Assembly: GCA_947456305.1 (NCBI GenBank)
Contig: CANGPN010000001.1
Coordinates: 1 to 64,000, forward strand
Length of the DNA: 64,000 nucleotides
Direction: 5' to 3'
Source: Comamonadaceae bacterium
GTDB lineage: Bacteria; Pseudomonadota; Gammaproteobacteria; Burkholderiales; Burkholderiaceae_C
Positions 1 to 64,000 of the stretch are shown here, in pieces (position 1 is the stretch's first letter; each line of letters opens with the position of its first letter). The notes below the pieces were generated by a model. The model was given only the letters and a program-made list of their open reading frames with translations, was not told where the DNA came from and made no database searches. The translations under genes were made by a program, and so were the position numbers.

Positions 1-2
1 CA

Positions 3-1826
3 GGAACGAATGACATTGCCACTGTGAGTTCAGCGACGACGGCGGTCAGCGAAGGCAACACAGTTGCCGCTCTGAATGCTTCAGGCAAGTTACTCGTGAC
101 TGATGCAGATGCTGGAGAAGCATTCGTGGTTGCCAAGGATGTAGCAGGCACTTACGGAACCTTCCATGTGCTGGCAGACGGTACCTGGACTTACACCGGC
201 AACGGTGCGCATGATGAATTGACATCTGGTCAAAAGGTGAGTGACACCATCACAGTGACCAGTGTGGACGGCACCGGTACCGGCACGATCACGGTGAATA
301 TCACGGGAACGAATGACATTGCCACCGTGAGCTCAGCTACTGCCGTAGTCACTGAAGCCAATACAGCCGCAGCGCTGAATGCCTCTGGAAAGCTGGCCAT
401 TGCTGATGCAGATACAGGTGAAGCCTTGGTGGTGGAGCAAGATGTTGCAGGCACATACGGTACTTTCCGTGTGCAAGCAGATGGCACTTGGACTTACACG
501 GGCAATGGCGCTCACGATGAATTGACGGCGGGTCAAAAGGTCAGCGACACCATCACTGTGAAGAGCGTGGACGGCACAGGCAGCGGCACGATCACTGTGA
601 ATATCACAGGAACCAATGACATTGCCACTGTGAGTTCAGCGACGACAGCGGTCACCGAAGGCAATACAGCGGCGTCACTGAATGCAAGTGGCAAACTGAC
701 CATCACTGACGCAGACGCAGGCGAAGCAGCTTTAGTTGTGCAGGATGTTGAAGGTAAGTACGGCATATTCCATGTGTCAGCAGACGGTAGCTGGACTTAC
801 ACCGGTAACGGTGCGCACGATGAATTGACTGCAGGTCAGAAGGTTTACGACATGATCACGGTCAAGAGTGTCGACGGCACTGCCAGCGGCACGATCACTG
901 TGAACATCTCAGGAACGAATGACATTGCCACTGTCAGCTCAGCCACAACTGCGGTGAACGAAGGCAATACCGCCGCGGCATTGAATGCCGCTGGCAAGTT
1001 GAGCATTGTTGATGCAGATGCGGGTGAAGCATGGGTAGTTGCCAAGGATTTTGCTGGTACTTACGGTAATTTCCATGTGAACGCTGACGGTTCATGGACA
1101 TACACCGGCAATGGCGCGCATGACGAACTGACCGCTGGTCAAAAAGTCAGCGACAGCATCACGGTCATGAGCGCGGACGGCACAGGCAGCGGTACGATCA
1201 CCGTGAACATCACTGGAACCAATGACATTGCCACTGTCAGCTCAGCCACAACGGCGGTCACCGAAGGTAATACAGCCGCTTCACTTTATGCATCCGGTAA
1301 GCTGACCGTTGCTGATGCGGACAAAGGCGAAGCCCTCGTCGCTGCAAAAACATTGGCCGGTATTTACGGTAACTTCCGCGTCAACACGGATGGTTCATGG
1401 ACGTATACCGGTAATGGCGCGCACGATGAATTGACTGCGGGCCAAAAGGTCGTCGACAGCATCACAGTCACCAGCGCTGACGGCTTATCCAGCGGAACCA
1501 TCACCGTGAACATCACGGGCACCAATGACATTGCCGCTGTCAGTTCTGCCGCTACCTCTGTCACCGAAACCAATGCGGCAGCGTCGTTGAATGCCTCCGG
1601 CAAGCTGACCATCGCTGATACAGACACCGGCGAAGCCATGGTTGTGGCCCGGGATGTAGCAGGCATTTACGGTAACTTCCATGTCAACAGTGACGGGTCA
1701 TGGACGTACACCGGCAACGGTGCGCATAACGAGTTGAAAGCCGGACAACAGGTGAGTGACATCATCACAGTCACCAGCGTGGACGGTACGGCCAGCGGAA
1801 AAATTGCAGTGAACATCACAGGCACC
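3..1826 (+). repeat. Six exact-length 303-bp tandem VCBS units (subtype A)
   Basis: The codons for NDIATVSS (NDAAV at the last boundary) recur at 9, 312, 615, 918, 1221, 1524 and 1827, so six consecutive units are exactly 303 bp (101 codons) long. Units share long near-identical stretches, such as the GTITVNITGTNDIA segment and the WTYTGNGAHDEL segment, suggesting recent duplication or homogenisation. The array continues leftward past the window edge. Confidence 0.93.
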
Positions 1827-4800
1827 AACGATGCTGCTGTGATCAGCGGTGTAAGTACGGCTAATTTGATCGAAACCAACGCCATTCAAACCGCCACAGG
1901 TGTACTGAGTTCGGTGGATGTGGATAACGGTGCCGGCTTTACTGCGCAAAGCAATATCAACGGCAGCAGCGGTTACGGTAAGTTCAGCATAGATGCTGTT
2001 GGTCAGTGGACTTACACCATGAACACGGCGCACGACGAGTTCTTGGCTGGTAAAGCCTATACCGACAGCTTCAATGCCACCAGTGCTGACGGCACAGTCA
2101 AAGTAGTAACAGTCACCATCACTGGCACCGAAGATGTGGCGGTGATCAGCGGAACCAGCACGGCAGGCTTGCTTGAAACCAATGCAGCACTGACCACTTC
2201 CGGTCAACTGACTGTCAGCGATGCCGACAGTGCCAAGCCAGTGTTTATGGCGCAAACCAATGTCAACGGTTCAGGCGGCTACGGAACTTTCAACGTAGAC
2301 ATCACTGGCAAGTGGACCTACACCATGAACGGTGCCCACAATGAATTCTCAGAAGGCAAAAGTTACAACGACAGCTTCACAGTCAAAACCTCTGACGGCG
2401 TTTCCAAATTAGTCACTGTTACTATCAATGGTACAGATGACAAATCGGTGATCAGTGGTGTCAGCACGGCGACCCTGACCGAAACCAATGCGATTCAAGC
2501 GGCCTCCGGCAAACTGACCGCCACCGATGTAGACAGTTCACCCGCATTCGTGACCCAGACTGCGGTCAAGGGCTTGTACGGTACGTTCAATCTCGGCAGT
2601 GACGGTACCTGGAACTACAGCATGAGCACCGCGCATGACGAGTTCGCAGCTGGCAAGGCTTACCTTGACACGTTCTCTGCCAAAACGCTGGACGGGACAA
2701 CGCAGTCGGTGACAGTGACTATCAACGGTACCAATGACGCAGCCGTGATCACCGGTACCAGCACAGCCGCACTGATTCAATCGCAAGTGGCATTGACGGC
2801 GACCGGCGCATTGACTGCCACTGATGTTGACAGCGCCGCAGTCTTTAATGTGCAAACCGCAGTCAAGGGCAGCAACGGTTTTGGTAACTTCAACATAGAC
2901 GCTACGGGCAAGTGGACCTATGTGATGAATGACGCGCACAAAGAGTTCAAGCCGGGGCTGGTCTACACGGATAGCTTTACAGCCACCACGGCTGACAACA
3001 CCAGCAAACTGGTCACGGTAAGCATCACCGGTACCGACGACAAGGCGGTAGTCGCAGGCGTGAGCACTGCCGCATTGACAGAAACCAATGTCATCTTGAC
3101 TGCTGAAGGTACGTTGACATACGTTGATCCTGATGGCTCTGCAACCGCACCGTTTGTATCGCAAATCAATGTGCTGGGCAGTAACGGCTTTGGTCGCTTC
3201 AACATGGGTACCGATGGTCATTGGCTGTACACCACCAACACAGCCCATGATGAGTTTGTCAAAGATGTGAAATACACCGACAGTTTCACAGCTAAAACAG
3301 CAGACGGTTCTTTACAAGTGATCACTGTGACCATTGTCGGCACCAACGATGCTGCGGTGATACGCGGAGTGAATACGGCCAACTTGGTTGAAACTGATGC
3401 CGCTCAAACAGCAAACGGTCAATTGACGATCACTGACGTAGACAACGTGGCCGGATTTGTACCAATGACTGCAATGGCAGGTACAGCCGGTTATGGCAAG
3501 TTCACAGTGGACGCGACGGGCAAATGGTCTTACACCATGAACAATGCCCAAAATCAATTCGTCAAAGATGTCAGCTACACCGACACAGTGACTGTGAACA
3601 GCATTGACGGTATTACCAAGCAAGTGTTAACGGTCAATATTCTCGGAACCAATGACGCGGCTGTGATTGGCGGTGTGAGCAGCGGCGCGATCACCGAGTC
3701 CAACGTGATGCAATCCGCCGGAGGTCAGTTGACCATTACAGACGTCGACAATGTGTCCGCGTTTGTGCCGCAGACAGCGGTTGCCGGTTCTGCCGGGTAT
3801 GGCAAATTCACGGTGGACGCTACCGGTAAGTGGACATACACCATGAACACGGCGCATGATGAGTTTATCGGCGGAGGTATCTACAAAGACAGTATCACCG
3901 TCAGCGCTGTGGATGCGATGACCAAGGTGGTGGTGACAGTCACCATCACGGGGACCAATGACGCTGCCGTCATCGGTGGTGTCACAACTGCGGCCTTGAC
4001 GGAAACAAATGCTGCGCTCACAGCCACGGGGCAGTTAAGCATCACGGATGTGGACAGTTTGGCCGCCTTTGTGCCGCAAACTTCGGTTGCCGGTCTGTCT
4101 GGGTATGGCACATTCACGGTGGACGCGTCCGGCAAGTGGTCGTACACCATGAACACGGCTCATGACGAGTTCGTCAAGGATGTCACTTACACAGACAAAC
4201 TCAATGTGCTTGCCGCCGATGGTACTGTCCAGGTGCTGACGGTGAATATTCTGGGTACCAACGATGCAGCCGTCATTGGCGGTGTGAGTACAGCGCTTAT
4301 CAAAGAAACAGATGCTGTGCAAACTGCCACGGGGCAGTTAACCATCACGGATGTGGACAGTTTGGCCGCCTTCGTGCCGCAAACCTCGGTTGCGGGTACG
4401 GCTGGTTATGGCAAATTCACCGTGGACGCAACCGGCAAGTGGTCCTACGTGATGAACACTGCGCATGACGAGTTTGTCAAAGATGTCACTTACACCGATT
4501 CAGTGACAGTTGTTTCAGCAGACGGTACTTCTCAGTTACTGAAGGTGAGTATCGTGGGTACTAATGACGCCGCAGTCATCAGCGGCGTCAACACCGCAGG
4601 ATTGACAGAATCGAATGCGGCTCAAACCGCTACCGGTCAATTGACCGTTACCGATGTGGACAGTCCAGCTGTCTTTGTGGCCCAAACCTCGGCTGTCGGT
4701 GACCACGGTTATGGCAGTTTCAGTCTGGATACCACCGGCAAATGGACTTACACCATGAACTCGGCGCATGATGAGTTTGCCGCCGGTCAGACGTATACCG

Positions 4801-7800
4801 ACAGTTTCACAGCGATCTCGGCTGACGGTACGACCAAAACCGTGACTGTCACTATCACCGGCACAGATGATTTGGCTGTGATAGGCGGGGCTAACACCGC
4901 AGCCTTGACTGAATCCAATGCGGCACAAAGCGCCTCAGGCAGTTTGAGCGTGACAGATGCAGACGGTACTTTGCCAGCGACAGCAGTATCTGCAACTTCA
5001 ACAACACCTTTTTACACCAACAATTTCGATACTGTGTTTGGTGATGGCGTCACTTTGCAAGGCAATACCTTGATCAAAACCGGTGCCGGCGTAGGCGGTA
5101 CCGGCGCAGTTTATTTCGATGGTGATGGCGATGGCTTGGTGGTGCAGAACACCAATTTGAATCTGGGAACCAAAAGCTTTCAGCTTTCATTTGACGTGAA
5201 GGCTGATGGTGCACAAGATCCTTATTCAGTCATTCTGTCTAAGGGTACAGGCGCTTGGCCTGCCAATTATTCATCGATCCTAGAGTTCGGAAACGGATGG
5301 GCCAATAGCAATAGCCGTGGAAATTGGGGCACCTTGAATTCAACAGTCGCTACTGTTACCAATGGCAGTGTGAATGACGGCGCCTGGCATAAAGTCGGCT
5401 TTGTGCGTGATGGTCAAAATATTTCGTTTTTATTTGATGGCGTAGAAGTATCCAAAGCCCAGATTTCCGCAAGTGCTACTTATGATTTGAACGGTCTGAC
5501 CATAGGCCGTTGGCAGGGCAATAACCTGACCGATAACAATTTCAAAGGGTATGTTGATAATTTTTCAGTCACACCTTTAAGCGCTGCTTCAAGCGCTACG
5601 ACGCCAACTGCAAGCATTGCAACGCCGACTGATGGCAATGTTTTTGTCGCCCAGACGGCCGTTGCCGGCGATAACGGCTACGGTAAATTCACTGTGGATA
5701 CCGCAGGTAAATGGACGTATGTCATGGACACCGCCCACGATGAATTTGTCGGCGGTGTGACTTATACCGATAGCACCACTGTCAAAACGATTGACGGTGC
5801 TTCAAAGGTGGTCACGGTCAGCATCCTTGGAACCGATGACAAGTCAACCATTGGCGGCACTACCACAGGCACTGTGATTGAAGGTAACGAACTTACTCCG
5901 CCGAATTATGTGTATCCGCGTATTTTTTACCCGGGCATATTAGAACCTCAAGCCGTCATCACTGGCATCAGTACACAAACTGACGCTACCGGCTTGACGT
6001 CGAGGATCGGCATTCAACCTATCAATCCATTCAATCCCATTTATCCTATTGACCCGGTCAATCCCGGGTACGCCAGCACCTACGGTAAATTGACTGTCAC
6101 TGACATTGATAGTCCTTTCACACCTCAATTTGAGGTGCCTAAATATATGCCTGGCGTTCAATACTCGTTCAGTTACAACGTTGTTTATGCGGACGGCACG
6201 CAAGCTGTAGTGACCTACACCTTGCCTTCTAGCGATGGTTTGGGCTATTTCCAAGGCGATCACGGCTACGGCTTGTTCACTTTGGATACATCCGGCAATT
6301 GGACCTATTCAATGACCGGCGCGCACGATGAAATGATTGGCGGTGCCACCTATACCGACAGTTTTATCGCTAAAACCACAGACGGCACCACACAGCTTGT
6401 GACTGTCAATATCATGGGCATCAACGACGCTGCGGTGATTGGCGGCACCAAGACCATGGCTTTGACAGAAAGTGATGCAGCACAGGCCACCAGCGCTGCA
6501 CATCTGACCATCACTGATATTGACAGTCCTGCGAATTTCACAGCAAATACAGTGACTGGCGTGGCAGGCTACGGCAGCTTCACCTTGGATGCCAGCGGCA
6601 ACTGGACTTACGCCATGAATGGCGCGCACAACGAGTTCAAAGCGGGTGTGGTTTATACAGATACAGCGACCGTGTATGCAGCAGATGGCACGCCACAGGT
6701 ACTGACAGTGAATATCACTGGCACCGATGATTTGTCAGTGGTTAGCGGCACCACTTCTATCACGATCACAGAGAACAACAATGCCCAGGTGGTGTCTGCC
6801 AATCTGATCGCCACAGACCTGGACAGCGCGGGGGCGTTTGTTCCGCAGACTGCGGTGCTGGGTGACAGTCAATTCGGCAGTTTCAGCGTGGATGCTTCGG
6901 GCAAATGGACATACACCATGAGTTCGGCTCACAACGAATTCCAGCCAGGTGAGGTGTATACCGACAGCACCACATTCACCACGGTTGATGGCATCAAGCA
7001 ACTGGTGACTGTCACTATCAACGGCGCCGACGCTGCATCTACCTTCCAAGGCGAAATTCTCAAACAAATGACTGAGGGGGATAGCGCCGGCAGAGTGACT
7101 GGCCAATTGGCTCTGTTGGACGCTGACAGCAAAATAACTGCGGATGTCATCGCTCAGACTAGCACCGGTGACCAAGGCTACGGCACATTCTCCGTGGACG
7201 CTACAGGTGCCTGGACCTACACCATGAACGGGGCGCATAACGAGTTTGTAGCAGGTACCACCTACACAGATACAACCACAGTGACCAACACTAACGGCAC
7301 CACACAGGTGTTGACGGTGCAAATCGCAGGTACCAATGATGCAGCAGTGATCACCGGTGCTACTACAGCCAGTATCACTGAAACTGATGGCGCGCAGACA
7401 GTCAGCGGACAATTGCTAGGTACAGATGTTGACAACCCAAGCACTACACCCTCTAACTTCTCGGCTGTCATCAATGGTGATAACCACCAATATGAATTCT
7501 TGATCGCCAAGGCCTCTGACGGAACGACCGGTTGGTACAAAGGTGTTTCGGACGGCATGGGCGGCTGGGGTTACACCTTGCAATCCAATCAACTGGCTAA
7601 TAAGACCATCACCAGCGTTTATACCTTGGAGCATACCCAGGCAGTGTTGGCGGCTACATCCACGGCCGATCAGCGTTTGGCTGCGGTGACAGGCGAATTC
7701 AGTGCAAATGCCACTCTCGGCGATTTCAGTCAAGTCAAAGACGCTTCTGCATTGGTCGGTGTGAGCAACATGGTGGACTTTTTGGATTTGAAGGAAGTCA

Positions 7801-9653
7801 ACCTCAGCAATATTCCTGACTACACGTCAACTTTGCCTTACGCCAACGAAGGTCCTTTTGTGACTTATGGTGGCATGGTGGCGTTACCGGGCGCCAGACA
7901 GTATTTCATTTCTGCGCACGACGGCGTGGTCCCGGGAGGTTGGGCGGCATTCGATCAGATCGGAAACAACCAGATCGATCTGGGATCCTGGTATTTTGAC
8001 CGTCAAGTATTGGCAAGTGTGGATTTGACGACCGGTTTTCAGGCCATCGCTGCATCGAACAATTCAGCAGCTACCAGCTTCACAGCGCAATCCGGGGTGG
8101 CGGGTAACAACGGCTATGGTTCATTCAGTATCAATGCCAGCGGCCTGTGGACTTACACCATGAACAGCGCACACAATGAGTTCGTCGCCGGTCAGCTGTA
8201 CACAGACACTGCCACCGTGACCTCGATTGACGGTACACAGCAAGATATTTCGGTAAGTATCCTCGGCACCAACGATGCCGCCGTGATCTCACCGACCGCC
8301 AGTCATTTGACGCAGAGCAGTTCAACCATCACCGCCAGCGGACAGATAGAAGTCAGTGACACAGACAGCTCCGCGCTGTTGAATGCAGGAAATTTCACCG
8401 GCGCTTACGGCATCTTGACAGTGACGGCTGACGGTAACTGGACTTATGTCACCAGCACTGCCCATACCGAGTTTGTTGCTAACCAAACCTATGTAGACAG
8501 TTTCACGGTGACATCCAGCGATGGCACCAGCGGCAGCTTACAAGTCAATATCCTCGGGACCAACGATGCAGCCGTGATCAGCGGCACGACCAAGATCAGT
8601 TTGACCGAAACCAATGCTGTCCAAACTGCATCTGCCTTGGTGATTGCTACGGATGCGGACAACGCCAACACATTTGTGGCCCGCAGCGGCTTGGACGGCG
8701 ACCGTGGTTACGGCACCTTCAGTATCGACACCAGCGGTCAGTGGACCTACACCATGAACACCTCACACGACGAGTTCGTCGCAGGTCAGGTGTATACGGA
8801 TAACGTCACGGTCTCCACCATAGACGGCACTTCGCTGACCTTGAAAGTGGAGATCACCGGTACCAACGATGCGGCGGTCATCACTTCCAACGAGGTGGTG
8901 TTGTTTGAAACCGATGCAGCCTTGACCGCAACCGGTAAGTTAGATATCTACGACTTTGACAACAGCGCGCAGTTTGTCGCGGGAAGTTTCAAGGGCAACT
9001 ACGGTACCTTGACGCTGACCAGCGCCGGCGCATGGAATTACCAGGCAAGCTCAGCGCATAACGAGTTCATCATCAACGGTTTGTACACTGACGCTTTCAC
9101 GGTAACCGCTGCAGACGGCACGACCAGCACGGTGAAGGTCAACATCATCGGTACGACAGAAGCCAATAACGACTTGTACAGCGGCACGGCAGCAGTGAAT
9201 GTCCCCACCACTTTCACAGAGAACAGTCTGGTGCATTTGTCGACAGCAGGTGTGCAGCAAGTCAACGGCGGATTTGATGACGTCGGTTTGCTGGTGAACG
9301 CGCGCGAGGATGTGGTCAAACTGGACTTCAACTTGGCCAATGCCGACTTCAAGACCAGTGCTGACGGCCGCCACGTGGAAGTGACTTTCAACCACGATGC
9401 GTCCACACTGAAACTGTTGAGCAATGTGGAAGCGGTGCAGTTCAACGATGCACTGGTTCGCATCATCGGCGCTGACGGTTACAAAGATGTGGCCGAAGCG
9501 ACGAATGTTGTTAACAAGTCGCATATCAATTCGGGTGAGGCGGTCTTTGTGTCTGTGGCTCGCGGCTATGACGCTTTGTTAACTCACCCTTCAACGGTTG
9601 ATTTGAACAATACCTACAACACCTTGACTGACTCTTACAACCACCACGGTTGA
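3..9653 (+). CDS. Giant VCBS-repeat surface/secreted protein (5' end outside window)
   Basis: Reading frame is open from the first complete codon (position 3), so the start lies upstream of the window; over 3,200 residues are visible. The protein is a chain of about 25 VCBS-type repeats of roughly 100 residues, each ending in GTND/GTDD and containing a WTYTxNxAHDEF core. Six early repeats (to about 1826) form one subtype with WTYTGNGAHDEL; the later ones carry WTYTMNxAHDEF. Three repeats hold long insertions in one loop (about 5008-5580, 5890-6252, 7441-8076); the first looks like a LamG/concanavalin-type domain. The last 170 or so residues (from about 9150) are not repeat-like and include LSNVEAVQFND, as seen near the C-terminus of type I-secreted adhesins. 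VCBS proteins are typically exported, calcium-using adhesins; export by a type I system is inferred, since no transporter gene is in the window. It converges with the rluA-like gene. Confidence 0.9.
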   Translation, partial: GTNDIATVSSATTAVSEGNTVAALNASGKLLVTDADAGEAFVVAKDVAGTYGTFHVLADGTWTYTGNGAHDELTSGQKVSDTITVTSVDGTGTGTITVNITGTNDIATVSSATAVVTEANTAAALNASGKLAIADADTGEALVVEQDVAGTYGTFRVQADGTWTYTGNGAHDELTAGQKVSDTITVKSVDGTGSGTITVNITGTNDIATVSSATTAVTEGNTAASLNASGKLTITDADAGEAALVVQDVEGKYGIFHVSADGSWTYTGNGAHDELTAGQKVYDMITVKSVDGTASGTITVNISGTNDIATVSSATTAVNEGNTAAALNAAGKLSIVDADAGEAWVVAKDFAGTYGNFHVNADGSWTYTGNGAHDELTAGQKVSDSITVMSADGTGSGTITVNITGTNDIATVSSATTAVTEGNTAASLYASGKLTVADADKGEALVAAKTLAGIYGNFRVNTDGSWTYTGNGAHDELTAGQKVVDSITVTSADGLSSGTITVNITGTNDIAAVSSAATSVTETNAAASLNASGKLTIADTDTGEAMVVARDVAGIYGNFHVNSDGSWTYTGNGAHNELKAGQQVSDIITVTSVDGTASGKIAVNITGTNDAAVISGVSTANLIETNAIQTATGVLSSVDVDNGAGFTAQSNINGSSGYGKFSIDAVGQWTYTMNTAHDEFLAGKAYTDSFNATSADGTVKVVTVTITGTEDVAVISGTSTAGLLETNAALTTSGQLTVSDADSAKPVFMAQTNVNGSGGYGTFNVDITGKWTYTMNGAHNEFSEGKSYNDSFTVKTSDGVSKLVTVTINGTDDKSVISGVSTATLTETNAIQAASGKLTATDVDSSPAFVTQTAVKGLYGTFNLGSDGTWNYSMSTAHDEFAAGKAYLDTFSAKTLDGTTQSVTVTINGTNDAAVITGTSTAALIQSQVALTATGALTATDVDSAAVFNVQTAVKGSNGFGNFNIDATGKWTYVMNDAHKEFKPGLVYTDSFTATTADNTSKLVTVSITGTDDKAVVAGVSTAALTETNVILTAEGTLTYVDPDGSATAPFVSQINVLGSNGFGRFNMGTDGHWLYTTNTAHDEFVKDVKYTDSFTAKTADGSLQVITVTIVGTNDAAVIRGVNTANLVETDAAQTANGQLTITDVDNVAGFVPMTAMAGTAGYGKFTVDATGKWSYTMNNAQNQFVKDVSYTDTVTVNSIDGITKQVLTVNILGTNDAAVIGGVSSGAITESNVMQSAGGQLTITDVDNVSAFVPQTAVAGSAGYGKFTVDATGKWTYTMNTAHDEFIGGGIYKDSITVSAVDAMTKVVVTVTITGTNDAAVIGGVTTAALTETNAALTATGQLSITDVDSLAAFVPQTSVAGLSGYGTFTVDASGKWSYTMNTAHDEFVKDVTYTDKLNVLAADGTVQVLTVNILGTNDAAVIGGVSTALIKETDAVQTATGQLTITDVDSLAAFVPQTSVAGTAGYGKFTVDATGKWSYVMNTAHDEFVKDVTYTDSVTVVSADGTSQLLKVSIVGTNDAAVISGVNTAGLTESNAAQTATGQLTVTDVDSPAVFVAQTSAVGDHGYGSFSLDTTGKWTYTMNSAHDEFAAGQTYTDSFTAISADGTTKTVTVTITGTDDLAVIGGANTAALTESNAAQSASGSLSVTDADGTLPATAVSATSTTPFYTNNFDTVFGDGVTLQGNTLIKTGAGVGGTGAVYFDGDGDGLVVQNTNLNLGTKSFQLSFDVKADGAQDPYSVILSKGTGAWPANYSSILEFGNGWANSNSRGNWGTLNSTVATVTNGSVNDGAWHKVGFVRDGQNISFLFDGVEVSKAQISASATYDLNGLTIGRWQGNNLTDNNFKGYVDNFSVTPLSAASSATTPTASIATPTDGNVFVAQTAVAGDNGYGKFTVDTAGKWTYVMDTAHDEFVGGVTYTDSTTVKTIDGASKVVTVSILGTDDKSTIGGTTTGTVIEGNELTPPNYVYPRIFYPGILEPQAVITGISTQTDATGLTSRIGIQPINPFNPIYPIDPVNPGYASTYGKLTVTDIDSPFTPQFEVPKYMPGVQYSFSYNVVYADGTQAVVTYTLPSSDGLGYFQGDHGYGLFTLDTSGNWTYSMTGAHDEMIGGATYTDSFIAKTTDGTTQLVTVNIMGINDAAVIGGTKTMALTESDAAQATSAAHLTITDIDSPANFTANTVTGVAGYGSFTLDASGNWTYAMNGAHNEFKAGVVYTDTATVYAADGTPQVLTVNITGTDDLSVVSGTTSITITENNNAQVVSANLIATDLDSAGAFVPQTAVLGDSQFGSFSVDASGKWTYTMSSAHNEFQPGEVYTDSTTFTTVDGIKQLVTVTINGADAASTFQGEILKQMTEGDSAGRVTGQLALLDADSKITADVIAQTSTGDQGYGTFSVDATGAWTYTMNGAHNEFVAGTTYTDTTTVTNTNGTTQVLTVQIAGTNDAAVITGATTASITETDGAQTVSGQLLGTDVDNPSTTPSNFSAVINGDNHQYEFLIAKASDGTTGWYKGVSDGMGGWGYTLQSNQLANKTITSVYTLEHTQAVLAATSTADQRLAAVTGEFSANATLGDFSQVKDASALVGVSNMVDFLDLKEVNLSNIPDYTSTLPYANEGPFVTYGGMVALPGARQYFISAHDGVVPGGWAAFDQIGNNQIDLGSWYFDRQVLASVDLTTGFQAIAASNNSAATSFTAQSGVAGNNGYGSFSINASGLWTYTMNSAHNEFVAGQLYTDTATVTSIDGTQQDISVSILGTNDAAVISPTASHLTQSSSTITASGQIEVSDTDSSALLNAGNFTGAYGILTVTADGNWTYVTSTAHTEFVANQTYVDSFTVTSSDGTSGSLQVNILGTNDAAVISGTTKISLTETNAVQTASALVIATDADNANTFVARSGLDGDRGYGTFSIDTSGQWTYTMNTSHDEFVAGQVYTDNVTVSTIDGTSLTLKVEITGTNDAAVITSNEVVLFETDAALTATGKLDIYDFDNSAQFVAGSFKGNYGTLTLTSAGAWNYQASSAHNEFIINGLYTDAFTVTAADGTTSTVKVNIIGTTEANNDLYSGTAAVNVPTTFTENSLVHLSTAGVQQVNGGFDDVGLLVNAREDVVKLDFNLANADFKTSADGRHVEVTFNHDASTLKLLSNVEAVQFNDALVRIIGADGYKDVAEATNVVNKSHINSGEAVFVSVARGYDALLTHPSTVDLNNTYNTLTDSYNHHG
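5008..5580 (+). other. LamG/concanavalin-like domain nested in a VCBS repeat
   Basis: About 190 residues are inserted between the TDAD and FVAQT segments of one VCBS repeat. The insert has the order expected of a LamG fold: GAVYFDGDGDGL near its start, SFQLSFDVKAD, a central WHKVGFVRDG strand pair with FLFDG, LTIGRW, and a closing YVDNFSV. LamG domains usually bind carbohydrate or protein ligands with calcium. The fold is assigned from motif order only. The reading frame and flanking repeat resume intact afterwards. Confidence 0.7.
5890..6252 (+). other. Proline-rich insertion in a VCBS repeat
   Basis: The repeat starting near 5838 is expanded in two places: a Pro/Tyr/Ile-rich stretch (with INPFNPIYPIDP) and, after TDIDSP, about 45 residues ending just before GDHGYGLF. 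No domain is recognised. The second piece falls in the same repeat loop that holds the LamG-like insertion upstream and the unknown insertion downstream. Confidence 0.6.
7441..8076 (+). other. Unrecognised ~200-residue insertion in a VCBS repeat
   Basis: After the TDVDNPS segment of one repeat about 200 residues appear before the repeat resumes at FTAQSGVAGNNGYG. The segment is mixed alpha/beta in character, contains WYKGVSDGMGGWGYTL, a run of hydrophobic and acidic residues (MVDFLDLKEVNL) and a Gly/Trp-rich part (PGGWAAFDQIG, GSWYFDRQ). I recognise no family. Confidence 0.6.
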
Positions 9654-9670
9654 TATATGCTGGCCGCAGT

Positions 9671-10297
9671 TCACACCGCCCACGGTGGTGTGCAGTGCCA
9701 TTTCATAGCCTTTTGCGTGACCGGGTGAACAAAGCCGAGTTCGCTGGCATGCAGCAGCAAGCCGTGTTCGCTGGTCAGCTCGGGTGCATACAAAGCGTCG
9801 CCGATGATGGGGTGACCGATAGCCAGCATATGCACCCGCAACTGGTGGCTGCGCCCGGTCATCGGTTGCAGTGCGAGTAATGAGGCATTGAGGTGCAAAG
9901 CGTGTTTCAAACAGCGCCATTGCGTCACGCTGGGTTTGCCGTTGGCGTCCACTTTTTGTAAAGGCCGGTTTGGCCAGTCGGCAATGAGGGGCAGGTTGAT
10001 GGTTTGCCAATCATCGGACTGCGGCAGCAAACCATTTACCCAAGCCATGTATTGCTTTTGCACCTGACGTGCTTCAAACAACATGCTCAATGCACGCTGG
10101 CTGTCGCTGTGAAGTGCAAACACCATCAAACCGGAAGTCGCCATGTCTAAGCGATGCACCACCATGGCTGTGGGGTGTGTGGTTTGCAAACGCGTGAGCA
10201 TGCAATCTTGTTTGTCCTCACCGCGACCGGGCACGCTGAGCACGCCGCCGGGTTTGTTCAACACCACCAAATACGCGTCTTCGTAAACCAGTTGCAT
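9671..10297 (-). CDS. rluA: RluA-family rRNA/tRNA pseudouridine synthase
   Basis: A 208-residue pseudouridine synthase that isomerises uridine in RNA; by its compact size without an S4 domain it resembles RluA (23S U746 and tRNA U32 in E. coli). Visible motifs are VYEDAYLVVLNKPGG at the N-terminus, the catalytic HRLDMATSGLMVFA box with its aspartate, and GRSHQLRVHM and GDALY towards the C-terminus. The start chosen is the ATG at 10297, directly before the conserved core and 7 bases after the miaA stop; a longer open frame upstream lies wholly inside miaA and has a cysteine-rich, non-protein-like composition. Likely co-transcribed with miaA. The exact target site cannot be read from sequence. 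Confidence 0.88.
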   Translation of the reverse strand: MQLVYEDAYLVVLNKPGGVLSVPGRGEDKQDCMLTRLQTTHPTAMVVHRLDMATSGLMVFALHSDSQRALSMLFEARQVQKQYMAWVNGLLPQSDDWQTINLPLIADWPNRPLQKVDANGKPSVTQWRCLKHALHLNASLLALQPMTGRSHQLRVHMLAIGHPIIGDALYAPELTSEHGLLLHASELGFVHPVTQKAMKWHCTPPWAV

Positions 10298-10304
10298 CAG
10301 CGTT

Positions 10305-11279
10305 TCACAGCACAGACAAACGGTGCAGCAAGGCTTGCCATTGCGCTTGCAAATCTGGTTGATCACACGCCAAGACATGGCGATGCGGCATGCTGCGCAA
10401 CCAGGTGAGTTGTCGTTTGGCAAGCTGGCGGCTGGCGGCCACGCCTGTCGCACGCATTTTGCGCAGATCGTGCACGGCGGGTAGTGTGTCTTTGATGGAT
10501 TCAAGCATGTCCCAGCATTGGCGGTAACCGACGCAGCGCATAGACGGCATATCCGCATGCAAGTCACCGCGCGCGCGCAAGGCACGCACTTCATCCAGCA
10601 GGCCGTGTTGCAGCATGTCATCAAAGCGTTGCTCAATGCGCTGATGCAGCCAACTCCGTTGCACAGGTTCGAGTGACACCACGGCGATGTTGGGTCCGGC
10701 CACACGCGTGGCCCCGAAAAACGAGGACAAAGGCTTGCCGCTGACCCGCCACACTTCTAAAGCGCGTGAAATGCGTTGCGCATCGTTGGGTGGCAAACGT
10801 TGTGCGGTTTCAGGGTCTACCTTGGCAAGTTCTGCGTGCAAAGCAGGCCAGCCTTGCGCCATGGCCTGCGCTTCAATATCGGCACGCACAGCGGGCGAGG
10901 CCAGCGGTAAATCATCTAAACCTTCAACCAAGGCTTTTAAATACAACATGGTGCCGCCGACCAGCAAGGGCAGTTTGCCGCGCCCGCGAATCTCCGCAAT
11001 CAAACGTGTGGCATCGCGTGCAAACTCGGCTGCGCTGTAGCTTTGCGACGGGTCGCGTATGTCAATCAAATGGTGCGGCACGGCTTGCAATTCTTCGCGC
11101 GAAGGTTTGGCCGTGCCTATGTCCATGCCCTTGTAAACCAAGGCTGAATCCAAACTGATGATTTCCAGTGGGAGCTGCTTTGCCAGCGACAAAGCCAACG
11201 CGGTTTTGCCGCTGGCGGTCGGGCCTACCAGCGCGAGGGCCGCGTGCGCAGGCTCAGTCAGCTTTGACGGGTTCACCAT
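10305..11279 (-). CDS. miaA: tRNA dimethylallyltransferase MiaA
   Basis: MiaA adds a dimethylallyl group to N6 of A37 in tRNAs reading codons that begin with U. The 324-residue product has the P-loop [12 protein letters not shown] near residue 20, the [17 protein letters not shown] segment, HHLIDIRDP and the [10 protein letters not shown] motif, all diagnostic of the family, and the length is normal. The ATG at 11279 overlaps the end of the upstream MFS gene by 26 bases, so the genes are translationally close. The mutL-to-miaA order resembles other betaproteobacteria, here with an exporter gene placed between them. Confidence 0.97.
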
Positions 11280-12447
11280 GCCATTGCACCAAAGTCCAAG
11301 CTGTCAGCGCCAGCAGGCCGGCCCAGAAAGCCACGCCGTGCACCAACGGAAACAGCGTGCCGTCAATGCTGTGACTCAGCCAATAGCCGGTACCGAAGGC
11401 AGCCAACATCATCAAAAAACCGTTCAATGCCGAGGCCGCACCGGCGGACAACGGAAATGGGCCGACAGCGCCGCTTTGACCGATGGGCTGGTGTATGCCG
11501 TGTGCAATCACCATCGGGTACATGGCCAACACCAGACTGGTGGCGCTGGCCCAGCCGCCATACACCATCCAGCACAACAGGGCACTGCTGCTGGCGCTGA
11601 GTGTGCCGGCCAGCATGATGGTGCGGCGCATGCTTATTTTGCGCAGCAGGTAACGGCAAATGATGGTGCCGGTGATGTACATGATGGACATGGAAGACAG
11701 TATCCAGCCGAGTTGCAAACTGGACAAATGCAACACCTGTATGAACACAAACGACGAGGTGGCGAGGTATACAAACAATACGCCATAGCCGGAGAGTGAC
11801 AACAAGGCGAATGCGCGGAAGGTAGGGTGGCACAACACCTGCCACCAAATGCGCATCATGGTGGGGAAATGCATGGCACGCGGGTTGGGTCGGGTCAAAG
11901 TTTCTTCATACTTCCAAGCCACCAAAGCCAAGGTGGCCACTGCATACAGCACCACCGACACCAAGGCCACTTGCCAGCCCCAGTGCTGACTGAGAAAACC
12001 ACCGAGCGGCGGGCTGGTGCAGGCCATCAAGCCCAGACCGGTCATGGACTTGGACATGACACGCGCACCCGCTGCAGGTTCGTACAAATCACGCACCACA
12101 GCGCGTGCGCTGGTGATGACAGCGCCCATAGACGCGCCTTGCAGAATGCGCCATGCCACCAGAATTTCTATGCTGGTGCTGAGCACGCAACCGATGGCCG
12201 CGATCAGGTACAAACCCAACCCCAGCAGCATGATCGGTCGTCTGCCTACCTTGTCAGAGAAAGGTCCCCATAGCAACTGAGAAGTGCCGAACGCCAGCAA
12301 CAAACCGGTGAGGGTGTACTGCACCATGCCGACGCTTGCTTGCAAATCAGCGGCCAGGCCGGGCAGGGCGGGCAAATACAAATCGGTGGACACCGGTTGC
12401 AAACCGATGGACAAGGCCAACAGCAATATCACCAAATTAGCGTGCAT
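11254..12447 (-). CDS. Bcr/CflA-type MFS drug exporter
   Basis: A 397-residue, 12-segment major facilitator protein of the proton-driven drug-efflux type. Near residue 20 it has [12 protein letters not shown], typical of Bcr/CflA exporters, then the loop motif [11 protein letters not shown] between helices 2 and 3 and [11 protein letters not shown] in helix 4. The start is the ATG at 12447, whose bases overlap the mutL stop codon (ATGA), which implies translational coupling. An in-frame extension upstream lies inside mutL and is arginine-rich and non-hydrophobic. The substrate is unknown; bicyclomycin or sulfonamide export is known only for relatives. Confidence 0.88.
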
Positions 12448-14312
12448 CAACGGCCCCGTAAAAACAAGGCGTCGAGTTCGCGCATGCTGAGTTGTCGCCA
12501 AGTGGGTCGGCCGTGGTTGCATTGGTCGGCGCGTTCTGTGGTTTCCATTTGTCTGAGCAATGCATTCATCTCTTCTATCGTCAGTTGTCGGTTGGCCCGC
12601 ACGGCGGCATGGCAGGCCATGGCGGCCAACACATCGTCGCGCGCGCGTTGCAGCACATGGTGGGCATCGTGTTGTGCCAGTTCTGCCAGCACGCTGCGCG
12701 CCAGCGCCACCGCATCGCCTTGGGCCAACGACGCAGGCACGCATCGCACCGCCAATGAGTTGGCGGTGAGCACGGAAATTTCCAATCCCAATGCAGACAG
12801 CACTTCCGCATGGCTGTCGCAGGTAGCGATTTCTTCCGCTGTGGCAGTGAATGTGGCGGGGATCAACAGGTTTTGGCTTTGCAAAGAATGTTCGGCCAGT
12901 TGCACTTTGAGCCGCTCATAAACGATGCGTTCATGTGCTGCGTGCATATCCACCAAGACCAAGCCTTGTGCGTTTTCTGCCAGTATGTAAACGCCTTGCA
13001 ATTGCGCCAAGGCTTTGCCCAGCGGCCATTCGCCTTCAGGCAACGCAACTGTCGGCATGGGTGTGACTGCCGGGGAGTGCGGTACTTCAAATGTGTTGAC
13101 GACTGAGGGTTGCCACAGTTGACCCAGGTCTTTCAGCGGTTGCCCGGCTTGTGCTTGCCAAGGCAGGCGTGTTTGCTGCTCGGTGCGCGGCGCTGTGTGG
13201 CCGAACTGTTGCAAGCTGGAAATCGCTTGTTGTCTGTCTTGCACGAATGCGGATCTGGCAGACGCATCGCTGTCTGCCGCATTACCTGCAGGTTGACCGG
13301 CGCGTGACACTGACAGTGCACCCGAGAGTGCGTGTTGCACCGCTTGGTGTACTTCGCGGCTGTCTCTGAATCGCACTTCGATTTTGGTCGGGTGCACATT
13401 CACATCCACGCGTTGCGGGTCAATGTCTACATACAAGGCATACACCGGTTGGCGTTGCCCGTGCAACACGTCTTCGTAGGCGCTGCGTGCCGCGTGCGAC
13501 AAGACTTTGTCGCGCACATAACGGCCATTCACATAGGCGTACTGGTGGTCGGCGCGCGCGCGGGCGGCATCCGGCACACCGGCGCGACCGCGCACCCGCA
13601 CTGCGCCGTGCTGATGAACTATCCATAAAGAACTGTCTAAAAATTCCTGACCCAACACATCGGCCAAGCGCTGGTCTAAACCTTGTGCATGCGCTTGCGC
13701 CCGCCATTGCGCAATGATTTTGCCGTCGTGCCACAAAGCAAAACCTACATCAGGCCGCGCCAATGCGTGGCGCTTGAGCGACTCCAGGCAATGCGCGAGT
13801 TCGGTGGCGGTGGACTTTAAAAATTTACGCCGAGCCGGTGTGCTGAAAAACAGTTCTTTCACTTCCACCGTGGTGCCCTGGCTTCTGGCCACCGGTTTTA
13901 ATTCGCCGCTGCGTGCATCGAGTTGCATGGCGTGTTCTTGTGCTGCGGTGCGCGACATCAGACTGAGCTCAGACACCGCAGCGATAGCGGCCAGCGCTTC
14001 ACCGCGAAAGCCCATGGTGGACACGGACTCCAAGTCGTGCAGGCTGGCAATTTTGCTGGTGGCATGGCGCTTGAGTGCCAACGGCATCTCTGAAGGCAGC
14101 AAGCCACTGCCGTCGTCTTCTACGCTGATCAAACGCACACCGCCTTCGACCAATCGCACCACCACATTCGTGGCACCGGCGTCCAGTGCGTTATCTACCA
14201 GTTCACGCACCACCGAGGCCGGGCGCTCCACCACTTCGCCTGCGGCTATTTGGCTGATCAGTTCGTCGGGGAGTTCGCGTATGGCGCGTGGCGGGGTAGG
14301 GGAGGAATTCAC
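12447..14312 (-). CDS. mutL: DNA mismatch repair protein MutL
   Basis: MutL links MutS mismatch recognition to downstream incision. The 621-residue protein has the GHKL ATPase motifs near the N-terminus (ISQIAAGEVVERPASV, ELVDNALDAGAT, GFRGEALAAIA) and a C-terminal dimerisation domain. The C-terminal domain carries DMHAAHERIVYE, close to the endonuclease motif DQHA-x2-E-x4-E with Q replaced by M, and CNHGRPT, matching the CPHGRP motif of endonuclease-type MutL. This suggests a nicking MutL as in bacteria without MutH, which is inference. The ATG at 14312 gives the expected short leader before the ATPase. Confidence 0.96.
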   Translation of the reverse strand: MNSSPTPPRAIRELPDELISQIAAGEVVERPASVVRELVDNALDAGATNVVVRLVEGGVRLISVEDDGSGLLPSEMPLALKRHATSKIASLHDLESVSTMGFRGEALAAIAAVSELSLMSRTAAQEHAMQLDARSGELKPVARSQGTTVEVKELFFSTPARRKFLKSTATELAHCLESLKRHALARPDVGFALWHDGKIIAQWRAQAHAQGLDQRLADVLGQEFLDSSLWIVHQHGAVRVRGRAGVPDAARARADHQYAYVNGRYVRDKVLSHAARSAYEDVLHGQRQPVYALYVDIDPQRVDVNVHPTKIEVRFRDSREVHQAVQHALSGALSVSRAGQPAGNAADSDASARSAFVQDRQQAISSLQQFGHTAPRTEQQTRLPWQAQAGQPLKDLGQLWQPSVVNTFEVPHSPAVTPMPTVALPEGEWPLGKALAQLQGVYILAENAQGLVLVDMHAAHERIVYERLKVQLAEHSLQSQNLLIPATFTATAEEIATCDSHAEVLSALGLEISVLTANSLAVRCVPASLAQGDAVALARSVLAELAQHDAHHVLQRARDDVLAAMACHAAVRANRQLTIEEMNALLRQMETTERADQCNHGRPTWRQLSMRELDALFLRGR

Positions 14313-14441
14313 TGCTCAATTCTAGGTGACACGCAGGATTTACAAAGGCTGGGGGCAGGAGTTGAGAGGCGTCTTGCTTTCAGGCGGTTTCACTCTTAGT
14401 GAAGTCACCACAGAGACATGGCCGGAGTGGATAATGGCCAC

Positions 14442-15083
14442 ATGGACCTGCTTACCAGTTTGTTTGATTTGATTCTTCATGTAGACCGCCATCTGGCCTT
14501 GCTGGTGCAGGAGCACGGCGCCTGGGTCTACCTGGTGTTGTTTGTCATTGTGTTTGTCGAAACCGGCCTCGTGCTGGTACCTTTGCTGCCGGGTGATTCG
14601 CTGTTGTTTGTGGTCGGTGCCATGGGTGGCGCAGGATTGCTCAACCTGCCGTTAGCCATGGGTTTGCTGGTAGTTGCCGCTATTGCCGGTGACCAGTGCA
14701 ATTACCTGATCGGACGCTATTTCGGCCAACGTTTATTAGACAGCGATACCCGCTGGTTTAATCGCAAATCTTATGACCAGGCGCATGCGTTTTACGAAAA
14801 ATACGGCGGCCTGACCATCATCGCTGCGCGCTTTCTGCCCTTTGTGCGAACCTTTGCGCCGTTTGTCGCAGGTGTGTCGCACATGGACCGTAGCCGTTTC
14901 ACCCTTTTCAATGTTTCAGGGGCGTTGTTGTGGGTGATCGGTGTGTCTGTCGTCGGTTATGTATTTGGCAACATCCCCTGGGTGCAACAGCACTTTGAAA
15001 AATTCATCTGGGCTTTGATTGTGTTGCCCGGTTTGGTAGCAGTATGGGGTGTGGTCAGGTCCAGGCTTCAACCTTCTCCTTAA
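14442..15083 (+). CDS. dedA: DedA-family inner-membrane protein
   Basis: A 213-residue integral membrane protein of the DedA/SNARE-associated family, members of which act in membrane-lipid homeostasis and undecaprenyl-phosphate or lipid flipping. The conserved ETGLVLVPLLPGDSLLFVVG segment lies near residue 45, followed by GDQCNYLIGRYFG and FLPFVRTFAPFVAGV with the conserved arginine and proline. The start was chosen at 14442 because the family's typical opening (MDLL..FDLILHVDRHL) begins there; an ATG at 14418 would add eight unconserved residues. It stands alone, divergent from mutL and convergent with amiC. The physiological substrate is not known. Confidence 0.92.
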   Translation: MDLLTSLFDLILHVDRHLALLVQEHGAWVYLVLFVIVFVETGLVLVPLLPGDSLLFVVGAMGGAGLLNLPLAMGLLVVAAIAGDQCNYLIGRYFGQRLLDSDTRWFNRKSYDQAHAFYEKYGGLTIIAARFLPFVRTFAPFVAGVSHMDRSRFTLFNVSGALLWVIGVSVVGYVFGNIPWVQQHFEKFIWALIVLPGLVAVWGVVRSRLQPSP

Positions 15084-15091
15084 GCGGTAGT

Positions 15092-16708
15092 TCACATAGA
15101 CCGGTTGCGCGCCATTGGCGGGTTGCGTAAAAAATAATTTTCTATGCCTGCCAGTAATGCATCGGCCAATTGGTTTTGGTAGGTCTCGCTGATCAGCAGA
15201 GCTTCTTCCTGCGGGTTACTGATAAATGCAGTTTCCACCAACAGACTGGGAATATCCGGCGCTTTCAACACGGCAAAACCGGCTTGCTCAACACGCGGCT
15301 TGTGCAGTTTTCCTACGCGACGTATCTGTCCGAGCATTTCCACGCCAAGTTTCAAGCTGTCATTGATTTGCGCCGTGGTGCTCATGTCAAACAAGGCGCG
15401 TTGTACATGCTGGTCTTGGACTTTGATATTCAGCCCGCCAATTGCATCCGCGCCGTTTTCTTTATTGGCCATCCAGCGCGCTGCGGCACTGGAGGCAGCA
15501 CCTTGGCTGAGTGCGAACACACTGGCACCACTTGCCTGTGGCGTCAAAAACGCATCGGCGTGCAGGCTGATGAACAAATCGGCTTGCACTTGTTGTGCTT
15601 TTTGCACCCGCACATGCAGCGGCAGAAAAAAATCCGCATCCCGGGTCATGAAAGCGCGCAGCGGCAAATCCCCGCGACGGGTTTTCAGCACGGTTTTGTT
15701 GATGCGTTCGCGCAAGCGGTTGGCGATTTGTAGCACCACGTCTTTTTCGCGTGTGCCGTTCGGTCCGATGGCGCCCGGGTCTTCGCCGCCGTGGCCCGGG
15801 TCCAGCGCCACCACGGCAAACCGGTCAACCACCGCCTCGCTTTCAGGTTTTCGTATGTCGTTGCGCTGCGCGGGTGCGGTCGGGGACACAGGCACCGCGG
15901 CAGTGGTATTGCCGGATGCAGGGTTGCCCGGGGGTATGGGGCTGGTTGCAGATTTATTGTGAGGTGGTGTGGCCGAGGTGGATGGCGCGGTGGAGGGTAA
16001 TGGGGCAGGCGGTGTGCTGAGCGGGGCAACAGGTCCATTTGCAGTTGATGTCACCGCTGTAGGCTTGCCGTTTGCAGCGAATGGCACGCCCGTTAGGGGA
16101 AGCGCCGGGGCGGTGGTCGGTGAACCGGCGTTGACAGTGCTGCTGTTGTGGGGAGAAGGACGGGGCGTGCCCTCGTTGGAATGGCTGGCGATCAATTCTT
16201 CCAACGCATCATGTGCAGGACTTGGCTTGTGTTCGTCTTTCAGTTTTTCTGCAATCAAGGCTTCCAGCGGATCCATGGCGTGCAAGGGGTACAAGTCCAG
16301 CACCAGCCGGTGTTGAAAGCTGGCTTGTGCGGCAAGTACCGGCTCGAGATTGAAAACCTGTGGTTTGACTGCCTGGCGCAAATCCAGCACCAACCGGACC
16401 GTGGTTGGAGTGAATTGACCTACACGCACACCGGTGATGTAAGGGTCGTCACTGCGCACTTTGCCGACCAGTTCGCGCAATGCCGTATTCAATTCAATCC
16501 CTTCAATATCGACGGCCAATCGCGGCGGCTGAGCGACCATGGTGTATTTGGTCACCAGTGCGGTATCAGACTCGATAGTGACACGGGTGTAATCGTTGGC
16601 CGGCCAGACCCGCACACCCAGTATGGTGGCTCCTCTGGCCAATTGGGCGCGCCCAAGTAACAACACCAGCGCGCCGGATTGCAACAGTGTGCGTCTGTGC
16701 TTATTCAT
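15092..16708 (-). CDS. amiC: N-acetylmuramoyl-L-alanine amidase, AmiC type
   Basis: A periplasmic zinc amidase that cleaves the peptide stem from peptidoglycan during daughter-cell separation. The 538-residue protein begins with a twin-arginine signal (HRRTLLQSGALVLLLG), as in Tat-exported AmiA/AmiC, then an AMIN domain (about 30-145) that targets the septum, a long Pro/Thr/Ser-rich linker (about 155-290), and an Amidase_3 domain starting VVALDPGHGGEDPGA with the first zinc histidine, a downstream SLHADAF and a VETAFISNP motif with the catalytic glutamate. The linker is longer than usual. It lies 31 bases downstream of tsaE and is probably co-transcribed with it. Confidence 0.96.
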   Translation of the reverse strand: MNKHRRTLLQSGALVLLLGRAQLARGATILGVRVWPANDYTRVTIESDTALVTKYTMVAQPPRLAVDIEGIELNTALRELVGKVRSDDPYITGVRVGQFTPTTVRLVLDLRQAVKPQVFNLEPVLAAQASFQHRLVLDLYPLHAMDPLEALIAEKLKDEHKPSPAHDALEELIASHSNEGTPRPSPHNSSTVNAGSPTTAPALPLTGVPFAANGKPTAVTSTANGPVAPLSTPPAPLPSTAPSTSATPPHNKSATSPIPPGNPASGNTTAAVPVSPTAPAQRNDIRKPESEAVVDRFAVVALDPGHGGEDPGAIGPNGTREKDVVLQIANRLRERINKTVLKTRRGDLPLRAFMTRDADFFLPLHVRVQKAQQVQADLFISLHADAFLTPQASGASVFALSQGAASSAAARWMANKENGADAIGGLNIKVQDQHVQRALFDMSTTAQINDSLKLGVEMLGQIRRVGKLHKPRVEQAGFAVLKAPDIPSLLVETAFISNPQEEALLISETYQNQLADALLAGIENYFLRNPPMARNRSM

Positions 16709-16739
16709 GCGGGGTCTGATTCAGAAAAACACAAAGGGT

Positions 16740-17240
16740 TCATTTCAGCAGACTCCGGCCGGTGTCGGTATGTGCCGTCAGCGTCACACTGCGGCTGTCG
16801 TCAGGGTTGACTTGTAAGTCCAAGTCCAGGTCAGCTTGCGGCAAAAAACCTGCGGCTTTGTCAGGCCATTCGCAAATCTTCAAACCAGGCGTAGCAAACA
16901 TTTCTCTGAAGCCTGCATCTTCCCATTCCTGCGGATCTTTGAAGCGGTAAAAATCAAAATGCCAGATAAACAGCGGCTTACTCTGATGCGTGACTTCGTA
17001 AGACTCGACCACAGCATAGGTCGGGCTTTTGATACGCCCGCTCACGCCCAGGGCTTGTAACAAGTGGCGGGTGAAACTGGTCTTGCCGCTGCCGAGGTCG
17101 CCGTGCAAACACAGCACAGCGGCGGCCAGTTCATTGAGTTCAGACAGGCTGGCGGCGTAGGCCTGACAAGCCTGTTCATCAGGCCAGTGCAGGGTTTTTA
17201 CAATCGGCGTTTGGTTCAAAGGAAAAATGTGTCCATTCAA
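16740..17240 (-). CDS. tsaE: tRNA threonylcarbamoyladenosine biosynthesis ATPase TsaE
   Basis: TsaE is the ATPase that, with TsaD and TsaB, makes the t6A modification at position 37 of ANN-decoding tRNAs. The 166-residue product has the P-loop LHGDLGSGKTSFTRHLL, SPTYAVVESY and the HFDFYRFKDPQEWEDAG segment with the conserved aspartates, then ICEWPDKA. The start is uncertain: no ATG is in frame, and the first candidate is a TTG at 17240, which overlaps the divergent queG start by 12 bases; a second TTG lies seven codons in. amiC follows directly. Confidence 0.94.
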   Translation of the reverse strand: MNGHIFPLNQTPIVKTLHWPDEQACQAYAASLSELNELAAAVLCLHGDLGSGKTSFTRHLLQALGVSGRIKSPTYAVVESYEVTHQSKPLFIWHFDFYRFKDPQEWEDAGFREMFATPGLKICEWPDKAAGFLPQADLDLDLQVNPDDSRSVTLTAHTDTGRSLLK

Positions 17241-18392
17241 CAGCAGGGGTTGCCAGAGCAGTTACAGCTTTGGGGGCGGCAACTGGGATTCTCCCAAATT
17301 GGCGTGGCCCCGGTGGACCTGTCGGATGCCGAGCCCGGATTGCTGGCTTGGCTGGCCGCCGGACACCACGGCAGCATGGACTATATGCAACGACACGGCT
17401 TGCTGCGCGCGCGCCCTGCAGAGCTTGTGCCCGGCACTTTAAGTGTGATCACGGCGCGCATGGATTACTTGCCTGCAAGCCCGGTAAAAACATATGCTGA
17501 AACAGTACCAGGTGCTTTGACTGATTCACCAAGCCGCAGCGCTTCCCATACGCAGAGTTTGATTCAACACGAGTTAGCCCGCTTACAGCAACCAGCCGAA
17601 GCTGTTATTTCTGTCTATGCCAGAGGACGCGATTACCACAAGGTGATGCGCCAACGGCTGCGACAACTGGCGAACACATTACAAGAAACCGTTGGCCCTT
17701 TGGGGCACCGCGTGTTCACTGATTCGGCGCCGGTGTTGGAGGCTGAGCTGGCGGTCAAAAGCGGACTGGGCTGGCGCGGCAAACACACGCTGGTCTTGCA
17801 CCGCGATGCGGGTTCGTTCTTTTTTTTGGGCGAAATTTTTATCGATATGGCGTTGAGCGCCACTGAGCCGGTGAGTGAACATTGCGGAAGTTGCAGCGCT
17901 TGCATCAGCGCGTGCCCAACGCAAGCCATCGTCGCGCCTTACCAATTGGATGCGCGACGCTGTATTTCCTATCTGACGATAGAACATGACGGACCGATTC
18001 CGGTTGAATTGCGCGGCTTGATGGGCAATCGCATCTATGGCTGTGATGACTGTCAGCTCGTGTGTCCGTGGAACAAGTTTGCACAGCGCAGCGCTTTGCC
18101 TGACTTCGACGAGCGACACGGTCTGGGTGCAGCGCAGCTGGTTCATTTGATGCAATGGGACGAAGCTGCTTTTTTGCGAATGACCGAGGGCAGTGTCATA
18201 CGCCGTATTGGCCATGTGCGTTGGCTGCGCAATCTGGCGATCGCCATCGGTAACGCGTTGCGTGCTGATCCGGCTTTGCCTGAACCCGAACAGCAGGCCT
18301 TGCGCAGCGCGCTACAAATGTGGGCCGGGCATGGCAGCGAGGTAGTTGCAGAAAGTGTGGTGTGGGCACTCGCGTCTGCCTTAGCAACATAG
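17229..18392 (+). CDS. queG: Epoxyqueuosine reductase QueG
   Basis: QueG reduces epoxyqueuosine to queuosine in tRNA and uses cobalamin plus two [4Fe-4S] clusters. The 387-residue protein has the two cluster motifs CGSCSACISACPTQAI and CDDCQLVCPWNKFA, the AELAVKSGLGWRGKHTL segment and the C-terminal HEAT-like part (GHVRWLRNLAIAIGNAL). The start chosen is the GTG at 17229, five bases after the ribosome-binding site AAAGGA; an upstream in-frame ATG at 17064 lies inside tsaE and adds unconserved residues. Divergent from and overlapping tsaE at the 5' ends. Its cofactor need links it to the B12 uptake operon at 54414. Confidence 0.95.
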   Translation: MSIQQQGLPEQLQLWGRQLGFSQIGVAPVDLSDAEPGLLAWLAAGHHGSMDYMQRHGLLRARPAELVPGTLSVITARMDYLPASPVKTYAETVPGALTDSPSRSASHTQSLIQHELARLQQPAEAVISVYARGRDYHKVMRQRLRQLANTLQETVGPLGHRVFTDSAPVLEAELAVKSGLGWRGKHTLVLHRDAGSFFFLGEIFIDMALSATEPVSEHCGSCSACISACPTQAIVAPYQLDARRCISYLTIEHDGPIPVELRGLMGNRIYGCDDCQLVCPWNKFAQRSALPDFDERHGLGAAQLVHLMQWDEAAFLRMTEGSVIRRIGHVRWLRNLAIAIGNALRADPALPEPEQQALRSALQMWAGHGSEVVAESVVWALASALAT

Positions 18393-18465
18393 ATAGTTTC
18401 TGCTGCCAACGACGAGAAAACGGTGGCCCTGGTCTTGAGCAGAACTCTGTTTAAAGCCGTCGGTT

Positions 18466-19362
18466 TTAAAAGCGGACGTTCCCGCCGAACAACAAGCTGT
18501 GGAAACCCAGACCAGTGCCGCCGCTGCTGAAATCCAGGTAGCAAACCGCCATTGAAAAACGCGGGCTGATGGCATAGCTTGCAGATAGCAAAGTGGTGTT
18601 GCCGACAGCGCTGTCTTCATCGCCCTGATTGCGTGTGATCGCCCATTGCGCATACATATCAGATCTGGGGTAGTACTTGAGTGACAGTGTGGATTCCCGG
18701 TTGATTTTGATGGAGGTGTCCTCCTGTTTGATATGTTTAGCTGTGAGTTCCAGCGCCACAGCTTTTTCATCCCTCAAGTTCCATAAAGAACGCGAATTCA
18801 AACTGGTCGTGTTGATTTTTTGTGCTACATCTTTTCCGCCCGTATAACGGGCTGTTTCGGTGACGTTTGAATCATCAACACCTAAAGTCAGCAGGCTGGA
18901 AGGTACAAAGAAATAGCCTAAGCGGAAAAAGTATGTATTTGTATCGACATCCCAATAATAGGAAGAGGAGGTGTTCAAGGTCAGTTTGCCGCTGCTCTTT
19001 CCATAACCCAAACCCAACAACCAATCGCCAACATAGTAGGAGCCGGAGGCTATGCCGGTGTTCACTATGCTTTTGTAACTGCTGGTCTCTACCCTTGAAG
19101 GAACCGTACCAAAGTAAATATTGCTCTTACGTTGAATGAATTCGTGCTGATCAAAAGCTTGCTGCGGGTCGTTGTTCACGGGACTGAAGAAATATTGCAG
19201 CACTGCCATAGGCCTCAGCGTGTTGTCGGAATCGTTCAGATTATTTTTTTCCAACCCTATGACGCCAAGATTGAATTGGTAGTTTGAGCCTGGTGCGTCA
19301 GCCAGACAAACGGTGCAAGTCAAGGTGCTACACAAAAGAGCGATAAGTTTGATCAGTTTCAT
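18466..19362 (-). CDS. Putative outer-membrane beta-barrel protein, unknown function
   Basis: I do not recognise the family. The 298-residue product begins with a signal peptide (MKLIKLIALLCSTLTCTVCLADA) and continues with alternating aromatic/polar strands such as YYVGDWLLGLGYGKSSG, NTYFFRLGYFFVP and NTTLLSASYAISPRFSMAVCY, and it ends in aromatic-terminated GGNVRF as in BAM-assembled barrels. This supports an outer-membrane location and perhaps 12-14 strands. The gene is more A+T-rich than its neighbours and has its own AT-rich upstream region (19363-19440). It converges with queG and diverges from ccoI; no functional link is visible. Confidence 0.75.
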   Translation of the reverse strand: MKLIKLIALLCSTLTCTVCLADAPGSNYQFNLGVIGLEKNNLNDSDNTLRPMAVLQYFFSPVNNDPQQAFDQHEFIQRKSNIYFGTVPSRVETSSYKSIVNTGIASGSYYVGDWLLGLGYGKSSGKLTLNTSSSYYWDVDTNTYFFRLGYFFVPSSLLTLGVDDSNVTETARYTGGKDVAQKINTTSLNSRSLWNLRDEKAVALELTAKHIKQEDTSIKINRESTLSLKYYPRSDMYAQWAITRNQGDEDSAVGNTTLLSASYAISPRFSMAVCYLDFSSGGTGLGFHSLLFGGNVRF

Positions 19363-19560
19363 AAATTTTTACTTTTTGGTATTTTTTAATTTCTAAATGT
19401 TAATTATTGCAATTCCTGCGTCTTTTGTAGTTAAATTTAACAGGGTTTTAGGTGGTTTTATAGGCATAAATTGCTTATTGATATGGGGCTTACTGGTATC
19501 AGGAGGGCAAACCAGCGGGTAGAAGAATTCTTCACACATGGGCTAGGTTTCGCGCAAGCA
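19363..19560. promoter_or_regulatory. Divergent intergenic region between OMP gene and ccoI
   Basis: About 200 bases without a gene. The half next to the outer-membrane protein gene is strongly A+T-rich, compatible with a minus-strand promoter, but I cannot place the hexamers with confidence. The ccoI-facing end leads into the FNR box at 19561. Confidence 0.4.
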
Positions 19561-19602
19561 TTGACCTGCGTCAATCAAGCGGCTGTCGGTCGGACTTAAG
19601 CT
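19561..19602 (+). promoter_or_regulatory. FNR-type class II promoter of ccoI
   Basis: TTGAC-CTGC-GTCAA at 19561-19574 is a symmetric match to the FNR/ANR site (TTGAT-N4-ATCAA). The hexamer TAAGCT at 19597-19602 is exactly where a -10 element falls when the site is centred at -41.5. The same hexamer and spacing occur before uspA. Predicted transcription start is about 19609, next to the ATG at 19610. Confidence 0.75.
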
Positions 19603-19609
19603 AGCCCGC

Positions 19610-21934
19610 ATGAGCTCAAACTACGCCTTGCTTGACGAACCGGCCACTTGGTCTGCATTCAGCATTCCTTCCCCAGCCACTCCATCCGCTGATCAAAAAA
19701 ACGGGATTTGGCAGTCACAAGTGGTGGTTGAGGGCATGCACTGCGGCTCATGCGCACTCAATGTGGAAAAAGCATTGCGTGCTGTGCCGGGTGTGAAGCA
19801 GGCCACGGTCAACGGTGCCACACACCGCGCTGAAGTGGTTTGGTCGGCGGACACAGTCAAGCCATCGCAATGGTTGAATGCATTGCACGATGCCGGTTAT
19901 GAGGCAGTGCCTGCCAATGACCACATAGCGCGTCACGCAGGTCAACTCGAAGTGCGGCGTCAGTTATGGCGCTGGGCCGTGGCCGGGTTTTGCATGATGC
20001 AAGTCATGATGTACGCCTTACCGCCTTATGTATCGCCGGACATCACGCCTGAGATGTTGCTGTTGTTGCGCTGGGCGGCTTGGGTGTTGACCTTGCCTGT
20101 GATGTTTTTCTCTGCCGATGTGTTCACCTCAGCCGCATGGCGTGATTTGAAGCACGGCAACATCAGCATGGATTTGCCCGTGGCCATTGGCATCTGGGTG
20201 AGTTTTATCGTCAGCAGCGCTGCCATGTTCACCCCCGATGGTTTCTTCGGCAACGAGGTGTATTTCGATTCCATCACCATGTTTGTGTTTTTCCTGCTCA
20301 CGGGTCGCTGGCTGGAGGCACGTTTGCGCGAGCGCACTGCGGGTTCGCTGGAAGCCTTGATCAACCGCTTGCCGCAATCGGTACACCGCATGCGTGGAGA
20401 CGGTCAGTTCGACACTGTGGGTCTGGCCATGGTGAAAGTTGGCGATGTGCTGCAAGTGTTGCCCGGCGAGGTGTTTGCCGCTGACGGAAGATTGCTGAGC
20501 GGTCATACCTGGGTGGAAGAGGCATTGCTCAGCGGCGAGTCCGAGCCTTTGGAGCGACGTCCCGGTGACACGGTGCTCGCCGGTTCGCATAACTTGCGTG
20601 AATCTGTGAGGTTGCAAGTCACGGCTTTGGGTGAGTCGACACGTTATGCAGCGATTGTGAATTTGATGCAAACCGCATCGCTGCACAAACCGCGTCTGGC
20701 CGCGCTGGCAGACCGCATCGCCAAACCGTTTTTGCTGGCGGTGTTGGTGGTTGCAGCTTTAGCCGCTGTCTGGGCCTGGGGCGAATCGCCGGGCAAAGCC
20801 ATGATGGTGGCGGTGTCGGTGTTGATCGTCACCTGTCCATGTGCTTTGTCTTTGGCCACGCCTGCGGCCATGTTGGCTGCAGCCGGTAACTTGGCGCGGC
20901 AAGGCGTATTGCTGCGCGACGTGCAGACATTGGAAACACTGTCGCAGGTGGATGCGGTGGTGTTCGACAAAACCGGCACGCTCACCAGTGACCGCATGGA
21001 GTTGCAAGCTTTGTTTACTTTGGAACATACCGCTGGCACCACCGATTTGAGTTCTGCATCGGTGCAATCACTGTTGGCTTTGACCTCTGCGTTGGCTGAA
21101 CATTCATGGCACCCTTTTTCCCGCGCTGTGTTGCAAATCCAAACATCACACGCCCACCAACCGGTGTTGCAACAAGTGCAGGAACACATCGGTCAAGGTG
21201 TATCTGCGGTCATGGTCGATGGTCAAGGTCAACGCGAATTGCGCATGGGTTCATTGGCCTTTTGCCGCAATGGTTCGATGGTCAATGGCGTGCCGCATGC
21301 GGCAGAGGCGGCGCAAGTCCATGTGTTTGATCACAACGGTTGGTTGGCCTCTTTCTTGTTTCGTGAGGTATTGCGTGCAGATGCAGCAACCACGTTGGAC
21401 ACATTGAAAAAACTCGGCATCGATGTCTATCTCATGTCAGGTGATAAGCGTCCTGCAGTGGATGCGATTGCCCACCGCTTGCAACTTGATCCGGTCCATG
21501 TGTACAGCGCGTGCACGCCGTCTGACAAGCTGGGTTATTTGAAAGATTTGCAAGCCAGTGGCAAACGCGTGGCCATGGTGGGCGATGGTTTCAACGACAT
21601 GCCGGTGATGGCCGGTGCCCATGTCTCATTTGCTTTTGGCCAAGCGGTGCCACTGGCGCAAGCGCGCTCGGATGTGGTGATACTGGGTCAGCACTTGATG
21701 GCAGTGGCGGATGCAGCGGTGCTGGCCAGACGCAGCATGCGCGTGGTCAGCCACAACCTGATGTGGGCAGCAGCCTATAACGCCGTGTGTGTGCCGCTGG
21801 CCGTCATGGGTTATTTGCCTGCATGGCTGGCCGGACTGGGCATGGCGCTCAGTTCGGTGGTGGTGGTGTTGTATTCATTGCAGTTGGCTTTGCCGAACAA
21901 GCGCACGCCTACTGCTTTACTTGCAGCTGGCTGA
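19610..21934 (+). CDS. ccoI: Cu+-exporting P1B-type ATPase for cbb3 oxidase assembly (CcoI/FixI)
   Basis: CcoI is an inner-membrane copper ATPase that supplies copper for the CuB centre of cbb3 oxidase. The 774-residue protein has one N-terminal heavy-metal-binding domain with GMHCGSC near residue 42, the membrane metal motif TCPCAL, the phosphorylation site DKTGTLT and the hinge GDGFND; the TGE-type actuator loop appears as LSGESEP. Membership in the oxidase operon, immediately before ccoS and ccoN, separates it from bulk copper-efflux CopA. Expression is predicted to be FNR-dependent. No clear ribosome-binding site precedes the ATG. Confidence 0.93.
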   Translation: MSSNYALLDEPATWSAFSIPSPATPSADQKNGIWQSQVVVEGMHCGSCALNVEKALRAVPGVKQATVNGATHRAEVVWSADTVKPSQWLNALHDAGYEAVPANDHIARHAGQLEVRRQLWRWAVAGFCMMQVMMYALPPYVSPDITPEMLLLLRWAAWVLTLPVMFFSADVFTSAAWRDLKHGNISMDLPVAIGIWVSFIVSSAAMFTPDGFFGNEVYFDSITMFVFFLLTGRWLEARLRERTAGSLEALINRLPQSVHRMRGDGQFDTVGLAMVKVGDVLQVLPGEVFAADGRLLSGHTWVEEALLSGESEPLERRPGDTVLAGSHNLRESVRLQVTALGESTRYAAIVNLMQTASLHKPRLAALADRIAKPFLLAVLVVAALAAVWAWGESPGKAMMVAVSVLIVTCPCALSLATPAAMLAAAGNLARQGVLLRDVQTLETLSQVDAVVFDKTGTLTSDRMELQALFTLEHTAGTTDLSSASVQSLLALTSALAEHSWHPFSRAVLQIQTSHAHQPVLQQVQEHIGQGVSAVMVDGQGQRELRMGSLAFCRNGSMVNGVPHAAEAAQVHVFDHNGWLASFLFREVLRADAATTLDTLKKLGIDVYLMSGDKRPAVDAIAHRLQLDPVHVYSACTPSDKLGYLKDLQASGKRVAMVGDGFNDMPVMAGAHVSFAFGQAVPLAQARSDVVILGQHLMAVADAAVLARRSMRVVSHNLMWAAAYNAVCVPLAVMGYLPAWLAGLGMALSSVVVVLYSLQLALPNKRTPTALLAAG

Positions 21935-21935
21935 C

Positions 21936-22073
21936 ATGGACATTTTGTATTTGCTGATCCCCTTGTCGGTGGTGCTGGTGCTGCTGATATTGATAGGCCT
22001 GTGGTGGGCCATACACAGCGGGCAATTCGACCGCTTAGATGGAGAAGCCGAGCGTATTTTGCGGGAGGATTGA
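21936..22073 (+). CDS. ccoS: cbb3-type oxidase assembly protein CcoS
   Basis: CcoS is a small single-helix membrane protein needed to insert heme b and copper into the CcoN subunit. The 45-residue product (MDILYLLIPLSVVLVLLI...) has one transmembrane segment followed by WWAIHSGQFDRLDGEAERIL, the typical CcoS pattern in which GQFDDLEGPAxRIL is conserved. Its ATG is one base after the ccoI stop (TGACATG), implying translational coupling. Its stop codon overlaps the FNR box that drives ccoN. Confidence 0.93.
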   Translation: MDILYLLIPLSVVLVLLILIGLWWAIHSGQFDRLDGEAERILRED

Positions 22074-22111
22074 TTTACATCAAGGCGCGTTCGATTGAGC
22101 AAACCCATACT
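22070..22111 (+). promoter_or_regulatory. FNR-type class II promoter of ccoNOQP
   Basis: TTGAT-TTAC-ATCAA at 22070-22083 matches the FNR consensus at every specified base and overlaps the ccoS stop codon. CATACT at 22106-22111 sits at the -10 position expected for a site centred at -41.5, giving a predicted start near 22118 and a leader of about 20 bases that contains AAAGG before the ccoN ATG at 22138. Confidence 0.85.
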
Positions 22112-22137
22112 TGAGCCAGTTATGTGAAAGGCTTGAC

Positions 22138-23565
22138 ATGAGTTTGGTTAACAACAATTACAGCGACACCGTGGTGCGCCAGTTTTCCATCATGACGGTG
22201 GTCTGGGGCGTGGTCGGCATGCTGGTGGGTTTGGTGATTGCAGCGCAATTGGCCTGGCCGGAATTGAATTTCGGCATACCTTGGCTGAGTTACGGGCGCT
22301 TGCGTCCTTTGCACACCAATGCAGTGATATTTGCATTCGGCGGTTGCGCCTTGTTCGCCACCAGTTATTACGTGGTGCAGCGCACCGGTCAAACAAGTTT
22401 GTTTGCCCCCAAGTTGGCTGCGTTCACTTTCTGGGGCTGGCAAGCAGTCATTCTGGCGGCGGCCATCAGCTTGCCCATGGGCTACACCAGCGGCAAAGAA
22501 TATGCAGAGCTGGAATGGCCGATTGACATTCTCATCACGCTGGTTTGGGTGTCATATGCCGTGGTGTTTTTTGGCACCATCGTCAAGCGAAAGGTGTCGC
22601 ATATTTATGTGGCCAACTGGTTTTATGCGGCCTTCATATTGACCGTGGCGGTGCTGCACTTGGTCAACAGTGCGGCCGTGCCTGCGGGTTGGATGAAATC
22701 CTATTCTGTGTATGCCGGTGTGCAAGATGCGATGGTGCAATGGTGGTATGGACACAATGCGGTTGGCTTCTTTTTGACCGCCGGTTTTCTGGGCATCATG
22801 TATTACTTCATCCCCAAGCAAGCGGGTCGTCCGGTGTATTCCTACCGCTTGTCTATCGTGCACTTTTGGGCCTTGATATTCACTTACATGTGGGCCGGCC
22901 CCCACCATTTGCACTACACCGCATTGCCGGACTGGACACAGTCGCTGGGCATGGTGTTCTCACTCATATTGCTGGCGCCAAGTTGGGGCGGCATGATCAA
23001 CGGCATCATGACCTTGTCGGGTGCATGGCACAAATTGCGTGACGATCCGGTGCTGCGCTTTTTGATCGTCTCGCTGTCCTTTTACGGCATGAGCACATTC
23101 GAAGGTCCGATGATGTCCATCAAAACCGTGAATGCACTCAGCCATTACACCGACTGGACTGTCGGCCATGTGCATTCGGGTGCATTGGGCTGGGTGGGAC
23201 TGGTGTCTATGGGTGCCATGTATTTCCTGATTCCACGTTTGTTCGGTCAGAAAAAAATGCACAGCGTACCGGCCATTGAATGGCATTTCTGGATGGCCAC
23301 CATAGGCATCGTGCTCTATATCGCGGCCATGTGGATTGCCGGTGTCATGCAAGGCCTGATGTGGCGCGCCATCAACGAAGACGGTTCGCTCACCTATACC
23401 TTTGTAGAAAGCGTGAAAGCCACCTACCCGTATTACGTGGTGCGTGTGATTGGCGGTGCCTTGTACCTGGGCGGCATGCTCATCATGCTGTGGAATGTGC
23501 TCATGACTGCCTTCAAAGGCAATGTGCAGCCCGTACCCATTCCTGCTGTTGTGGCCCACGCCTGA
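22138..23565 (+). CDS. ccoN: cbb3-type cytochrome c oxidase subunit I (CcoN)
   Basis: CcoN is the catalytic subunit of the high-affinity cbb3 terminal oxidase: it carries heme b and the heme b3-CuB centre and pumps protons in the inner membrane. The 475-residue, 12-helix protein shows the metal-ligand histidines in [23 protein letters not shown] and [11 protein letters not shown], and starts [13 protein letters not shown] as in the family. The ATG at 22138 follows AAAGG at good spacing; a TTG nine codons upstream is less likely and would lie before the predicted transcription start. First gene of ccoNOQP. Confidence 0.97.
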
Positions 23566-23575
23566 GGAGAAAAAC

Positions 23576-24193
23576 ATGTCTGATAAAAACGGCTTCAGCC
23601 ACGAAAAAATCGAAACACACAGCTTTTTGATGGTGGTGTTGATTGTGTTGGTCATCGCCTTCGGCGGTCTGGTGGAAATCGTGCCCTTGTTCTTTCAAAA
23701 GTCCACCACTCAGCCTTTGGAAGGTGTGGTGCCTTTGAATGCCTTGCAGTTGGCCGGGCGCGATATTTATGTTCGTGAAGGTTGCTACAACTGCCATTCG
23801 CAAATGATCCGGCCGTTTCGCTCGGAGACATTGCGTTACGGCCATTACTCGGTGGCTGGTGAATTTGTTTACGACCATCCGTTTCAATGGGGCAGCAAGC
23901 GCACCGGGCCCGACTTGCACCGCGTCGGCGGCAAGTACAGCGATGATTGGCACCAGGTGCACTTGATCAATCCACGCGATTTGGTGCCTGAATCGAACAT
24001 GCCTGCTTACCCGTGGCTGGAAAAAGACCTGATCGATGCAGATGCATTGCCGCGCCATTTGTCAGCCTTGCGCTCGGTGGGGGTGCCTTACACCGATGCC
24101 GACATCGCAGGTGCGGCTGATGCAGTGCGCGGCAAAACCGAGTTGACAGCGTTGATTGCTTATTTGCAGTCCATGGGCCGCGCGCTCAAATAA
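23576..24193 (+). CDS. ccoO: cbb3-type cytochrome c oxidase subunit II (CcoO)
   Basis: CcoO is the membrane-anchored mono-heme cytochrome c subunit that passes electrons to CcoN. The 205-residue product has one N-terminal membrane helix (about 15-40), the heme c site CYNCH at residues 70-74 within [16 protein letters not shown], and [10 protein letters not shown] containing the axial methionine. The ATG follows GAGGAGAAAAAC, a strong ribosome-binding site, ten bases after the ccoN stop. Confidence 0.97.
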
Positions 24194-24204
24194 AGGAGAC
24201 CACC

Positions 24205-24345
24205 ATGGATGACATCACCACATTGCGTGTTTCTGCCACTGTGCTGAGTTTTTTGATTTTCATCGGCATCATGCTGTGGACCATCGACCGTCGCAAAACA
24301 CGCCGGTTTGAAGAAGCCTCGCGTTTGCCTTTTTTGGATGAGTAA
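24205..24345 (+). CDS. ccoQ: cbb3-type oxidase small subunit CcoQ
   Basis: A 46-residue protein read directly from the sequence: it starts MDDITTLR, has one hydrophobic helix (SATVLSFLIFIGIMLW) and ends in a charged tail with RRKTRRFEEAS and LPFLDE. Size, topology and place between ccoO and ccoP identify CcoQ, which stabilises the CcoP subunit in the complex. A perfect AAAGGAG ribosome-binding site precedes the ATG. Confidence 0.93.
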   Translation: MDDITTLRVSATVLSFLIFIGIMLWTIDRRKTRRFEEASRLPFLDE

Positions 24346-24353
24346 GGATTGCC

Positions 24354-25274
24354 ATGAGTGATTTCAACAGTTCGTTTTGGTCGGTGTTCATCACCGCAGT
24401 GACTTTGCTGGGCATTGCGGCCTGTCTGGTGTTGCTGTGGGTGACTGCACATAAAAAATCCATAGGCAATGCCGACAACACCACCGGACACGTGTGGGAC
24501 GAAGATTTGCGCGAAATGAACAACCCGCTGCCCATGTGGTGGGTGGGTTTGTTCATCATCAGCGTGATTTTTGGTTTGTGTTATTTGTGGATCTTCCCCG
24601 GCTTGGGCAGCTACAAAGGCAGCCAGTCATGGAGTTCACAAGCCGAATACAACACCGAAATGGCTGACGCAGACAAAGCGCTGGCACCTTTGTATGTGGC
24701 ATTTGACGCATTGCCCGCCGAGCAACTGGCACAAGACCCCAAAGCCATGGCGATTGGCGAGCGTTTGTTCATGAACAATTGTTCGCAATGCCACGGTTCA
24801 GATGCGCAAGGCTCCAAAGGCTATCCGAATTTGACCGATGGCGACTGGTTGCATGGCGGTGCACCGGAGAACATCAAAGCGTCCATCACCAACGGCAGAC
24901 AAGGCATGATGCCGCCTATGGCGCAAGCTGTTGGCAGCCCTAAAGAAGTGTCTGAAGTAGCGCATTACGTGCTCAGCCTGTCAAACAGTCCGCATGATTC
25001 ACTCAAAGCCGCAGCAGGCAAAGCCAAATTCACTGTTTGCGCTTCTTGTCATGGCATAGACGGCAAAGGCAACCAAACCATTGGCGCGCCCAACCTGACC
25101 GACAAAATCTGGTTGCACGGTTGGGGTGAACAAGCCATTGCCAACATGGTGAACAACGGCAAAGTGAATGTGATGCCAGCGCAAAAAGACCGGCTCAGCA
25201 CATCGCAAATCCATGTGTTGACATCCTATGTCTGGTCGTTATCTCATTCAACTTCTGCGACTGCCAAACCTTGA
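24354..25274 (+). CDS. ccoP: cbb3-type cytochrome c oxidase subunit III (CcoP)
   Basis: CcoP is the di-heme cytochrome c subunit that accepts electrons from soluble cytochromes. The 306-residue protein has two N-terminal membrane helices (about 8-30 and 60-80), the first enclosing a CcoP-like extended N-terminus, and two heme c sites: CSQCH at 143-147 and CASCH at 229-233. WDEDLREMNNPLPMWW, the family's signature before the second helix, is present. An AAGGA lies between the ccoQ stop and the ATG. Confidence 0.97.
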   Translation: MSDFNSSFWSVFITAVTLLGIAACLVLLWVTAHKKSIGNADNTTGHVWDEDLREMNNPLPMWWVGLFIISVIFGLCYLWIFPGLGSYKGSQSWSSQAEYNTEMADADKALAPLYVAFDALPAEQLAQDPKAMAIGERLFMNNCSQCHGSDAQGSKGYPNLTDGDWLHGGAPENIKASITNGRQGMMPPMAQAVGSPKEVSEVAHYVLSLSNSPHDSLKAAAGKAKFTVCASCHGIDGKGNQTIGAPNLTDKIWLHGWGEQAIANMVNNGKVNVMPAQKDRLSTSQIHVLTSYVWSLSHSTSATAKP

Positions 25275-26701
25275 ACAAAGAAGACAGCTTGCACAAAGTC
25301 ATACCCATTGAAAAAGCAGACGACGCGCAGTCGTCTGTTTTTCTGTATGCGTCCATGCCGAAAATTTACCCGCGCACGGTGCACGGCTTGTTTGCGCGTT
25401 GGCGTTGGATAGGTGTGTTCATCACGCAGTTGGTGTTTTACGGTTTGCCTTGGCTGGAATGGGGGCAGCGCCAAGCGGTGTTGTTTGATTTAGGCGCACG
25501 GCGTTTTTATATATTCGGTCTGGTGCTGTACCCGCAAGACTTTATTTACCTGACTGGCTTATTGGTCATCAGTGCTTTGTCGCTGTTTTTATTCACGGCG
25601 GTGGCCGGGCGTTTGTGGTGCGGCTATGCCTGCCCGCAAACCGTGTACAGCGAATTGTTCATGTGGATAGAGCGCAAAGTAGAAGGTGACCGCAGCGCGC
25701 GCATTCGTTTAGATAACGGCGAGTTGTCTTTAGAAAAGCTGGTGAAGAAAACTTATAAGCACATCTTGTGGCTAGGCTTGGCCATTTGGACCGGGTTTAC
25801 CTTTGTCGGTTACTTCACGCCGATTCATGAACTCGGCATGGAGTTTTTCCAAACCCGCATGGGCTCATGGGAAGTGTTCTGGGTGTTCTTTTACGGTTTT
25901 GCCACTTACGGCAATGCCGGTTTCATGCGCGAGCAAGTGTGCAAATACATGTGCCCGTATGCGCGCTTTCAAAGCGCCATGTTTGACAAAGACACATTGA
26001 TCGTCACCTACGACGAACAACGCGGCGAGCCGCGTGGCGCACGTTCACGCCATGTGGCACTGGCAGACAGCGGCTTGGGTGCGTGTGTAGATTGCGATTT
26101 GTGTGTGCATGTGTGCCCCACTGGAATTGATATTCGCAAAGGCTTGCAATACGAGTGCATTGGTTGTGCAGCTTGTGTGGATGTGTGCGATGGCGTGATG
26201 GACAAAATGGGCTACGACAAGGGCTTGATACGTTATGCCACGCAAAACGCCATGCAAAACGGCTGGTCTACAGCGGTCATGTGGAAACGTATTTTTCGCC
26301 CGCGTGTCTTGATTTATACAGGCGTGTTGTGGACCTTGATTTTGTTGCTCGGCTTCAGTTTGTTTTTGCGCATGCCTATGAAAGTCGATGTGATTCGCGA
26401 CAGAGGCATGCCGCGCATCACGCAGCAAGGTGAAATTGAAAATGTTTATCGTTTGCAAATCATGAATGCCACAGAAGTAAAGCAAGGCCTGCATATACAA
26501 GTACGGGGATTGGATGGCATGGCCGTGTTTGCCAGTGACGAAATGCAAGTCGATGCAGCGCAATCAAGATGGTTACCAGTGCGGATTGGTGTTCCCTATG
26601 ACAACCTGCAGCCAGGCTCTTACCCGATCTGGTTTGATGTGTCCAATGACGACGGCAGTTTGCACGTCACTGAAAAAGCCGTGTTTCTGGTGCCGCGTTG
26701 A
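25271..26701 (+). CDS. ccoG: Cytochrome oxidase accessory protein CcoG
   Basis: CcoG (FixG/RdxA family) is a membrane [4Fe-4S] protein described as a cupric reductase that yields Cu(I) for cbb3 assembly. The 476-residue protein shows KIYPRTVHGLFARWRW near residue 35, five or so membrane helices, WCGYACPQTVYSE, two ferredoxin-like clusters (CVDCDLCVHVCPTGIDIR and CIGCAACVDVC) and a C-terminal Ig-like domain. The start is probably the TTG at 25271, whose bases overlap the ccoP stop (TTGA); the next ATG (25355) would cut into residues that relatives also have. Part of the cco operon. Confidence 0.93.
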   Translation: MNKEDSLHKVIPIEKADDAQSSVFLYASMPKIYPRTVHGLFARWRWIGVFITQLVFYGLPWLEWGQRQAVLFDLGARRFYIFGLVLYPQDFIYLTGLLVISALSLFLFTAVAGRLWCGYACPQTVYSELFMWIERKVEGDRSARIRLDNGELSLEKLVKKTYKHILWLGLAIWTGFTFVGYFTPIHELGMEFFQTRMGSWEVFWVFFYGFATYGNAGFMREQVCKYMCPYARFQSAMFDKDTLIVTYDEQRGEPRGARSRHVALADSGLGACVDCDLCVHVCPTGIDIRKGLQYECIGCAACVDVCDGVMDKMGYDKGLIRYATQNAMQNGWSTAVMWKRIFRPRVLIYTGVLWTLILLLGFSLFLRMPMKVDVIRDRGMPRITQQGEIENVYRLQIMNATEVKQGLHIQVRGLDGMAVFASDEMQVDAAQSRWLPVRIGVPYDNLQPGSYPIWFDVSNDDGSLHVTEKAVFLVPR

Positions 26702-26717
26702 GTTTCAAGGAGTGAAT

Positions 26718-26978
26718 ATGAACACAGAGAAAACATCAGTCGATCAGCCGTGGTGGCAGTTTGGTCATGTGTGGTTGGTGATCTCCGGCCCTTTATTGGT
26801 GGTGATCGCCAGTTTTGTGTCCGGCTGGATTGCTATGCAAGGCAATGACACCGACTTTAAAAAAGATGCTGAGACTGTGCAGCAGCATTTGCAAAATGCC
26901 AGCCCCTCACAGCGGGAAGCATTGACACCTGCGATACAAGGGCGCAACCACGCCGCCAGTTCTGCGCAGCATCCATGA
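26718..26978 (+). CDS. FixH/CcoH-like cbb3 oxidase assembly membrane protein
   Basis: An 86-residue membrane protein directly after ccoG. It has one transmembrane helix (WLVISGPLLVVIASFVSGWIA, about residues 18-40) and a periplasmic tail. Short FixH-family proteins follow ccoG in many betaproteobacteria and are needed for a stable oxidase; the assignment here rests on position, topology and the WWQFGHVWLVISGP opening, as the rest of a classic FixH domain is missing. The ATG at 26718 follows AAGGAG. Confidence 0.75.
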   Translation: MNTEKTSVDQPWWQFGHVWLVISGPLLVVIASFVSGWIAMQGNDTDFKKDAETVQQHLQNASPSQREALTPAIQGRNHAASSAQHP

Positions 26979-27124
26979 AACTTTTCTAATGCTTGGGTGG
27001 GCAGCAATATTCACGCGCTAAATCTGTCATATTCGCCAAAGCCTATATCTAAATAAGGGCTGTCTCCCTACACTGACTGATACATACAAGTGCATACAGC
27101 ACTGGCCCAGTCACAGGAGACACC

Positions 27125-28465
27125 ATGACCACCTCAGACCACACGGCATCGTCCGCGCATTTCGATGTCTCACACGCCATTGACAGCGGTGAGCTCAGCC
27201 GTTTACAGAAATTGATTTATGTGTTGGCAGCCTTGGCCATCATCATTGACGGCTTTGATGGTCAAATGATTGGTTATGCCATTCCTTTGATCATGAAGGA
27301 ATGGGGCACCACCCGCGCAGCGTTTTCTATGGCGGTGGCCAGCGGACTGGCAGGCATGGCGATGGGCAGTTTGAGTGCAGGTGTGTTGGCTGACAAATTC
27401 GGTCGCAAACCCGTCTTGGTCGCCAGCATCTTGTTGTTTGGCACAGCCACTGTGCTGATTGGCTTTTCTACAGGCGTGACCGATATTGCAGTCATCCGGT
27501 TTTTTGCAGGTTTGGGTATTGGTGCAGCATTGCCTGCTGCCACCACATTAACAGCTGAATTCATCCCTTTACGAAACAGAACCATGGCGGTGACGACGGC
27601 CATTGTGTGTTATCCGGCTGGCGGCATGCTGGCAGGCTTGGCGGCGGCCAATATTTTGCCCACACAGGGATGGCGCGTGTTCTTTTTTGTTGGTGGCGCA
27701 ATGGCCGTGACCTTCGCCGTTTTTTTATTTTTCACATTGCGTGAATCGCCTAAATTTCTGACACGTCAACCAGCGCGCTGGGAAGAGTTGCGTGCACTCA
27801 TGCAAAAAATGTCGCATGAGGTGGGGCAGGTCCGTCAATTCACCGACGGCATCCTCACAAACACCGGGCGCGGCCAACTGGCAGAACTGTTCCGGGAGGG
27901 CAGGGCGTTTGACACCTCATGGTTGTGGCTGGCCTTTTTCATGATTCAGTTGTCGATTTACTCCGCCTACAGTTGGCTGCCCACCATGTTGACCACGGAG
28001 GGACTGTCGCCTGCCTTGTCGGGCATGGGTTTGACGGCATATAACTTTGGCGGAATATTCGGTGCAGTGCTTTGCGCTGCCGCCATCAATCGTTTTGGTT
28101 CACGCAGACCTATGGTTTTTTGGGCGGCCATGTCAGCGGTGACGGCCTTTGGCTTGAAGCTGGTGAATCTGACCGCTTCTCCCGAGACTTTTTTATGGGG
28201 ACTGGGTTTGCATGGCTTGTTTGTCACTGCGTTGCAGTGCGCCATGTTTGCCTTGTGTGCACATATTTATCCCACGCAAATCAGAACCACGGGCGCGGCC
28301 AGTGCCATGGCATTTGGCAGGATAGGGGCGTTTGTCAGTGCATTTGCAGGCGCGGCCATGATCACGTCTGGCGGTGCGAATGCGTATTTGAATTTGCTGG
28401 GTGGCTCAATGATCGTGTCTATGCTGGGACTGGCGATGCTGCGTGGTCATATCGGACCTAAATAA
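27125..28465 (+). CDS. MFS transporter, aromatic acid:H+ symporter (AAHS) type
   Basis: A 446-residue, 12-helix major facilitator. Helix 1 carries DGFDGQMIGYAIP, matching the DGxD motif needed for substrate and proton coupling in PcaK/BenK-type aromatic-acid carriers, and the 2-3 loop has DKFGRKPVL with RFFAGLGIGAALP in helix 4. CAHIYPTQIRTTGAASA in the second half is also typical. Substrate is likely a small aromatic carboxylate, but this cannot be fixed from sequence. CAGGAGACACC precedes the ATG. It stands between the cco operon and fnr without a visible FNR site, and no catabolic genes accompany it. Confidence 0.82.
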   Translation: MTTSDHTASSAHFDVSHAIDSGELSRLQKLIYVLAALAIIIDGFDGQMIGYAIPLIMKEWGTTRAAFSMAVASGLAGMAMGSLSAGVLADKFGRKPVLVASILLFGTATVLIGFSTGVTDIAVIRFFAGLGIGAALPAATTLTAEFIPLRNRTMAVTTAIVCYPAGGMLAGLAAANILPTQGWRVFFFVGGAMAVTFAVFLFFTLRESPKFLTRQPARWEELRALMQKMSHEVGQVRQFTDGILTNTGRGQLAELFREGRAFDTSWLWLAFFMIQLSIYSAYSWLPTMLTTEGLSPALSGMGLTAYNFGGIFGAVLCAAAINRFGSRRPMVFWAAMSAVTAFGLKLVNLTASPETFLWGLGLHGLFVTALQCAMFALCAHIYPTQIRTTGAASAMAFGRIGAFVSAFAGAAMITSGGANAYLNLLGGSMIVSMLGLAMLRGHIGPK

Positions 28466-28490
28466 CCATTCAACGTCACAGGCCTGGCCA

Positions 28491-29207
28491 TCAACAAGCG
28501 GGTGCGTTGATCAGTTCTTTGAGTGCTTCGGGTTTGAGGATGCGCAGGTTTTTTTGTTTCACTTCCAGCACGCCATCTTCAACCAGCTTGCTGAAAGTGC
28601 GACTGACGGTTTCGATTTTCAAACCCAAGTAACTGCCGATTTCCTCGCGCGTCATGCGCAACACCAGTTCAGACCGGGAAAAGCCGCGCGCATGCAAACG
28701 GGTGGTCAGATTGAGTAAGAACGCAGCCAGTCGCTCCTCGGCCCGCATGCTGCCCAGCATCATCATCACCCCGTGCTCGCGCACGATTTCACGGCTCATG
28801 ATTTTGTGCACATGGTGTTGGAGTGCGTTGACTTCGCGTGAGAGTTCTTCGATTTTGTCGAATGGCATGACGCAGACTTCGGCATCTTCGAGTGCGACCG
28901 CATCGCAAGTGTGAAGGTCACTGACGATGCCGTCCAGGCCCATGATTTCCCCAGCCATTTGAAAACCGGTGACTTGCTCGCGACCGTCTTCCAAGGTGAC
29001 GCTGGTTTTGAAAAAACCGGTGCGTATGGCGAACAGTGAATTGAATTCAGCGCCGTTGTGATACAGAGAATCACCGCGACTGACTTTGCGACGTGTGCCT
29101 ACGAGTGCGTCAATCCGGTCCAGGTCTTGGGCGCTCAGGTCCACCGGCATGCACAGTTCGCGCAAATTGCAGTTGGAGCAGGCGACTTTGATGGTTTGCG
29201 GGTTCAT
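28491..29207 (-). CDS. fnr: FNR-type oxygen-sensing transcription regulator
   Basis: A 238-residue CRP/FNR-family regulator that binds an oxygen-labile [4Fe-4S] cluster and activates or represses genes at low oxygen. Cysteines at 10, 13, 19 (CSNCNLRELC) and 101 (HTCDAV) are in place for the cluster. The cyclic-nucleotide-like beta-roll spans about 30-140; the helix-turn-helix (TREEIGSYLGLKIETVSRTF) has ETVSR in the recognition helix, the E-xx-SR arrangement that reads TTGAT half-sites. It is divergent from hemN with an FNR-like box between them, and it is the likely regulator of the boxes before ccoI, ccoN and uspA. Confidence 0.96.
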   Translation of the reverse strand: MNPQTIKVACSNCNLRELCMPVDLSAQDLDRIDALVGTRRKVSRGDSLYHNGAEFNSLFAIRTGFFKTSVTLEDGREQVTGFQMAGEIMGLDGIVSDLHTCDAVALEDAEVCVMPFDKIEELSREVNALQHHVHKIMSREIVREHGVMMMLGSMRAEERLAAFLLNLTTRLHARGFSRSELVLRMTREEIGSYLGLKIETVSRTFSKLVEDGVLEVKQKNLRILKPEALKELINAPAC

Positions 29208-29246
29208 GGAAGTCTTAGAACCTTTTTAAGCTTTAAAAAACTTTGT

Positions 29247-29260
29247 TTGACCTAGCTCAA
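29247..29260 (+). promoter_or_regulatory. Imperfect FNR-type box between fnr and hemN
   Basis: TTGAC-CTAG-CTCAA is a partially symmetric FNR-like site, weaker than the other three. For hemN a -10-like CATTAT (29285-29290) is within two bases of the class II position. For fnr the site lies upstream of the start and could serve autoregulation. It overlaps an ATG at 29260 that I therefore reject as the hemN start. Confidence 0.55.
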
Positions 29261-29301
29261 TGCTGAAGTCTTTCATCAATGGCACATTATGGGTGCTAAA
29301 C

Positions 29302-30690
29302 ATGCAAAATATGATCATTTCGTCCGAGTTTCTTCAGCAATTCGACACGCCGGGGCCGAGGTATACCTCTTACCCGACGGCAGACCGTTTTGTCGAAGCT
29401 TTCGGCGAGCCGCAATACCTGCAAGCCTTGCAGGAACGCCGGCTTAGCCCCCGTGCGGCAAGCACGCCACTTTCGTTGTATGTGCATTTGCCGTTTTGCG
29501 AATCTTTGTGCTACTACTGTGCCTGTAACAAAATCATCACAGGCAATTACCAGCGGGCCTTGGACTATCTGGACGACTTGCAGCGCGAAGTCGATTTGCT
29601 GATGCCTCACTTGGGTGAGGGGCAGACTGTGTCGCAAGTGCACCTGGGCGGTGGCACACCTACTTTTTACAAAGACCGGGACTTGCAGCGCCTGGTGCGC
29701 CTATTGCAAACTGTGTTTCACTGGCAAGTCGGCGGTGAGTTTGCGGTAGAGGTGGATCCGCGCACCGTCGATGAAGAACGCTTGAATAGTTTGTGGTCCA
29801 TGGGATTCAACCGCGTGAGTCTGGGCGTACAGGATTTTGATCCCCAGGTGCAAAAAGCAGTGAACCGGGTGCAAACCGTTGATGAGATCAGCCGTTTGAT
29901 ACAAAACGCCAAAGGCATAGGTTTCGGCTCTATCAATTTGGATTTGATTTACGGTTTGCCTTTGCAGACACTGGCAAGTTGGGAGCGCACATTGCACAGC
30001 GTTTTAGCTCTGCGCCCCGACAGGCTGGCCATGTACGGTTATGCACATTTACCGGCGCGTTTCAAACCGCAAAGACATATTGCGCTGGACAGCTTGCCGA
30101 GTGCCAAAGACAAAACCGGCATGTTGTCATTAGCCTTGCAAACTTTGCAAGATGCCGGTTATGTGTACATAGGCATGGACCATTTTGCGTTGCCTAACGA
30201 CAGCTTGTCGGTAGCAAAAAGGCAAGGTCGTTTGCATAGAAATTTTCAAGGCTATAGCACCCGACCGGATGGTGATTTGATCGGGCTGGGCGTGTCTGCC
30301 ATTGGCAGCATGGGCGCGAGTTATGTGCAAAATGCCAGAAACTTGGATGAGTACAGCGATATGTTGCAACACGGGCGATTGCCGGTGGTCAAAGGTTTGT
30401 CGCTGACCCGTGACGATTTGGTGCGGCGCAGCATCATCATGGCGCTGATGTGTCAGGGCAGGGTGGACTTGCGCGAGATTGAACAATCCCATTTGCTGGA
30501 TTTCAACACTTACTTTGCCCGAGAGTTAATTCAGTTTCAGGATTTTGTGTTGCAGGGTATGGTGACCTTGAATGCCGATGCGATTGAGGTGACACCTGTG
30601 GGGTGGTACCTGGTGCGTGCTATCGCCATGGTGTTTGATAAATACGCGCAAGCCGATGGTCAGCGTGCGCATTTCTCCAAAATTCTCTGA
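29302..30690 (+). CDS. hemN: Oxygen-independent coproporphyrinogen III dehydrogenase HemN
   Basis: HemN is a radical-SAM enzyme that converts coproporphyrinogen III to protoporphyrinogen IX without oxygen, providing heme under the conditions in which cbb3 oxidase is used. The product (about 462 residues) begins with FDTPGPRYTSYPTADRF, has the radical-SAM cluster motif CESLCYYCACN near residue 60, the LHLGGGTPTF-type segment, and QTVDEISRLIQNAKGIGFGSINLDLIYGLP. Start at 29302 was preferred over 29260, which overlaps the FNR box and precedes the predicted transcription start; 29311 is also possible. Its stop abuts the next gene's ATG. Confidence 0.94.
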   Translation: MQNMIISSEFLQQFDTPGPRYTSYPTADRFVEAFGEPQYLQALQERRLSPRAASTPLSLYVHLPFCESLCYYCACNKIITGNYQRALDYLDDLQREVDLLMPHLGEGQTVSQVHLGGGTPTFYKDRDLQRLVRLLQTVFHWQVGGEFAVEVDPRTVDEERLNSLWSMGFNRVSLGVQDFDPQVQKAVNRVQTVDEISRLIQNAKGIGFGSINLDLIYGLPLQTLASWERTLHSVLALRPDRLAMYGYAHLPARFKPQRHIALDSLPSAKDKTGMLSLALQTLQDAGYVYIGMDHFALPNDSLSVAKRQGRLHRNFQGYSTRPDGDLIGLGVSAIGSMGASYVQNARNLDEYSDMLQHGRLPVVKGLSLTRDDLVRRSIIMALMCQGRVDLREIEQSHLLDFNTYFARELIQFQDFVLQGMVTLNADAIEVTPVGWYLVRAIAMVFDKYAQADGQRAHFSKIL

Positions 30691-31454
30691 TGCTGGGCAG
30701 TTTGTTGTTTAGCGCTTTGCTGATGGGAATCGCTGGCGGTCCGCATTGTCTGGCCATGTGCGGTTCGGCTTGCATGGGAATGACTCGTTGGCCGGGGCAG
30801 TCTGCGGCGCGCAGTCTGTGCTTGTTTCAAACCGGTCGATTGATCGGTTATGCCGCACTGGGTGCGATTGCAGCAATGTCTATGAACACCGTCGGTTGGT
30901 TGGCTTCTGAAACCCCTGTGCTGCGTCCTATGTGGAGCATGATGCATGTGGCAGCCGTGTTGTGGGGCTTGTGGTTGATTTGGCATGCAGAACAGCCCTT
31001 GTGGTTGAGCCGAACTGCAAACGCCATTTGGAAAAGGGTCTCTCGCCATGCAGGTCGAGCGGACAGCCATTCTTTGTCCACTTTGTGGTTGGGCATGGCC
31101 TGGGCTTTGTTGCCTTGTGGCTTGCTGTATTCCGCATTGTTGGTGGCTGCATTTACCTCAGGTGCGTTGCAAGGTGCCATGGTCATGGCTGCGTTTGCAT
31201 TGGGCGGCGGATTGGCGCTGACCGTGTTTCCTTGGTTCTGGTCGCAGTTAAAGCACTGGATTTTTAATTGGGGTCAACTTTTTAATTGGGGTCAGGTTCC
31301 AATTAATAATTGGAATAATTGGAACCTGACCCCAATTAAAAACTCTCTTCATTTGGGAACACGCGTATCGGGTCTGTTGTTGACAGTGACTGCTGGTTGG
31401 GGTTTATGGACTGGCTTGACCCACACTGCATCTCCGTGGTGTTTGCCGGTCTGA
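30690..31454 (+). CDS. TauE/SafE-like (UreH/cytochrome-biogenesis type) membrane protein with in-frame repeat insertion
   Basis: A 254-residue membrane protein with about six helices. It starts SLLFSALLMGIAGGPHCLAMCGSACMG, the GxPHCxAMCG pattern found in the SafE/CcdA-like proteins commonly encoded beside ccoI and hemN, whose proposed role is metal or redox handling during cytochrome oxidase assembly. WALLPCGLLYSAL repeats the motif in the second half. Between the fifth and sixth helices the frame passes through a palindromic repeat (31261-31342) coding for an unnatural Asn/Trp-rich stretch (FNWGQLFNWGQ..NNWNNWN). Translation overlaps the hemN stop by one base. Whether the inserted product still works is unknown. 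Confidence 0.8.
   Translation: MLGSLLFSALLMGIAGGPHCLAMCGSACMGMTRWPGQSAARSLCLFQTGRLIGYAALGAIAAMSMNTVGWLASETPVLRPMWSMMHVAAVLWGLWLIWHAEQPLWLSRTANAIWKRVSRHAGRADSHSLSTLWLGMAWALLPCGLLYSALLVAAFTSGALQGAMVMAAFALGGGLALTVFPWFWSQLKHWIFNWGQLFNWGQVPINNWNNWNLTPIKNSLHLGTRVSGLLLTVTAGWGLWTGLTHTASPWCLPV
31261..31342. repeat. REP-like palindrome with 27-bp arms inside a coding gene
   Basis: The left arm at 31279-31305 (TTTTTAATTGGGGTCAGG...) is an exact reverse complement of 31316-31342, with a ten-base loop. A direct copy of the first 18 bases of the arm, with two differences, stands at 31261-31278. The AATTGGGGTCAGGTTCCAAT core is of the kind found scattered in betaproteobacterial genomes, often near REP-associated Y1 transposase genes; no such transposase is in the window. 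Confidence 0.9.
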
Positions 31455-31478
31455 TCTATGCGATTGATTGCGGGTTGT

Positions 31479-31520
31479 TTGACGATTGTCAATATGCATT
31501 CGGTGAGGGGCTTTTAAGCT
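31479..31520 (+). promoter_or_regulatory. FNR-type class II promoter of the universal stress gene
   Basis: TTGAC-GATT-GTCAA (31479-31492) is a symmetric FNR-type site, and TAAGCT at 31515-31520 is at exactly the -10 position for a site centred at -41.5, as before ccoI. The predicted start is near 31527, about 50 bases before the ATG at 31576. Confidence 0.78.
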
Positions 31521-31575
31521 GTGGCTGTCTTTCTTCATCAATCGGATGAAGGGTCATATTTAGAAAGAACACACC

Positions 31576-32019
31576 ATGTACAAACGTATTTTGTTAGCCA
31601 CAGACGGTTCTTCCCTTTCACACAAAGCGGAGCACAGCGCCATCGCCATGGCGGCTGCGTTTCATGCAGAGTTACTGATGGTCAAAGTGGTGCCGCATTA
31701 CATACAAACCTATTTCGAAGGTTCGTTTGCAGTGACAGATGTAGACAGTAAAAAAATTGAAGCTGAATGGGTGCAGACGGCACAAAAGGGATTGGACAAA
31801 GTACAAACGCAGGCGGCAGCGCAGGGTGTGAACGCCAGCACACTGGTGATCAAGTCGGATGACATCGCTCAGGGTTTGATCGACCAGGCCGAGCAGTTCA
31901 AAGCCGAGTTGATAGTGATGGCTTCACACGGACGCAAGGGTATTAAGCGCTTGCTGTTGGGCAGCGAAACCATGGCGGTGCTCACGCACGTGAAAATTCC
32001 GGTGCTGGTATTGCGCTGA
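31576..32019 (+). CDS. Universal stress protein, UspA family
   Basis: A 147-residue single-domain Usp. It begins YKRILLATDGSSLSHKA, with the acidic residue and strand 1 typical of the family, and has SHGRKGIKRLLLGSET near the C-terminus, matching the ATP-binding G-x9-G(S/T) part although the first glycine of the full motif is alanine. Such proteins bind ATP or act in stress signalling in the cytoplasm. The FNR-type promoter suggests induction by low oxygen. It converges with the truncated ligase. Confidence 0.93.
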   Translation: MYKRILLATDGSSLSHKAEHSAIAMAAAFHAELLMVKVVPHYIQTYFEGSFAVTDVDSKKIEAEWVQTAQKGLDKVQTQAAAQGVNASTLVIKSDDIAQGLIDQAEQFKAELIVMASHGRKGIKRLLLGSETMAVLTHVKIPVLVLR

Positions 32020-32033
32020 CCAAGCGTTGATAC

Positions 32034-32438
32034 TCAGGCGCGGTACATGGACTCGATCATGTCCGCGTATTTTTTTTCGACGAATTTGCGTTTGAGCTTC
32101 ATCGTCGGCGTCAGTTCATCGTCTTCGGCGGTGAGCTGAGTGTCCAGCAGTCTAAATTTTTTGATTTGCTCGACACGCGCGAATTTGGTGTTGACCTTTT
32201 CAATCTCTGCTTGAATCAAAGCTTGCACTTGCGCCGTGCGGGTCAGGCTGGCGTAGTTTGAAAACGGCACGTCGTGGTCCTGGGCGTATTTCTCGACATT
32301 CTCCAAATCGATCATGATGATGACCGTCAAGTAAGGACGTTTGTCGCCGATGACGACAGCGTCAGTGACGTAGGGTGAAAACTTCAACTCGTTTTCCCAT
32401 TCGCTGGGTGTGATGTTTTTACCCCCATGCGAATGCAC
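32034..32438 (-). pseudogene. C-terminal fragment of a long-chain fatty-acid-CoA ligase
   Basis: The 134-codon frame matches only the C-terminal subdomain of AMP-forming long-chain acyl-CoA ligases: GGKNITPSEWENELKF, DAVVIGDKRPYLT, LTPTMKLKRKFVEKKY and the closing MIESMY are conserved and contain the catalytic lysine region. A full enzyme is about 600 residues, so about three quarters of the gene is missing on the 5' side. Homology begins sharply near 32426, a few bases from where the methyltransferase homology on the other strand starts. The only start would be a GTG without a ribosome-binding site. I read it as a remnant, unlikely to give a working enzyme. Confidence 0.85.
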
Positions 32439-33976
32439 TCAGTCTGGATTGGGACGAGGTATTACCGGCGAACCAATGCAACTTCGTCTTGGGAAATCCG
32501 CCATTTCACGGTTACAGCATTCGTAGTCAAGAACAAAAAGCAGACATGGTGCGGGTGATGCGCGATCTGAATGGCGCAGGTGTTCTTGATCTGGTGTGTG
32601 CCTGGTACGTGCTGGCTGCTCAATACATGAAACAGGCTCAAAACTACCGGGACAGTGAACAGGGTTTGACCGATGCGCCTCCAGTTCCTGCGAACACCTT
32701 GGGCTTGATGGCCAAATTCATTGCGCCTCTCACCGGCAGCGAGCCCGGACTACCGCGCTGCGGTTTTGTGTCTACCAACAGTGTGGTTCAGGGCGAGCAA
32801 GTCGGTGTGCTGTGGTCGTATTTGCAGTCGAAAGGCGTGCGCATCCATTTTGCGCACCGCAGTTTCAAATGGAGCAACGAAGCACGCGGCATAGCGGCGG
32901 TGCATTGCGTCATCATCGGATTCGGTTTGCAAGACAAGCGGCCCAAGCAACTGTTTCATTACGAGACAGTCACTGGAGAACCCCTGTTGACTTTGGTCAA
33001 TCAGATCAATCCTTACCTGGTGGATGCACCCACAGTGTTGCTGGAAAAACGCAGAACGCCTATCAACCAAGTACCTGCCATGAGCAAGGGCAGCCAGCCG
33101 ACGGATGGCGGTTATTTGTTACTCAGCGACCTGGAAAAAGAAGAATTGCTGGAACAAGAACCTGAGGCAGCTATTTGGATTCGCCCGTTTTTAGGGGCAG
33201 AAGAATTTATCAACAGCATCCAACGCTGGTGCTTGTGGCTGGTCGATTGCCCGCCGCAAAACTTGAGAAAAATGCCGCATGTGATGAAGCGTGTACTGGC
33301 TGTGAAAGAGATGCGCTTGGCCAGCCCCAAGATACCCACGCAGGTATTGGCAAACACACCGGCTTTGTTTGGAGAAAACAGGCAGCCTAAAACGGGAAAT
33401 TACCTGTTGGTTCCCTTGCATTCATCTGAGAACCGTGCATTCATTCCGATTGGGTTTTGTGACGCAATCGTTATTTGCGGCAATGCAAATGCATTAGTGG
33501 CTGATGCCTCGCTCTACCACTTTGGCATCATGACCAGCAGCATGCACAACGCCTGGATGCGCACCGTCTGCGGTAGATTAGAAAGTCGCTACAGATATTC
33601 AGCCAGTATTGTTTACAACAATTTTCCCTGGCCTGCTGTGGCCACTAATGCGCCCAAAGGAACGTTGGCGAACAAACTGCAAACCGCCGTCGAGCAAGCG
33701 GCGCAAGCCGTGCTCGACGCCCGCGCGCTGTTTCAGCAAGGCGAGCACGCTGCCTCGCTCGCCGATTTGTACGATCCGACCACCATGCCTGCGCCCTTGC
33801 TGCGAGCGCATCAGTTGCTGGACGCTGTAGTGGATAAAGCCTATGCGCAGACCTGTGGCGGTGCATCCAGCTACAAGACCGATGCAGACCGCGTGGCATT
33901 TTTGTTCATGCTTTACCAGCGTTACACCAGTTTATTGAGCGCCGAGGGCGCCAAGGCCAGACGCAATAACAAATAA
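32414..33976 (+). pseudogene. C-terminal half of an MmeI/Eco57I-type DNA adenine methyltransferase
   Basis: The open frame begins at 32414 after a stop, and family-like sequence starts near 32432 (ANALSLDWDEVLP..CNFVLGNPPFHG). NPPF is methyltransferase motif IV of N6-adenine enzymes; after it come helices with LDLVCAWYVLAAQYM, a target-recognition region (about 32760-33500, with VDAPTVLLEKRRTPINQ and FIPIGF) and the C-terminal segment with YNNFPWP and YDPTTMPAPLLRAHQLLDAVVDKAY. Missing are the SAM-binding motif I and any N-terminal nuclease domain, both upstream in MmeI-like proteins. No convincing start codon or ribosome-binding site is present. It is head to head with the truncated acyl-CoA ligase. 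Confidence 0.85.
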
Positions 33977-34123
33977 GCTGTTTCACCAAGAAGTTGTAAG
34001 CTTGCATGCAAAAGGAATTTTTTCGCACGTGTACGGACTGATCAACCCGCAACCTTATTTTGGTGTCTCTATAGTCTATTAGGCCCTTGGCGTCTACAGT
34101 GTCTTAACGTAAAGTGACTAACC

Positions 34124-34627
34124 ATGAAAAAGAGCCAAATGAATGAAGCTGAATACAAAATTCTTTTTGTTTGCATGGGTAATATCTGCCGCAGTCCTAC
34201 TGCGGAAGCAGTTTTTTATAAGCGCTTGGCTGAGCGATATCTTTTGCAAAAAATCAAAATTGATTCAGCCGGCACACACAATTTTCATCCCGGCTCGCCG
34301 CCCGATGAGCGCAGTCAAAAGCATGCTCTGAAACGCGGGTACGACCTTTCTAAGTTAAGAGCCAGAGCCGTTGTCGACCAAGACTTTGAAGAATTTGATT
34401 TGCTGCTGACTATGGATTGGGACAATCGAGCGCTGCTTGAAGAAAGATGCCCGGCCATGCATTTGCATAAGATCCGCGGCCTGACTGAATTCCTGCAAAC
34501 CAGCCAAGCCCAGGTCATACCAGACCCTTACTATGGCGGTGTTCAAGGGTTTGAACACGTATTGGATTTGATAGAGGAGGCCAGCGAAGGCCTGGTTAAA
34601 TTTGTGGCGCAGAAATTAAACGTATGA
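34124..34627 (+). CDS. Low-molecular-weight protein tyrosine phosphatase
   Basis: A 167-residue cysteine-dependent phosphatase. The active-site loop CMGNICRSPTAEAVF (CX5R, Cys17 and Arg23) is near the N-terminus and the catalytic acid lies in the C-terminal VIPDPYYGG motif, which carries the conserved DPY. It is of normal length. Relatives act on tyrosine-phosphorylated proteins or in exopolysaccharide control, but no such genes are nearby, so the target is unknown. Starts at 34124 and 34139 are both possible. Upstream 33977-34123 shows nothing further. Confidence 0.93.
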   Translation: MKKSQMNEAEYKILFVCMGNICRSPTAEAVFYKRLAERYLLQKIKIDSAGTHNFHPGSPPDERSQKHALKRGYDLSKLRARAVVDQDFEEFDLLLTMDWDNRALLEERCPAMHLHKIRGLTEFLQTSQAQVIPDPYYGGVQGFEHVLDLIEEASEGLVKFVAQKLNV

Positions 34628-34651
34628 AGTAAGTCTTCTTAAGGGCATTAT

Positions 34652-35107
34652 TCAAGCCCTGTGAATCAGTGGTGTCAACAAGCTTAGACTGGCAATGAGA
34701 GTCAGGAAAAAACGCATCTTCAGCCAGGCCGCTAAATTGAATGACGGGTAAGTTCGATAGTCAACCCCAAAGCAGACCCAAAGCATTAAACATTGAATGG
34801 CGAGCCCTGCTTGTGCATTGAAAATCAAGCTTAACCATGCGGCCAGACTTGGAATGACACCCCAAACAAGTTGCAGATGCTTGGGTGAATCTTCCCTCAT
34901 GGTAAGACCCCAATGTATGGCGCCTAAAAAGCTGATGATGGTGGCGCCATATGCCAAAAGAAATAACAAAAGTGTGGCCTGGTGAATTCCATCTATCAGA
35001 ACTGAAGAAGCTGATAGGCCGACAAAAGGAATCAAGCCTCCGTAGCCGAGTAGCAGGGCAGTCTTTGAAGGCTGATGGGTATTTGCTGAATCGGTTAGGC
35101 TGAACAA
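34652..35107 (-). CDS. DUF3429-family membrane protein
   Basis: A 151-residue integral membrane protein with about five helices. It has the family pattern LLGYGGLIPFVGLS, YGATIISFLGAIHWGL with the central conserved FLGxxHWG, and WGVIPSLAAWLSL. The function of DUF3429 proteins is not established. It stands alone, convergent with the phosphatase gene and divergent from the small periplasmic protein gene. Confidence 0.88.
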   Translation of the reverse strand: MFSLTDSANTHQPSKTALLLGYGGLIPFVGLSASSVLIDGIHQATLLLFLLAYGATIISFLGAIHWGLTMREDSPKHLQLVWGVIPSLAAWLSLIFNAQAGLAIQCLMLWVCFGVDYRTYPSFNLAAWLKMRFFLTLIASLSLLTPLIHRA

Positions 35108-35278
35108 TTTGGCTACATACTGTTTATGTTATGGATGAAAAGTCAACATACCCCTAATTTTTGGGTATGAGTTGAGCTTTTTCTGTTTTGCCTGATAATT
35201 TTATTGGATATTGAATTGCTTGAATAAAGTTTCATACCAAAGAGTTGAATCTGGCTTGTATTTTTTAAGGGAAAAACG

Positions 35279-35512
35279 ATGAAAAAATTATTGATTACTG
35301 CTGTTGCTCTTAGTGCCAACTTGGCATTCGCGCACAACTGTCCTAATGAAATAAAAGCCATTGATGCCAAGATGACCTCGGCAAAGTTATCTGATGCCGA
35401 CATGGCAAAAGTGAAAAGTTTGCGCGAAGAGGGCGAAAAGTTTCACAAGGCCGGCAAGCACGAAGAATCCATGAAAGCGCTTGGCGAAGCGAAAAAGATC
35501 CTGGGAATTTGA
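35279..35512 (+). CDS. Small periplasmic protein, unknown function
   Basis: A 77-residue product with a clear signal peptide (MKKLLITAVALSANLAFA, predicted cut before HNCP). The mature part of about 59 residues is lysine-rich and helical, with two amphipathic segments (MAKVKSLREEGEKFHKAGKHEE, SMKALGEAKKIL) and one cysteine. I believe similar short proteins are common in Burkholderiales, but I know of no function. An AAGGGA ribosome-binding site precedes the ATG, and 35108-35278 is an A+T-rich promoter region. Confidence 0.82.
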   Translation: MKKLLITAVALSANLAFAHNCPNEIKAIDAKMTSAKLSDADMAKVKSLREEGEKFHKAGKHEESMKALGEAKKILGI

Positions 35513-35553
35513 TTGACCCACAACTCAATTGCCTTCCAAATGAGATTCTGCGT

Positions 35554-35934
35554 ATGAATTTTTCATTGGAAGTGTTTTTTGATGGTTCATGCCCGTTGTG
35601 CCGACGGGAAATTGCCTACTACCAAAAAATCGATATTTCCCGCCAGTTGGCATGGGTTGATGTATCGCAAACACAAGCTGTTTGTCCCGATGGGTACTGC
35701 CAGCAAGATTTGCTCAAGCGCTTTCATGTGAGAACAAATGATGGTCAGGTTTTCAGCGGTGCTGCGGGTTTTGCAATCATGTGGACACTGCTTCCTGGCG
35801 GGTGGAAATATGCAGGCCATATTGCTAAATGGCGGCCTGTCACCTTATTGTTAGAGCTTGCTTACCGGGCTTTCTTGCCTTTACGCCCTTGGCTGCAACG
35901 CAGGGCCAGGGCCTTGCTTGATAACTCAGTTTAG
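35554..35934 (+). CDS. DUF393 (DCC-family) thiol-disulfide oxidoreductase-like protein
   Basis: A 126-residue protein with VFFDGSCPLCRREIAYY at the N-terminus, the DxxCxxC signature that gave the DCC family its name, and WTLLPGGWKYAG and LRPWL further on. Members are predicted thioredoxin-like redox proteins of unknown substrate. The start was set at the ATG at 35554, next to the conserved strand; a TTG at 35509 would overlap the preceding gene's stop. It converges with the DUF427 gene. Confidence 0.9.
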   Translation: MNFSLEVFFDGSCPLCRREIAYYQKIDISRQLAWVDVSQTQAVCPDGYCQQDLLKRFHVRTNDGQVFSGAAGFAIMWTLLPGGWKYAGHIAKWRPVTLLLELAYRAFLPLRPWLQRRARALLDNSV

Positions 35935-35941
35935 ATACCCG

Positions 35942-36493
35942 TTACCAGTCGTTGCTGTTAGGTTCACCCTTGAATGGCCCGGACAGATCCGGTGTGATCC
36001 ATCCCCCATAGAACCCGCCAGACTGTGGAACAACCTGTGCTCCATCCACTTTGCAGTCAAGATGGTGAGCATAAAAAGCAATGCAATCAGCCAGTGGCTC
36101 TGCGCCTGCCAAGGGTTGTGGATAGCTCCAAGCGACGCTGTGTAAACACCGCTCGCCGTCCAGCAGATTCCAATACAGGGCAGGGCCTTTCCATTCACAA
36201 AAGGAGCCTCTGCCGGCAGCTCGCAAAAAGGTCCGGTTGACATCGGACATGGGAAGATAAAAGGTGGGAGGGTGTGAGGTCTCTCTTACTGTCCAAGAAC
36301 TTCGCGTTCTAGCAATCAATGTCTTGCCCCAGCAGATCTCGATTTCCCGTTTGTCAAGAACCAGTTCAGGTGGACGAGGAAAATCCCACACTGATATTTG
36401 GCCTTCCCGAGGAGTATCTGCAAATGGCGGTCGCTCCTTACCTCGCCAACGCCATTGGGCACGAGCGATCTGCAGTAAGTCGGCATCATTCAT
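35942..36493 (-). CDS. DUF427-family protein
   Basis: A 183-residue protein with the DUF427 pattern: VWDFPRPPEL near the N-terminus, TSHPPTFYLPMSDV, CEWKGPALYWNL and AWSYPQPL, ending FYGGWITPDLSGPFKG. The family forms a small barrel of unknown biochemical role. Upstream in-frame ATG at 36541 adds a cysteine-rich stretch not seen in relatives, so 36493 is preferred (MNDADLL). Confidence 0.88.
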   Translation of the reverse strand: MNDADLLQIARAQWRWRGKERPPFADTPREGQISVWDFPRPPELVLDKREIEICWGKTLIARTRSSWTVRETSHPPTFYLPMSDVNRTFLRAAGRGSFCEWKGPALYWNLLDGERCLHSVAWSYPQPLAGAEPLADCIAFYAHHLDCKVDGAQVVPQSGGFYGGWITPDLSGPFKGEPNSNDW

Positions 36494-36548
36494 ATGTATG
36501 CAACATCGATATAAGCATTTGTGAATACACCGCGCCAGCAATCAGCCA

Positions 36549-36953
36549 TTACTTTTGAAGTGTTTGACAGGCTTTGAGAAGCAGCATGGACAAGGCCGAA
36601 CCAGCGCCAGGGGTCAGCCAATCTTTGGCTTGGGTGTCGTTCAATAATTCGCCGCCATTGGCCATGTTTTCGGGGTAAATGCTCAAGGCCAATTGACGAA
36701 CTTGCTTTTTTACGCAGTCGTATTCATTGACAAATCGGGAGGATAAATAGACCAGATCGCCCAATCGCTGTTGCCGGTGGAAGTCTTGCGAGCCGTCTGC
36801 TTTAACCACCGATCCATGGGTTTCGGACGTGTCCAAGTTGATGTAAATGATGGACTCTTTGGTTTCGCCGACCAAGTCCATGCCGGCCCAGCTGGTGTTG
36901 ACAACGCAACAGATCAATATCAGGAAGAAGTGACGCTGAGAGATGGGTTTCAT
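36549..36953 (-). CDS. Putative secreted protein, surface-adhesin E-like
   Basis: A 134-residue product with a signal peptide (SQRHFFLILICCVVNTSWA) and a short mature domain. The pattern MDLVGETKESIIYINLDT, then SSRFVNEYDCVKKQVRQLAL and a closing AC at a fixed distance resembles the surface-adhesin-protein-E-like domain family, in which two cysteines form a disulfide. Function in this organism is unknown. It lies four bases downstream of cphA and may be read from the same transcript. Confidence 0.6.
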   Translation of the reverse strand: MKPISQRHFFLILICCVVNTSWAGMDLVGETKESIIYINLDTSETHGSVVKADGSQDFHRQQRLGDLVYLSSRFVNEYDCVKKQVRQLALSIYPENMANGGELLNDTQAKDWLTPGAGSALSMLLLKACQTLQK

Positions 36954-36956
36954 GGG

Positions 36957-39536
36957 TTAAGCCTGCTCCGACACCCTTTTACCGATATGCGCCAGTGCTT
37001 CTTCCACCTGGTCAATCAGTATCAAACACAAATCGCCTGGGTTTAACTTAGCCAGTGCGTGGTCTATGGCGATGAACTCGCCTTGTATTTCAACGATATC
37101 GCGCGTCAGCGCAGCGTCTTTCAAGCCCTGGCGCAGCAAAGCAATGACTTCGCCGTCAGCGCGCCCGCGTTGGCAAGCATCCTCAAATAAGACTGCGCTA
37201 TTGAACGCGCCGCCGATCACCCGTGTTTGCTCGCGTATATCTTCGTCGCGCCGGTCACCGGCACCGCTGATGACGACGCTGCGTTGTTTGGCAGGCAAAT
37301 TGCTAACGGCTTGCACAAGGGCTTTGATGGCGTCCGGGTTGTGGCCGTAGTCGGCAATGATGGTGGCACCTTTGTAGCTGAACATATTGAAGCGACCCGG
37401 CACGGCTTGGGTGTCGCTGACAAAGGTCGATAAGCCTTGGCAGATGGAGGCCCATGACAAATTGACCGCCCAGGCCGCACCGATGGACGCCATGGCGTTT
37501 TCCACCTGAAAACCGATGGCGCCGTTTTGTGTCAAAGGTACTTCTTTCAAGGAGATACGCACTTGTTGTGCGCCTTCTTGCGCGACGATATGACCGTCTT
37601 GCACATACAGTACGCGCTTGCCTTGGGCGCGGTGCGTGGCCAGCACCGGGTGGTGCGGGTCGACTGCAAAAAATGTGACCTGGCCCGGGCAATTAGGCGC
37701 CATGGCAGCCACCATGGGGTCGGTGGCGTTCAACACGGCCATGCCGTTGGGCGCCACGTTTTGCACGATGACGCGCTTGAGTACCGCAAGGTCTTCGACT
37801 GTGCTGATGTAGTTCAAGCCCAAGTGATCGCCTGCGCCGATGTTGGTCACAACTGCCACTTGGCAGCGGTCAAATGCCAGTCCTTCGCGCAACATGCCGC
37901 CGCGCGCGGTCTCTAGCACGGCTGCGTCCACGTCAGGGTGCATGAGCACGCTGCGTGCGCTGCGCGGTCCGCTGCAGTCGCCGGTGTCGAGTTGCAAACC
38001 GTTGACAAACACGCCATCGGTGTTGGTCATGCCGGTGCGCAAACCGCTGGTGCGCAACAAGTGCGCGCACAAACGCACGGTGGTGGTTTTGCCGTTGGTG
38101 CCGGTGACGGCAATCAGTGGAATGCGTCCGTCGTGTCCGTTGGAAAACATGGTGTCGATGATGGCGCTGCCTACATCGCGGCCCTTGCCGAACGAGGGTT
38201 GCAAATGCATGCGCAAACCGGGCGCTGCGTTGACTTCGACGATGCCGCCGTTTTGCTCTTCCAATGGTTTGAGTACTGATTCACACACTACATCGACACC
38301 GCAGACATCGAGCCCGACCATTTGCGCGGCCATGACAGCACGCGCAGCAACTTCGGGATGAACGTCGTCGGTCACGTCTGTGGCGGTGCCGCCTGTGGAT
38401 AAATTGGCGTTGTTGCGCAGCACGACGCGGGCGCCTTTGGTCGGCACGCTGTCGGCGTCATAGCCTTGTTCTTTCAATCGCGCCAGAGCAATGTCGTCGA
38501 AGCGGATTTTGGTCAGTGAAGTGGCATGACCGTCGCCACGGCGCGGGTCAGCGTTCACTTTGTCAACGAGTTGACGCACTGTCGATTGACCATCGCCCAC
38601 TACCAGCGGCGGTTCACGGCGTGCGGCGGCCACCATGCGGTCGCCCACCACCAGCAAACGGTAATCGCTGCCAGGCAAAAAGCTCTCTACCATGATGTCG
38701 TCACGGTATTCGAGCGCATTGTTGTAAGCCTCCATCACTTCTTCGCGGGTGCGGATATTGACCACCACGCCTTTGCCTTGGTTGCCATCGCGCGGTTTGA
38801 CCACCACCGGCAAGCCGATTTCTTGTGCTGCAGCCCATGCGTCTTCGGCGCTGTTCACCGGACGCCCTTGAGGCACAGGCACGCCTGCGGCCATCAACAA
38901 TTTTTTGCTAAGTTCTTTGTCTTGCGCAATCGATTCGGCGATGGCGCTGCTGGCGTCGGTTTCGGCGGCTTGTATGCGCCGTTGTTTGCTGCCCCAGCCG
39001 AACTGAACGAGACTGGCATCTGACAAGCGACGGTAAGGAACACCGCGTGCTAAAGCCGCGTCAACGATGGCACCAGTGGAAGGGCCCAGTCGAATGTCTT
39101 CATCCAACTCTTGCAATTCATGCAATGCCTTGTCAACATCAAATGGCCTGGCATCAAAAGCCGCCAGACACAATTGCTCACCGAGTTGCATGGCGAGTTT
39201 GCCCACCTGCTCCACGGTGTACTCGACCACCACTTGAAACAAACCTTCTTCGGGCGTTGGCGTGGTGCGGCTGAAAGTGACCGGGCAACCGGCTTGGATT
39301 TGCAAATGCAAGACCACGGCTTCGAGCGTGTGCGCCATGCTCAAGTGAGCATCGCGTTCACCGGGTTGTAAACGGCCCAAGCCGGGGAACAAATGGCGCA
39401 GGCGCTTTTCAAAGGCTTGCTGGTCGGCGCTGAGGTCGCTTTCCAGACCGGGTGCGCAGCGCACCATGGCTTCGATGGCGGTATGGCGGGTCCACAAATT
39501 GGGGCCGCGCAAGGCGCGAATGCGGGAGACTTCCAT
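36957..39536 (-). CDS. cphA: Cyanophycin synthetase CphA
   Basis: CphA makes the storage polymer cyanophycin by adding Asp to the backbone and Arg to each side chain, using ATP twice. The 859-residue enzyme has an N-terminal domain, an ATP-grasp domain (about 220-480, with VVKPRDGNQGKGV, VESFLPGSDYRLLVV and GGIVEVNAAPGLRMHL) and a Mur-ligase-like domain (from about 490) with the intact P-loop VTGTNGKTTTVRL and ADYGHNPDAI. Length is normal. Its start overlaps the stop of the cphA2-like gene by one base (TGATG), so the pair is translationally coupled. Confidence 0.97.
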   Translation of the reverse strand: MEVSRIRALRGPNLWTRHTAIEAMVRCAPGLESDLSADQQAFEKRLRHLFPGLGRLQPGERDAHLSMAHTLEAVVLHLQIQAGCPVTFSRTTPTPEEGLFQVVVEYTVEQVGKLAMQLGEQLCLAAFDARPFDVDKALHELQELDEDIRLGPSTGAIVDAALARGVPYRRLSDASLVQFGWGSKQRRIQAAETDASSAIAESIAQDKELSKKLLMAAGVPVPQGRPVNSAEDAWAAAQEIGLPVVVKPRDGNQGKGVVVNIRTREEVMEAYNNALEYRDDIMVESFLPGSDYRLLVVGDRMVAAARREPPLVVGDGQSTVRQLVDKVNADPRRGDGHATSLTKIRFDDIALARLKEQGYDADSVPTKGARVVLRNNANLSTGGTATDVTDDVHPEVAARAVMAAQMVGLDVCGVDVVCESVLKPLEEQNGGIVEVNAAPGLRMHLQPSFGKGRDVGSAIIDTMFSNGHDGRIPLIAVTGTNGKTTTVRLCAHLLRTSGLRTGMTNTDGVFVNGLQLDTGDCSGPRSARSVLMHPDVDAAVLETARGGMLREGLAFDRCQVAVVTNIGAGDHLGLNYISTVEDLAVLKRVIVQNVAPNGMAVLNATDPMVAAMAPNCPGQVTFFAVDPHHPVLATHRAQGKRVLYVQDGHIVAQEGAQQVRISLKEVPLTQNGAIGFQVENAMASIGAAWAVNLSWASICQGLSTFVSDTQAVPGRFNMFSYKGATIIADYGHNPDAIKALVQAVSNLPAKQRSVVISGAGDRRDEDIREQTRVIGGAFNSAVLFEDACQRGRADGEVIALLRQGLKDAALTRDIVEIQGEFIAIDHALAKLNPGDLCLILIDQVEEALAHIGKRVSEQA

Positions 39537-41740
39537 CAGGCTTTCATCCTTGCTAAATCTAAATTGGCAATCGCAGACGGTTGCCCGTAATTTTTCAGGC
39601 CGGCGCGTATCAAGTCTGGCGAGAGGTCTAACGCCCAGGCGACGGCCACTGAAGCGAGCAGATTGGGCAGGCTCAGTGTGCCTTCGCTCAGATGCTTGGC
39701 AATCGCTGGAAAATCCAGTTGCAACAGACTGTGCTCATGCGTGCCGCGCGACATCATCACCTGGCCTTTGGAGAAATACACCGCGCGCCCTTGTTTCTTT
39801 AGATGCTGTTGCACGCAGTTGTTGTGTTCATCGGCGGCGTAGTAAATCACTTCGCCGTCGCACAAATCTGCCAGATCAACCACGGCGGCGTCTTCGGCAT
39901 TCAACACTGCAGCGCCTTCAGGCAGCACCAGGTCAATCTGGGTGCGAACCACATTGCGCACTTGCTCGGGCGTGAGTATGTCGTGGTCTTGCAAACCGGT
40001 GTGGTCCGGCATGTCGGTGAGCACACCGACGTGGCAGCGGTCGTAGGGCAGGCCTTCATCCAGCACCTGAAGCGGTGTGTTTTCAAACACGGCTGCGTCT
40101 AATGCGCGGTTGATCAGCAAACGCTGGCTAGCTTCAAACACGCGCGCGTCTTTGGTGTCGACCAGGCGTTGGTCCATGAACAAGCCACGTGCAGAGGCCA
40201 GGCCTGTGCGACGCCCTGAAAGATGAATCAACCAGTTGACCAGATGCGCGAGTTCGGTGGTGCGGCTGCGTCCCATGATGCCGACCACAGGAATGCGCGT
40301 GGCTTGTTGCGGCTCGAACAAATGCGACACGATGGCCTGACCCACAGGACGCGGCTGGCCGATGGCCGGCTTTAAATGCATGAGCAAACCGGGTCCGGCG
40401 TTGACTTCGACGATGGCGCCGCCTTGCGCCAGCAAGGGCTTGCTGATGTCTTGCGCTACCAGATCGATACCGGCGATGTCCAGGCCGACCACGCGCGCGG
40501 CCAGCACCACGACCGCCGCGACTTCCGGGTGCACCAGATCGGTCACGTCTATGCCCATATTCCCGGTGCGCTGCACCACAGCTACACGGTCTTTTTCCGG
40601 AATGCTGTCTGCCGTCAAGCCCTGACGCTGTAACTCCAGCACCGCGGTTGGCAAGTCTTTCAAGCGTATGGTATCCAGCGGAAAGTCTTCTTCTTCGCCG
40701 CGGCGCGGGTCGGAGTTGATTTGCAAATCGATGAGCTCTGCCACAGTGTGAATGCCGTCGCCGGTAATGCGTGCGGTCTCGCCGCGCGACGCCGCCACGA
40801 CTTTATTGCCGACCACCAGCAAGCGGTGCTCGTCGCCGGGGATGAAGCGCTCGACCATGACGTCGGTGCCTTCGCGCTGCGCCATCAAAAAAGCGGTTTC
40901 AATGTCTTCGCGTTTACTTAAATCCAGAGCCACGCCGCGGCCGTGGTTGGCGTCTGTGGGTTTGACTGCTACCGGCAAACCTATGTCTTGCGCCACTTCC
41001 CAGGCTTCTTCGGGTGAATCGACCACCTCGCCAGTAGGAATGGGCACGCCACATTGGGATAGCAGGATTTTCGTCAGGTCTTTGTCGCTGGAAATGCTTT
41101 CAGCAATGGCGCTGGTGCGGTCGGTTTCAGCGGTCCAGATGCGGCGCTGCAAGGAGCCGTAGCCGAGTTGCACCAGGTTGCCCGAGGTCAGGCGGATTGA
41201 GGGGATGCGGTGTTCGGTGGCTGCATCGACGATGCAAGCGGTGCTCGGGCCCAGACACATGCGGTCGACCATAGCTTTGAGACGCATGACCGTGGCCTTG
41301 AGGTCGAAAGACGTATTGTTGATGGCGGCCATCACCAGGTCACGCGCGGCCACCAGGCTTTCGCGTCCGACTTCCTCTTGGCGCGTTCGAATCACTACTT
41401 TGTAAATACCGCGCTGACTGGTTTCACGCGCTTTGCCGAAACCCACTTGCATACCGGCCAGGGTTTGCAATTCGATGGCCACGTGCTCCATGATGTGGCC
41501 GCACCAAGTGCCTTCTTTGAGGCGCAGCAAAAACCCGCCGCGCTCGCCAACACCGCAGCGGTGCTCGACCATGCCGGGCAGCCAGGCAGTGAGGCGGTCG
41601 ACAAAACCTGGCAAGGTGTTGGAAGGGTGGTCTTCCAGAATGCCCAGATCTACCCAGGCTTCGATGACCGGACGGTAGGTCCACACATTCGGTCCGCGCA
41701 AATAACGCATGCGCAATAAGGCGATATCGGGAAAGGTCAT
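39536..41740 (-). CDS. cphA2: CphA2/CphA'-like cyanophycin synthetase paralogue
   Basis: A 734-residue paralogue of CphA. N-terminal and ATP-grasp domains are well kept (LRGPNVWTYRPVIEAWV, AVKPTDANHGRGVALDL, VERFIPGDEHRLLVVGNK, GAIVEVNAGPGLLMHLKP), but the Mur-ligase-like domain is shorter and its P-loop reads GIMGRSRTTEL, without the lysine of GTNGKTTT. This pattern resembles CphA2, which polymerises beta-Asp-Arg dipeptides with a single active site; many betaproteobacteria carry such a cphA' beside cphA. The catalytic role here is inferred. It is the first gene of the minus-strand cph operon, divergent from the ABC exporter across 84 bases. Confidence 0.92.
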   Translation of the reverse strand: MTFPDIALLRMRYLRGPNVWTYRPVIEAWVDLGILEDHPSNTLPGFVDRLTAWLPGMVEHRCGVGERGGFLLRLKEGTWCGHIMEHVAIELQTLAGMQVGFGKARETSQRGIYKVVIRTRQEEVGRESLVAARDLVMAAINNTSFDLKATVMRLKAMVDRMCLGPSTACIVDAATEHRIPSIRLTSGNLVQLGYGSLQRRIWTAETDRTSAIAESISSDKDLTKILLSQCGVPIPTGEVVDSPEEAWEVAQDIGLPVAVKPTDANHGRGVALDLSKREDIETAFLMAQREGTDVMVERFIPGDEHRLLVVGNKVVAASRGETARITGDGIHTVAELIDLQINSDPRRGEEEDFPLDTIRLKDLPTAVLELQRQGLTADSIPEKDRVAVVQRTGNMGIDVTDLVHPEVAAVVVLAARVVGLDIAGIDLVAQDISKPLLAQGGAIVEVNAGPGLLMHLKPAIGQPRPVGQAIVSHLFEPQQATRIPVVGIMGRSRTTELAHLVNWLIHLSGRRTGLASARGLFMDQRLVDTKDARVFEASQRLLINRALDAAVFENTPLQVLDEGLPYDRCHVGVLTDMPDHTGLQDHDILTPEQVRNVVRTQIDLVLPEGAAVLNAEDAAVVDLADLCDGEVIYYAADEHNNCVQQHLKKQGRAVYFSKGQVMMSRGTHEHSLLQLDFPAIAKHLSEGTLSLPNLLASVAVAWALDLSPDLIRAGLKNYGQPSAIANLDLARMKA

Positions 41741-41824
41741 AAATTGATTGGTGAAGTATGACGGTGAATGCCTTGCCAGGGGCAGAGGGTTAGAATCGTT
41801 TCACTGTAAGTCATAGTTATAAGA

Positions 41825-44104
41825 ATGAATATTCCCTCTCAAGTTGCGCCAGTGCTGCTGGATGTGCCAGCCATATGGCGGGAGGATGTACAGCATCAAT
41901 TGTCATCAGAAGAAAACGTTTCAGCCTGGCTGGAGGTTGACCTCGATGCCAGATTGTATTTCGCGCATGGCCTGTTGGTTTTGACCCAGCGCCGCCTGAT
42001 CTGGTGCGCTCCCGGCGCTGAAAAAGTCTGGCACAGCCTGGAGATACAACCCGGTTGGCAGTTGGAACTCAGCGACCACGCCGGGGTCGGGCATTTGCGG
42101 CTGCTGAGCGATGGCAGGCAACTGGCCGATTGGCGGTTTACCTTGGGACGCAACCTGCAAGCGGCAGCTTTGCTAGCGCGCTTTGATAAGCAAATGGCCG
42201 GCCAAGGCCAGCAACCCGGCCAAACCTGGTGCCCCCAGTGCCATGCACCCTTGAATGACGCGGATGAGACTTGCCGCAATTGCGAGCAAGCGCAGGAGGA
42301 AACACCTGCTTCTACCTGGAGTTTGTTTCGCCTGTGGCGATTTGCCAAGCCTTACCAAGGCCAATTGCTGTTGGGCTTTTGCTTGACGCTGGCATCCACG
42401 GCGGCCACGCTGGTGCCGCCTTACCTCACCATGCCTTTGATGGACGATGTGTTGATTCCGTTTCAAAACGGTCAACAAATAGATATTTCTCTGGTGGCCA
42501 TGTATTTAGGCGGTTTGTTCGCTGCCGCATTGTTGGCCTGGGGGCTGGGTTGGTTCAAAACTTATGTGCTGGCGCTGGCCTCAGAACGCATAGGCGCAGA
42601 TTTACGCTCCACCGCTTACGAACATTTGTTGAAGCTCTCACTTGAATACTTTGGTGGCCGTCGTACCGGCGACCTGATGACCCGCATCGGCAGCGAGACC
42701 GACCGCTTGTGCGTGTTTTTATCCTTGCACTTGCTCGACTTCGCCACCGATGTGTTGATGATTCTGATGACAGCCATCATTTTGTTCACCATCGATCCCT
42801 GGCTGGCATGTGCCACCTTATTGCCTTTGCCGTTCATCGCTTGGCTGATTCACATCGTGCGCGACCGTTTGCGCACAGGCTTCGAAAAAATCGACCGCGT
42901 CTGGTCAGAACTCACCAACGTGCTGGCCGACACCATTCCCGGCATACGCGTGGTCAAGGCCTTTGCCCAAGAGAACCGCGAAGCACGGCGTTTTCAGGAA
43001 GCCAACAAACACAATTTGGCGGTGAACGACCGCATCAATTTTTTGTGGTCACTGTTTTCACCCACGGTGACCTTGGTCACTGAAATCGGTTTGCTGGTGG
43101 TCTGGGCTTTTGGTATCTGGCAGGTGGCGCACCATCAGGTGACGGTTGGTGTGTTGACAGCGTTTCTCGCTTACAGCACTCGTTTTTATGCGCGCCTGGA
43201 TGCCATGAGCCGCATCGTGTCGCACACACAAAAGGCGGCAGCCGGCACCAAGCGCATTTTTGAAATTCTGGACCATGTGTCCAGTGTGCCCGAGCCTGTC
43301 AATCCGGTTGCTTTGAATGAAGTGGTGGGCCGCATACAAATCAATGACGCAGGTTTCCGCTATGGCAACCGCGCTGTCATCAAAGGCTTGACCTTGGACA
43401 TTGCGCCCGGTGAAATGATTGGTTTGGTGGGTCAAAGCGGTTCGGGCAAAAGCACCATGGTCAATTTGATTTGCCGCTTTTACGACCTGAGCGAAGGCGC
43501 TATCCGTATTGACGGCATCGACATTCGCGATTTGCGCATCGCCGATTACCGCCGCCACATCGGTCTGGTGCTGCAAGAACCGTTTTTGTTTTTCGGCACC
43601 ATCGCCGACAACATTGCCTACGGCAAACCGGGTGCCACGCGTGCAGAAATCGTCGCTGCGGCGCGCGCCGCGCACGCGCACGAATTCATTTTGCGATTGC
43701 CCCAAGGCTACGACTCGCTTGTCGGTGAACGCGGCCAAGGCTTGTCCGGCGGCGAGCGTCAACGCATTTCGATTGCGCGGGCTTTGTTGATTGACCCGCG
43801 CATACTCATCATGGACGAGGCCACTTCATCTGTGGACACTGAAACCGAACAAGAAATTCAAAAAGCATTGGACAACCTGGTGCGCGGACGCACAACGATA
43901 GCGATTGCGCACCGCTTGTCCACCTTGCGCCGTGCAGACCGTCTTGTGGTCATGGAACATGGTCAGTTGGTGGAGCAAGGCCAGCATGATGAATTGCTGG
44001 CGCGGCAAGGCGCTTACTGGCGTTTGTATGAAGCGCAAGCCCGACAAAAAGAAGCCGAAGAAAACGGCTTGACTTTGGGTGCGGCCAGAGAGGAGCGGGT
44101 ATGA
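41825..44104 (+). CDS. Cyanophycin-locus ABC exporter (fused TMD-NBD)
   Basis: A 759-residue ABC half-transporter. An unusual N-terminal soluble region (about 1-155) ends in a zinc-ribbon-like CPQCHAPLNDADETCRNC; six membrane helices follow (about 175-455), then the nucleotide-binding domain with Walker A GQSGSGKST, signature LSGGERQRI, Walker B ILIMDEATSS and the H-loop AHRLST. It should form a homodimeric exporter. Divergent pairing with cphA genes and the overlap with DUF1854 mark it as the transporter often linked to cyanophycin loci; its substrate is unknown. Confidence 0.88.
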   Translation: MNIPSQVAPVLLDVPAIWREDVQHQLSSEENVSAWLEVDLDARLYFAHGLLVLTQRRLIWCAPGAEKVWHSLEIQPGWQLELSDHAGVGHLRLLSDGRQLADWRFTLGRNLQAAALLARFDKQMAGQGQQPGQTWCPQCHAPLNDADETCRNCEQAQEETPASTWSLFRLWRFAKPYQGQLLLGFCLTLASTAATLVPPYLTMPLMDDVLIPFQNGQQIDISLVAMYLGGLFAAALLAWGLGWFKTYVLALASERIGADLRSTAYEHLLKLSLEYFGGRRTGDLMTRIGSETDRLCVFLSLHLLDFATDVLMILMTAIILFTIDPWLACATLLPLPFIAWLIHIVRDRLRTGFEKIDRVWSELTNVLADTIPGIRVVKAFAQENREARRFQEANKHNLAVNDRINFLWSLFSPTVTLVTEIGLLVVWAFGIWQVAHHQVTVGVLTAFLAYSTRFYARLDAMSRIVSHTQKAAAGTKRIFEILDHVSSVPEPVNPVALNEVVGRIQINDAGFRYGNRAVIKGLTLDIAPGEMIGLVGQSGSGKSTMVNLICRFYDLSEGAIRIDGIDIRDLRIADYRRHIGLVLQEPFLFFGTIADNIAYGKPGATRAEIVAAARAAHAHEFILRLPQGYDSLVGERGQGLSGGERQRISIARALLIDPRILIMDEATSSVDTETEQEIQKALDNLVRGRTTIAIAHRLSTLRRADRLVVMEHGQLVEQGQHDELLARQGAYWRLYEAQARQKEAEENGLTLGAAREERV

Positions 44105-44568
44105 GTGAGGCTACTTTTGAACTCACCCAAAACGCGGCCGGTCATTGGCAGCTTCAACTCGACAGCGGTTTGCACCAAGGTGTGGTGGTGGTGAGAGCTT
44201 TTCCCATCGGTGCACCTGATGAAGCTGTGTCTGTTTTGAGCGCTGAAGGTCACGAACTTTTGTGGTTGCCGCAGCCATTGCAATTGCCTCATCCGCAAAA
44301 AGAAGCAGTGCTCAAGGCTTTGCAAGCGCGTGAGTTCATGCCTGAAATTCAACGGGTGGATGAGGTGAGTAGCTTCACCACGCCGTCGACTTGGTCGGTG
44401 CAAACCAACAGAGGTTTGACGCAGTTTGTGTTGCGCGGCGAAGAAGACATACGTCGCATCAGCAGCAAAACTTTGATCGTTGCCGATGAGCATGGCGTGC
44501 AATTTTTGATCCGCGATTTGCCTGCACTCGACCGGCACAGCCGCAAGTTGCTGGACCGGTTTCTTTGA
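44101..44568 (+). CDS. DUF1854 protein of the cyanophycin locus
   Basis: A 155-residue soluble protein with the DUF1854 layout: FPIGAPDEAVSVLSAEGHEL near the N-terminus, MPEIQRVDEVSSFTTPSTW in the middle and the closing FLIRDLPALDRHSRKLLDRFL. The family recurs beside cyanophycin synthetases and an ABC exporter. Its function is unproven. Its ATG overlaps the exporter's stop (ATGA), which argues that the two proteins act together. Confidence 0.9.
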   Translation: MSEATFELTQNAAGHWQLQLDSGLHQGVVVVRAFPIGAPDEAVSVLSAEGHELLWLPQPLQLPHPQKEAVLKALQAREFMPEIQRVDEVSSFTTPSTWSVQTNRGLTQFVLRGEEDIRRISSKTLIVADEHGVQFLIRDLPALDRHSRKLLDRFL

Positions 44569-44585
44569 CCTGAAGTGGAAACCCT

Positions 44586-44972
44586 ATGCATAGACTGATT
44601 CGTTTCCTCATGCCAGTGGTCGCTATCAGTATGTGGGCCTTGCCTGTATCAGCCCAGCATTTGCAATGCGAGATCTACGAGCGCGACCAACTGCATCTTG
44701 TCGATTCACCGGTGTTGTCTTCTGCCTATATTGCCTACGCTCACGACTATGCGCATTTCAGATTCAAGCCTGTGGTGGTCGCGCAAGACGGTGCTTTGGC
44801 CTACGTGAAAATTCATGTGTATCACCAGACACGCAATCAACCCGTGTTGATGCACATGACCATGTACACGCCGCCGTTTGTATTCGGCCCTTCTTTGACC
44901 GGCGTTCAAACTGTGTACTCGCCTGACAAAGGCCGTCCTTTCACTTACGACTGTCACTTGGTGCAGGAATGA
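44586..44972 (+). CDS. Small secreted protein of the cyanophycin-adjacent operon
   Basis: A 128-residue product with a signal peptide (LIRFLMPVVAISMWALPVSA). The mature domain of about 105 residues is aromatic- and histidine-rich, with two cysteines that could pair (QCEIYERDQ near its start and YDCHLVQE at the end). I do not recognise the family. It lies 17 bases after DUF1854, and its stop overlaps the ATG of the CapA-family gene, so it appears to be part of the same transcript. Confidence 0.8.
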   Translation: MHRLIRFLMPVVAISMWALPVSAQHLQCEIYERDQLHLVDSPVLSSAYIAYAHDYAHFRFKPVVVAQDGALAYVKIHVYHQTRNQPVLMHMTMYTPPFVFGPSLTGVQTVYSPDKGRPFTYDCHLVQE

Positions 44973-45988
44973 GCCTGGCTCACACTTACCAATGTCACGC
45001 ACCCAAACGTTGGCTTGTCAGGCTGGCATATGCAGGCCTGATGGGTTTGTCTTTGCAGGCCTTGGCTGATGACCGTTCAGTGTCCATGGTGTTTGTCGGA
45101 GACATCATGCTGGCCGACAAAGTCGGGCAAGGCATTCGTGACGGTCACGATCCGCTACAGCCGTTCGCATCCATTCTGAACAAAAGCGATATACGCATAG
45201 GCAATTTGGAATGTGTGGTCGCCACTGTCGGTGAAGCAGTGGACAAGCCCTACACATTTCGTGCGCATCCGCGCGTCGTTCCATTGCTAAAACGGCATCT
45301 GGATGCCGTATCTGTGGCGAACAACCATACCGGGGATTTCGGGCATGTGGCTTTCAAGCAGATGTTGCAAACGCTGCAACAAGCCAAACTGCCCTATGTG
45401 GGCGGCGGCATGGATTTGACACAAGCACACACGCCTTTGATGTTTGAGCGACAGGGTTTACGGATTGCACTGCTGGCTTACAACGAATTTTTCCCGCGCA
45501 GTTTTGAAGCGGATGTGGACAAGCCCGGCCATGCATGGAGCGATGACGAGCAAGTGGCAGCCGATATTCGCGATGCGCGTGACAAACACCGTGCCGATCT
45601 GGTCATCGCCTTCATGCATTGGGGTTTTGAAAATGAAACACGTTCCAACGCACGTCAGCAACAACTCGCCCGTTTGATGATTGATGCAGGCGCAGATGCA
45701 GTGATCGGCGGCCACCCGCATGTAACGCAGGAGATGGCGGTTTACAAAGACAAGCCGGTTTTTTATAGCCTGGGCAATTTTGTATTTGACGGGTTCAGCA
45801 GCAAAGACAACAACACCGGCTGGGTGGTGCGCTTGAACATGAACACAACCGGCGTCACCTCGGCCACGGTGCACGAAGCACGTATTGATAAGCGCGGTAC
45901 GCCCCGCCCTGAGTCAGCCAAGCCGCGTTACTGCTGGCAGCAGGGCGAGTCATTGCTGCGTATTTGCGCGGCACCGTTAGTTGAATAA
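44969..45988 (+). CDS. CapA-family metallophosphatase-like protein
   Basis: A 339-residue exported protein (signal segment about residues 12-34). The CapA fold is marked by [36 protein letters not shown] and [11 protein letters not shown], followed by [11 protein letters not shown]. CapA proteins take part in poly-gamma-glutamate capsule production in Bacillus and share a calcineurin-like metal centre; the role outside PGA systems is unclear. Coupled by ATGA overlap to the secreted protein before it, downstream of the cyanophycin exporter. It overlaps the dnaJ end by 12 bases, convergent. Confidence 0.9.
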
Positions 45989-47113
45989 GTTCTTCAGCTT
46001 GTCCGCCCAACCGGCTTCTGAAGGCGAATGTTTGTCACCGCCTTTTTTCAGTGACTCATCCAATTCTTTGAGCAACTTGCGTTGATGCTCAGTCAGCTTG
46101 ACTGGTGTTTCCACCGTGATGTGGCAGTACAAATCGCCGGGGAAACTGGATCGCACGCCTTTGATGCCTTTGCCGCGCAACCTGAATTGCTTGCCCGTTT
46201 GTGTGCCTTCAGGCAGGTCGATGGCAGCTTCACCGCTGAGCGTGGGCACGCTGATTTCACCGCCCAAGGCCGCTGTGGTGAAACTGATGGGCACGGCGCA
46301 ATGCAAATCGTCGCCGTCGCGTTGAAACACATCGTGTTTTTTGATGCGGATTTCAATATACAAATCGCCGGGCGGGCCGCCGTTGGTGCCGGGCTCGCCG
46401 TTGCCTGTGCTGCGTATGCGCATGCCGTCATCAATACCTGCCGGGATTTTGATTTCCAACGTTTTTTGGCGTTTGATTTTTCCTTGACCGTGACAAGGCG
46501 AGCATGGATCGGTGATGACCTTGCCCGTGCCTCTGCAATGCGGACAAGTTTGTTGCACGCTGAAAAAACCTTGACGCATTTGCACCACGCCTTGGCCTTG
46601 GCAGGTGCCGCAGGTTTTCGCTGAGGTGCCGGGCTTGGCACCGCTGCCGTGGCAGGTGTCGCATTCGTCATAGCTGGGAATGCGAATTTCACTCTCTTTG
46701 CCAGCCGCTGCTTCTTCTAGCGTGACTTCCATGGCATAGCTCAGGTCGTTACCGCGAAACACCTGACGTCCGCCGCCTTGTTGTCGGCGCGCCTGGCCGA
46801 AGATGTCGCCAAAGATGTCACCAAAGCTGTCGCCGAATCCGCCAAAGCCTGCGCCGCCACCGCCGCCCGGGCCGCGCATGTTCGGGTCGACACCGGCATG
46901 GCCGAACTGGTCGTAGGCCGCTCGTTTTTCCGCGTCGGACAACATTTCATAAGCCTCTTTGGCTTCTTTGAATTTCACCTCGGCTGTGGCATCGCCCTGG
47001 TTGCGGTCCGGGTGGTATTTCATCGCCAGTTTGCGGTACGACTTTTTGATTTCGTCTTCGCTGGCGTTTTTGGGTACTCCCAAAACTTCGTAAAAGTCGC
47101 GTTTAGTGGCCAT
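45977..47113 (-). CDS. dnaJ: Chaperone DnaJ
   Basis: DnaJ delivers unfolded proteins to DnaK and stimulates its ATPase. The 378-residue type I protein has the J-domain with YHPDRNQGD (HPD motif), a Gly/Phe-rich linker, four CxxCxGxG-type zinc repeats ([33 protein letters not shown]) and the substrate-binding C-terminal domain. It is the last gene of grpE-dnaK-dnaJ, 77 bases after dnaK. Confidence 0.98.
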
Positions 47114-47139
47114 GGTTTTGCTGCTGATTAAAGTGCCAA

Positions 47140-47173
47140 CGCCGCGTCGGCCTTTTCAGGTCAGAACGCGGCG
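47140..47173 (-). terminator. GC-rich hairpin between dnaK and dnaJ
   Basis: CGCCGCGT at 47140-47147 and its complement ACGCGGCG at 47166-47173 can form an eight-pair stem with an 18-base loop in the dnaK-dnaJ gap. No T-run follows, so it may be an attenuating or RNA-stabilising hairpin that lowers DnaJ relative to DnaK, not a full terminator. Confidence 0.4.
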
Positions 47174-47190
47174 GGGCAGGGGTTGAAGGC

Positions 47191-49122
47191 TTAGGGCTTT
47201 TTGACTTCCTTGACCTCGGCATCGACCACATTGTCGTCGTGCGGCTTGTCATTGCCAGCCTCTGCGGCTGAAGGGCCGGCAGCTGCGGCCTGTTCGGCCT
47301 GCATATTGGCGTACACCATTTCGCCCAGCTTTTGCGCGGCAGTCATCAGTGATTCTGTTTTGGCATCGATCTCGGCTTTGTCTTCGCCTTTCAATGCTTC
47401 TTCCACGTCCTTGACAGCGGCTTCGATTTTTTCTTTTTCGCCCGCGTCGAGTTTCTCGCCGTGTTCGGTCAGCGACTTTTTTACGCTGTGCACAGAGGCT
47501 TCGGCTTGGTTGCGAGACTGCACGATTTCCAGTTTTTTCTTGTCTTCAGCCGCGTTGAGTTCCGCGTCCTTGACCATTTGCTGAATCTCGGCTTCGCTCA
47601 AACCTGAGTTGGCTTTGATGGTGATTTTGTTTTCTTTGCCGGTGGCTTTGTCTTTGGCACCGACGTGCAAAATGCCGTTGGCATCAATGTCAAAACTCAC
47701 TTCAATTTGCGGTGTACCGCGAGCCGCAGGCGGGATGCCTTCTAAGTTGAATTCACCCAATGCTTTGTTGCCGCTGGCCATTTCGCGTTCACCTTGGAAC
47801 ACTTTGATGGTCACCGCAGGCTGGTTGTCGTCAGCGGTAGAAAAGGTCTGCGCAAACTTGGTTGGGATGGTGGTGTTCTTGGTGATCATCTTGGTCATCA
47901 CACCGCCCAGGGTTTCGATGCCCAAAGACAAAGGTGTCACGTCAAGCAGCAACACGTCTTTGCGGTCACCGGACAACACCTGGCCTTGAATTGCAGCACC
48001 GACGGCCACGGCTTCGTCCGGGTTGACATCGCGGCGCGGCTCTTTGCCGAAGAACTCTTTGACCTTGTCTTGCACTTTAGGCATGCGGGTCATACCGCCG
48101 ACCAGAATCACGTCATCAATGTCGCCCACAGACACGCCTGCGTCTTTGATGGCGGTGCGGCAAGGCGCGATGGTGCGCTCAATCAACTCGTCGACCAGGC
48201 TTTCCAACTTGGCGCGGTTGAGTTTGATGTTCAAGTGTTTAGGACCTGAAGCATCAGCGGTAACGTAAGGCAGATTGATGTCGGTGCCGGTGGCTGAAGA
48301 CAGTTCGATCTTGGCTTTTTCTGCGGCCTCTTTCAGGCGTTGCAAGGCCAGCACGTCTTTGGATAAATCGACACCGGAGTCTTTTTTGAACTCGGCAATG
48401 ATGAAGTCGATGATGCGCTGGTCGAAGTCTTCACCGCCCAGAAAGGTATCGCCGTTGGTGGACAACACTTCGAATTGTTTTTCGCCGTCAACGTCTGCAA
48501 TTTCGATGATGGACACGTCAAATGTGCCGCCGCCCAAGTCATACACGGCGATTTTGCGGTCGCCTTTTTCGGTTTTGTCCAAACCGAAAGCCAGCGCAGC
48601 TGCTGTAGGTTCGTTGATGATGCGTTTCACATCCAGACCGGCGATGCGACCGGCATCTTTGGTGGCTTGGCGCTGGCTGTCATTGAAGTAAGCGGGTACT
48701 GTAATGACGGCTTCGGTGACTTCTTCGCCCAGGTAGTCCTCGGCGGTTTTCTTCATCTTGCGCAACACCTCAGCGCTGATTTGCGGCGGTGCCATTTTCT
48801 GACCGCGCACTTCCACCCAAGCGTCGCCGTTATCAGCTTTGGCAATGGTGTAAGGCATCAAGTCGATGTCTTTTTGTACTTCTTTTTCGTCGAACTTGCG
48901 GCCGATCAAACGCTTGACAGCGTAAAGCGTGTTGCGCGGGTTGGTGACGGCCTGGCGTTTGGCGGAAGCGCCAACCAGAATTTCACCGTCCTCTTGGTAA
49001 GCAATGATGGATGGCGTGGTGCGCGCGCCTTCGGCGTTTTCAATCACCTTGGTGGTGTTGCCTTCCATGATGGCCACGCATGAATTGGTGGTGCCGAGGT
49101 CAATGCCAATGATTCTTCCCAT
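47191..49122 (-). CDS. dnaK: Chaperone DnaK (Hsp70)
   Basis: DnaK is the ATP-driven Hsp70 chaperone of the cytoplasm. The 643-residue protein begins [16 protein letters not shown], has [27 protein letters not shown] and [10 protein letters not shown] in the ATPase domain, the linker [15 protein letters not shown] and an acidic C-terminal tail ending EVKEVKKP. Length and order are standard. Confidence 0.99.
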
Positions 49123-49240
49123 TTTTTTCTCCTGTGCGATTCAGCCCCCGAAGGCAGCTGATTCATTTCCTAAAAGCGATGTTGAACAGTTGTGGATAAG
49201 TCGGTGGATTTCAAGTGCAAGCTGTGTGTGTAAGCCTGTA

Positions 49241-49807
49241 TCACTTGGGTGCAGTTACTGTGACCAGTGCCGGGCGCAACACCCGGTCGGCGATCAAATA
49301 ACCCTTTTGAAGCACGCTGACCACGGTGTTGGGCTCTTGCTCGGCCGGTACAACGGAGATGGCTTGGTGCTGGTGCGGGTCGAACTTGGCACCGGCTTCG
49401 GGGTTGATTTCAATAACTTTGTGGCGCTCAAGCGCGCTTTTGAGCTGACGCAACGTGGCTTCAGAGCCTTCGCGCAATTGATCTGCGCTGGCATCGGCAA
49501 TGGCCAGACCGGCGGTCAGGCTGTCGGCCACGGGTAACAGGCTTTCCGCAAAGGCTTCGACTGCGAATTTGCGGGCCTTGGAGATTTCTTCTTCTGCGCG
49601 GCGGCGGGCGTTTTCCGCCTCGGCCTTGGCACGCAAGAATTGATCGGCCAAATCGGTATTGGTGGCTTTGACCTGGGCGAGTTCGGCTAGCGCGTCCATC
49701 AAGGGATCGGCTGGCGGGGTTTCAGGCTGAAAGTGTTCGTCCATGGCGGCGGGCTCGGGTTGACCCGTCGGTGTAGCGGACGGAGGGGTTGGTTGGGGGT
49801 CTGACAT
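49241..49807 (-). CDS. grpE: DnaK nucleotide-exchange factor GrpE
   Basis: GrpE releases ADP from DnaK. The 188-residue product has a proline-rich acidic N-terminus, a long helix ([21 protein letters not shown]) and the C-terminal head with [12 protein letters not shown] and [16 protein letters not shown], all diagnostic. First gene of the heat-shock operon, 27 bases below a sigma-32 promoter; 118 bases separate it from dnaK. Confidence 0.97.
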
Positions 49808-49842
49808 AGAAAATTAAGAGTGCAGGTACGGATACAGCCCTG

Positions 49843-49873
49843 TAATTGGGAGGGTTTTGCGGGATTTCAAGAG
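49843..49873 (-). promoter_or_regulatory. Sigma-32 heat-shock promoter of grpE-dnaK-dnaJ
   Basis: On the minus strand CTCTTGAAA (-35, matching CNCTTGAAA) is followed after 14 bases by CCCAATTA, one mismatch from the -10 consensus CCCATNTA. Predicted transcription start is near 49834, about 27 bases before the grpE ATG. No CIRCE inverted repeat was seen, so control by sigma-32 alone is the reading. Confidence 0.8.
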
Positions 49874-49950
49874 GTGGGGGAAGAAAAAGAGGGCTTCACA
49901 AAAGATTTATAAAGAGTAATAAAGAGCTCATTATTTTGAATTAGCCTAAT

Positions 49951-50769
49951 TTAAATTGCCGATAAACCCCTATAAAGCATGGTGCAAGCCAGCAAATACA
50001 GTAGCACCGCAAACCCGCGCTTGAGTTTGGCCACAGGCAAACGCTGTGCATACCTCGCTCCCATGGGCGCTGTGATGACCGTGCACATACATATGATGAC
50101 AAAGCCCGGTAGCCAGACAAAACCAAAACTGTGCGGCGGGGTGTTCGTCACCGACCAACCGCTGATCACATAACCGATGGCGTTGGCCAGCGCAATCGGA
50201 AAACCCAAAGCCGCGCTCGTGCCCACGGCTTGGCGCAAAGGCACGTTGCACCAAGTCATGAACGGTACGCTGATGAATGCTCCGCCTGCACCGACCAGGC
50301 CGGAAAACATACCAATCAATCCACCGACCAGCGATTGACCCACAGGCCCGGGCATCTGTCGCGTGGGTTTGGGTTTTTTGTCCAACAGCATTTGCGTGGC
50401 GGAAAACGCGGTGAAAAAACTGAACAGCAAAGCCAGTACCGAGCCCTTGATGACCGCGAACAACCAGAGGCTGGACAGCGCACTACCTAGCACCAAACCG
50501 GGCGCAATGCCTTTGAACAAATCCCAACGCACAGCACCGGCTTTGTGGTGTGCACGCGTGCTGGCCAGCGAGGTGATGACGATGGTCGACATGCCGGTGG
50601 CAATCGCCATCTTCACCGACATGTCTGTGGGTATATCGAGATGGTGCAGCAAAAAGGTGAGAAAGGGAATCATCACCAGCGCGCCGCCCACACCCAATAG
50701 CCCTGCCAGAAAACCAGCGAAAGAGCCAAGTGCGGCCAGTGCCAGCAACAACAACGGCCAAGTGAACAT
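49951..50769 (-). CDS. TauE/SafE-family (TSUP) anion permease
   Basis: A 272-residue membrane protein with about eight helices. Both halves start with the family motif: GFLAGLLGVGGALVMIPFL near residue 20 and GLIGMFSGLVGAGGAFISVPF near residue 150, reflecting an internal duplication. TSUP members export sulfite, sulfoacetate or other organosulfur or carboxylate anions. The substrate is not defined here; being two bases after the stop of the acyl-CoA ligase gene suggests a shared transcript and maybe a related carboxylate. Confidence 0.9.
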   Translation of the reverse strand: MFTWPLLLLALAALGSFAGFLAGLLGVGGALVMIPFLTFLLHHLDIPTDMSVKMAIATGMSTIVITSLASTRAHHKAGAVRWDLFKGIAPGLVLGSALSSLWLFAVIKGSVLALLFSFFTAFSATQMLLDKKPKPTRQMPGPVGQSLVGGLIGMFSGLVGAGGAFISVPFMTWCNVPLRQAVGTSAALGFPIALANAIGYVISGWSVTNTPPHSFGFVWLPGFVIICMCTVITAPMGARYAQRLPVAKLKRGFAVLLYLLACTMLYRGLSAI

Positions 50770-50771
50770 GC

Positions 50772-52289
50772 TCAGGCTAAACCGAGTTTTTGTGCCATGC
50801 CTATGCGTTGCAATTTACCGGTTGCGCCTTTGGGAATTTCTTCCAGCAACAAAATTTTGCGCGGCACTTTGAAATCCGCGACACGTGTGGCAACGTAATC
50901 GCGCAGTTCTTTTTCTGTTGCAGTCGTGCCTTCGCGCAACACCACTGCCGCACCGACTTCTTCGCCGAGTTTGTCATGTGGAATGCCAAAGCACACGACC
51001 TGACCGACGGCAGGGTGGTCCATCAATATTTCATCGATTTCACGCGGGCTGATTTTTTCGCCGCCCCGGTTGATGATTTCTTTCAAGCGACCGGTGATGC
51101 TGATGTAACCGTCCGCGTCCATGATGCCTTGATCGCCGGTGCGAAACCATCCGTGTGTGAATGCTTCTGCGTTGGCCTTGTCGTTGTTTTCATAACCGGG
51201 CGTGACGTTAGGCCCGCGAATCACGATCTCCCCTGTGTCACCGGCTTTGAGCAAATTGCCATCCAAGTCCATGATGGCGACTTCAGGGCCTGCGGCAATG
51301 CCGACGGTGCCGGGTTTGCGTTGCGCGGGGGGTAGCGGGTTGCAAGCCATTTGGTGAGCGGCTTCTGTCATGCCATAGGCTTCAATCACCGGCGCATGAA
51401 ACCTGGCTTCTAACTCTGCCAATACTTGCGGCGGCAATGATGAAGACGAAGAGCGGATAAAGCGCAAAGGCACGCGTGCAATCACGTCTTTGTTGTTTGC
51501 CGCACGCGACAAAATTGCTTGGTGCATGGTGGGCACAGCGGTATACCAAGTGGGTTTGACTTCATCCATTTGCGCAAAAAATTTCAATGCATTGAAACCA
51601 CCGGTGCAATGCACTTCACCACCTTGAGACAGCGGCGCCAATATGCCTGCGATCAAGCCATGGATATGGAACAAAGGCATGACATTCAAGCCACGGTCTG
51701 TTGAAGTGAAGCGCGTACTTGCAGCAATGTGTTTGGCAGAAGCGCACACATTGCGCTGGGTCAAAGGCACTATCTTCGGGCGTGAAGTGGTACCTGAGGT
51801 GTGCAACACCAGTGCTACATCGTCAGGCAATGCCGCGCCTGGGTGACCCGGTGCTAATGCTGCGCGTGCCGAGGTGTCTAAGGTGAACGAACCTGCGCCA
51901 TTCGATGGCGTGGGATGCAAAACCAAAATAGACACGCCTAGTTTGCGTGCGACTTCAATGGCGGGAGATGCAGAACCTGCTTCAACAATCAAAGCCTTGG
52001 CATTTAAGTCATTCAAATAAAACTCGAACTCATCAGCGCGGTACGCAGGGTTCAATGGCGCAGAGGTTGCGCATGCCGCCACAGTAACAAATGACGCGGC
52101 CATCTCGGCACTGTTGGGCAATACCAGCGCCACGCGATCGTTGCGGCCAATGCCGACAGCATTCAATGATTGCTCGACATAAGCAGACAGTTTGCGTAAA
52201 CCGGCATAAGTTAAAGGCGCTGCGCCGCTGGCACTCAGGCAGGTGTTTGAGTCAAGGCCAGCGGCCAGCCATTCGGTCAATGTTTGCAT
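50772..52289 (-). CDS. Acyl-CoA synthetase, oxalyl-CoA-synthetase-like (Pcs60/AAE3 type)
   Basis: A 505-residue AMP-forming ligase that activates a carboxylate to its CoA thioester. Motifs: LHTSGTTSRPKIVPLTQ (P-loop), MPLFHIHGLIAGILAPL, WYTAVPTMHQAIL, YGMTEAAHQMACNPLPP, GWFRTGDQG, GRLKEIINRGGEKISP and PKGATGKLQR with the catalytic lysine. The HIHGL and YGMTEAxHQM segments are typical of the oxalyl-CoA ligase clade, but short- and medium-chain ligases look similar, so the substrate is an inference. Lies between a panE-like gene and a TSUP permease on the same strand. Confidence 0.85.
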   Translation of the reverse strand: MQTLTEWLAAGLDSNTCLSASGAAPLTYAGLRKLSAYVEQSLNAVGIGRNDRVALVLPNSAEMAASFVTVAACATSAPLNPAYRADEFEFYLNDLNAKALIVEAGSASPAIEVARKLGVSILVLHPTPSNGAGSFTLDTSARAALAPGHPGAALPDDVALVLHTSGTTSRPKIVPLTQRNVCASAKHIAASTRFTSTDRGLNVMPLFHIHGLIAGILAPLSQGGEVHCTGGFNALKFFAQMDEVKPTWYTAVPTMHQAILSRAANNKDVIARVPLRFIRSSSSSLPPQVLAELEARFHAPVIEAYGMTEAAHQMACNPLPPAQRKPGTVGIAAGPEVAIMDLDGNLLKAGDTGEIVIRGPNVTPGYENNDKANAEAFTHGWFRTGDQGIMDADGYISITGRLKEIINRGGEKISPREIDEILMDHPAVGQVVCFGIPHDKLGEEVGAAVVLREGTTATEKELRDYVATRVADFKVPRKILLLEEIPKGATGKLQRIGMAQKLGLA

Positions 52290-52302
52290 GGGTATGTCCT
52301 GT

Positions 52303-53307
52303 TTAATTCAAAGAGAGTCCGTGTCCGCTGCGCAGCACCGATTGCTGCAATAACAAACACAGTTGATGTACGGTTTTTAATGTGGGAGTGGGCAAGCCTA
52401 CGATGTCACCCAACTCGATCACGCTGCCTAACAAGGCATCAAGCTCTAGTGCTTTGCCTTGTTCAATGTCTTGCAGCATGGAGGTTTTGTGCGCGCCCAC
52501 CGCTTGTGCACCGGCGATGCGTTTGTCTATGCTGATTTTGAATTGGATGCCGGTGCGCTCGGCCACCGCTTGCGCTTCTTGCATCATCAAGCTGACGAGT
52601 TCGCGTGAAGGCGCAAAGCTGGCGATGTCTTCCAAGGTGGCATGCGTCAGCGCCGACACCGGGTTGAAGCTGAGGTTGCCCCACAACTTCACCCAGAGTT
52701 CGGCGCGTATGTCGTTGGACACCGGTGTTTTGAAACCGGCGCCTATCATGGCTTGCGCGAGTTGTGTGACGCGTTCGGTTTTTTCGCCGCCGGGTTCGCC
52801 TAAGGTGAAGCGGTTGCCTTCAATCAAGCGAACTACACCGGGTGCAATCAGTTCAGCCGCAGGGTAGACGGCAGCACCAATGATGCGTTCGGGCTTGAGC
52901 AAGCTCCATAACTGTCCTTGCGGATCGAGGGTTGAGAGTTGCTTGCCGTTGTACTCGCCGGGCAATTGATGAAAGTACCACCAGGGCAAACCGTTTTGCA
53001 TAGTGACGATACAGCTGTTCTCATGACACAGCGCCGCAATGTCAGCAGCGACTGCGGCCACTTGGTGTGATTTGAGCGTGACCAGCACATAGTCGTAAGT
53101 GGAAGCATTGGCGATGTCGCAGGCTTTGACATCGCGTGCGTGCAACTCGCTGCCATCGTCCAACTGAAGTTTCATGCCGTGTTCTGCAATGGCCAGCAGG
53201 TTGGCACCGCGTGCAATGAAAGTGATGTCATGACCGGCCAATGCCAGTTTGACGCCGAGGTAGCCGCCGATGGCACCGGCTCCGACGATGGCAATGCGCA
53301 AACTCAT
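52303..53307 (-). CDS. 2-dehydropantoate 2-reductase family protein
   Basis: A 334-residue NADPH-dependent dehydrogenase of the PanE/ApbA family, which in the classic case reduces ketopantoate to pantoate for CoA synthesis. It has GAGAIGGYLGVKLALAGHDIT (Rossmann motif), the VTLKSHQV strand, a MQNGLPWW loop with the conserved asparagine, and LWVKLWGNLSFNPVSALT with the catalytic lysine. Many paralogues act on other 2-oxo acids, so panE is not asserted. It is 13 bases upstream of the ligase gene and probably co-transcribed. Confidence 0.88.
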   Translation of the reverse strand: MSLRIAIVGAGAIGGYLGVKLALAGHDITFIARGANLLAIAEHGMKLQLDDGSELHARDVKACDIANASTYDYVLVTLKSHQVAAVAADIAALCHENSCIVTMQNGLPWWYFHQLPGEYNGKQLSTLDPQGQLWSLLKPERIIGAAVYPAAELIAPGVVRLIEGNRFTLGEPGGEKTERVTQLAQAMIGAGFKTPVSNDIRAELWVKLWGNLSFNPVSALTHATLEDIASFAPSRELVSLMMQEAQAVAERTGIQFKISIDKRIAGAQAVGAHKTSMLQDIEQGKALELDALLGSVIELGDIVGLPTPTLKTVHQLCLLLQQSVLRSGHGLSLN

Positions 53308-53334
53308 GGGAATATCAAAGTAGAGGTTGAAAAG

Positions 53335-53508
53335 GTGTCTGCAAGGTTCTGCCGGGCTGTCATCCTGAACAAAAGGTTCAGGTGGGCGAGGTCAGTCAGG
53401 TGTTGGGTTCATCTACGCGAGATGATCACGCTCACAAGACGATGTTCCAAGCCCGGGGCTCCATAGAGCATTGGTTCAAGAAATATAAACCCGGCAGACT
53501 TGCAGACT
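53335..53508 (-). ncRNA. ssrS: 6S RNA
   Basis: 6S RNA binds sigma-70 RNA polymerase holoenzyme in stationary phase by mimicking an open promoter. The terminal stem is visible: TGCAAGTCTGCCGGG at the 5' end pairs with CCCGGCAGAACCTTGCA at the 3' end, and CACCTGAACCTTTTGTTCAGGATGACAGCC near the 3' end matches the hairpin of known 6S RNAs in form (the E. coli CCTTGAACCAAGGGTTCAAGGGTTACAGCC region). A -10-like TACAAT (53514-53519) is seven bases above the proposed start. The zapA-ssrS order is conserved in proteobacteria. Ends are estimated to a few bases. Confidence 0.9.
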
Positions 53509-53529
53509 CGTCCATTGTAGGAGCATGTG

Positions 53530-53826
53530 TCATAAAAGATGCCCGTCCTGACCTAAAGCTGCGTCCAGCCGATGCAGCAGGTTGTTCAGGTTGTGGCTGG
53601 AACTGCCGGGCTCTGTCGGGGCAGCGGAGAAATCTGAAAGCTCAAAAGCCAAGTTGAGCGCTGCCAGCACGGCGATGCGGTCTCGTGCTTTGATTTTGCC
53701 GGCATCGCGGATGGAGCACATGGCGGTGTCAACCTTGCGAACAGCAGTATGAAACCGTTCTTCAGCGCCGGGCGGGCAGGCCAGCAAATAGCTTTGGCCC
53801 ATGATTTGTACTTCCACTTGGCTCAT
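53530..53826 (-). CDS. zapA: Cell division protein ZapA
   Basis: ZapA cross-links FtsZ filaments and stabilises the Z-ring. The 98-residue product shows the family start VEVQIMGQSYLLACPPGAEERF, the SIRDAGKIKARDRIAVLAALNLAFEL helix and a coiled C-terminus. It overlaps the upstream coiled-coil gene by ATGA and is followed by the 6S RNA, whose promoter lies at the end of this gene. Confidence 0.93.
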   Translation of the reverse strand: MSQVEVQIMGQSYLLACPPGAEERFHTAVRKVDTAMCSIRDAGKIKARDRIAVLAALNLAFELSDFSAAPTEPGSSSHNLNNLLHRLDAALGQDGHLL

Positions 53827-54038
53827 GCGCCGTCCTTGATGTCCAGCGGCAGCCGATCCAGCAATCCGTCTATGCGGCTGCGGGCGGCTTGCAAGCGGGA
53901 CTTCAGTGAATCACGCTCTTGCGTCAACGTATCGACCTGGCTTTCCAGCAATGCGTTGGTGCGTTTGAGTTCTTCGTAACGTACGAGCAAATGTTCCACG
54001 CGTTCGAGTACGGCATCAAGTGGGTTGTTTTCAGACAT
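53823..54038 (-). CDS. Coiled-coil ZapB-like protein
   Basis: A 71-residue protein almost wholly a coiled coil (LDAVLERVEHLLVRYEELKR, LLESQVDTLTQERDSLKSRL). It is encoded directly upstream of zapA with an ATGA overlap; small coiled-coil proteins in this place are thought to be ZapB-type division factors that bind ZapA. The assignment is by structure and position. The ATG at 54038 is preferred; an upstream in-frame start adds basic, non-coiled sequence. Confidence 0.75.
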   Translation of the reverse strand: MSENNPLDAVLERVEHLLVRYEELKRTNALLESQVDTLTQERDSLKSRLQAARSRIDGLLDRLPLDIKDGA

Positions 54039-54149
54039 GTCGCGCATTTTACGGGTGAGCTTGCGGCTTGTGGCTAGAATGATTCTGTTGGTGCTCGCGG
54101 TGTGGTTCACACACCGCAGTTCAACGGGAAGCAGAAGTTTTCTCTCTAC

Positions 54150-54340
54150 CAAGTACTTCTTTTAGGTACATGGCCTGAGCAGATCACCAGCCTGCGCTGC
54201 CCCCGCAACGGTCAAGTGAACGAAACGCGGCAACGTGTTTCCGCCCTGTCCCACATAGCCACTGGTTGCCTTGAACAAGCGACTGGGAAGGCGGACAAGG
54301 TTGTTTTCGCCAGCCCGGATACCGGCCAACAAGGTGTAGT
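54150..54340 (+). promoter_or_regulatory. Cobalamin riboswitch upstream of btuB
   Basis: The 375-base gap 54039-54413 holds a B12-sensing leader. The core motif GCTGCCCCCGCAACGG (about 54196) is followed by AGCCACTGG (54257), CTGGGAAGG and the B12 box AGCCCGGATACCGGCC at 54312-54327. Motif order and spacing match the AdoCbl/MeCbl riboswitch. The region from 54328 to the btuB ATG at 54414 contains a CGCG-rich hairpin (about 54342-54360) that could hide the ribosome-binding site. Ends are approximate; the 5' boundary and the closing P1 stem could not be fixed. Confidence 0.93.
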
Positions 54341-54413
54341 CGCGTAAGTCGCGACTGCGTTACGTCCATGCACTGTCGGGGAAGGCGGTGAGGGCACTTG
54401 GCTGGTAGATCTC

Positions 54414-56417
54414 ATGAAAAATCACTTGGCATTACTGTGCGGCTGTTTGACCGTTGCTACTGCATTTGCAGATACAGAATCTAATCAAATCGAAAATCTG
54501 GCTTTAGAACCCTTTGTTGTTACCGCTACCCGCTACCCTGAAGAGTCTGCCAAAGTGGCTGCTTTCATCACCGTATTGACTCAACAGGACATACAAAAAT
54601 CAGGCGCCAGAACAGTCAATGAGGCCATCATGAGATTGGGCGGCATTGTCGGTCGGCCAAGCCTATATGGGGGCAATGAATATTCGCTGGATATGTCGGG
54701 TTTCGGCGATACAGCTTCATCGAACATGGTGTTTGTGGTTGATGGCGTGACCTTCAAGCAAGGTGACGCGAGTGAGATAAGACTTGGAAATATCTCTTTA
54801 GATGAGGTCGAAAGAATTGAAATCCAGCGAGGCGGTAGCAGTGTGCTCTACGGCGAGGGCGCAGTTGCCGGCGTCATCCATATCGTGACGCATGCATCAG
54901 GTTTGCGCGGCAAAGTTGAAAACACCGGAAAGTTTGAGGCAGGATTTGGCAGCTACGCAAGCCGTGATGTGAAAGCAAGCGCCACCTATGGCAATCAAGG
55001 CCTGCATTTGTTTGCTTCATCCGCTAAAACCGAATCGGATGGTTTTCGTTCGAACTCGGCCAGTCATGCAGGTAACACCAGCCTGTCTTTGCAATTGACT
55101 GGAGATAACACGCGACTCGGCGGTAGTTATACAAAAAGCGATGAGTATGCTCAAACTCCGGGTTCATTGACTCTAAGTCAGTACCAGTCAAACCGAAATC
55201 AAGCAGACGCTGACAATTTATCGGTGGGTACTTACAGCAAGGCTTCTTCAAATCACTACGGTTTTTTTGTTGAAACCGAATTCAAAGATATTCTGTGGCG
55301 TGCAGATTTGAAGAGAAGAGAAAGAAATTATTATTTCCTGGATCAAACCAGTGGCTCGGCAAGTTCCGCCACCCACAACACGACAAACGACAGTTACACC
55401 TTCACGGCCAATAAAAAGTGGAGCTTGGATTCCGGCGTGAATCGGTTGATTGCAGGCATAGAAAAAAACGATTGGAACCAGACCAGAGTGACCTCCAGTT
55501 TTGGCGACTACACCAATCTGTCAAATACAAAGGCCTTTTTTATAAAAAATGATATGGATATTGATCGCTGGGATACACGGCTTACAACCGGTTACAGAAT
55601 AGAAGACATGGTGAAAAACTCAACGGGGACTACGGATTCGTATTCTCCGTATTCCAGCAATAAAACGCTATCAGCATGGGAGTTGGGCGCATCCAAAGCG
55701 ATTGACTCAAAAAATATTCTGTGGGCGAAAGCTTCCACCCACTACCGGTTACCCAATATTGATGAATTCTCAACCTCCTATGATTCAATCGGTAACTATA
55801 AAAATCTCAATCCACAGACATCCACTGACACTGACATAGGTTGGAAATACAAATCCACTGACACCAGAATAGATGCCAGGCTGTTTCAAAGCGAAATCAC
55901 CAATGAAATTTCCTACGATTCTTACTATCAATCCAATGTGAATCTGGACCCGACCAGGCGTCAAGGCATTGAGGCTAATGTCAGACACAACATGACAAGC
56001 AAACTGGAAGTACAAGCTTATGTAACTTACAAGAAATCAACTTTTGCTTCCGGGAGCTATGCTGGAAACAAACTTCCAATGGCTGCACAAAATATTTACA
56101 ACCTCAGAACAGCTTGGAACTTCAGTCCAGAGCAGACGGTGAGCTTGAGTGTCTCTTATGTTGGAGAACAGCAAATAGCCGGTGACTATTCAAACGGAAC
56201 CACCATGCCTGCCTATACAGTGACAGATATCTTCTACAAGTACCAAACACGACAATGGGAATATCAACTGGCTGTTCGAAACGTGTTTAACCAAGATTAC
56301 TACGCTTATGCAACAGATGCTTACAGTAGCTATGAGGTTGCTTCCACCCGGTATACCGCCTTGTATCCGGATATGAAGCGAAATCTATTTTTGAATTTCA
56401 AATACTATTTGCGTTAA
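54414..56417 (+). CDS. btuB: TonB-dependent vitamin B12 receptor BtuB
   Basis: BtuB is the outer-membrane receptor that imports cobalamin with energy from TonB. The 667-residue protein has a signal peptide (about 1-19), the TonB box-like PFVVTATR just after it, a plug domain with VDGVTFKQGD and VERIEIQRGGSSVLYGEGAVAGVIHI, and a 22-strand barrel ending in NLFLNFKYYLR with terminal aromatics. The riboswitch upstream and btuFCD downstream fix the substrate as a cobalamin. The gene is more A+T-rich than its neighbours, as is common for surface receptors. Confidence 0.95.
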   Translation: MKNHLALLCGCLTVATAFADTESNQIENLALEPFVVTATRYPEESAKVAAFITVLTQQDIQKSGARTVNEAIMRLGGIVGRPSLYGGNEYSLDMSGFGDTASSNMVFVVDGVTFKQGDASEIRLGNISLDEVERIEIQRGGSSVLYGEGAVAGVIHIVTHASGLRGKVENTGKFEAGFGSYASRDVKASATYGNQGLHLFASSAKTESDGFRSNSASHAGNTSLSLQLTGDNTRLGGSYTKSDEYAQTPGSLTLSQYQSNRNQADADNLSVGTYSKASSNHYGFFVETEFKDILWRADLKRRERNYYFLDQTSGSASSATHNTTNDSYTFTANKKWSLDSGVNRLIAGIEKNDWNQTRVTSSFGDYTNLSNTKAFFIKNDMDIDRWDTRLTTGYRIEDMVKNSTGTTDSYSPYSSNKTLSAWELGASKAIDSKNILWAKASTHYRLPNIDEFSTSYDSIGNYKNLNPQTSTDTDIGWKYKSTDTRIDARLFQSEITNEISYDSYYQSNVNLDPTRRQGIEANVRHNMTSKLEVQAYVTYKKSTFASGSYAGNKLPMAAQNIYNLRTAWNFSPEQTVSLSVSYVGEQQIAGDYSNGTTMPAYTVTDIFYKYQTRQWEYQLAVRNVFNQDYYAYATDAYSSYEVASTRYTALYPDMKRNLFLNFKYYLR

Positions 56418-56432
56418 TTGGATAGCTTTTTC

Positions 56433-57236
56433 ATGTCACTGTACCTGCCGCAACGCATCATTTGCCTGACCGAGGAAACCACAGAGTGGTTGTACTTGCT
56501 CGGGCAATCGCATCGCATTGCGGGTATTTCGGGTTACACGGTCAGGCCGAAAATCGCCCGCGCTGAAAAGCCACGGGTCAGCGCATTCACCAGCGCCAAG
56601 ATAGACAAAATTCTGGCGCTGCAACCCGACTGTGTGTTTGGCTTTTCAGATTTGCAAGCGGATATTGCAGCGGCCTTGATACGTCACGGCGTACAGGTCA
56701 CGGTGTTCAACCAACGCAGCATTGACGAGATATTCAGCATGCTGTACCAAGTCGCTGCGATGGTGGGCGAAGCGGAGCAAGGCATGCGTCGCATTAAAGA
56801 GATGCAAGCGCATTTGCAATCTATACAAACAACTGCCAAAGCTTTGCCACGCCGACCGCGTGTGTATTTTGAAGAATGGGACGAGCCGCCAATCAGCGCC
56901 ATTCGCTGGGTGTCAGAGTTGATCAGCATGGCAGGCGGAGATGATTGTTTTCCCGAGTTAGCGAAAGAGTCGCTGGGTAAAAATCGCATCATTGCCGACC
57001 CGATGGAGATTGTGCGCAGACACCCCGACATCATCATCGGCTCATGGTGCGGTAAGAAATTTCGTGCACAAAACGTGGCCGCTCGCTCGGGTTGGCAGGA
57101 TGTACCTGCGGTCAAAAACAAGCAGTTGTTTGAAATCAAATCGGCCGACATATTGCAGCCCGGCCCGGCAGCTTTGACTGACGGTGTCGATCAATTGCAT
57201 CGCATCATCAATGATTGGTCCAAACAATATGCATAA
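56433..57236 (+). CDS. BtuF-like cobalamin-binding-domain protein lacking a signal peptide
   Basis: A 267-residue protein of the periplasmic binding-protein fold used by BtuF and iron-siderophore receptors: RIICLTEETTEWLYLLG, LQPDCVFGFSDLQADIAAAL and the central helix and C-terminal lobe are recognisable. No signal peptide or lipobox is present at the start (ATG 56433; a TTG 15 bases upstream adds no signal), so the product probably stays in the cytoplasm. Cytoplasmic BtuF-like proteins occur in other betaproteobacterial B12 operons with unknown role. Its stop overlaps the next gene's start by eight bases. Confidence 0.8.
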   Translation: MSLYLPQRIICLTEETTEWLYLLGQSHRIAGISGYTVRPKIARAEKPRVSAFTSAKIDKILALQPDCVFGFSDLQADIAAALIRHGVQVTVFNQRSIDEIFSMLYQVAAMVGEAEQGMRRIKEMQAHLQSIQTTAKALPRRPRVYFEEWDEPPISAIRWVSELISMAGGDDCFPELAKESLGKNRIIADPMEIVRRHPDIIIGSWCGKKFRAQNVAARSGWQDVPAVKNKQLFEIKSADILQPGPAALTDGVDQLHRIINDWSKQYA

Positions 57237-58092
57237 GCTTTGCTTGCTCTTGCTGTGTCTTTGGGAGGTTGCAGGTGCTGTGACCCTGGTCGACGAACGA
57301 AAGGTTTCCGTGGTCATCGACAAACCACCGATGCGCATCATCACTTTGTTGCCGTCGCTGGCAGAAACTGTTTGCGAGTTGGGAGCATGCAGCCGCTTGG
57401 TCGGTACTGACAACTACGCGGATTGGCCCGAGTCAGTCAAAGCCTTGCCCAAACTCGGCGGTTTGTACGATGCGTCTGTCGAAGCCATCTTCAGGCTCAA
57501 GCCTGACCTGGTGCTGGCTGGCAAATCCACCCGCATCATCGGGCGGCTGGAGTCGTTGGGTATCAAAGTGGTGGCGCTTGAACCTCAGTCTTTGGAAGAT
57601 GTAGAACGCGGCATGCATACCATTGCCAAGGTGTTGCAATTGCCGCAACCTGATGCAGCTGCTGACCGTTTATGGCAACAGGCCATGCAGGCCATCGATC
57701 AATCTGCGAAAAAAATTCCCTTGGATTCACAAGGCGTGAGCTTTTATTTCGAAGCCAGCACCGGCGGTTACGCCGCTGGTGAAGTTTCCTTCATCGGCGG
57801 CGTGATGCAGCGACTGGGTTTGCGCAATATCGTTGGCGTCAGCATGGGTGCTTTTCCGCAAATCAACCCAGAGTTTGTGGTGCGCGCTTCGCCGCATTGG
57901 TTGTTTCTGGCCGAGCCTACCGCTGTTGCTTTGCACAAGCGACCGGGGTGGTCTGCCATGTCGGCGGTGAAGTCAGGGCATGTTTGCGCTTTCAGTGCGT
58001 CGCAAGGCAATATGTTGGTCCGGCCAGGACCACGCATCGGTGAAGCGGCTGAGGTGCTTGTGACTTGTTTGCAAAAAGCCTCTGCGCTATGA
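57229..58092 (+). CDS. btuF: Periplasmic cobalamin-binding protein BtuF
   Basis: A 287-residue substrate-binding protein for the BtuCD importer. The signal peptide (MHKLCLLLLCLWEVAGA) precedes MRIITLLPSLAETVCELGAC, GTDNYADWP and LKPDLVLAGK, the class III binding-protein pattern. The start at 57229 is preferred over an upstream in-frame codon because the signal peptide begins there. It overlaps btuC by ATGA. Confidence 0.92.
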   Translation: MHKLCLLLLCLWEVAGAVTLVDERKVSVVIDKPPMRIITLLPSLAETVCELGACSRLVGTDNYADWPESVKALPKLGGLYDASVEAIFRLKPDLVLAGKSTRIIGRLESLGIKVVALEPQSLEDVERGMHTIAKVLQLPQPDAAADRLWQQAMQAIDQSAKKIPLDSQGVSFYFEASTGGYAAGEVSFIGGVMQRLGLRNIVGVSMGAFPQINPEFVVRASPHWLFLAEPTAVALHKRPGWSAMSAVKSGHVCAFSASQGNMLVRPGPRIGEAAEVLVTCLQKASAL

Positions 58093-59108
58093 AGAGCTCT
58101 GAGCAACGCAGTCTGTCATTCGCGCTGGTGTTGTGCGGGCTGACGCTGTTGCTGTGTGTGCTCGGCTTGAGCGCAGGCAGCAGAGGTTTTGAATTCGATC
58201 TGGGCTGGAGCAATCCTATCGTGCAAGACATACGACTGCCGCGCACACTGGGTGCATGGTTAGCGGGTGCATTACTCGGCTTGGCTGGAGCACTCGCGCA
58301 AGGTTTGTTCCGTAATCCTTTGGCAGATCCGTATTTGCTGGGCAGCGCCTCGGGTGCGGCATTGGGCGTGTCTTTGACGCTGGCCATAGGCGCTTGGGGT
58401 GGGGCGCAATTGCCGGTCGATATCCAATGGGTAGGCCCGTGGGCCTGGCGTCTGGGTTTGACCGGTGCAGCTTTCGTCGGTGCCTGGGGTGCGGTGTTGT
58501 TGACCTTGTTACTGGCGCACGGCGTGCAACACACCTTGCGCTTGTTGCTGGCCGGAGTAGTGGTCGGGGTGGTGCTGGGTGCTTTGACGTCCTTGCTAAG
58601 CGCCACGCAACCGCAGTTGTTACCGGCCATGCAGTCATTCATGCTGGGAAATACCGGCATGGTCAATGGCGCTTCATGCGGCTTGATGGCGACGGTTTTG
58701 TGCGTGAGCTGGTTCATCGCCTGGCGTTTTAGTCCATTGCTTGACGGCCTGAGTCTGGGTGAAGACACCGCCAAAAGCCTGGGTTTAAAAGTCGTGCCCT
58801 TGCGCATGTTGTTGCTCGCGGTGATGGCCTTGTGTACGGCCACCGCTGTGGCGCAAACCGGTTTGATTGCCTTTGTCGGTCTGGTCGCGCCACACCTGGT
58901 ACGTTCACGTGTGAGCGCACGGTTTTCATGGGCTTGTTTGTTGTCTTGCTTGATGGGCGGTGTGTTGTTGTGCCTTGCCGATATCTTGGCGCGCAGTTTG
59001 GCAGCCCCTCAGGAATTGCCCGTAGGCGTATTGACCGCCGTGATGGGCGGCGCTTATTTGATGTGGCGTTTGCGCTCACACAGTGCGCATGAAAGCGTGA
59101 ACGCATGA
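58089..59108 (+). CDS. btuC: Vitamin B12 ABC permease BtuC
   Basis: A 339-residue FecCD/BtuC permease with about ten helices. The conserved DIRLPRTLGAWLAGALLGLAGALAQGLFRNPLADP segment is near residue 50, with LIAFVGLVAPHLVR and the cytoplasmic coupling helix later on. Homodimer in the inner membrane, paired with BtuD. Start at 58089 overlaps the btuF stop (ATGA). Confidence 0.95.
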   Translation: MKSSEQRSLSFALVLCGLTLLLCVLGLSAGSRGFEFDLGWSNPIVQDIRLPRTLGAWLAGALLGLAGALAQGLFRNPLADPYLLGSASGAALGVSLTLAIGAWGGAQLPVDIQWVGPWAWRLGLTGAAFVGAWGAVLLTLLLAHGVQHTLRLLLAGVVVGVVLGALTSLLSATQPQLLPAMQSFMLGNTGMVNGASCGLMATVLCVSWFIAWRFSPLLDGLSLGEDTAKSLGLKVVPLRMLLLAVMALCTATAVAQTGLIAFVGLVAPHLVRSRVSARFSWACLLSCLMGGVLLCLADILARSLAAPQELPVGVLTAVMGGAYLMWRLRSHSAHESVNA

Positions 59109-59872
59109 GCAACCCGGCTGCTTTACAAGCTAATAGGGTAAGTGCCTGGCATGGCCAGCGTCAGGTATTGCATGCAGTGAATGTGGAATTTGAAGCCGCT
59201 CATTGGACTTGCATCGTCGGACCCAACGGCGCGGGTAAGACCAGCTTGCTCAAGGTGCTGGCCGGTTTGATGCCGTGCCAAGGCGTGGTGAATTTGCAAG
59301 GAAAGGCCTTGTCGGCGTGGCGTGATCAGGAGCGCGCTAAGCAACTCGCTTGGCTGGGACAGCAAGACTTGGCAGGCGATGATTTGACGGTCTACGACGT
59401 GGTTATGCTCGGTCGTTTGCCGCACCAGCGCGGGTGGCATGGTGCAGATGCACGCGACCATGCCGTGGTGCAACAGTGTTTGCATGACTTGCAACTCACG
59501 CCTTGGCGAGAGCGCAGTTTAGGCAGCTTGTCAGGCGGTGAAAGACAGCGGGTGTTGCTGGCGAGAGCCTTGGCAGTGCAGGCGCCGGTGATGCTGATGG
59601 ACGAGCCAGTGGCTAATGCCGATCCGCCTCATCGGGCAGATTGGTTAAACACAGTCAAAGCTGCTACGCAACAAGGGCAAACCGTCGTCAGCGTTTTGCA
59701 CGATTTGAATATGGCCTTGCGAGCCGACAGGGTAGTGGTCATGCACCAAGGCCAGGTGGTGATGCAGTCTTCGCCACAAGAAGCTGTTTTGCGTGATTGT
59801 TTGCAAGAAGTGTTTGAACACCGACTTGTGTTTCACGAAGTGCAAGGTCAGTGGCTGGTTTTACCTGTCTAA
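59105..59872 (+). CDS. btuD: Vitamin B12 ABC ATPase BtuD
   Basis: A 255-residue ATP-binding subunit with Walker A GPNGAGKTS, the signature LSGGERQRVLLARAL, Walker B VMLMDEPVANAD and an H-loop in SVLHDLNMAL. Coupled to btuC by ATGA overlap. Last gene of the riboswitch-controlled operon. Confidence 0.95.
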   Translation: MSNPAALQANRVSAWHGQRQVLHAVNVEFEAAHWTCIVGPNGAGKTSLLKVLAGLMPCQGVVNLQGKALSAWRDQERAKQLAWLGQQDLAGDDLTVYDVVMLGRLPHQRGWHGADARDHAVVQQCLHDLQLTPWRERSLGSLSGGERQRVLLARALAVQAPVMLMDEPVANADPPHRADWLNTVKAATQQGQTVVSVLHDLNMALRADRVVVMHQGQVVMQSSPQEAVLRDCLQEVFEHRLVFHEVQGQWLVLPV

Positions 59873-59934
59873 ATTTGCCAGTCATGCAGGCCGAAAGCTT
59901 TTGTTAAGCTTGTCATGAATCAGCAAGGCAGTTT

Positions 59935-60165
59935 ATGAACCAACTTAATACACAGGCCAATTTTCACCACAGCGGCTCCAAGGTGCGCGGCGATTTCGAG
60001 CCCGGCGATGCGTTTTACGAAGCCTTGATGCAAGCCCACGAAGGTTTGGACGAATCGCAAAGCCAATTGTTGAATGCGCGTTTGATATTGGTCATGGCCA
60101 ACCATATCGGTGACTTGGATGTATTGAAGCAAGCGATTGAAGCCGCGCGTTTGCCTGAAGCTTGA
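59935..60165 (+). CDS. DUF2783-like small protein
   Basis: A 76-residue soluble, helical protein (GDAFYEALMQAHEGLDESQSQLLNARLILVMANHIGD). It matches the DUF2783 layout in which a LNARLxLxLANHIGD motif is conserved. Function unknown. It is 62 bases after btuD and convergent with nth; AAGCTTTTGTTAAGCTT between the two could be a small hairpin. Confidence 0.85.
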   Translation: MNQLNTQANFHHSGSKVRGDFEPGDAFYEALMQAHEGLDESQSQLLNARLILVMANHIGDLDVLKQAIEAARLPEA

Positions 60166-60194
60166 ACAAGGCTTGCAGTATCTGCCTCTGCTGT

Positions 60195-60839
60195 CTATGA
60201 AGGCCTGGGTGTTTTGGGTTTGAAGTCACACCATGGGGACACCTGGCATTGCCAGCACTGCGGTTTGCGCGCCTGACACACATAACGCCCCAGCAATATC
60301 AACCAGTGGTGGGCATCCACCAAATAGTCTTTCGGTATGCGCTTGAGTAAACCCATTTCGACCTCGTAAGGCGTGTCGCCCGGGGCCAAACCTGTGCGGT
60401 TTCCGACCCTGAATATATGCGTGTCCACCGCCATGGTGGCTTCACCAAAGGCCACGTTCAGCACCACGTTGGCGGTTTTGCGACCGACCCCGGGCAGTGC
60501 TTCCAGGGCTTCGCGGGTGCGCGGCACTTCGCTGCCGTGTTGCTCCACCAGAATCTGACAGGTCTGCATCAAATGTTTGGCTTTGCTTCTGAATAAGCCT
60601 ATGGTTTGAATGTAAGACTCAAGCGTCGGCAAACCTAAATTGAGAATAGCTTGCGGTGTGTTTGCAACTGGAAATAAGCGACGCGTGGCTTTATTCACAC
60701 CCACATCCGTGGCTTGAGCGCTGAGCAGCACAGCGGTGAGCAATTCAAACACGCTGGTATATTCCAATTCAGTATTCGGCTGCGGATTGGCTGCTTTCAG
60801 CGTGGCAAAAAACGGTTCGATCTGCTCTTTTTTCATCAT
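60195..60839 (-). CDS. nth: Endonuclease III (DNA glycosylase/AP lyase)
   Basis: Nth removes oxidised pyrimidines and cleaves the abasic site. The 214-residue enzyme shows LLSAQATDVGVNKATRRLF, the helix-hairpin-helix LPGVGRKTANVVLN with the catalytic lysine, VDTHIFRVGNRTGLAPGDTP with the catalytic aspartate and the C-x6-C-x2-C-x5-C cluster CQARKPQCWQCQVSPWC at the C-terminus. Normal length; divergent from the aminotransferase gene. Confidence 0.97.
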   Translation of the reverse strand: MMKKEQIEPFFATLKAANPQPNTELEYTSVFELLTAVLLSAQATDVGVNKATRRLFPVANTPQAILNLGLPTLESYIQTIGLFRSKAKHLMQTCQILVEQHGSEVPRTREALEALPGVGRKTANVVLNVAFGEATMAVDTHIFRVGNRTGLAPGDTPYEVEMGLLKRIPKDYLVDAHHWLILLGRYVCQARKPQCWQCQVSPWCDFKPKTPRPS

Positions 60840-60872
60840 TCACTTCACTGGGTTTAGGCCTTGATTATCTTC

Positions 60873-62078
60873 ATGCAATTTGCCCAACGTTTAGACAAGG
60901 TCGAAACCTCGGCCATACGCGAACTCTTTAAATTGCTGGGCAAGCCCGGCATCATCAGTTTTGCCGGCGGCTTTCCCGACAGCGCCATGTTTGATGTGCA
61001 AGGCATACGTGAAGCCAGTGAACGCGCGCTGCGCGATGAACCCGGTGCAGCTTTGCAATACGGCGCCACCGAAGGCTACAACCCGTTGCGTGAACAACTC
61101 GCGGCTTTCATGCAGTCCAAAGGTGTGGCCGGTTTGCGTGCCGATGAATTGATAGTCACCACAGGCAGTCAGCAAGCGTTGGACTTGGTCGGTAAAACAT
61201 TGCTCGATCCTCAAGATACGGTGCTGGTTGAGTCGCCCACTTTTTTAGCCACCATCCAATGTTTCCGTTTGTACGGTCCGACGGTGATGGGCGTGCCAAT
61301 TGATGTCGACGGTGTGGATGTGGCTGCGCTGGAGCAAATGATTCAACAACACCGCCCCAAGCTGGTGTATTTGGTGCCGACTTTCGGCAACCCCAGCGGC
61401 GCCATGACTTCTTTGCAGCGGCGTTTGCGAGTGCTGGAGTTGGCGGTGAAATACCAAACCGTGGTGGTTGAAGACGACCCGTATGGCGATTTGTATTTCG
61501 CCGATGCGCCACCGCCCTCGTTGCTGGCTTTGAGCGCGCAAGTGCCGGGCAGCCGCGACTGGCTGGTGCATTGCGGATCGCTCAGCAAAGTGTTGTCGCC
61601 GGGTTTGCGCATAGGTTGGATGGTGGCGCCACCTGCTTTACTGGCACGCGCCACCATGTGCAAGCAATTCAGCGATGCACACACCTCTACGTTTGCCCAA
61701 GCCACCGCAGCGCAGTATTTGCAAGCCGGGCGCATGCCGGCCACTTTGCAGAATGTCCGTCAGGTATACGCAGGACGTGCGAAAGCCATGTGTGAAGCTT
61801 TGCGTTTGCACCTAGGCGAGGGTTTGTCCTTCCATGAACCTATGGGAGGCTTGTTTGTCTGGGCCAAACTCACCGGCAAAACCGGCTTCACCACCGACGG
61901 TAATCTGCTGGCCAAACGTGCGATTGAAAAAGGTGTGGCCTTTGTCCCCGGCGCGCCGTTTTTTGCAAATAACCCGGACAACGCCACCATACGTTTGAGT
62001 TTTGCGACTGCTGATGAAAGCAAGATTGCAGAGGGTATTGAGAGGTTGGGGCAGGCCTTGCGCGAAACAGCAGTTTGA
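60873..62078 (+). CDS. PLP-dependent class I aminotransferase (LysN/2-aminoadipate-like)
   Basis: A 401-residue fold-type I enzyme. PLP features: ATEGYNPLREQLA (substrate-binding), TTGSQQALDLVG, NPSGAMTSLQRR, EDDPYGDLYF with the aspartate, and SLSKVLSPGLRIGWMV containing the Schiff-base lysine. The FAGGFPDSAMF opening and the GDLY segment are typical of the AspC-like/LysN group (2-aminoadipate or aromatic transaminases). Substrate cannot be set from sequence. Start is the ATG at 60873; a TTG at 60861 is possible. A terminator hairpin follows at 62109. Confidence 0.9.
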   Translation: MQFAQRLDKVETSAIRELFKLLGKPGIISFAGGFPDSAMFDVQGIREASERALRDEPGAALQYGATEGYNPLREQLAAFMQSKGVAGLRADELIVTTGSQQALDLVGKTLLDPQDTVLVESPTFLATIQCFRLYGPTVMGVPIDVDGVDVAALEQMIQQHRPKLVYLVPTFGNPSGAMTSLQRRLRVLELAVKYQTVVVEDDPYGDLYFADAPPPSLLALSAQVPGSRDWLVHCGSLSKVLSPGLRIGWMVAPPALLARATMCKQFSDAHTSTFAQATAAQYLQAGRMPATLQNVRQVYAGRAKAMCEALRLHLGEGLSFHEPMGGLFVWAKLTGKTGFTTDGNLLAKRAIEKGVAFVPGAPFFANNPDNATIRLSFATADESKIAEGIERLGQALRETAV

Positions 62079-62108
62079 TCGTGTGAATAAACTATTTATG
62101 AAATCCAG

Positions 62109-62133
62109 AGGCTGCTTGCAAGCAGCCTTTACG
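62109..62133 (+). terminator. Hairpin terminator after the aminotransferase gene
   Basis: AGGCTGC-TTGCAA-GCAGCCTTT forms a perfect stem of at least seven pairs with a short T-tract, 30 bases after the aminotransferase stop. It lies between convergent genes and may also serve gcvH on the other strand. Confidence 0.65.
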
Positions 62134-62152
62134 TTGTAATGACTCTGCGTGA

Positions 62153-62515
62153 TTAGCCGCTAAACGATTGGTACGCCGAGGCATCCATCAAGCCATCTAA
62201 CTCCGCCGGGTTGCTGAGTGTCACTTGGTAAAACCATCCAGCGCCTTCGGGGTCGCTGTTGGCAAGGGACGGGTCGGCCCGCAATTCTTCGTTCACCGCA
62301 ATCACCGTGGCCGACACCGGCATGTGCACATCGGCTGCGGCTTTCACCGACTCCACCACACCGGCCACGCTGGTTTGCTCGTAAGCTTTACCAATCTCGG
62401 CCAGTTCGACAAACACGATGTCCCCCAAGGTGTCTTGCGCATGCACGGTGATGCCGACGAATGCGGTGTCGTTTTCAACCCGTACCCACGTATGTTCTGA
62501 ATGGTATTTCGTCAT
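62153..62515 (-). CDS. gcvH: Glycine cleavage system H protein-like, stand-alone
   Basis: GcvH carries lipoate and shuttles the aminomethyl group in glycine cleavage. The 120-residue protein has HTWVRVENDTAFVGIT, DIVFVELAEIGK and the lipoyl site ESVKAAADVHMPVSATV with the acceptor lysine, and it ends FQSFSG-like (YQSFSG). No gcvT or gcvP gene is beside it; the neighbour is the ETF-ubiquinone oxidoreductase gene, whose stop is three bases before this ATG. AGGA precedes the ATG at 62515. Confidence 0.93.
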   Translation of the reverse strand: MTKYHSEHTWVRVENDTAFVGITVHAQDTLGDIVFVELAEIGKAYEQTSVAGVVESVKAAADVHMPVSATVIAVNEELRADPSLANSDPEGAGWFYQVTLSNPAELDGLMDASAYQSFSG

Positions 62516-62517
62516 GG

Positions 62518-64000
62518 TCACATTCCTGCGTAATTAGGACCGCCGCCGCCTTCGGGCGTGACCCACACAATATTTTGCGTCGGGTCTTTGATGTCACAGG
62601 TTTTGCAATGCACGCAGTTTTGTGCGTTGATTTGCAAGCGGTCTGCGCCATCGTCTGATTTCACATATTCATACACACCTGCCGGGCAATAGCGACCTTC
62701 GGGCCCGTCATACTGACTGAGGTTGATGGACACAGGCACGCTGTCGTCTTTCAAGGTCAAGTGCGCCGGTTGGTTTTCTTCGTGGTTGGTGTTGCTGATG
62801 AACACGCTGGAGAGTTTGTCAAACGACAACACACCATCAGGCTTGGGATAAGCAATGCGCGTGCTGTGCGCCGCTTGGTTCAAAGACTGGTGATCGGCTT
62901 TGTGGTTGTGAATCGTCCATGGCGGTGTGCTGATGCCGATTTTCGGCAAAAACCATTGCTCTATGCCAGTCATCAAGGTGCCAATGAGCTTGCCTTTTTT
63001 GAACCAGTTTTTGAAATTGCGGGTCTGGTGCAGTTCGGTGTGGAGCCAGCTCTTTTCAAATGCTTTGGGGTAGGCGCTTAACTTGTCGTGCTCGCGTCCG
63101 GATTGCAAAGCTTCAAACGCCGCATCTGCAGCCAGCATGCCGGACTTGATAGCTGCATGGCTGCCTTTGATGCGTGCCGCATTCAAAAAGCCAGCGTCGC
63201 AGCCTAGCAATGCGCCGCCGTCAAACACCAAGTCGGGCAGTGCTTGTGGTGTGCCATTGTTGATAGCGCGTGCGCCGTAGCCAATGCGCTTGCCGCCCTT
63301 GAGGTGTTTGGCAATCGAGGGGTGTGTTTTCCATCGTTGCATTTCTTCGAACGGGCTCATGTACGGGTTGCGGTAATCCAGCCCCAGTACAAAACCTAAG
63401 GTGACTTTGTTGTCTTCCAAGTGATAGAGAAACCCGCCGCCGAAACTCTCATCAGCGATAGGCCAGCCGGAGGTGTGCACCACCAAACCGGGTTTTGCCA
63501 AAGCAGGGTCTACTTCCCAGAGTTCTTTGATGCCGATGGCAAAAGTTTGTGTGTCTTTGCCTTTGTCCAAGCCGAAGTGTTGAATCAGTTGTTTGCCCAA
63601 GTGGCCGCGTGCGCCTTCGGCGAACAAGGTGTATTTGGCGTTCAACTCCATGCCGAGTTGGAAGTTGTCAGTCGGCTCGCCGTCTTTGCCCAATCCCACA
63701 TGACCGGTGGCCACGCCGCGCACTGCACCAGCTTTGTTGTACAAAATTTCAGCTGCGGTGAAGCCTGGAAAAATATCTACGCCTAAGTTTTCTGCTTGCT
63801 GTGCCATCCACTTCACCACATTGCTGAGCGAGACCACGTAGCAGCCGTCGTTGTGGAAATTGCGTGGCATCAGCCAGCCCGGTGTGGCGGTATGACTTGT
63901 TTCCGACAAGACCAGCAATTCATCGCCGCTCACGGCTTGCGACAAAGGTGCACCGAGTTCTTTCCAATCGGGAAACAATTCGTTCATTGCGCGTGGGTCC
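62518..64000 (-). CDS. Electron-transfer flavoprotein-ubiquinone oxidoreductase (5' end outside window)
   Basis: ETF-QO takes electrons from electron-transfer flavoprotein (fatty-acid and amino-acid oxidation) to ubiquinone. The visible 490 or so residues lack the N-terminal FAD Rossmann motif, which lies past the right edge; codons before the first visible methionine read DPRA, matching the family's DPRAL-ELxPDW. Diagnostic parts: HNDGCYVVSLSNVVKWMA, GCDAGFLNAARIKGSHAAIKSGM and the [4Fe-4S] motif CVHCKTCDIKDPTQNI, closing VTPEGGGGPNYAGM. Confidence 0.95.
   Translation of the reverse strand, partial: DPRAMNELFPDWKELGAPLSQAVSGDELLVLSETSHTATPGWLMPRNFHNDGCYVVSLSNVVKWMAQQAENLGVDIFPGFTAAEILYNKAGAVRGVATGHVGLGKDGEPTDNFQLGMELNAKYTLFAEGARGHLGKQLIQHFGLDKGKDTQTFAIGIKELWEVDPALAKPGLVVHTSGWPIADESFGGGFLYHLEDNKVTLGFVLGLDYRNPYMSPFEEMQRWKTHPSIAKHLKGGKRIGYGARAINNGTPQALPDLVFDGGALLGCDAGFLNAARIKGSHAAIKSGMLAADAAFEALQSGREHDKLSAYPKAFEKSWLHTELHQTRNFKNWFKKGKLIGTLMTGIEQWFLPKIGISTPPWTIHNHKADHQSLNQAAHSTRIAYPKPDGVLSFDKLSSVFISNTNHEENQPAHLTLKDDSVPVSINLSQYDGPEGRYCPAGVYEYVKSDDGADRLQINAQNCVHCKTCDIKDPTQNIVWVTPEGGGGPNYAGM

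Follow-up and report, generated by a model that had tools for sequence, protein, structure and literature searches.

Two of the 25 VCBS repeats encoded at the start of a contig from a Comamonadaceae bacterium, R17 and R22, are on balance best understood as split domains that display binding domains, derived from the ordinary extender repeats of what is probably a giant surface adhesin. VCBS repeats are a common component of giant surface proteins in bacteria, and the protein described here is probably a giant adhesive fibre protein located at the surface of this freshwater bacterium. The window, a stretch of 64,000 nucleotides, opens contig C1 of an assembly of 2.59 Mb that is 86.9% complete, and its start is also the contig start. 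The open frame (3..9653, forward strand) lacks its 5' end and runs stop-free over 3216 amino acids, comprising the 25 repeats and a C-terminal tail of about 167 residues. All 25 listed matches to TIGR01965 lie above the curated cut-off. The frame encodes no cysteine, and its acidic residues (321) far outnumber the basic ones (116).

Cut at the repeat starts, 21 repeats measure 97-103 residues, R17 reaches 323, R18 196 and R22 312, and R25 includes the tail. Strands are lettered by their order in the models and by the cadherin convention, and the repeat HMMs were built for this analysis from the repeats of the window and from those of other loci. The end of the DxD motif is separated from the next YG or FG by 13-18 residues in 22 of the 25 repeats, by 238 in R17, by 227 in R22, and by 52 in R18. 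In 24 repeats the motif itself is complete by residue 34-36, but in R18 only by residue 94. Both measures together indicate that R17 and R22 are opened in the B-C loop, and R18 in the A'-B as well as the B-C loop. The sequence-only reading had proposed three unrelated inserts in one and the same loop; three repeats are indeed interrupted, but only R17 and R22 conform to that description. Its figure of 5-12 residues for this loop in the remaining repeats depends on how the residues are counted. All three interrupted repeats fall within the last nine of the 5'-truncated frame. At the opposite end, R1 to R6 (window 3-1820) form a tighter subgroup, R2-R6 sharing 71-79% DNA identity with R1; their A'-B loop differs slightly, and their DxD is followed by a Gly-Glu that later repeats do not show.

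The clearest case is R17. Its N-part, with strands A, A' and B and the TDAD motif (4860..4976, forward strand), matches positions 1-43 of the repeat HMM with 26.1 bits, and its C-part, with strands C to G (5637..5828, forward), matches positions 34-102 with 54.2 bits. The B-C loop insert between them (4977..5636, forward) consists of a LamG domain (profile match 5121-5570) and its linkers. Scanned alone, the insert matches PF13385 with an E value of 2.2e-10 and 41.3 bits, above the curated cut-off of 27.6, in agreement with the LamG-like domain previously suggested at 5008-5580. In the Pfam scan of the whole protein PF13385 is absent from this region, where PF02210 (E 2.6e-6) is listed instead, together with a PF00054 match that falls short of its cut-off; in the PDB, chains of neurexin and laminin match over short stretches. 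The R17 copy is thus like LamG by profile, but differs from it by its divergence and by sitting inside a VCBS repeat. As a query, this LamG domain finds one match outside its own genome among 300 genomes of the order. The whole arrangement was not seen in 60 relatives of R17, since their matches were confined to query residues 1-45 and 233-323, which span the VCBS parts and reach no further than the linker leading into the C-part.

The layout of R22 is the same. An N-part that extends a few residues past its TDVD (7329..7442, forward; 46.9 bits with the half-repeat HMM) and a C-part (8073..8264, forward; 96.0 bits) flank a B-C loop insert of about 210 residues (7443..8072, forward), for which profile and genome searches found no relatives. 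These covered 300 genomes of the order, where the insert matched only itself, and plasmids, phages, Pfam and the PDB (the latter up to an E value of 10), where no match was significant. The unrecognised piece of about 200 residues noted earlier at 7441-8076 is therefore borne out, both in its place and in its want of a convincing relative. Matches in 5 of 368 other genomes of the class (E 0.004-0.008) cover short stretches, one of them with stops, and were taken as chance; a match to Pfam FliC_D2 (E 0.017) falls under the cut-off and was not used. The 3' ends of both long inserts (4977-5636 and 7443-8072) bear a faint likeness to strand B and the DxD (ASIATPTDGN and FQAIAASNNSAAT) right before the C-parts, and these stretches attract the alignment program MAFFT. 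They could be due to chance, or could be a trace of duplication left by the insertion.

R18 is built differently. A short N-part with strands A and A' (5829..5888, forward; HMM match 1-21, 4.3 bits) is followed by a proline-rich insert (5889..6080, forward), then by strand B and TDIDSP (6081..6116, forward), placed by the half-repeat HMM and the ligand alignment, by a second insert in the B-C loop (approximately 6117..6254, forward), and by the C-part (6255..6416, forward; HMM match 47-102, 40.6 bits). Proline makes up 16.7% of the first insert (residues 1962-2027), against 1.5% across the whole protein. Since the DxD ends at residue 94 of the repeat, this piece lies ahead of the TDID, in the A'-B loop. 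The sequence-only reading merged the two inserts into one (5890-6252) and so assigned the proline-rich stretch to the wrong loop; only the portion at about 6117-6254 belongs to the B-C loop. The latter resembles a VCBS F-G hairpin: it scores 10.5 bits against a model of the C-half built on the 21 regular window repeats, a value reached by none of 2000 shuffles, and AlphaFold2 models it as a hairpin with strands at model residues 436-442 and 448-454 (block pLDDT 62-82). The proline-rich stretch matches the N-half model weakly, with 3.9 bits (3 of 2000 shuffles). R18 is probably a rearranged repeat of spacer-like and repeat-derived material rather than a carrier of cargo.

The family of the repeats provides a guide to their calcium sites. 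When the repeat profile is compared with the PDB, 6xi1 is the sole match under an E value of 0.7 (E 1.3e-62, over four repeats). This entry is titled as a tetra-tandem repeat of an extending RTX adhesin from Aeromonas hydrophila, and, as judged by this match, the window repeats belong to the family of the AhLap extender domains. The inter-domain Ca2+ ligands of 6xi1 given in section 3.5 and Table 4 of PMC7493085 include Asp160/266/372 and Asp162/268/374. By the numbering of the profile alignment, the TDVD motif supplies Asp160 and Asp162 of the second repeat, while Glu143 and Asp144 fall at the end of the A' segment, Gln202 and Leu204 in the E-F region, and Asp220 at the DG of the F-G turn. 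All 25 window repeats keep the DxD, and 23 keep the A' glutamate, which is replaced by Gln in R10 and in R23; linker position 3 is N or D everywhere but in R8 (Glu), and R21 deviates at D4 and D90. R17, R18 and R22 all retain the DxD, the N or D at position 3, D4, E18 and D90. Equivalents of Asp144/250 (G, A, S, T or N instead) and of Glu166/272 (a gap or T) are missing from all window repeats, interrupted or not, and the Gln202/308 position is Glu in every repeat except R12. The calcium site is therefore not identical to that of AhLap, but the repeat joints of the window protein may also bind calcium. The ligand alignment further places the beginning of the B-C inserts of R17 and R22, and of the A'-B insert of R18, close behind calcium-ligand positions.

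Structure prediction, suggested in the sequence-only reading as a check, gave a divided answer. AlphaFold2 was run on R17+R18 (49 alignment rows) and R22+R23 (61 rows), with rows taken only from repeats and fragments of the window and the loci, so that the pairing of the halves is partly built into the models. Mean values are a pLDDT of 61.2 and a pTM of 0.44 for R17+R18, and 65.6 and 0.46 for R22+R23. As means of 10-residue blocks, the halves are modelled with confidence, with a pLDDT of 84-96 in the N-half up to residue 30 and 89-98 in the C-half for R17, and of 76-94 in the N-half up to residue 30 and 88-97 in the C-half for R22, but the inserts, modelled without relatives, are mostly below 50. 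With larger row sets, MAFFT at default settings moved the TDxD of the other repeats behind the insert, which would place the insert between A' and B. This was corrected by adding short N-part rows from the same repeats, the expected placement being known beforehand. LamG rows from other genomes were dropped because MAFFT aligned them with VCBS strands. The top Foldseek match of both models is again 6xi1 (E 7.5e-14 for R17+R18 and 1.8e-12 for R22+R23), with TM-scores of at most 0.36 over whole chains and an rmsd above 20. Lower matches are mostly cadherins and, for R17+R18, also the MpAFP peptide-binding domain. By sequence, the complementary halves flanking the inserts of R17 and R22 appear to make up one beta-sandwich each. 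Inserts beginning at different positions of the fold had been named as evidence against a shared loop: R17 and R22 begin in the same B-C loop, but R18 is also opened between A' and B.

Insert-bearing VCBS loops, which the earlier reading had recommended looking for, also occur in other genomes. VCBS repeats are present in 87 of 399 genomes of the order and in 20 of 84 of the same genus, the source genome being included in both counts; one frame in a same-genus genome (L073, G011:C3) extends over 13784 amino acids. The census covered 83 sources (the window, 40 regions, L108, L109 and 40 loci), all picked for matches to VCBS or LamG. In 280 full-length repeats, taken from 41 sources, inserts of at least 8 residues fall after profile columns 9 (3), 22 (7), 42 (8), 46 (29), 57 (2) and 82 (1), so that the stretch from DxD to YG is the most variable, with 37 of the 50. 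A strict rule for split repeats, applied to 84 frames after removal of duplicates (537 full repeats), lists five, namely R17, L139, L099, one of those in L068, and L088. It misses R18, R22, the lectin of L068, L078 and L080, which were found by looser rules and by reading. Rows resembling neighbouring non-VCBS domains, frameshifts and contig ends were left out. Given the choice of sources and the missed cases, the insert rates are rough. A search of viral contigs gave six pattern matches, none of them a relative.

Several of these loci repeat the layout of R17 and R22. L139, from a beta-proteobacterial MAG, carries an insert of 250 residues in the B-C loop between an N-part and a complementary C-part; it was compared with LamG and no relationship was found. 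L099, L078 and L080 hold B-C loop inserts of about 200 residues that are homologous to one another (BLASTP E 6e-11 to 9e-31), come from two genomes of different families (G172 and G442), and show no significant match to the inserts of R17, R22 or L139. Their host repeats are VCBS-like, the N-part of L099 scoring only -1.6 bits with the repeat model. Other loops are used as well. In L068 and L110 a C-type lectin piece sits in the loop between A' and B of the final VCBS repeat ahead of the RTX repeats (PF00059 E 2.9e-6 for the L068 stretch and 2.8e-11 for the L110 protein; PDB E 3.1e-8). L068 also has about 400 residues (about 1344-1755) with seven SDGGWVxTW units between strands A and A', perhaps a propeller, and L088 has an insert of 142 residues shortly after the QAL of the E-F region. 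The halves of the L068 lectin (G474:C2, residues about 2195-2371 of frame 4097-13171) are seemingly swapped, as in a circular permutation: the N-terminal half is well supported, and the stretch ahead of it, NNWDIGQPGAND...GLWHD, which we take to be like a C-type lectin C-terminal half, scores 2.2 bits in one PDB alignment and has no Pfam match alone. Pairwise comparison of inserts of different kinds (a set of 11) gave no significant match, with lowest E values of 0.084 (BLASTP) and 0.021 (phmmer). Eight kinds of large insert were accepted (R17, R22, L139, the L099 kind, the A'-B insert of R18, two in L068, and L088), four of which use the B-C loop. This loop is therefore a favoured insert site, but not a unique one. 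The earlier idea of a single permissive loop agrees with L139, L099, L078 and L080, and is too narrow in view of the inserts at A'-B, A-A' and E-F.

Other explanations have been weighed against the split-domain reading. R22 might not be split at all, but consist of a complete, degenerate repeat from residue 2443 to about 2550, a region of about 140 residues, and a repeat without its N-part. The full HMM does continue past the N-part to profile position 85 (2443-2545, 23.2 bits), model residues 51-100 form strands with block pLDDT values of 69-77, and the insert matches the C-half weakly (2.9 bits). However, that last score is reached by 49 of 2000 shuffles, which is not significant over eight tests, and the half models built from the window, which are distinct from the model giving 23.2 bits, assign 46.9 bits to the N-part and only 2.2 bits to the continuing stretch. 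As R17 shows the same layout around a clearly foreign domain, we regard an unsplit R22 as unlikely. A further proposal, that the inserts are functionless debris of recombination between similar repeats, finds its best case in R18, with its hairpin-like B-C insert and weakly N-half-like proline-rich stretch, and also fits the R22 insert, for which the searches made returned no relatives. It accounts poorly for a foreign LamG domain inserted in frame, for the insert that L099, L078 and L080 conserve between different families, and for a frame that stays open over 3216 codons, and seems rather improbable for the inserts in general. Most doubtful is the notion that the inserts are independent inter-repeat domains flanked by broken half-repeats. 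Non-VCBS stretches do seem to separate repeats at L072, L073, L074 and L130, but in R17 and R22, as in L139, the insert stands between a single N-part and a complementary C-part, which leaves this notion very little probability.

Under the preferred split-domain reading of R17 and R22, most stalk repeats would bear the fibre, and a few would be opened at a loop adjoining the calcium joint. The chain would fold strands A, A' and B, leave the repeat at the B-C loop right behind the putatively calcium-binding DxD, form a cargo piece outside it (LamG in R17, a piece without known relative in R22), and re-enter to complete strands C to G. As the calcium joint between repeats would be kept, the rod would stay stiff. 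Each cargo would fold and project from the rod, sideways beside the joint, and, from its place close to the distal (C-terminal) end of the fibre, would probably bind a surface or a glycan. The previously suggested scaffold displaying cargo is favoured by halves without evident loss in R17 and R22, by the retained ligands, by unrelated inserts elsewhere and by a published principle, but does not extend to R18. A broader version, which we put forward only tentatively, would make the VCBS extender repeat a general docking frame. The loops that follow directly on the calcium ligands between repeats (behind E18 in A'-B, D33xD35 in B-C and QxL in E-F) might each accept a foreign domain and leave the joint undisturbed, any stalk repeat would be a potential display site, and freshwater Burkholderiales could alter the binding of their fibres by swapping cargo. 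Should inserts in known loops prove to be markers of binding domains, such domains could be detected from sequence alone, with no need to model whole proteins, and the insert sites could host grafted domains on a calcium-stiffened rod.

The protein shares some features with known RTX adhesins. Its 25 repeats resemble, in sequence, the tandem beta-sandwich extenders with linker Ca2+ ligands of this class; the frame holds no GGxGxD motif of the RTX nonapeptide type, and the whole-protein scan found no HemolysinCabind match. An operon for type I secretion (OEP, ABC and HlyD) lies on contig C28, unlinked to the adhesin gene in the assembly, and the adhesin may be exported by this system. The OEP gene of that operon (L192, G000:C28, 3-3263) encodes a repetitive, charged, coiled-coil-like front region of more than 500 residues, cut by the contig start. 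Ten downstream frames were scanned; nine have Pfam matches, but no type I secretion gene is among these, and the assembly, 86.9% complete as stated above, gave no match to a LapG-type protease (PF06035). For the split-domain reading the secretion operon is a point in favour, and the lack of GGxGxD motifs and of a LapG match are points against.

AhLap is the nearest structural relative: 6xi1 is alike in repeat family and in the alignment of the DxD with its calcium ligands, but its solved repeats are free of inserts, and the window repeats lack two of its side-chain ligands. According to PMC12077191, the ligand-binding domains of AhLap are C-terminal, at the distal tip. PMC10865825 describes split Ig-like domains as orienting two binding domains, PA14 in MpIBP and the peptide-binding domain in FrhA, the latter a homolog of that of M. 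primoryensis (5k8g). Foldseek also matches the 5k8g structure to the R17+R18 model (E 4.4e-5), with a low TM-score of 0.17, and the VCBS profile does not match it at an E value of 5 or below. The main text of neither paper mentions VCBS or LamG, and no description of VCBS repeats as split domains was found among the titles and abstract openings listed from the open literature. In the cases that the two papers describe, too, a binding domain exits an Ig-like domain whose fold is completed once the chain comes back, and the hosts are likewise giant secreted adhesins, with the split domains of AhLap in its C-terminal region. The split domains described in these papers are Ig-like and stand apart from the highly repeated extenders, whereas here VCBS extender repeats themselves carry the inserts; in the RTX-like split domain of AhLap the chain exits after the first strand, and here after strand B and the DxD. 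The split-domain principle is thus already published, and the present case is best read as a variant of it built from an ordinary stalk repeat.
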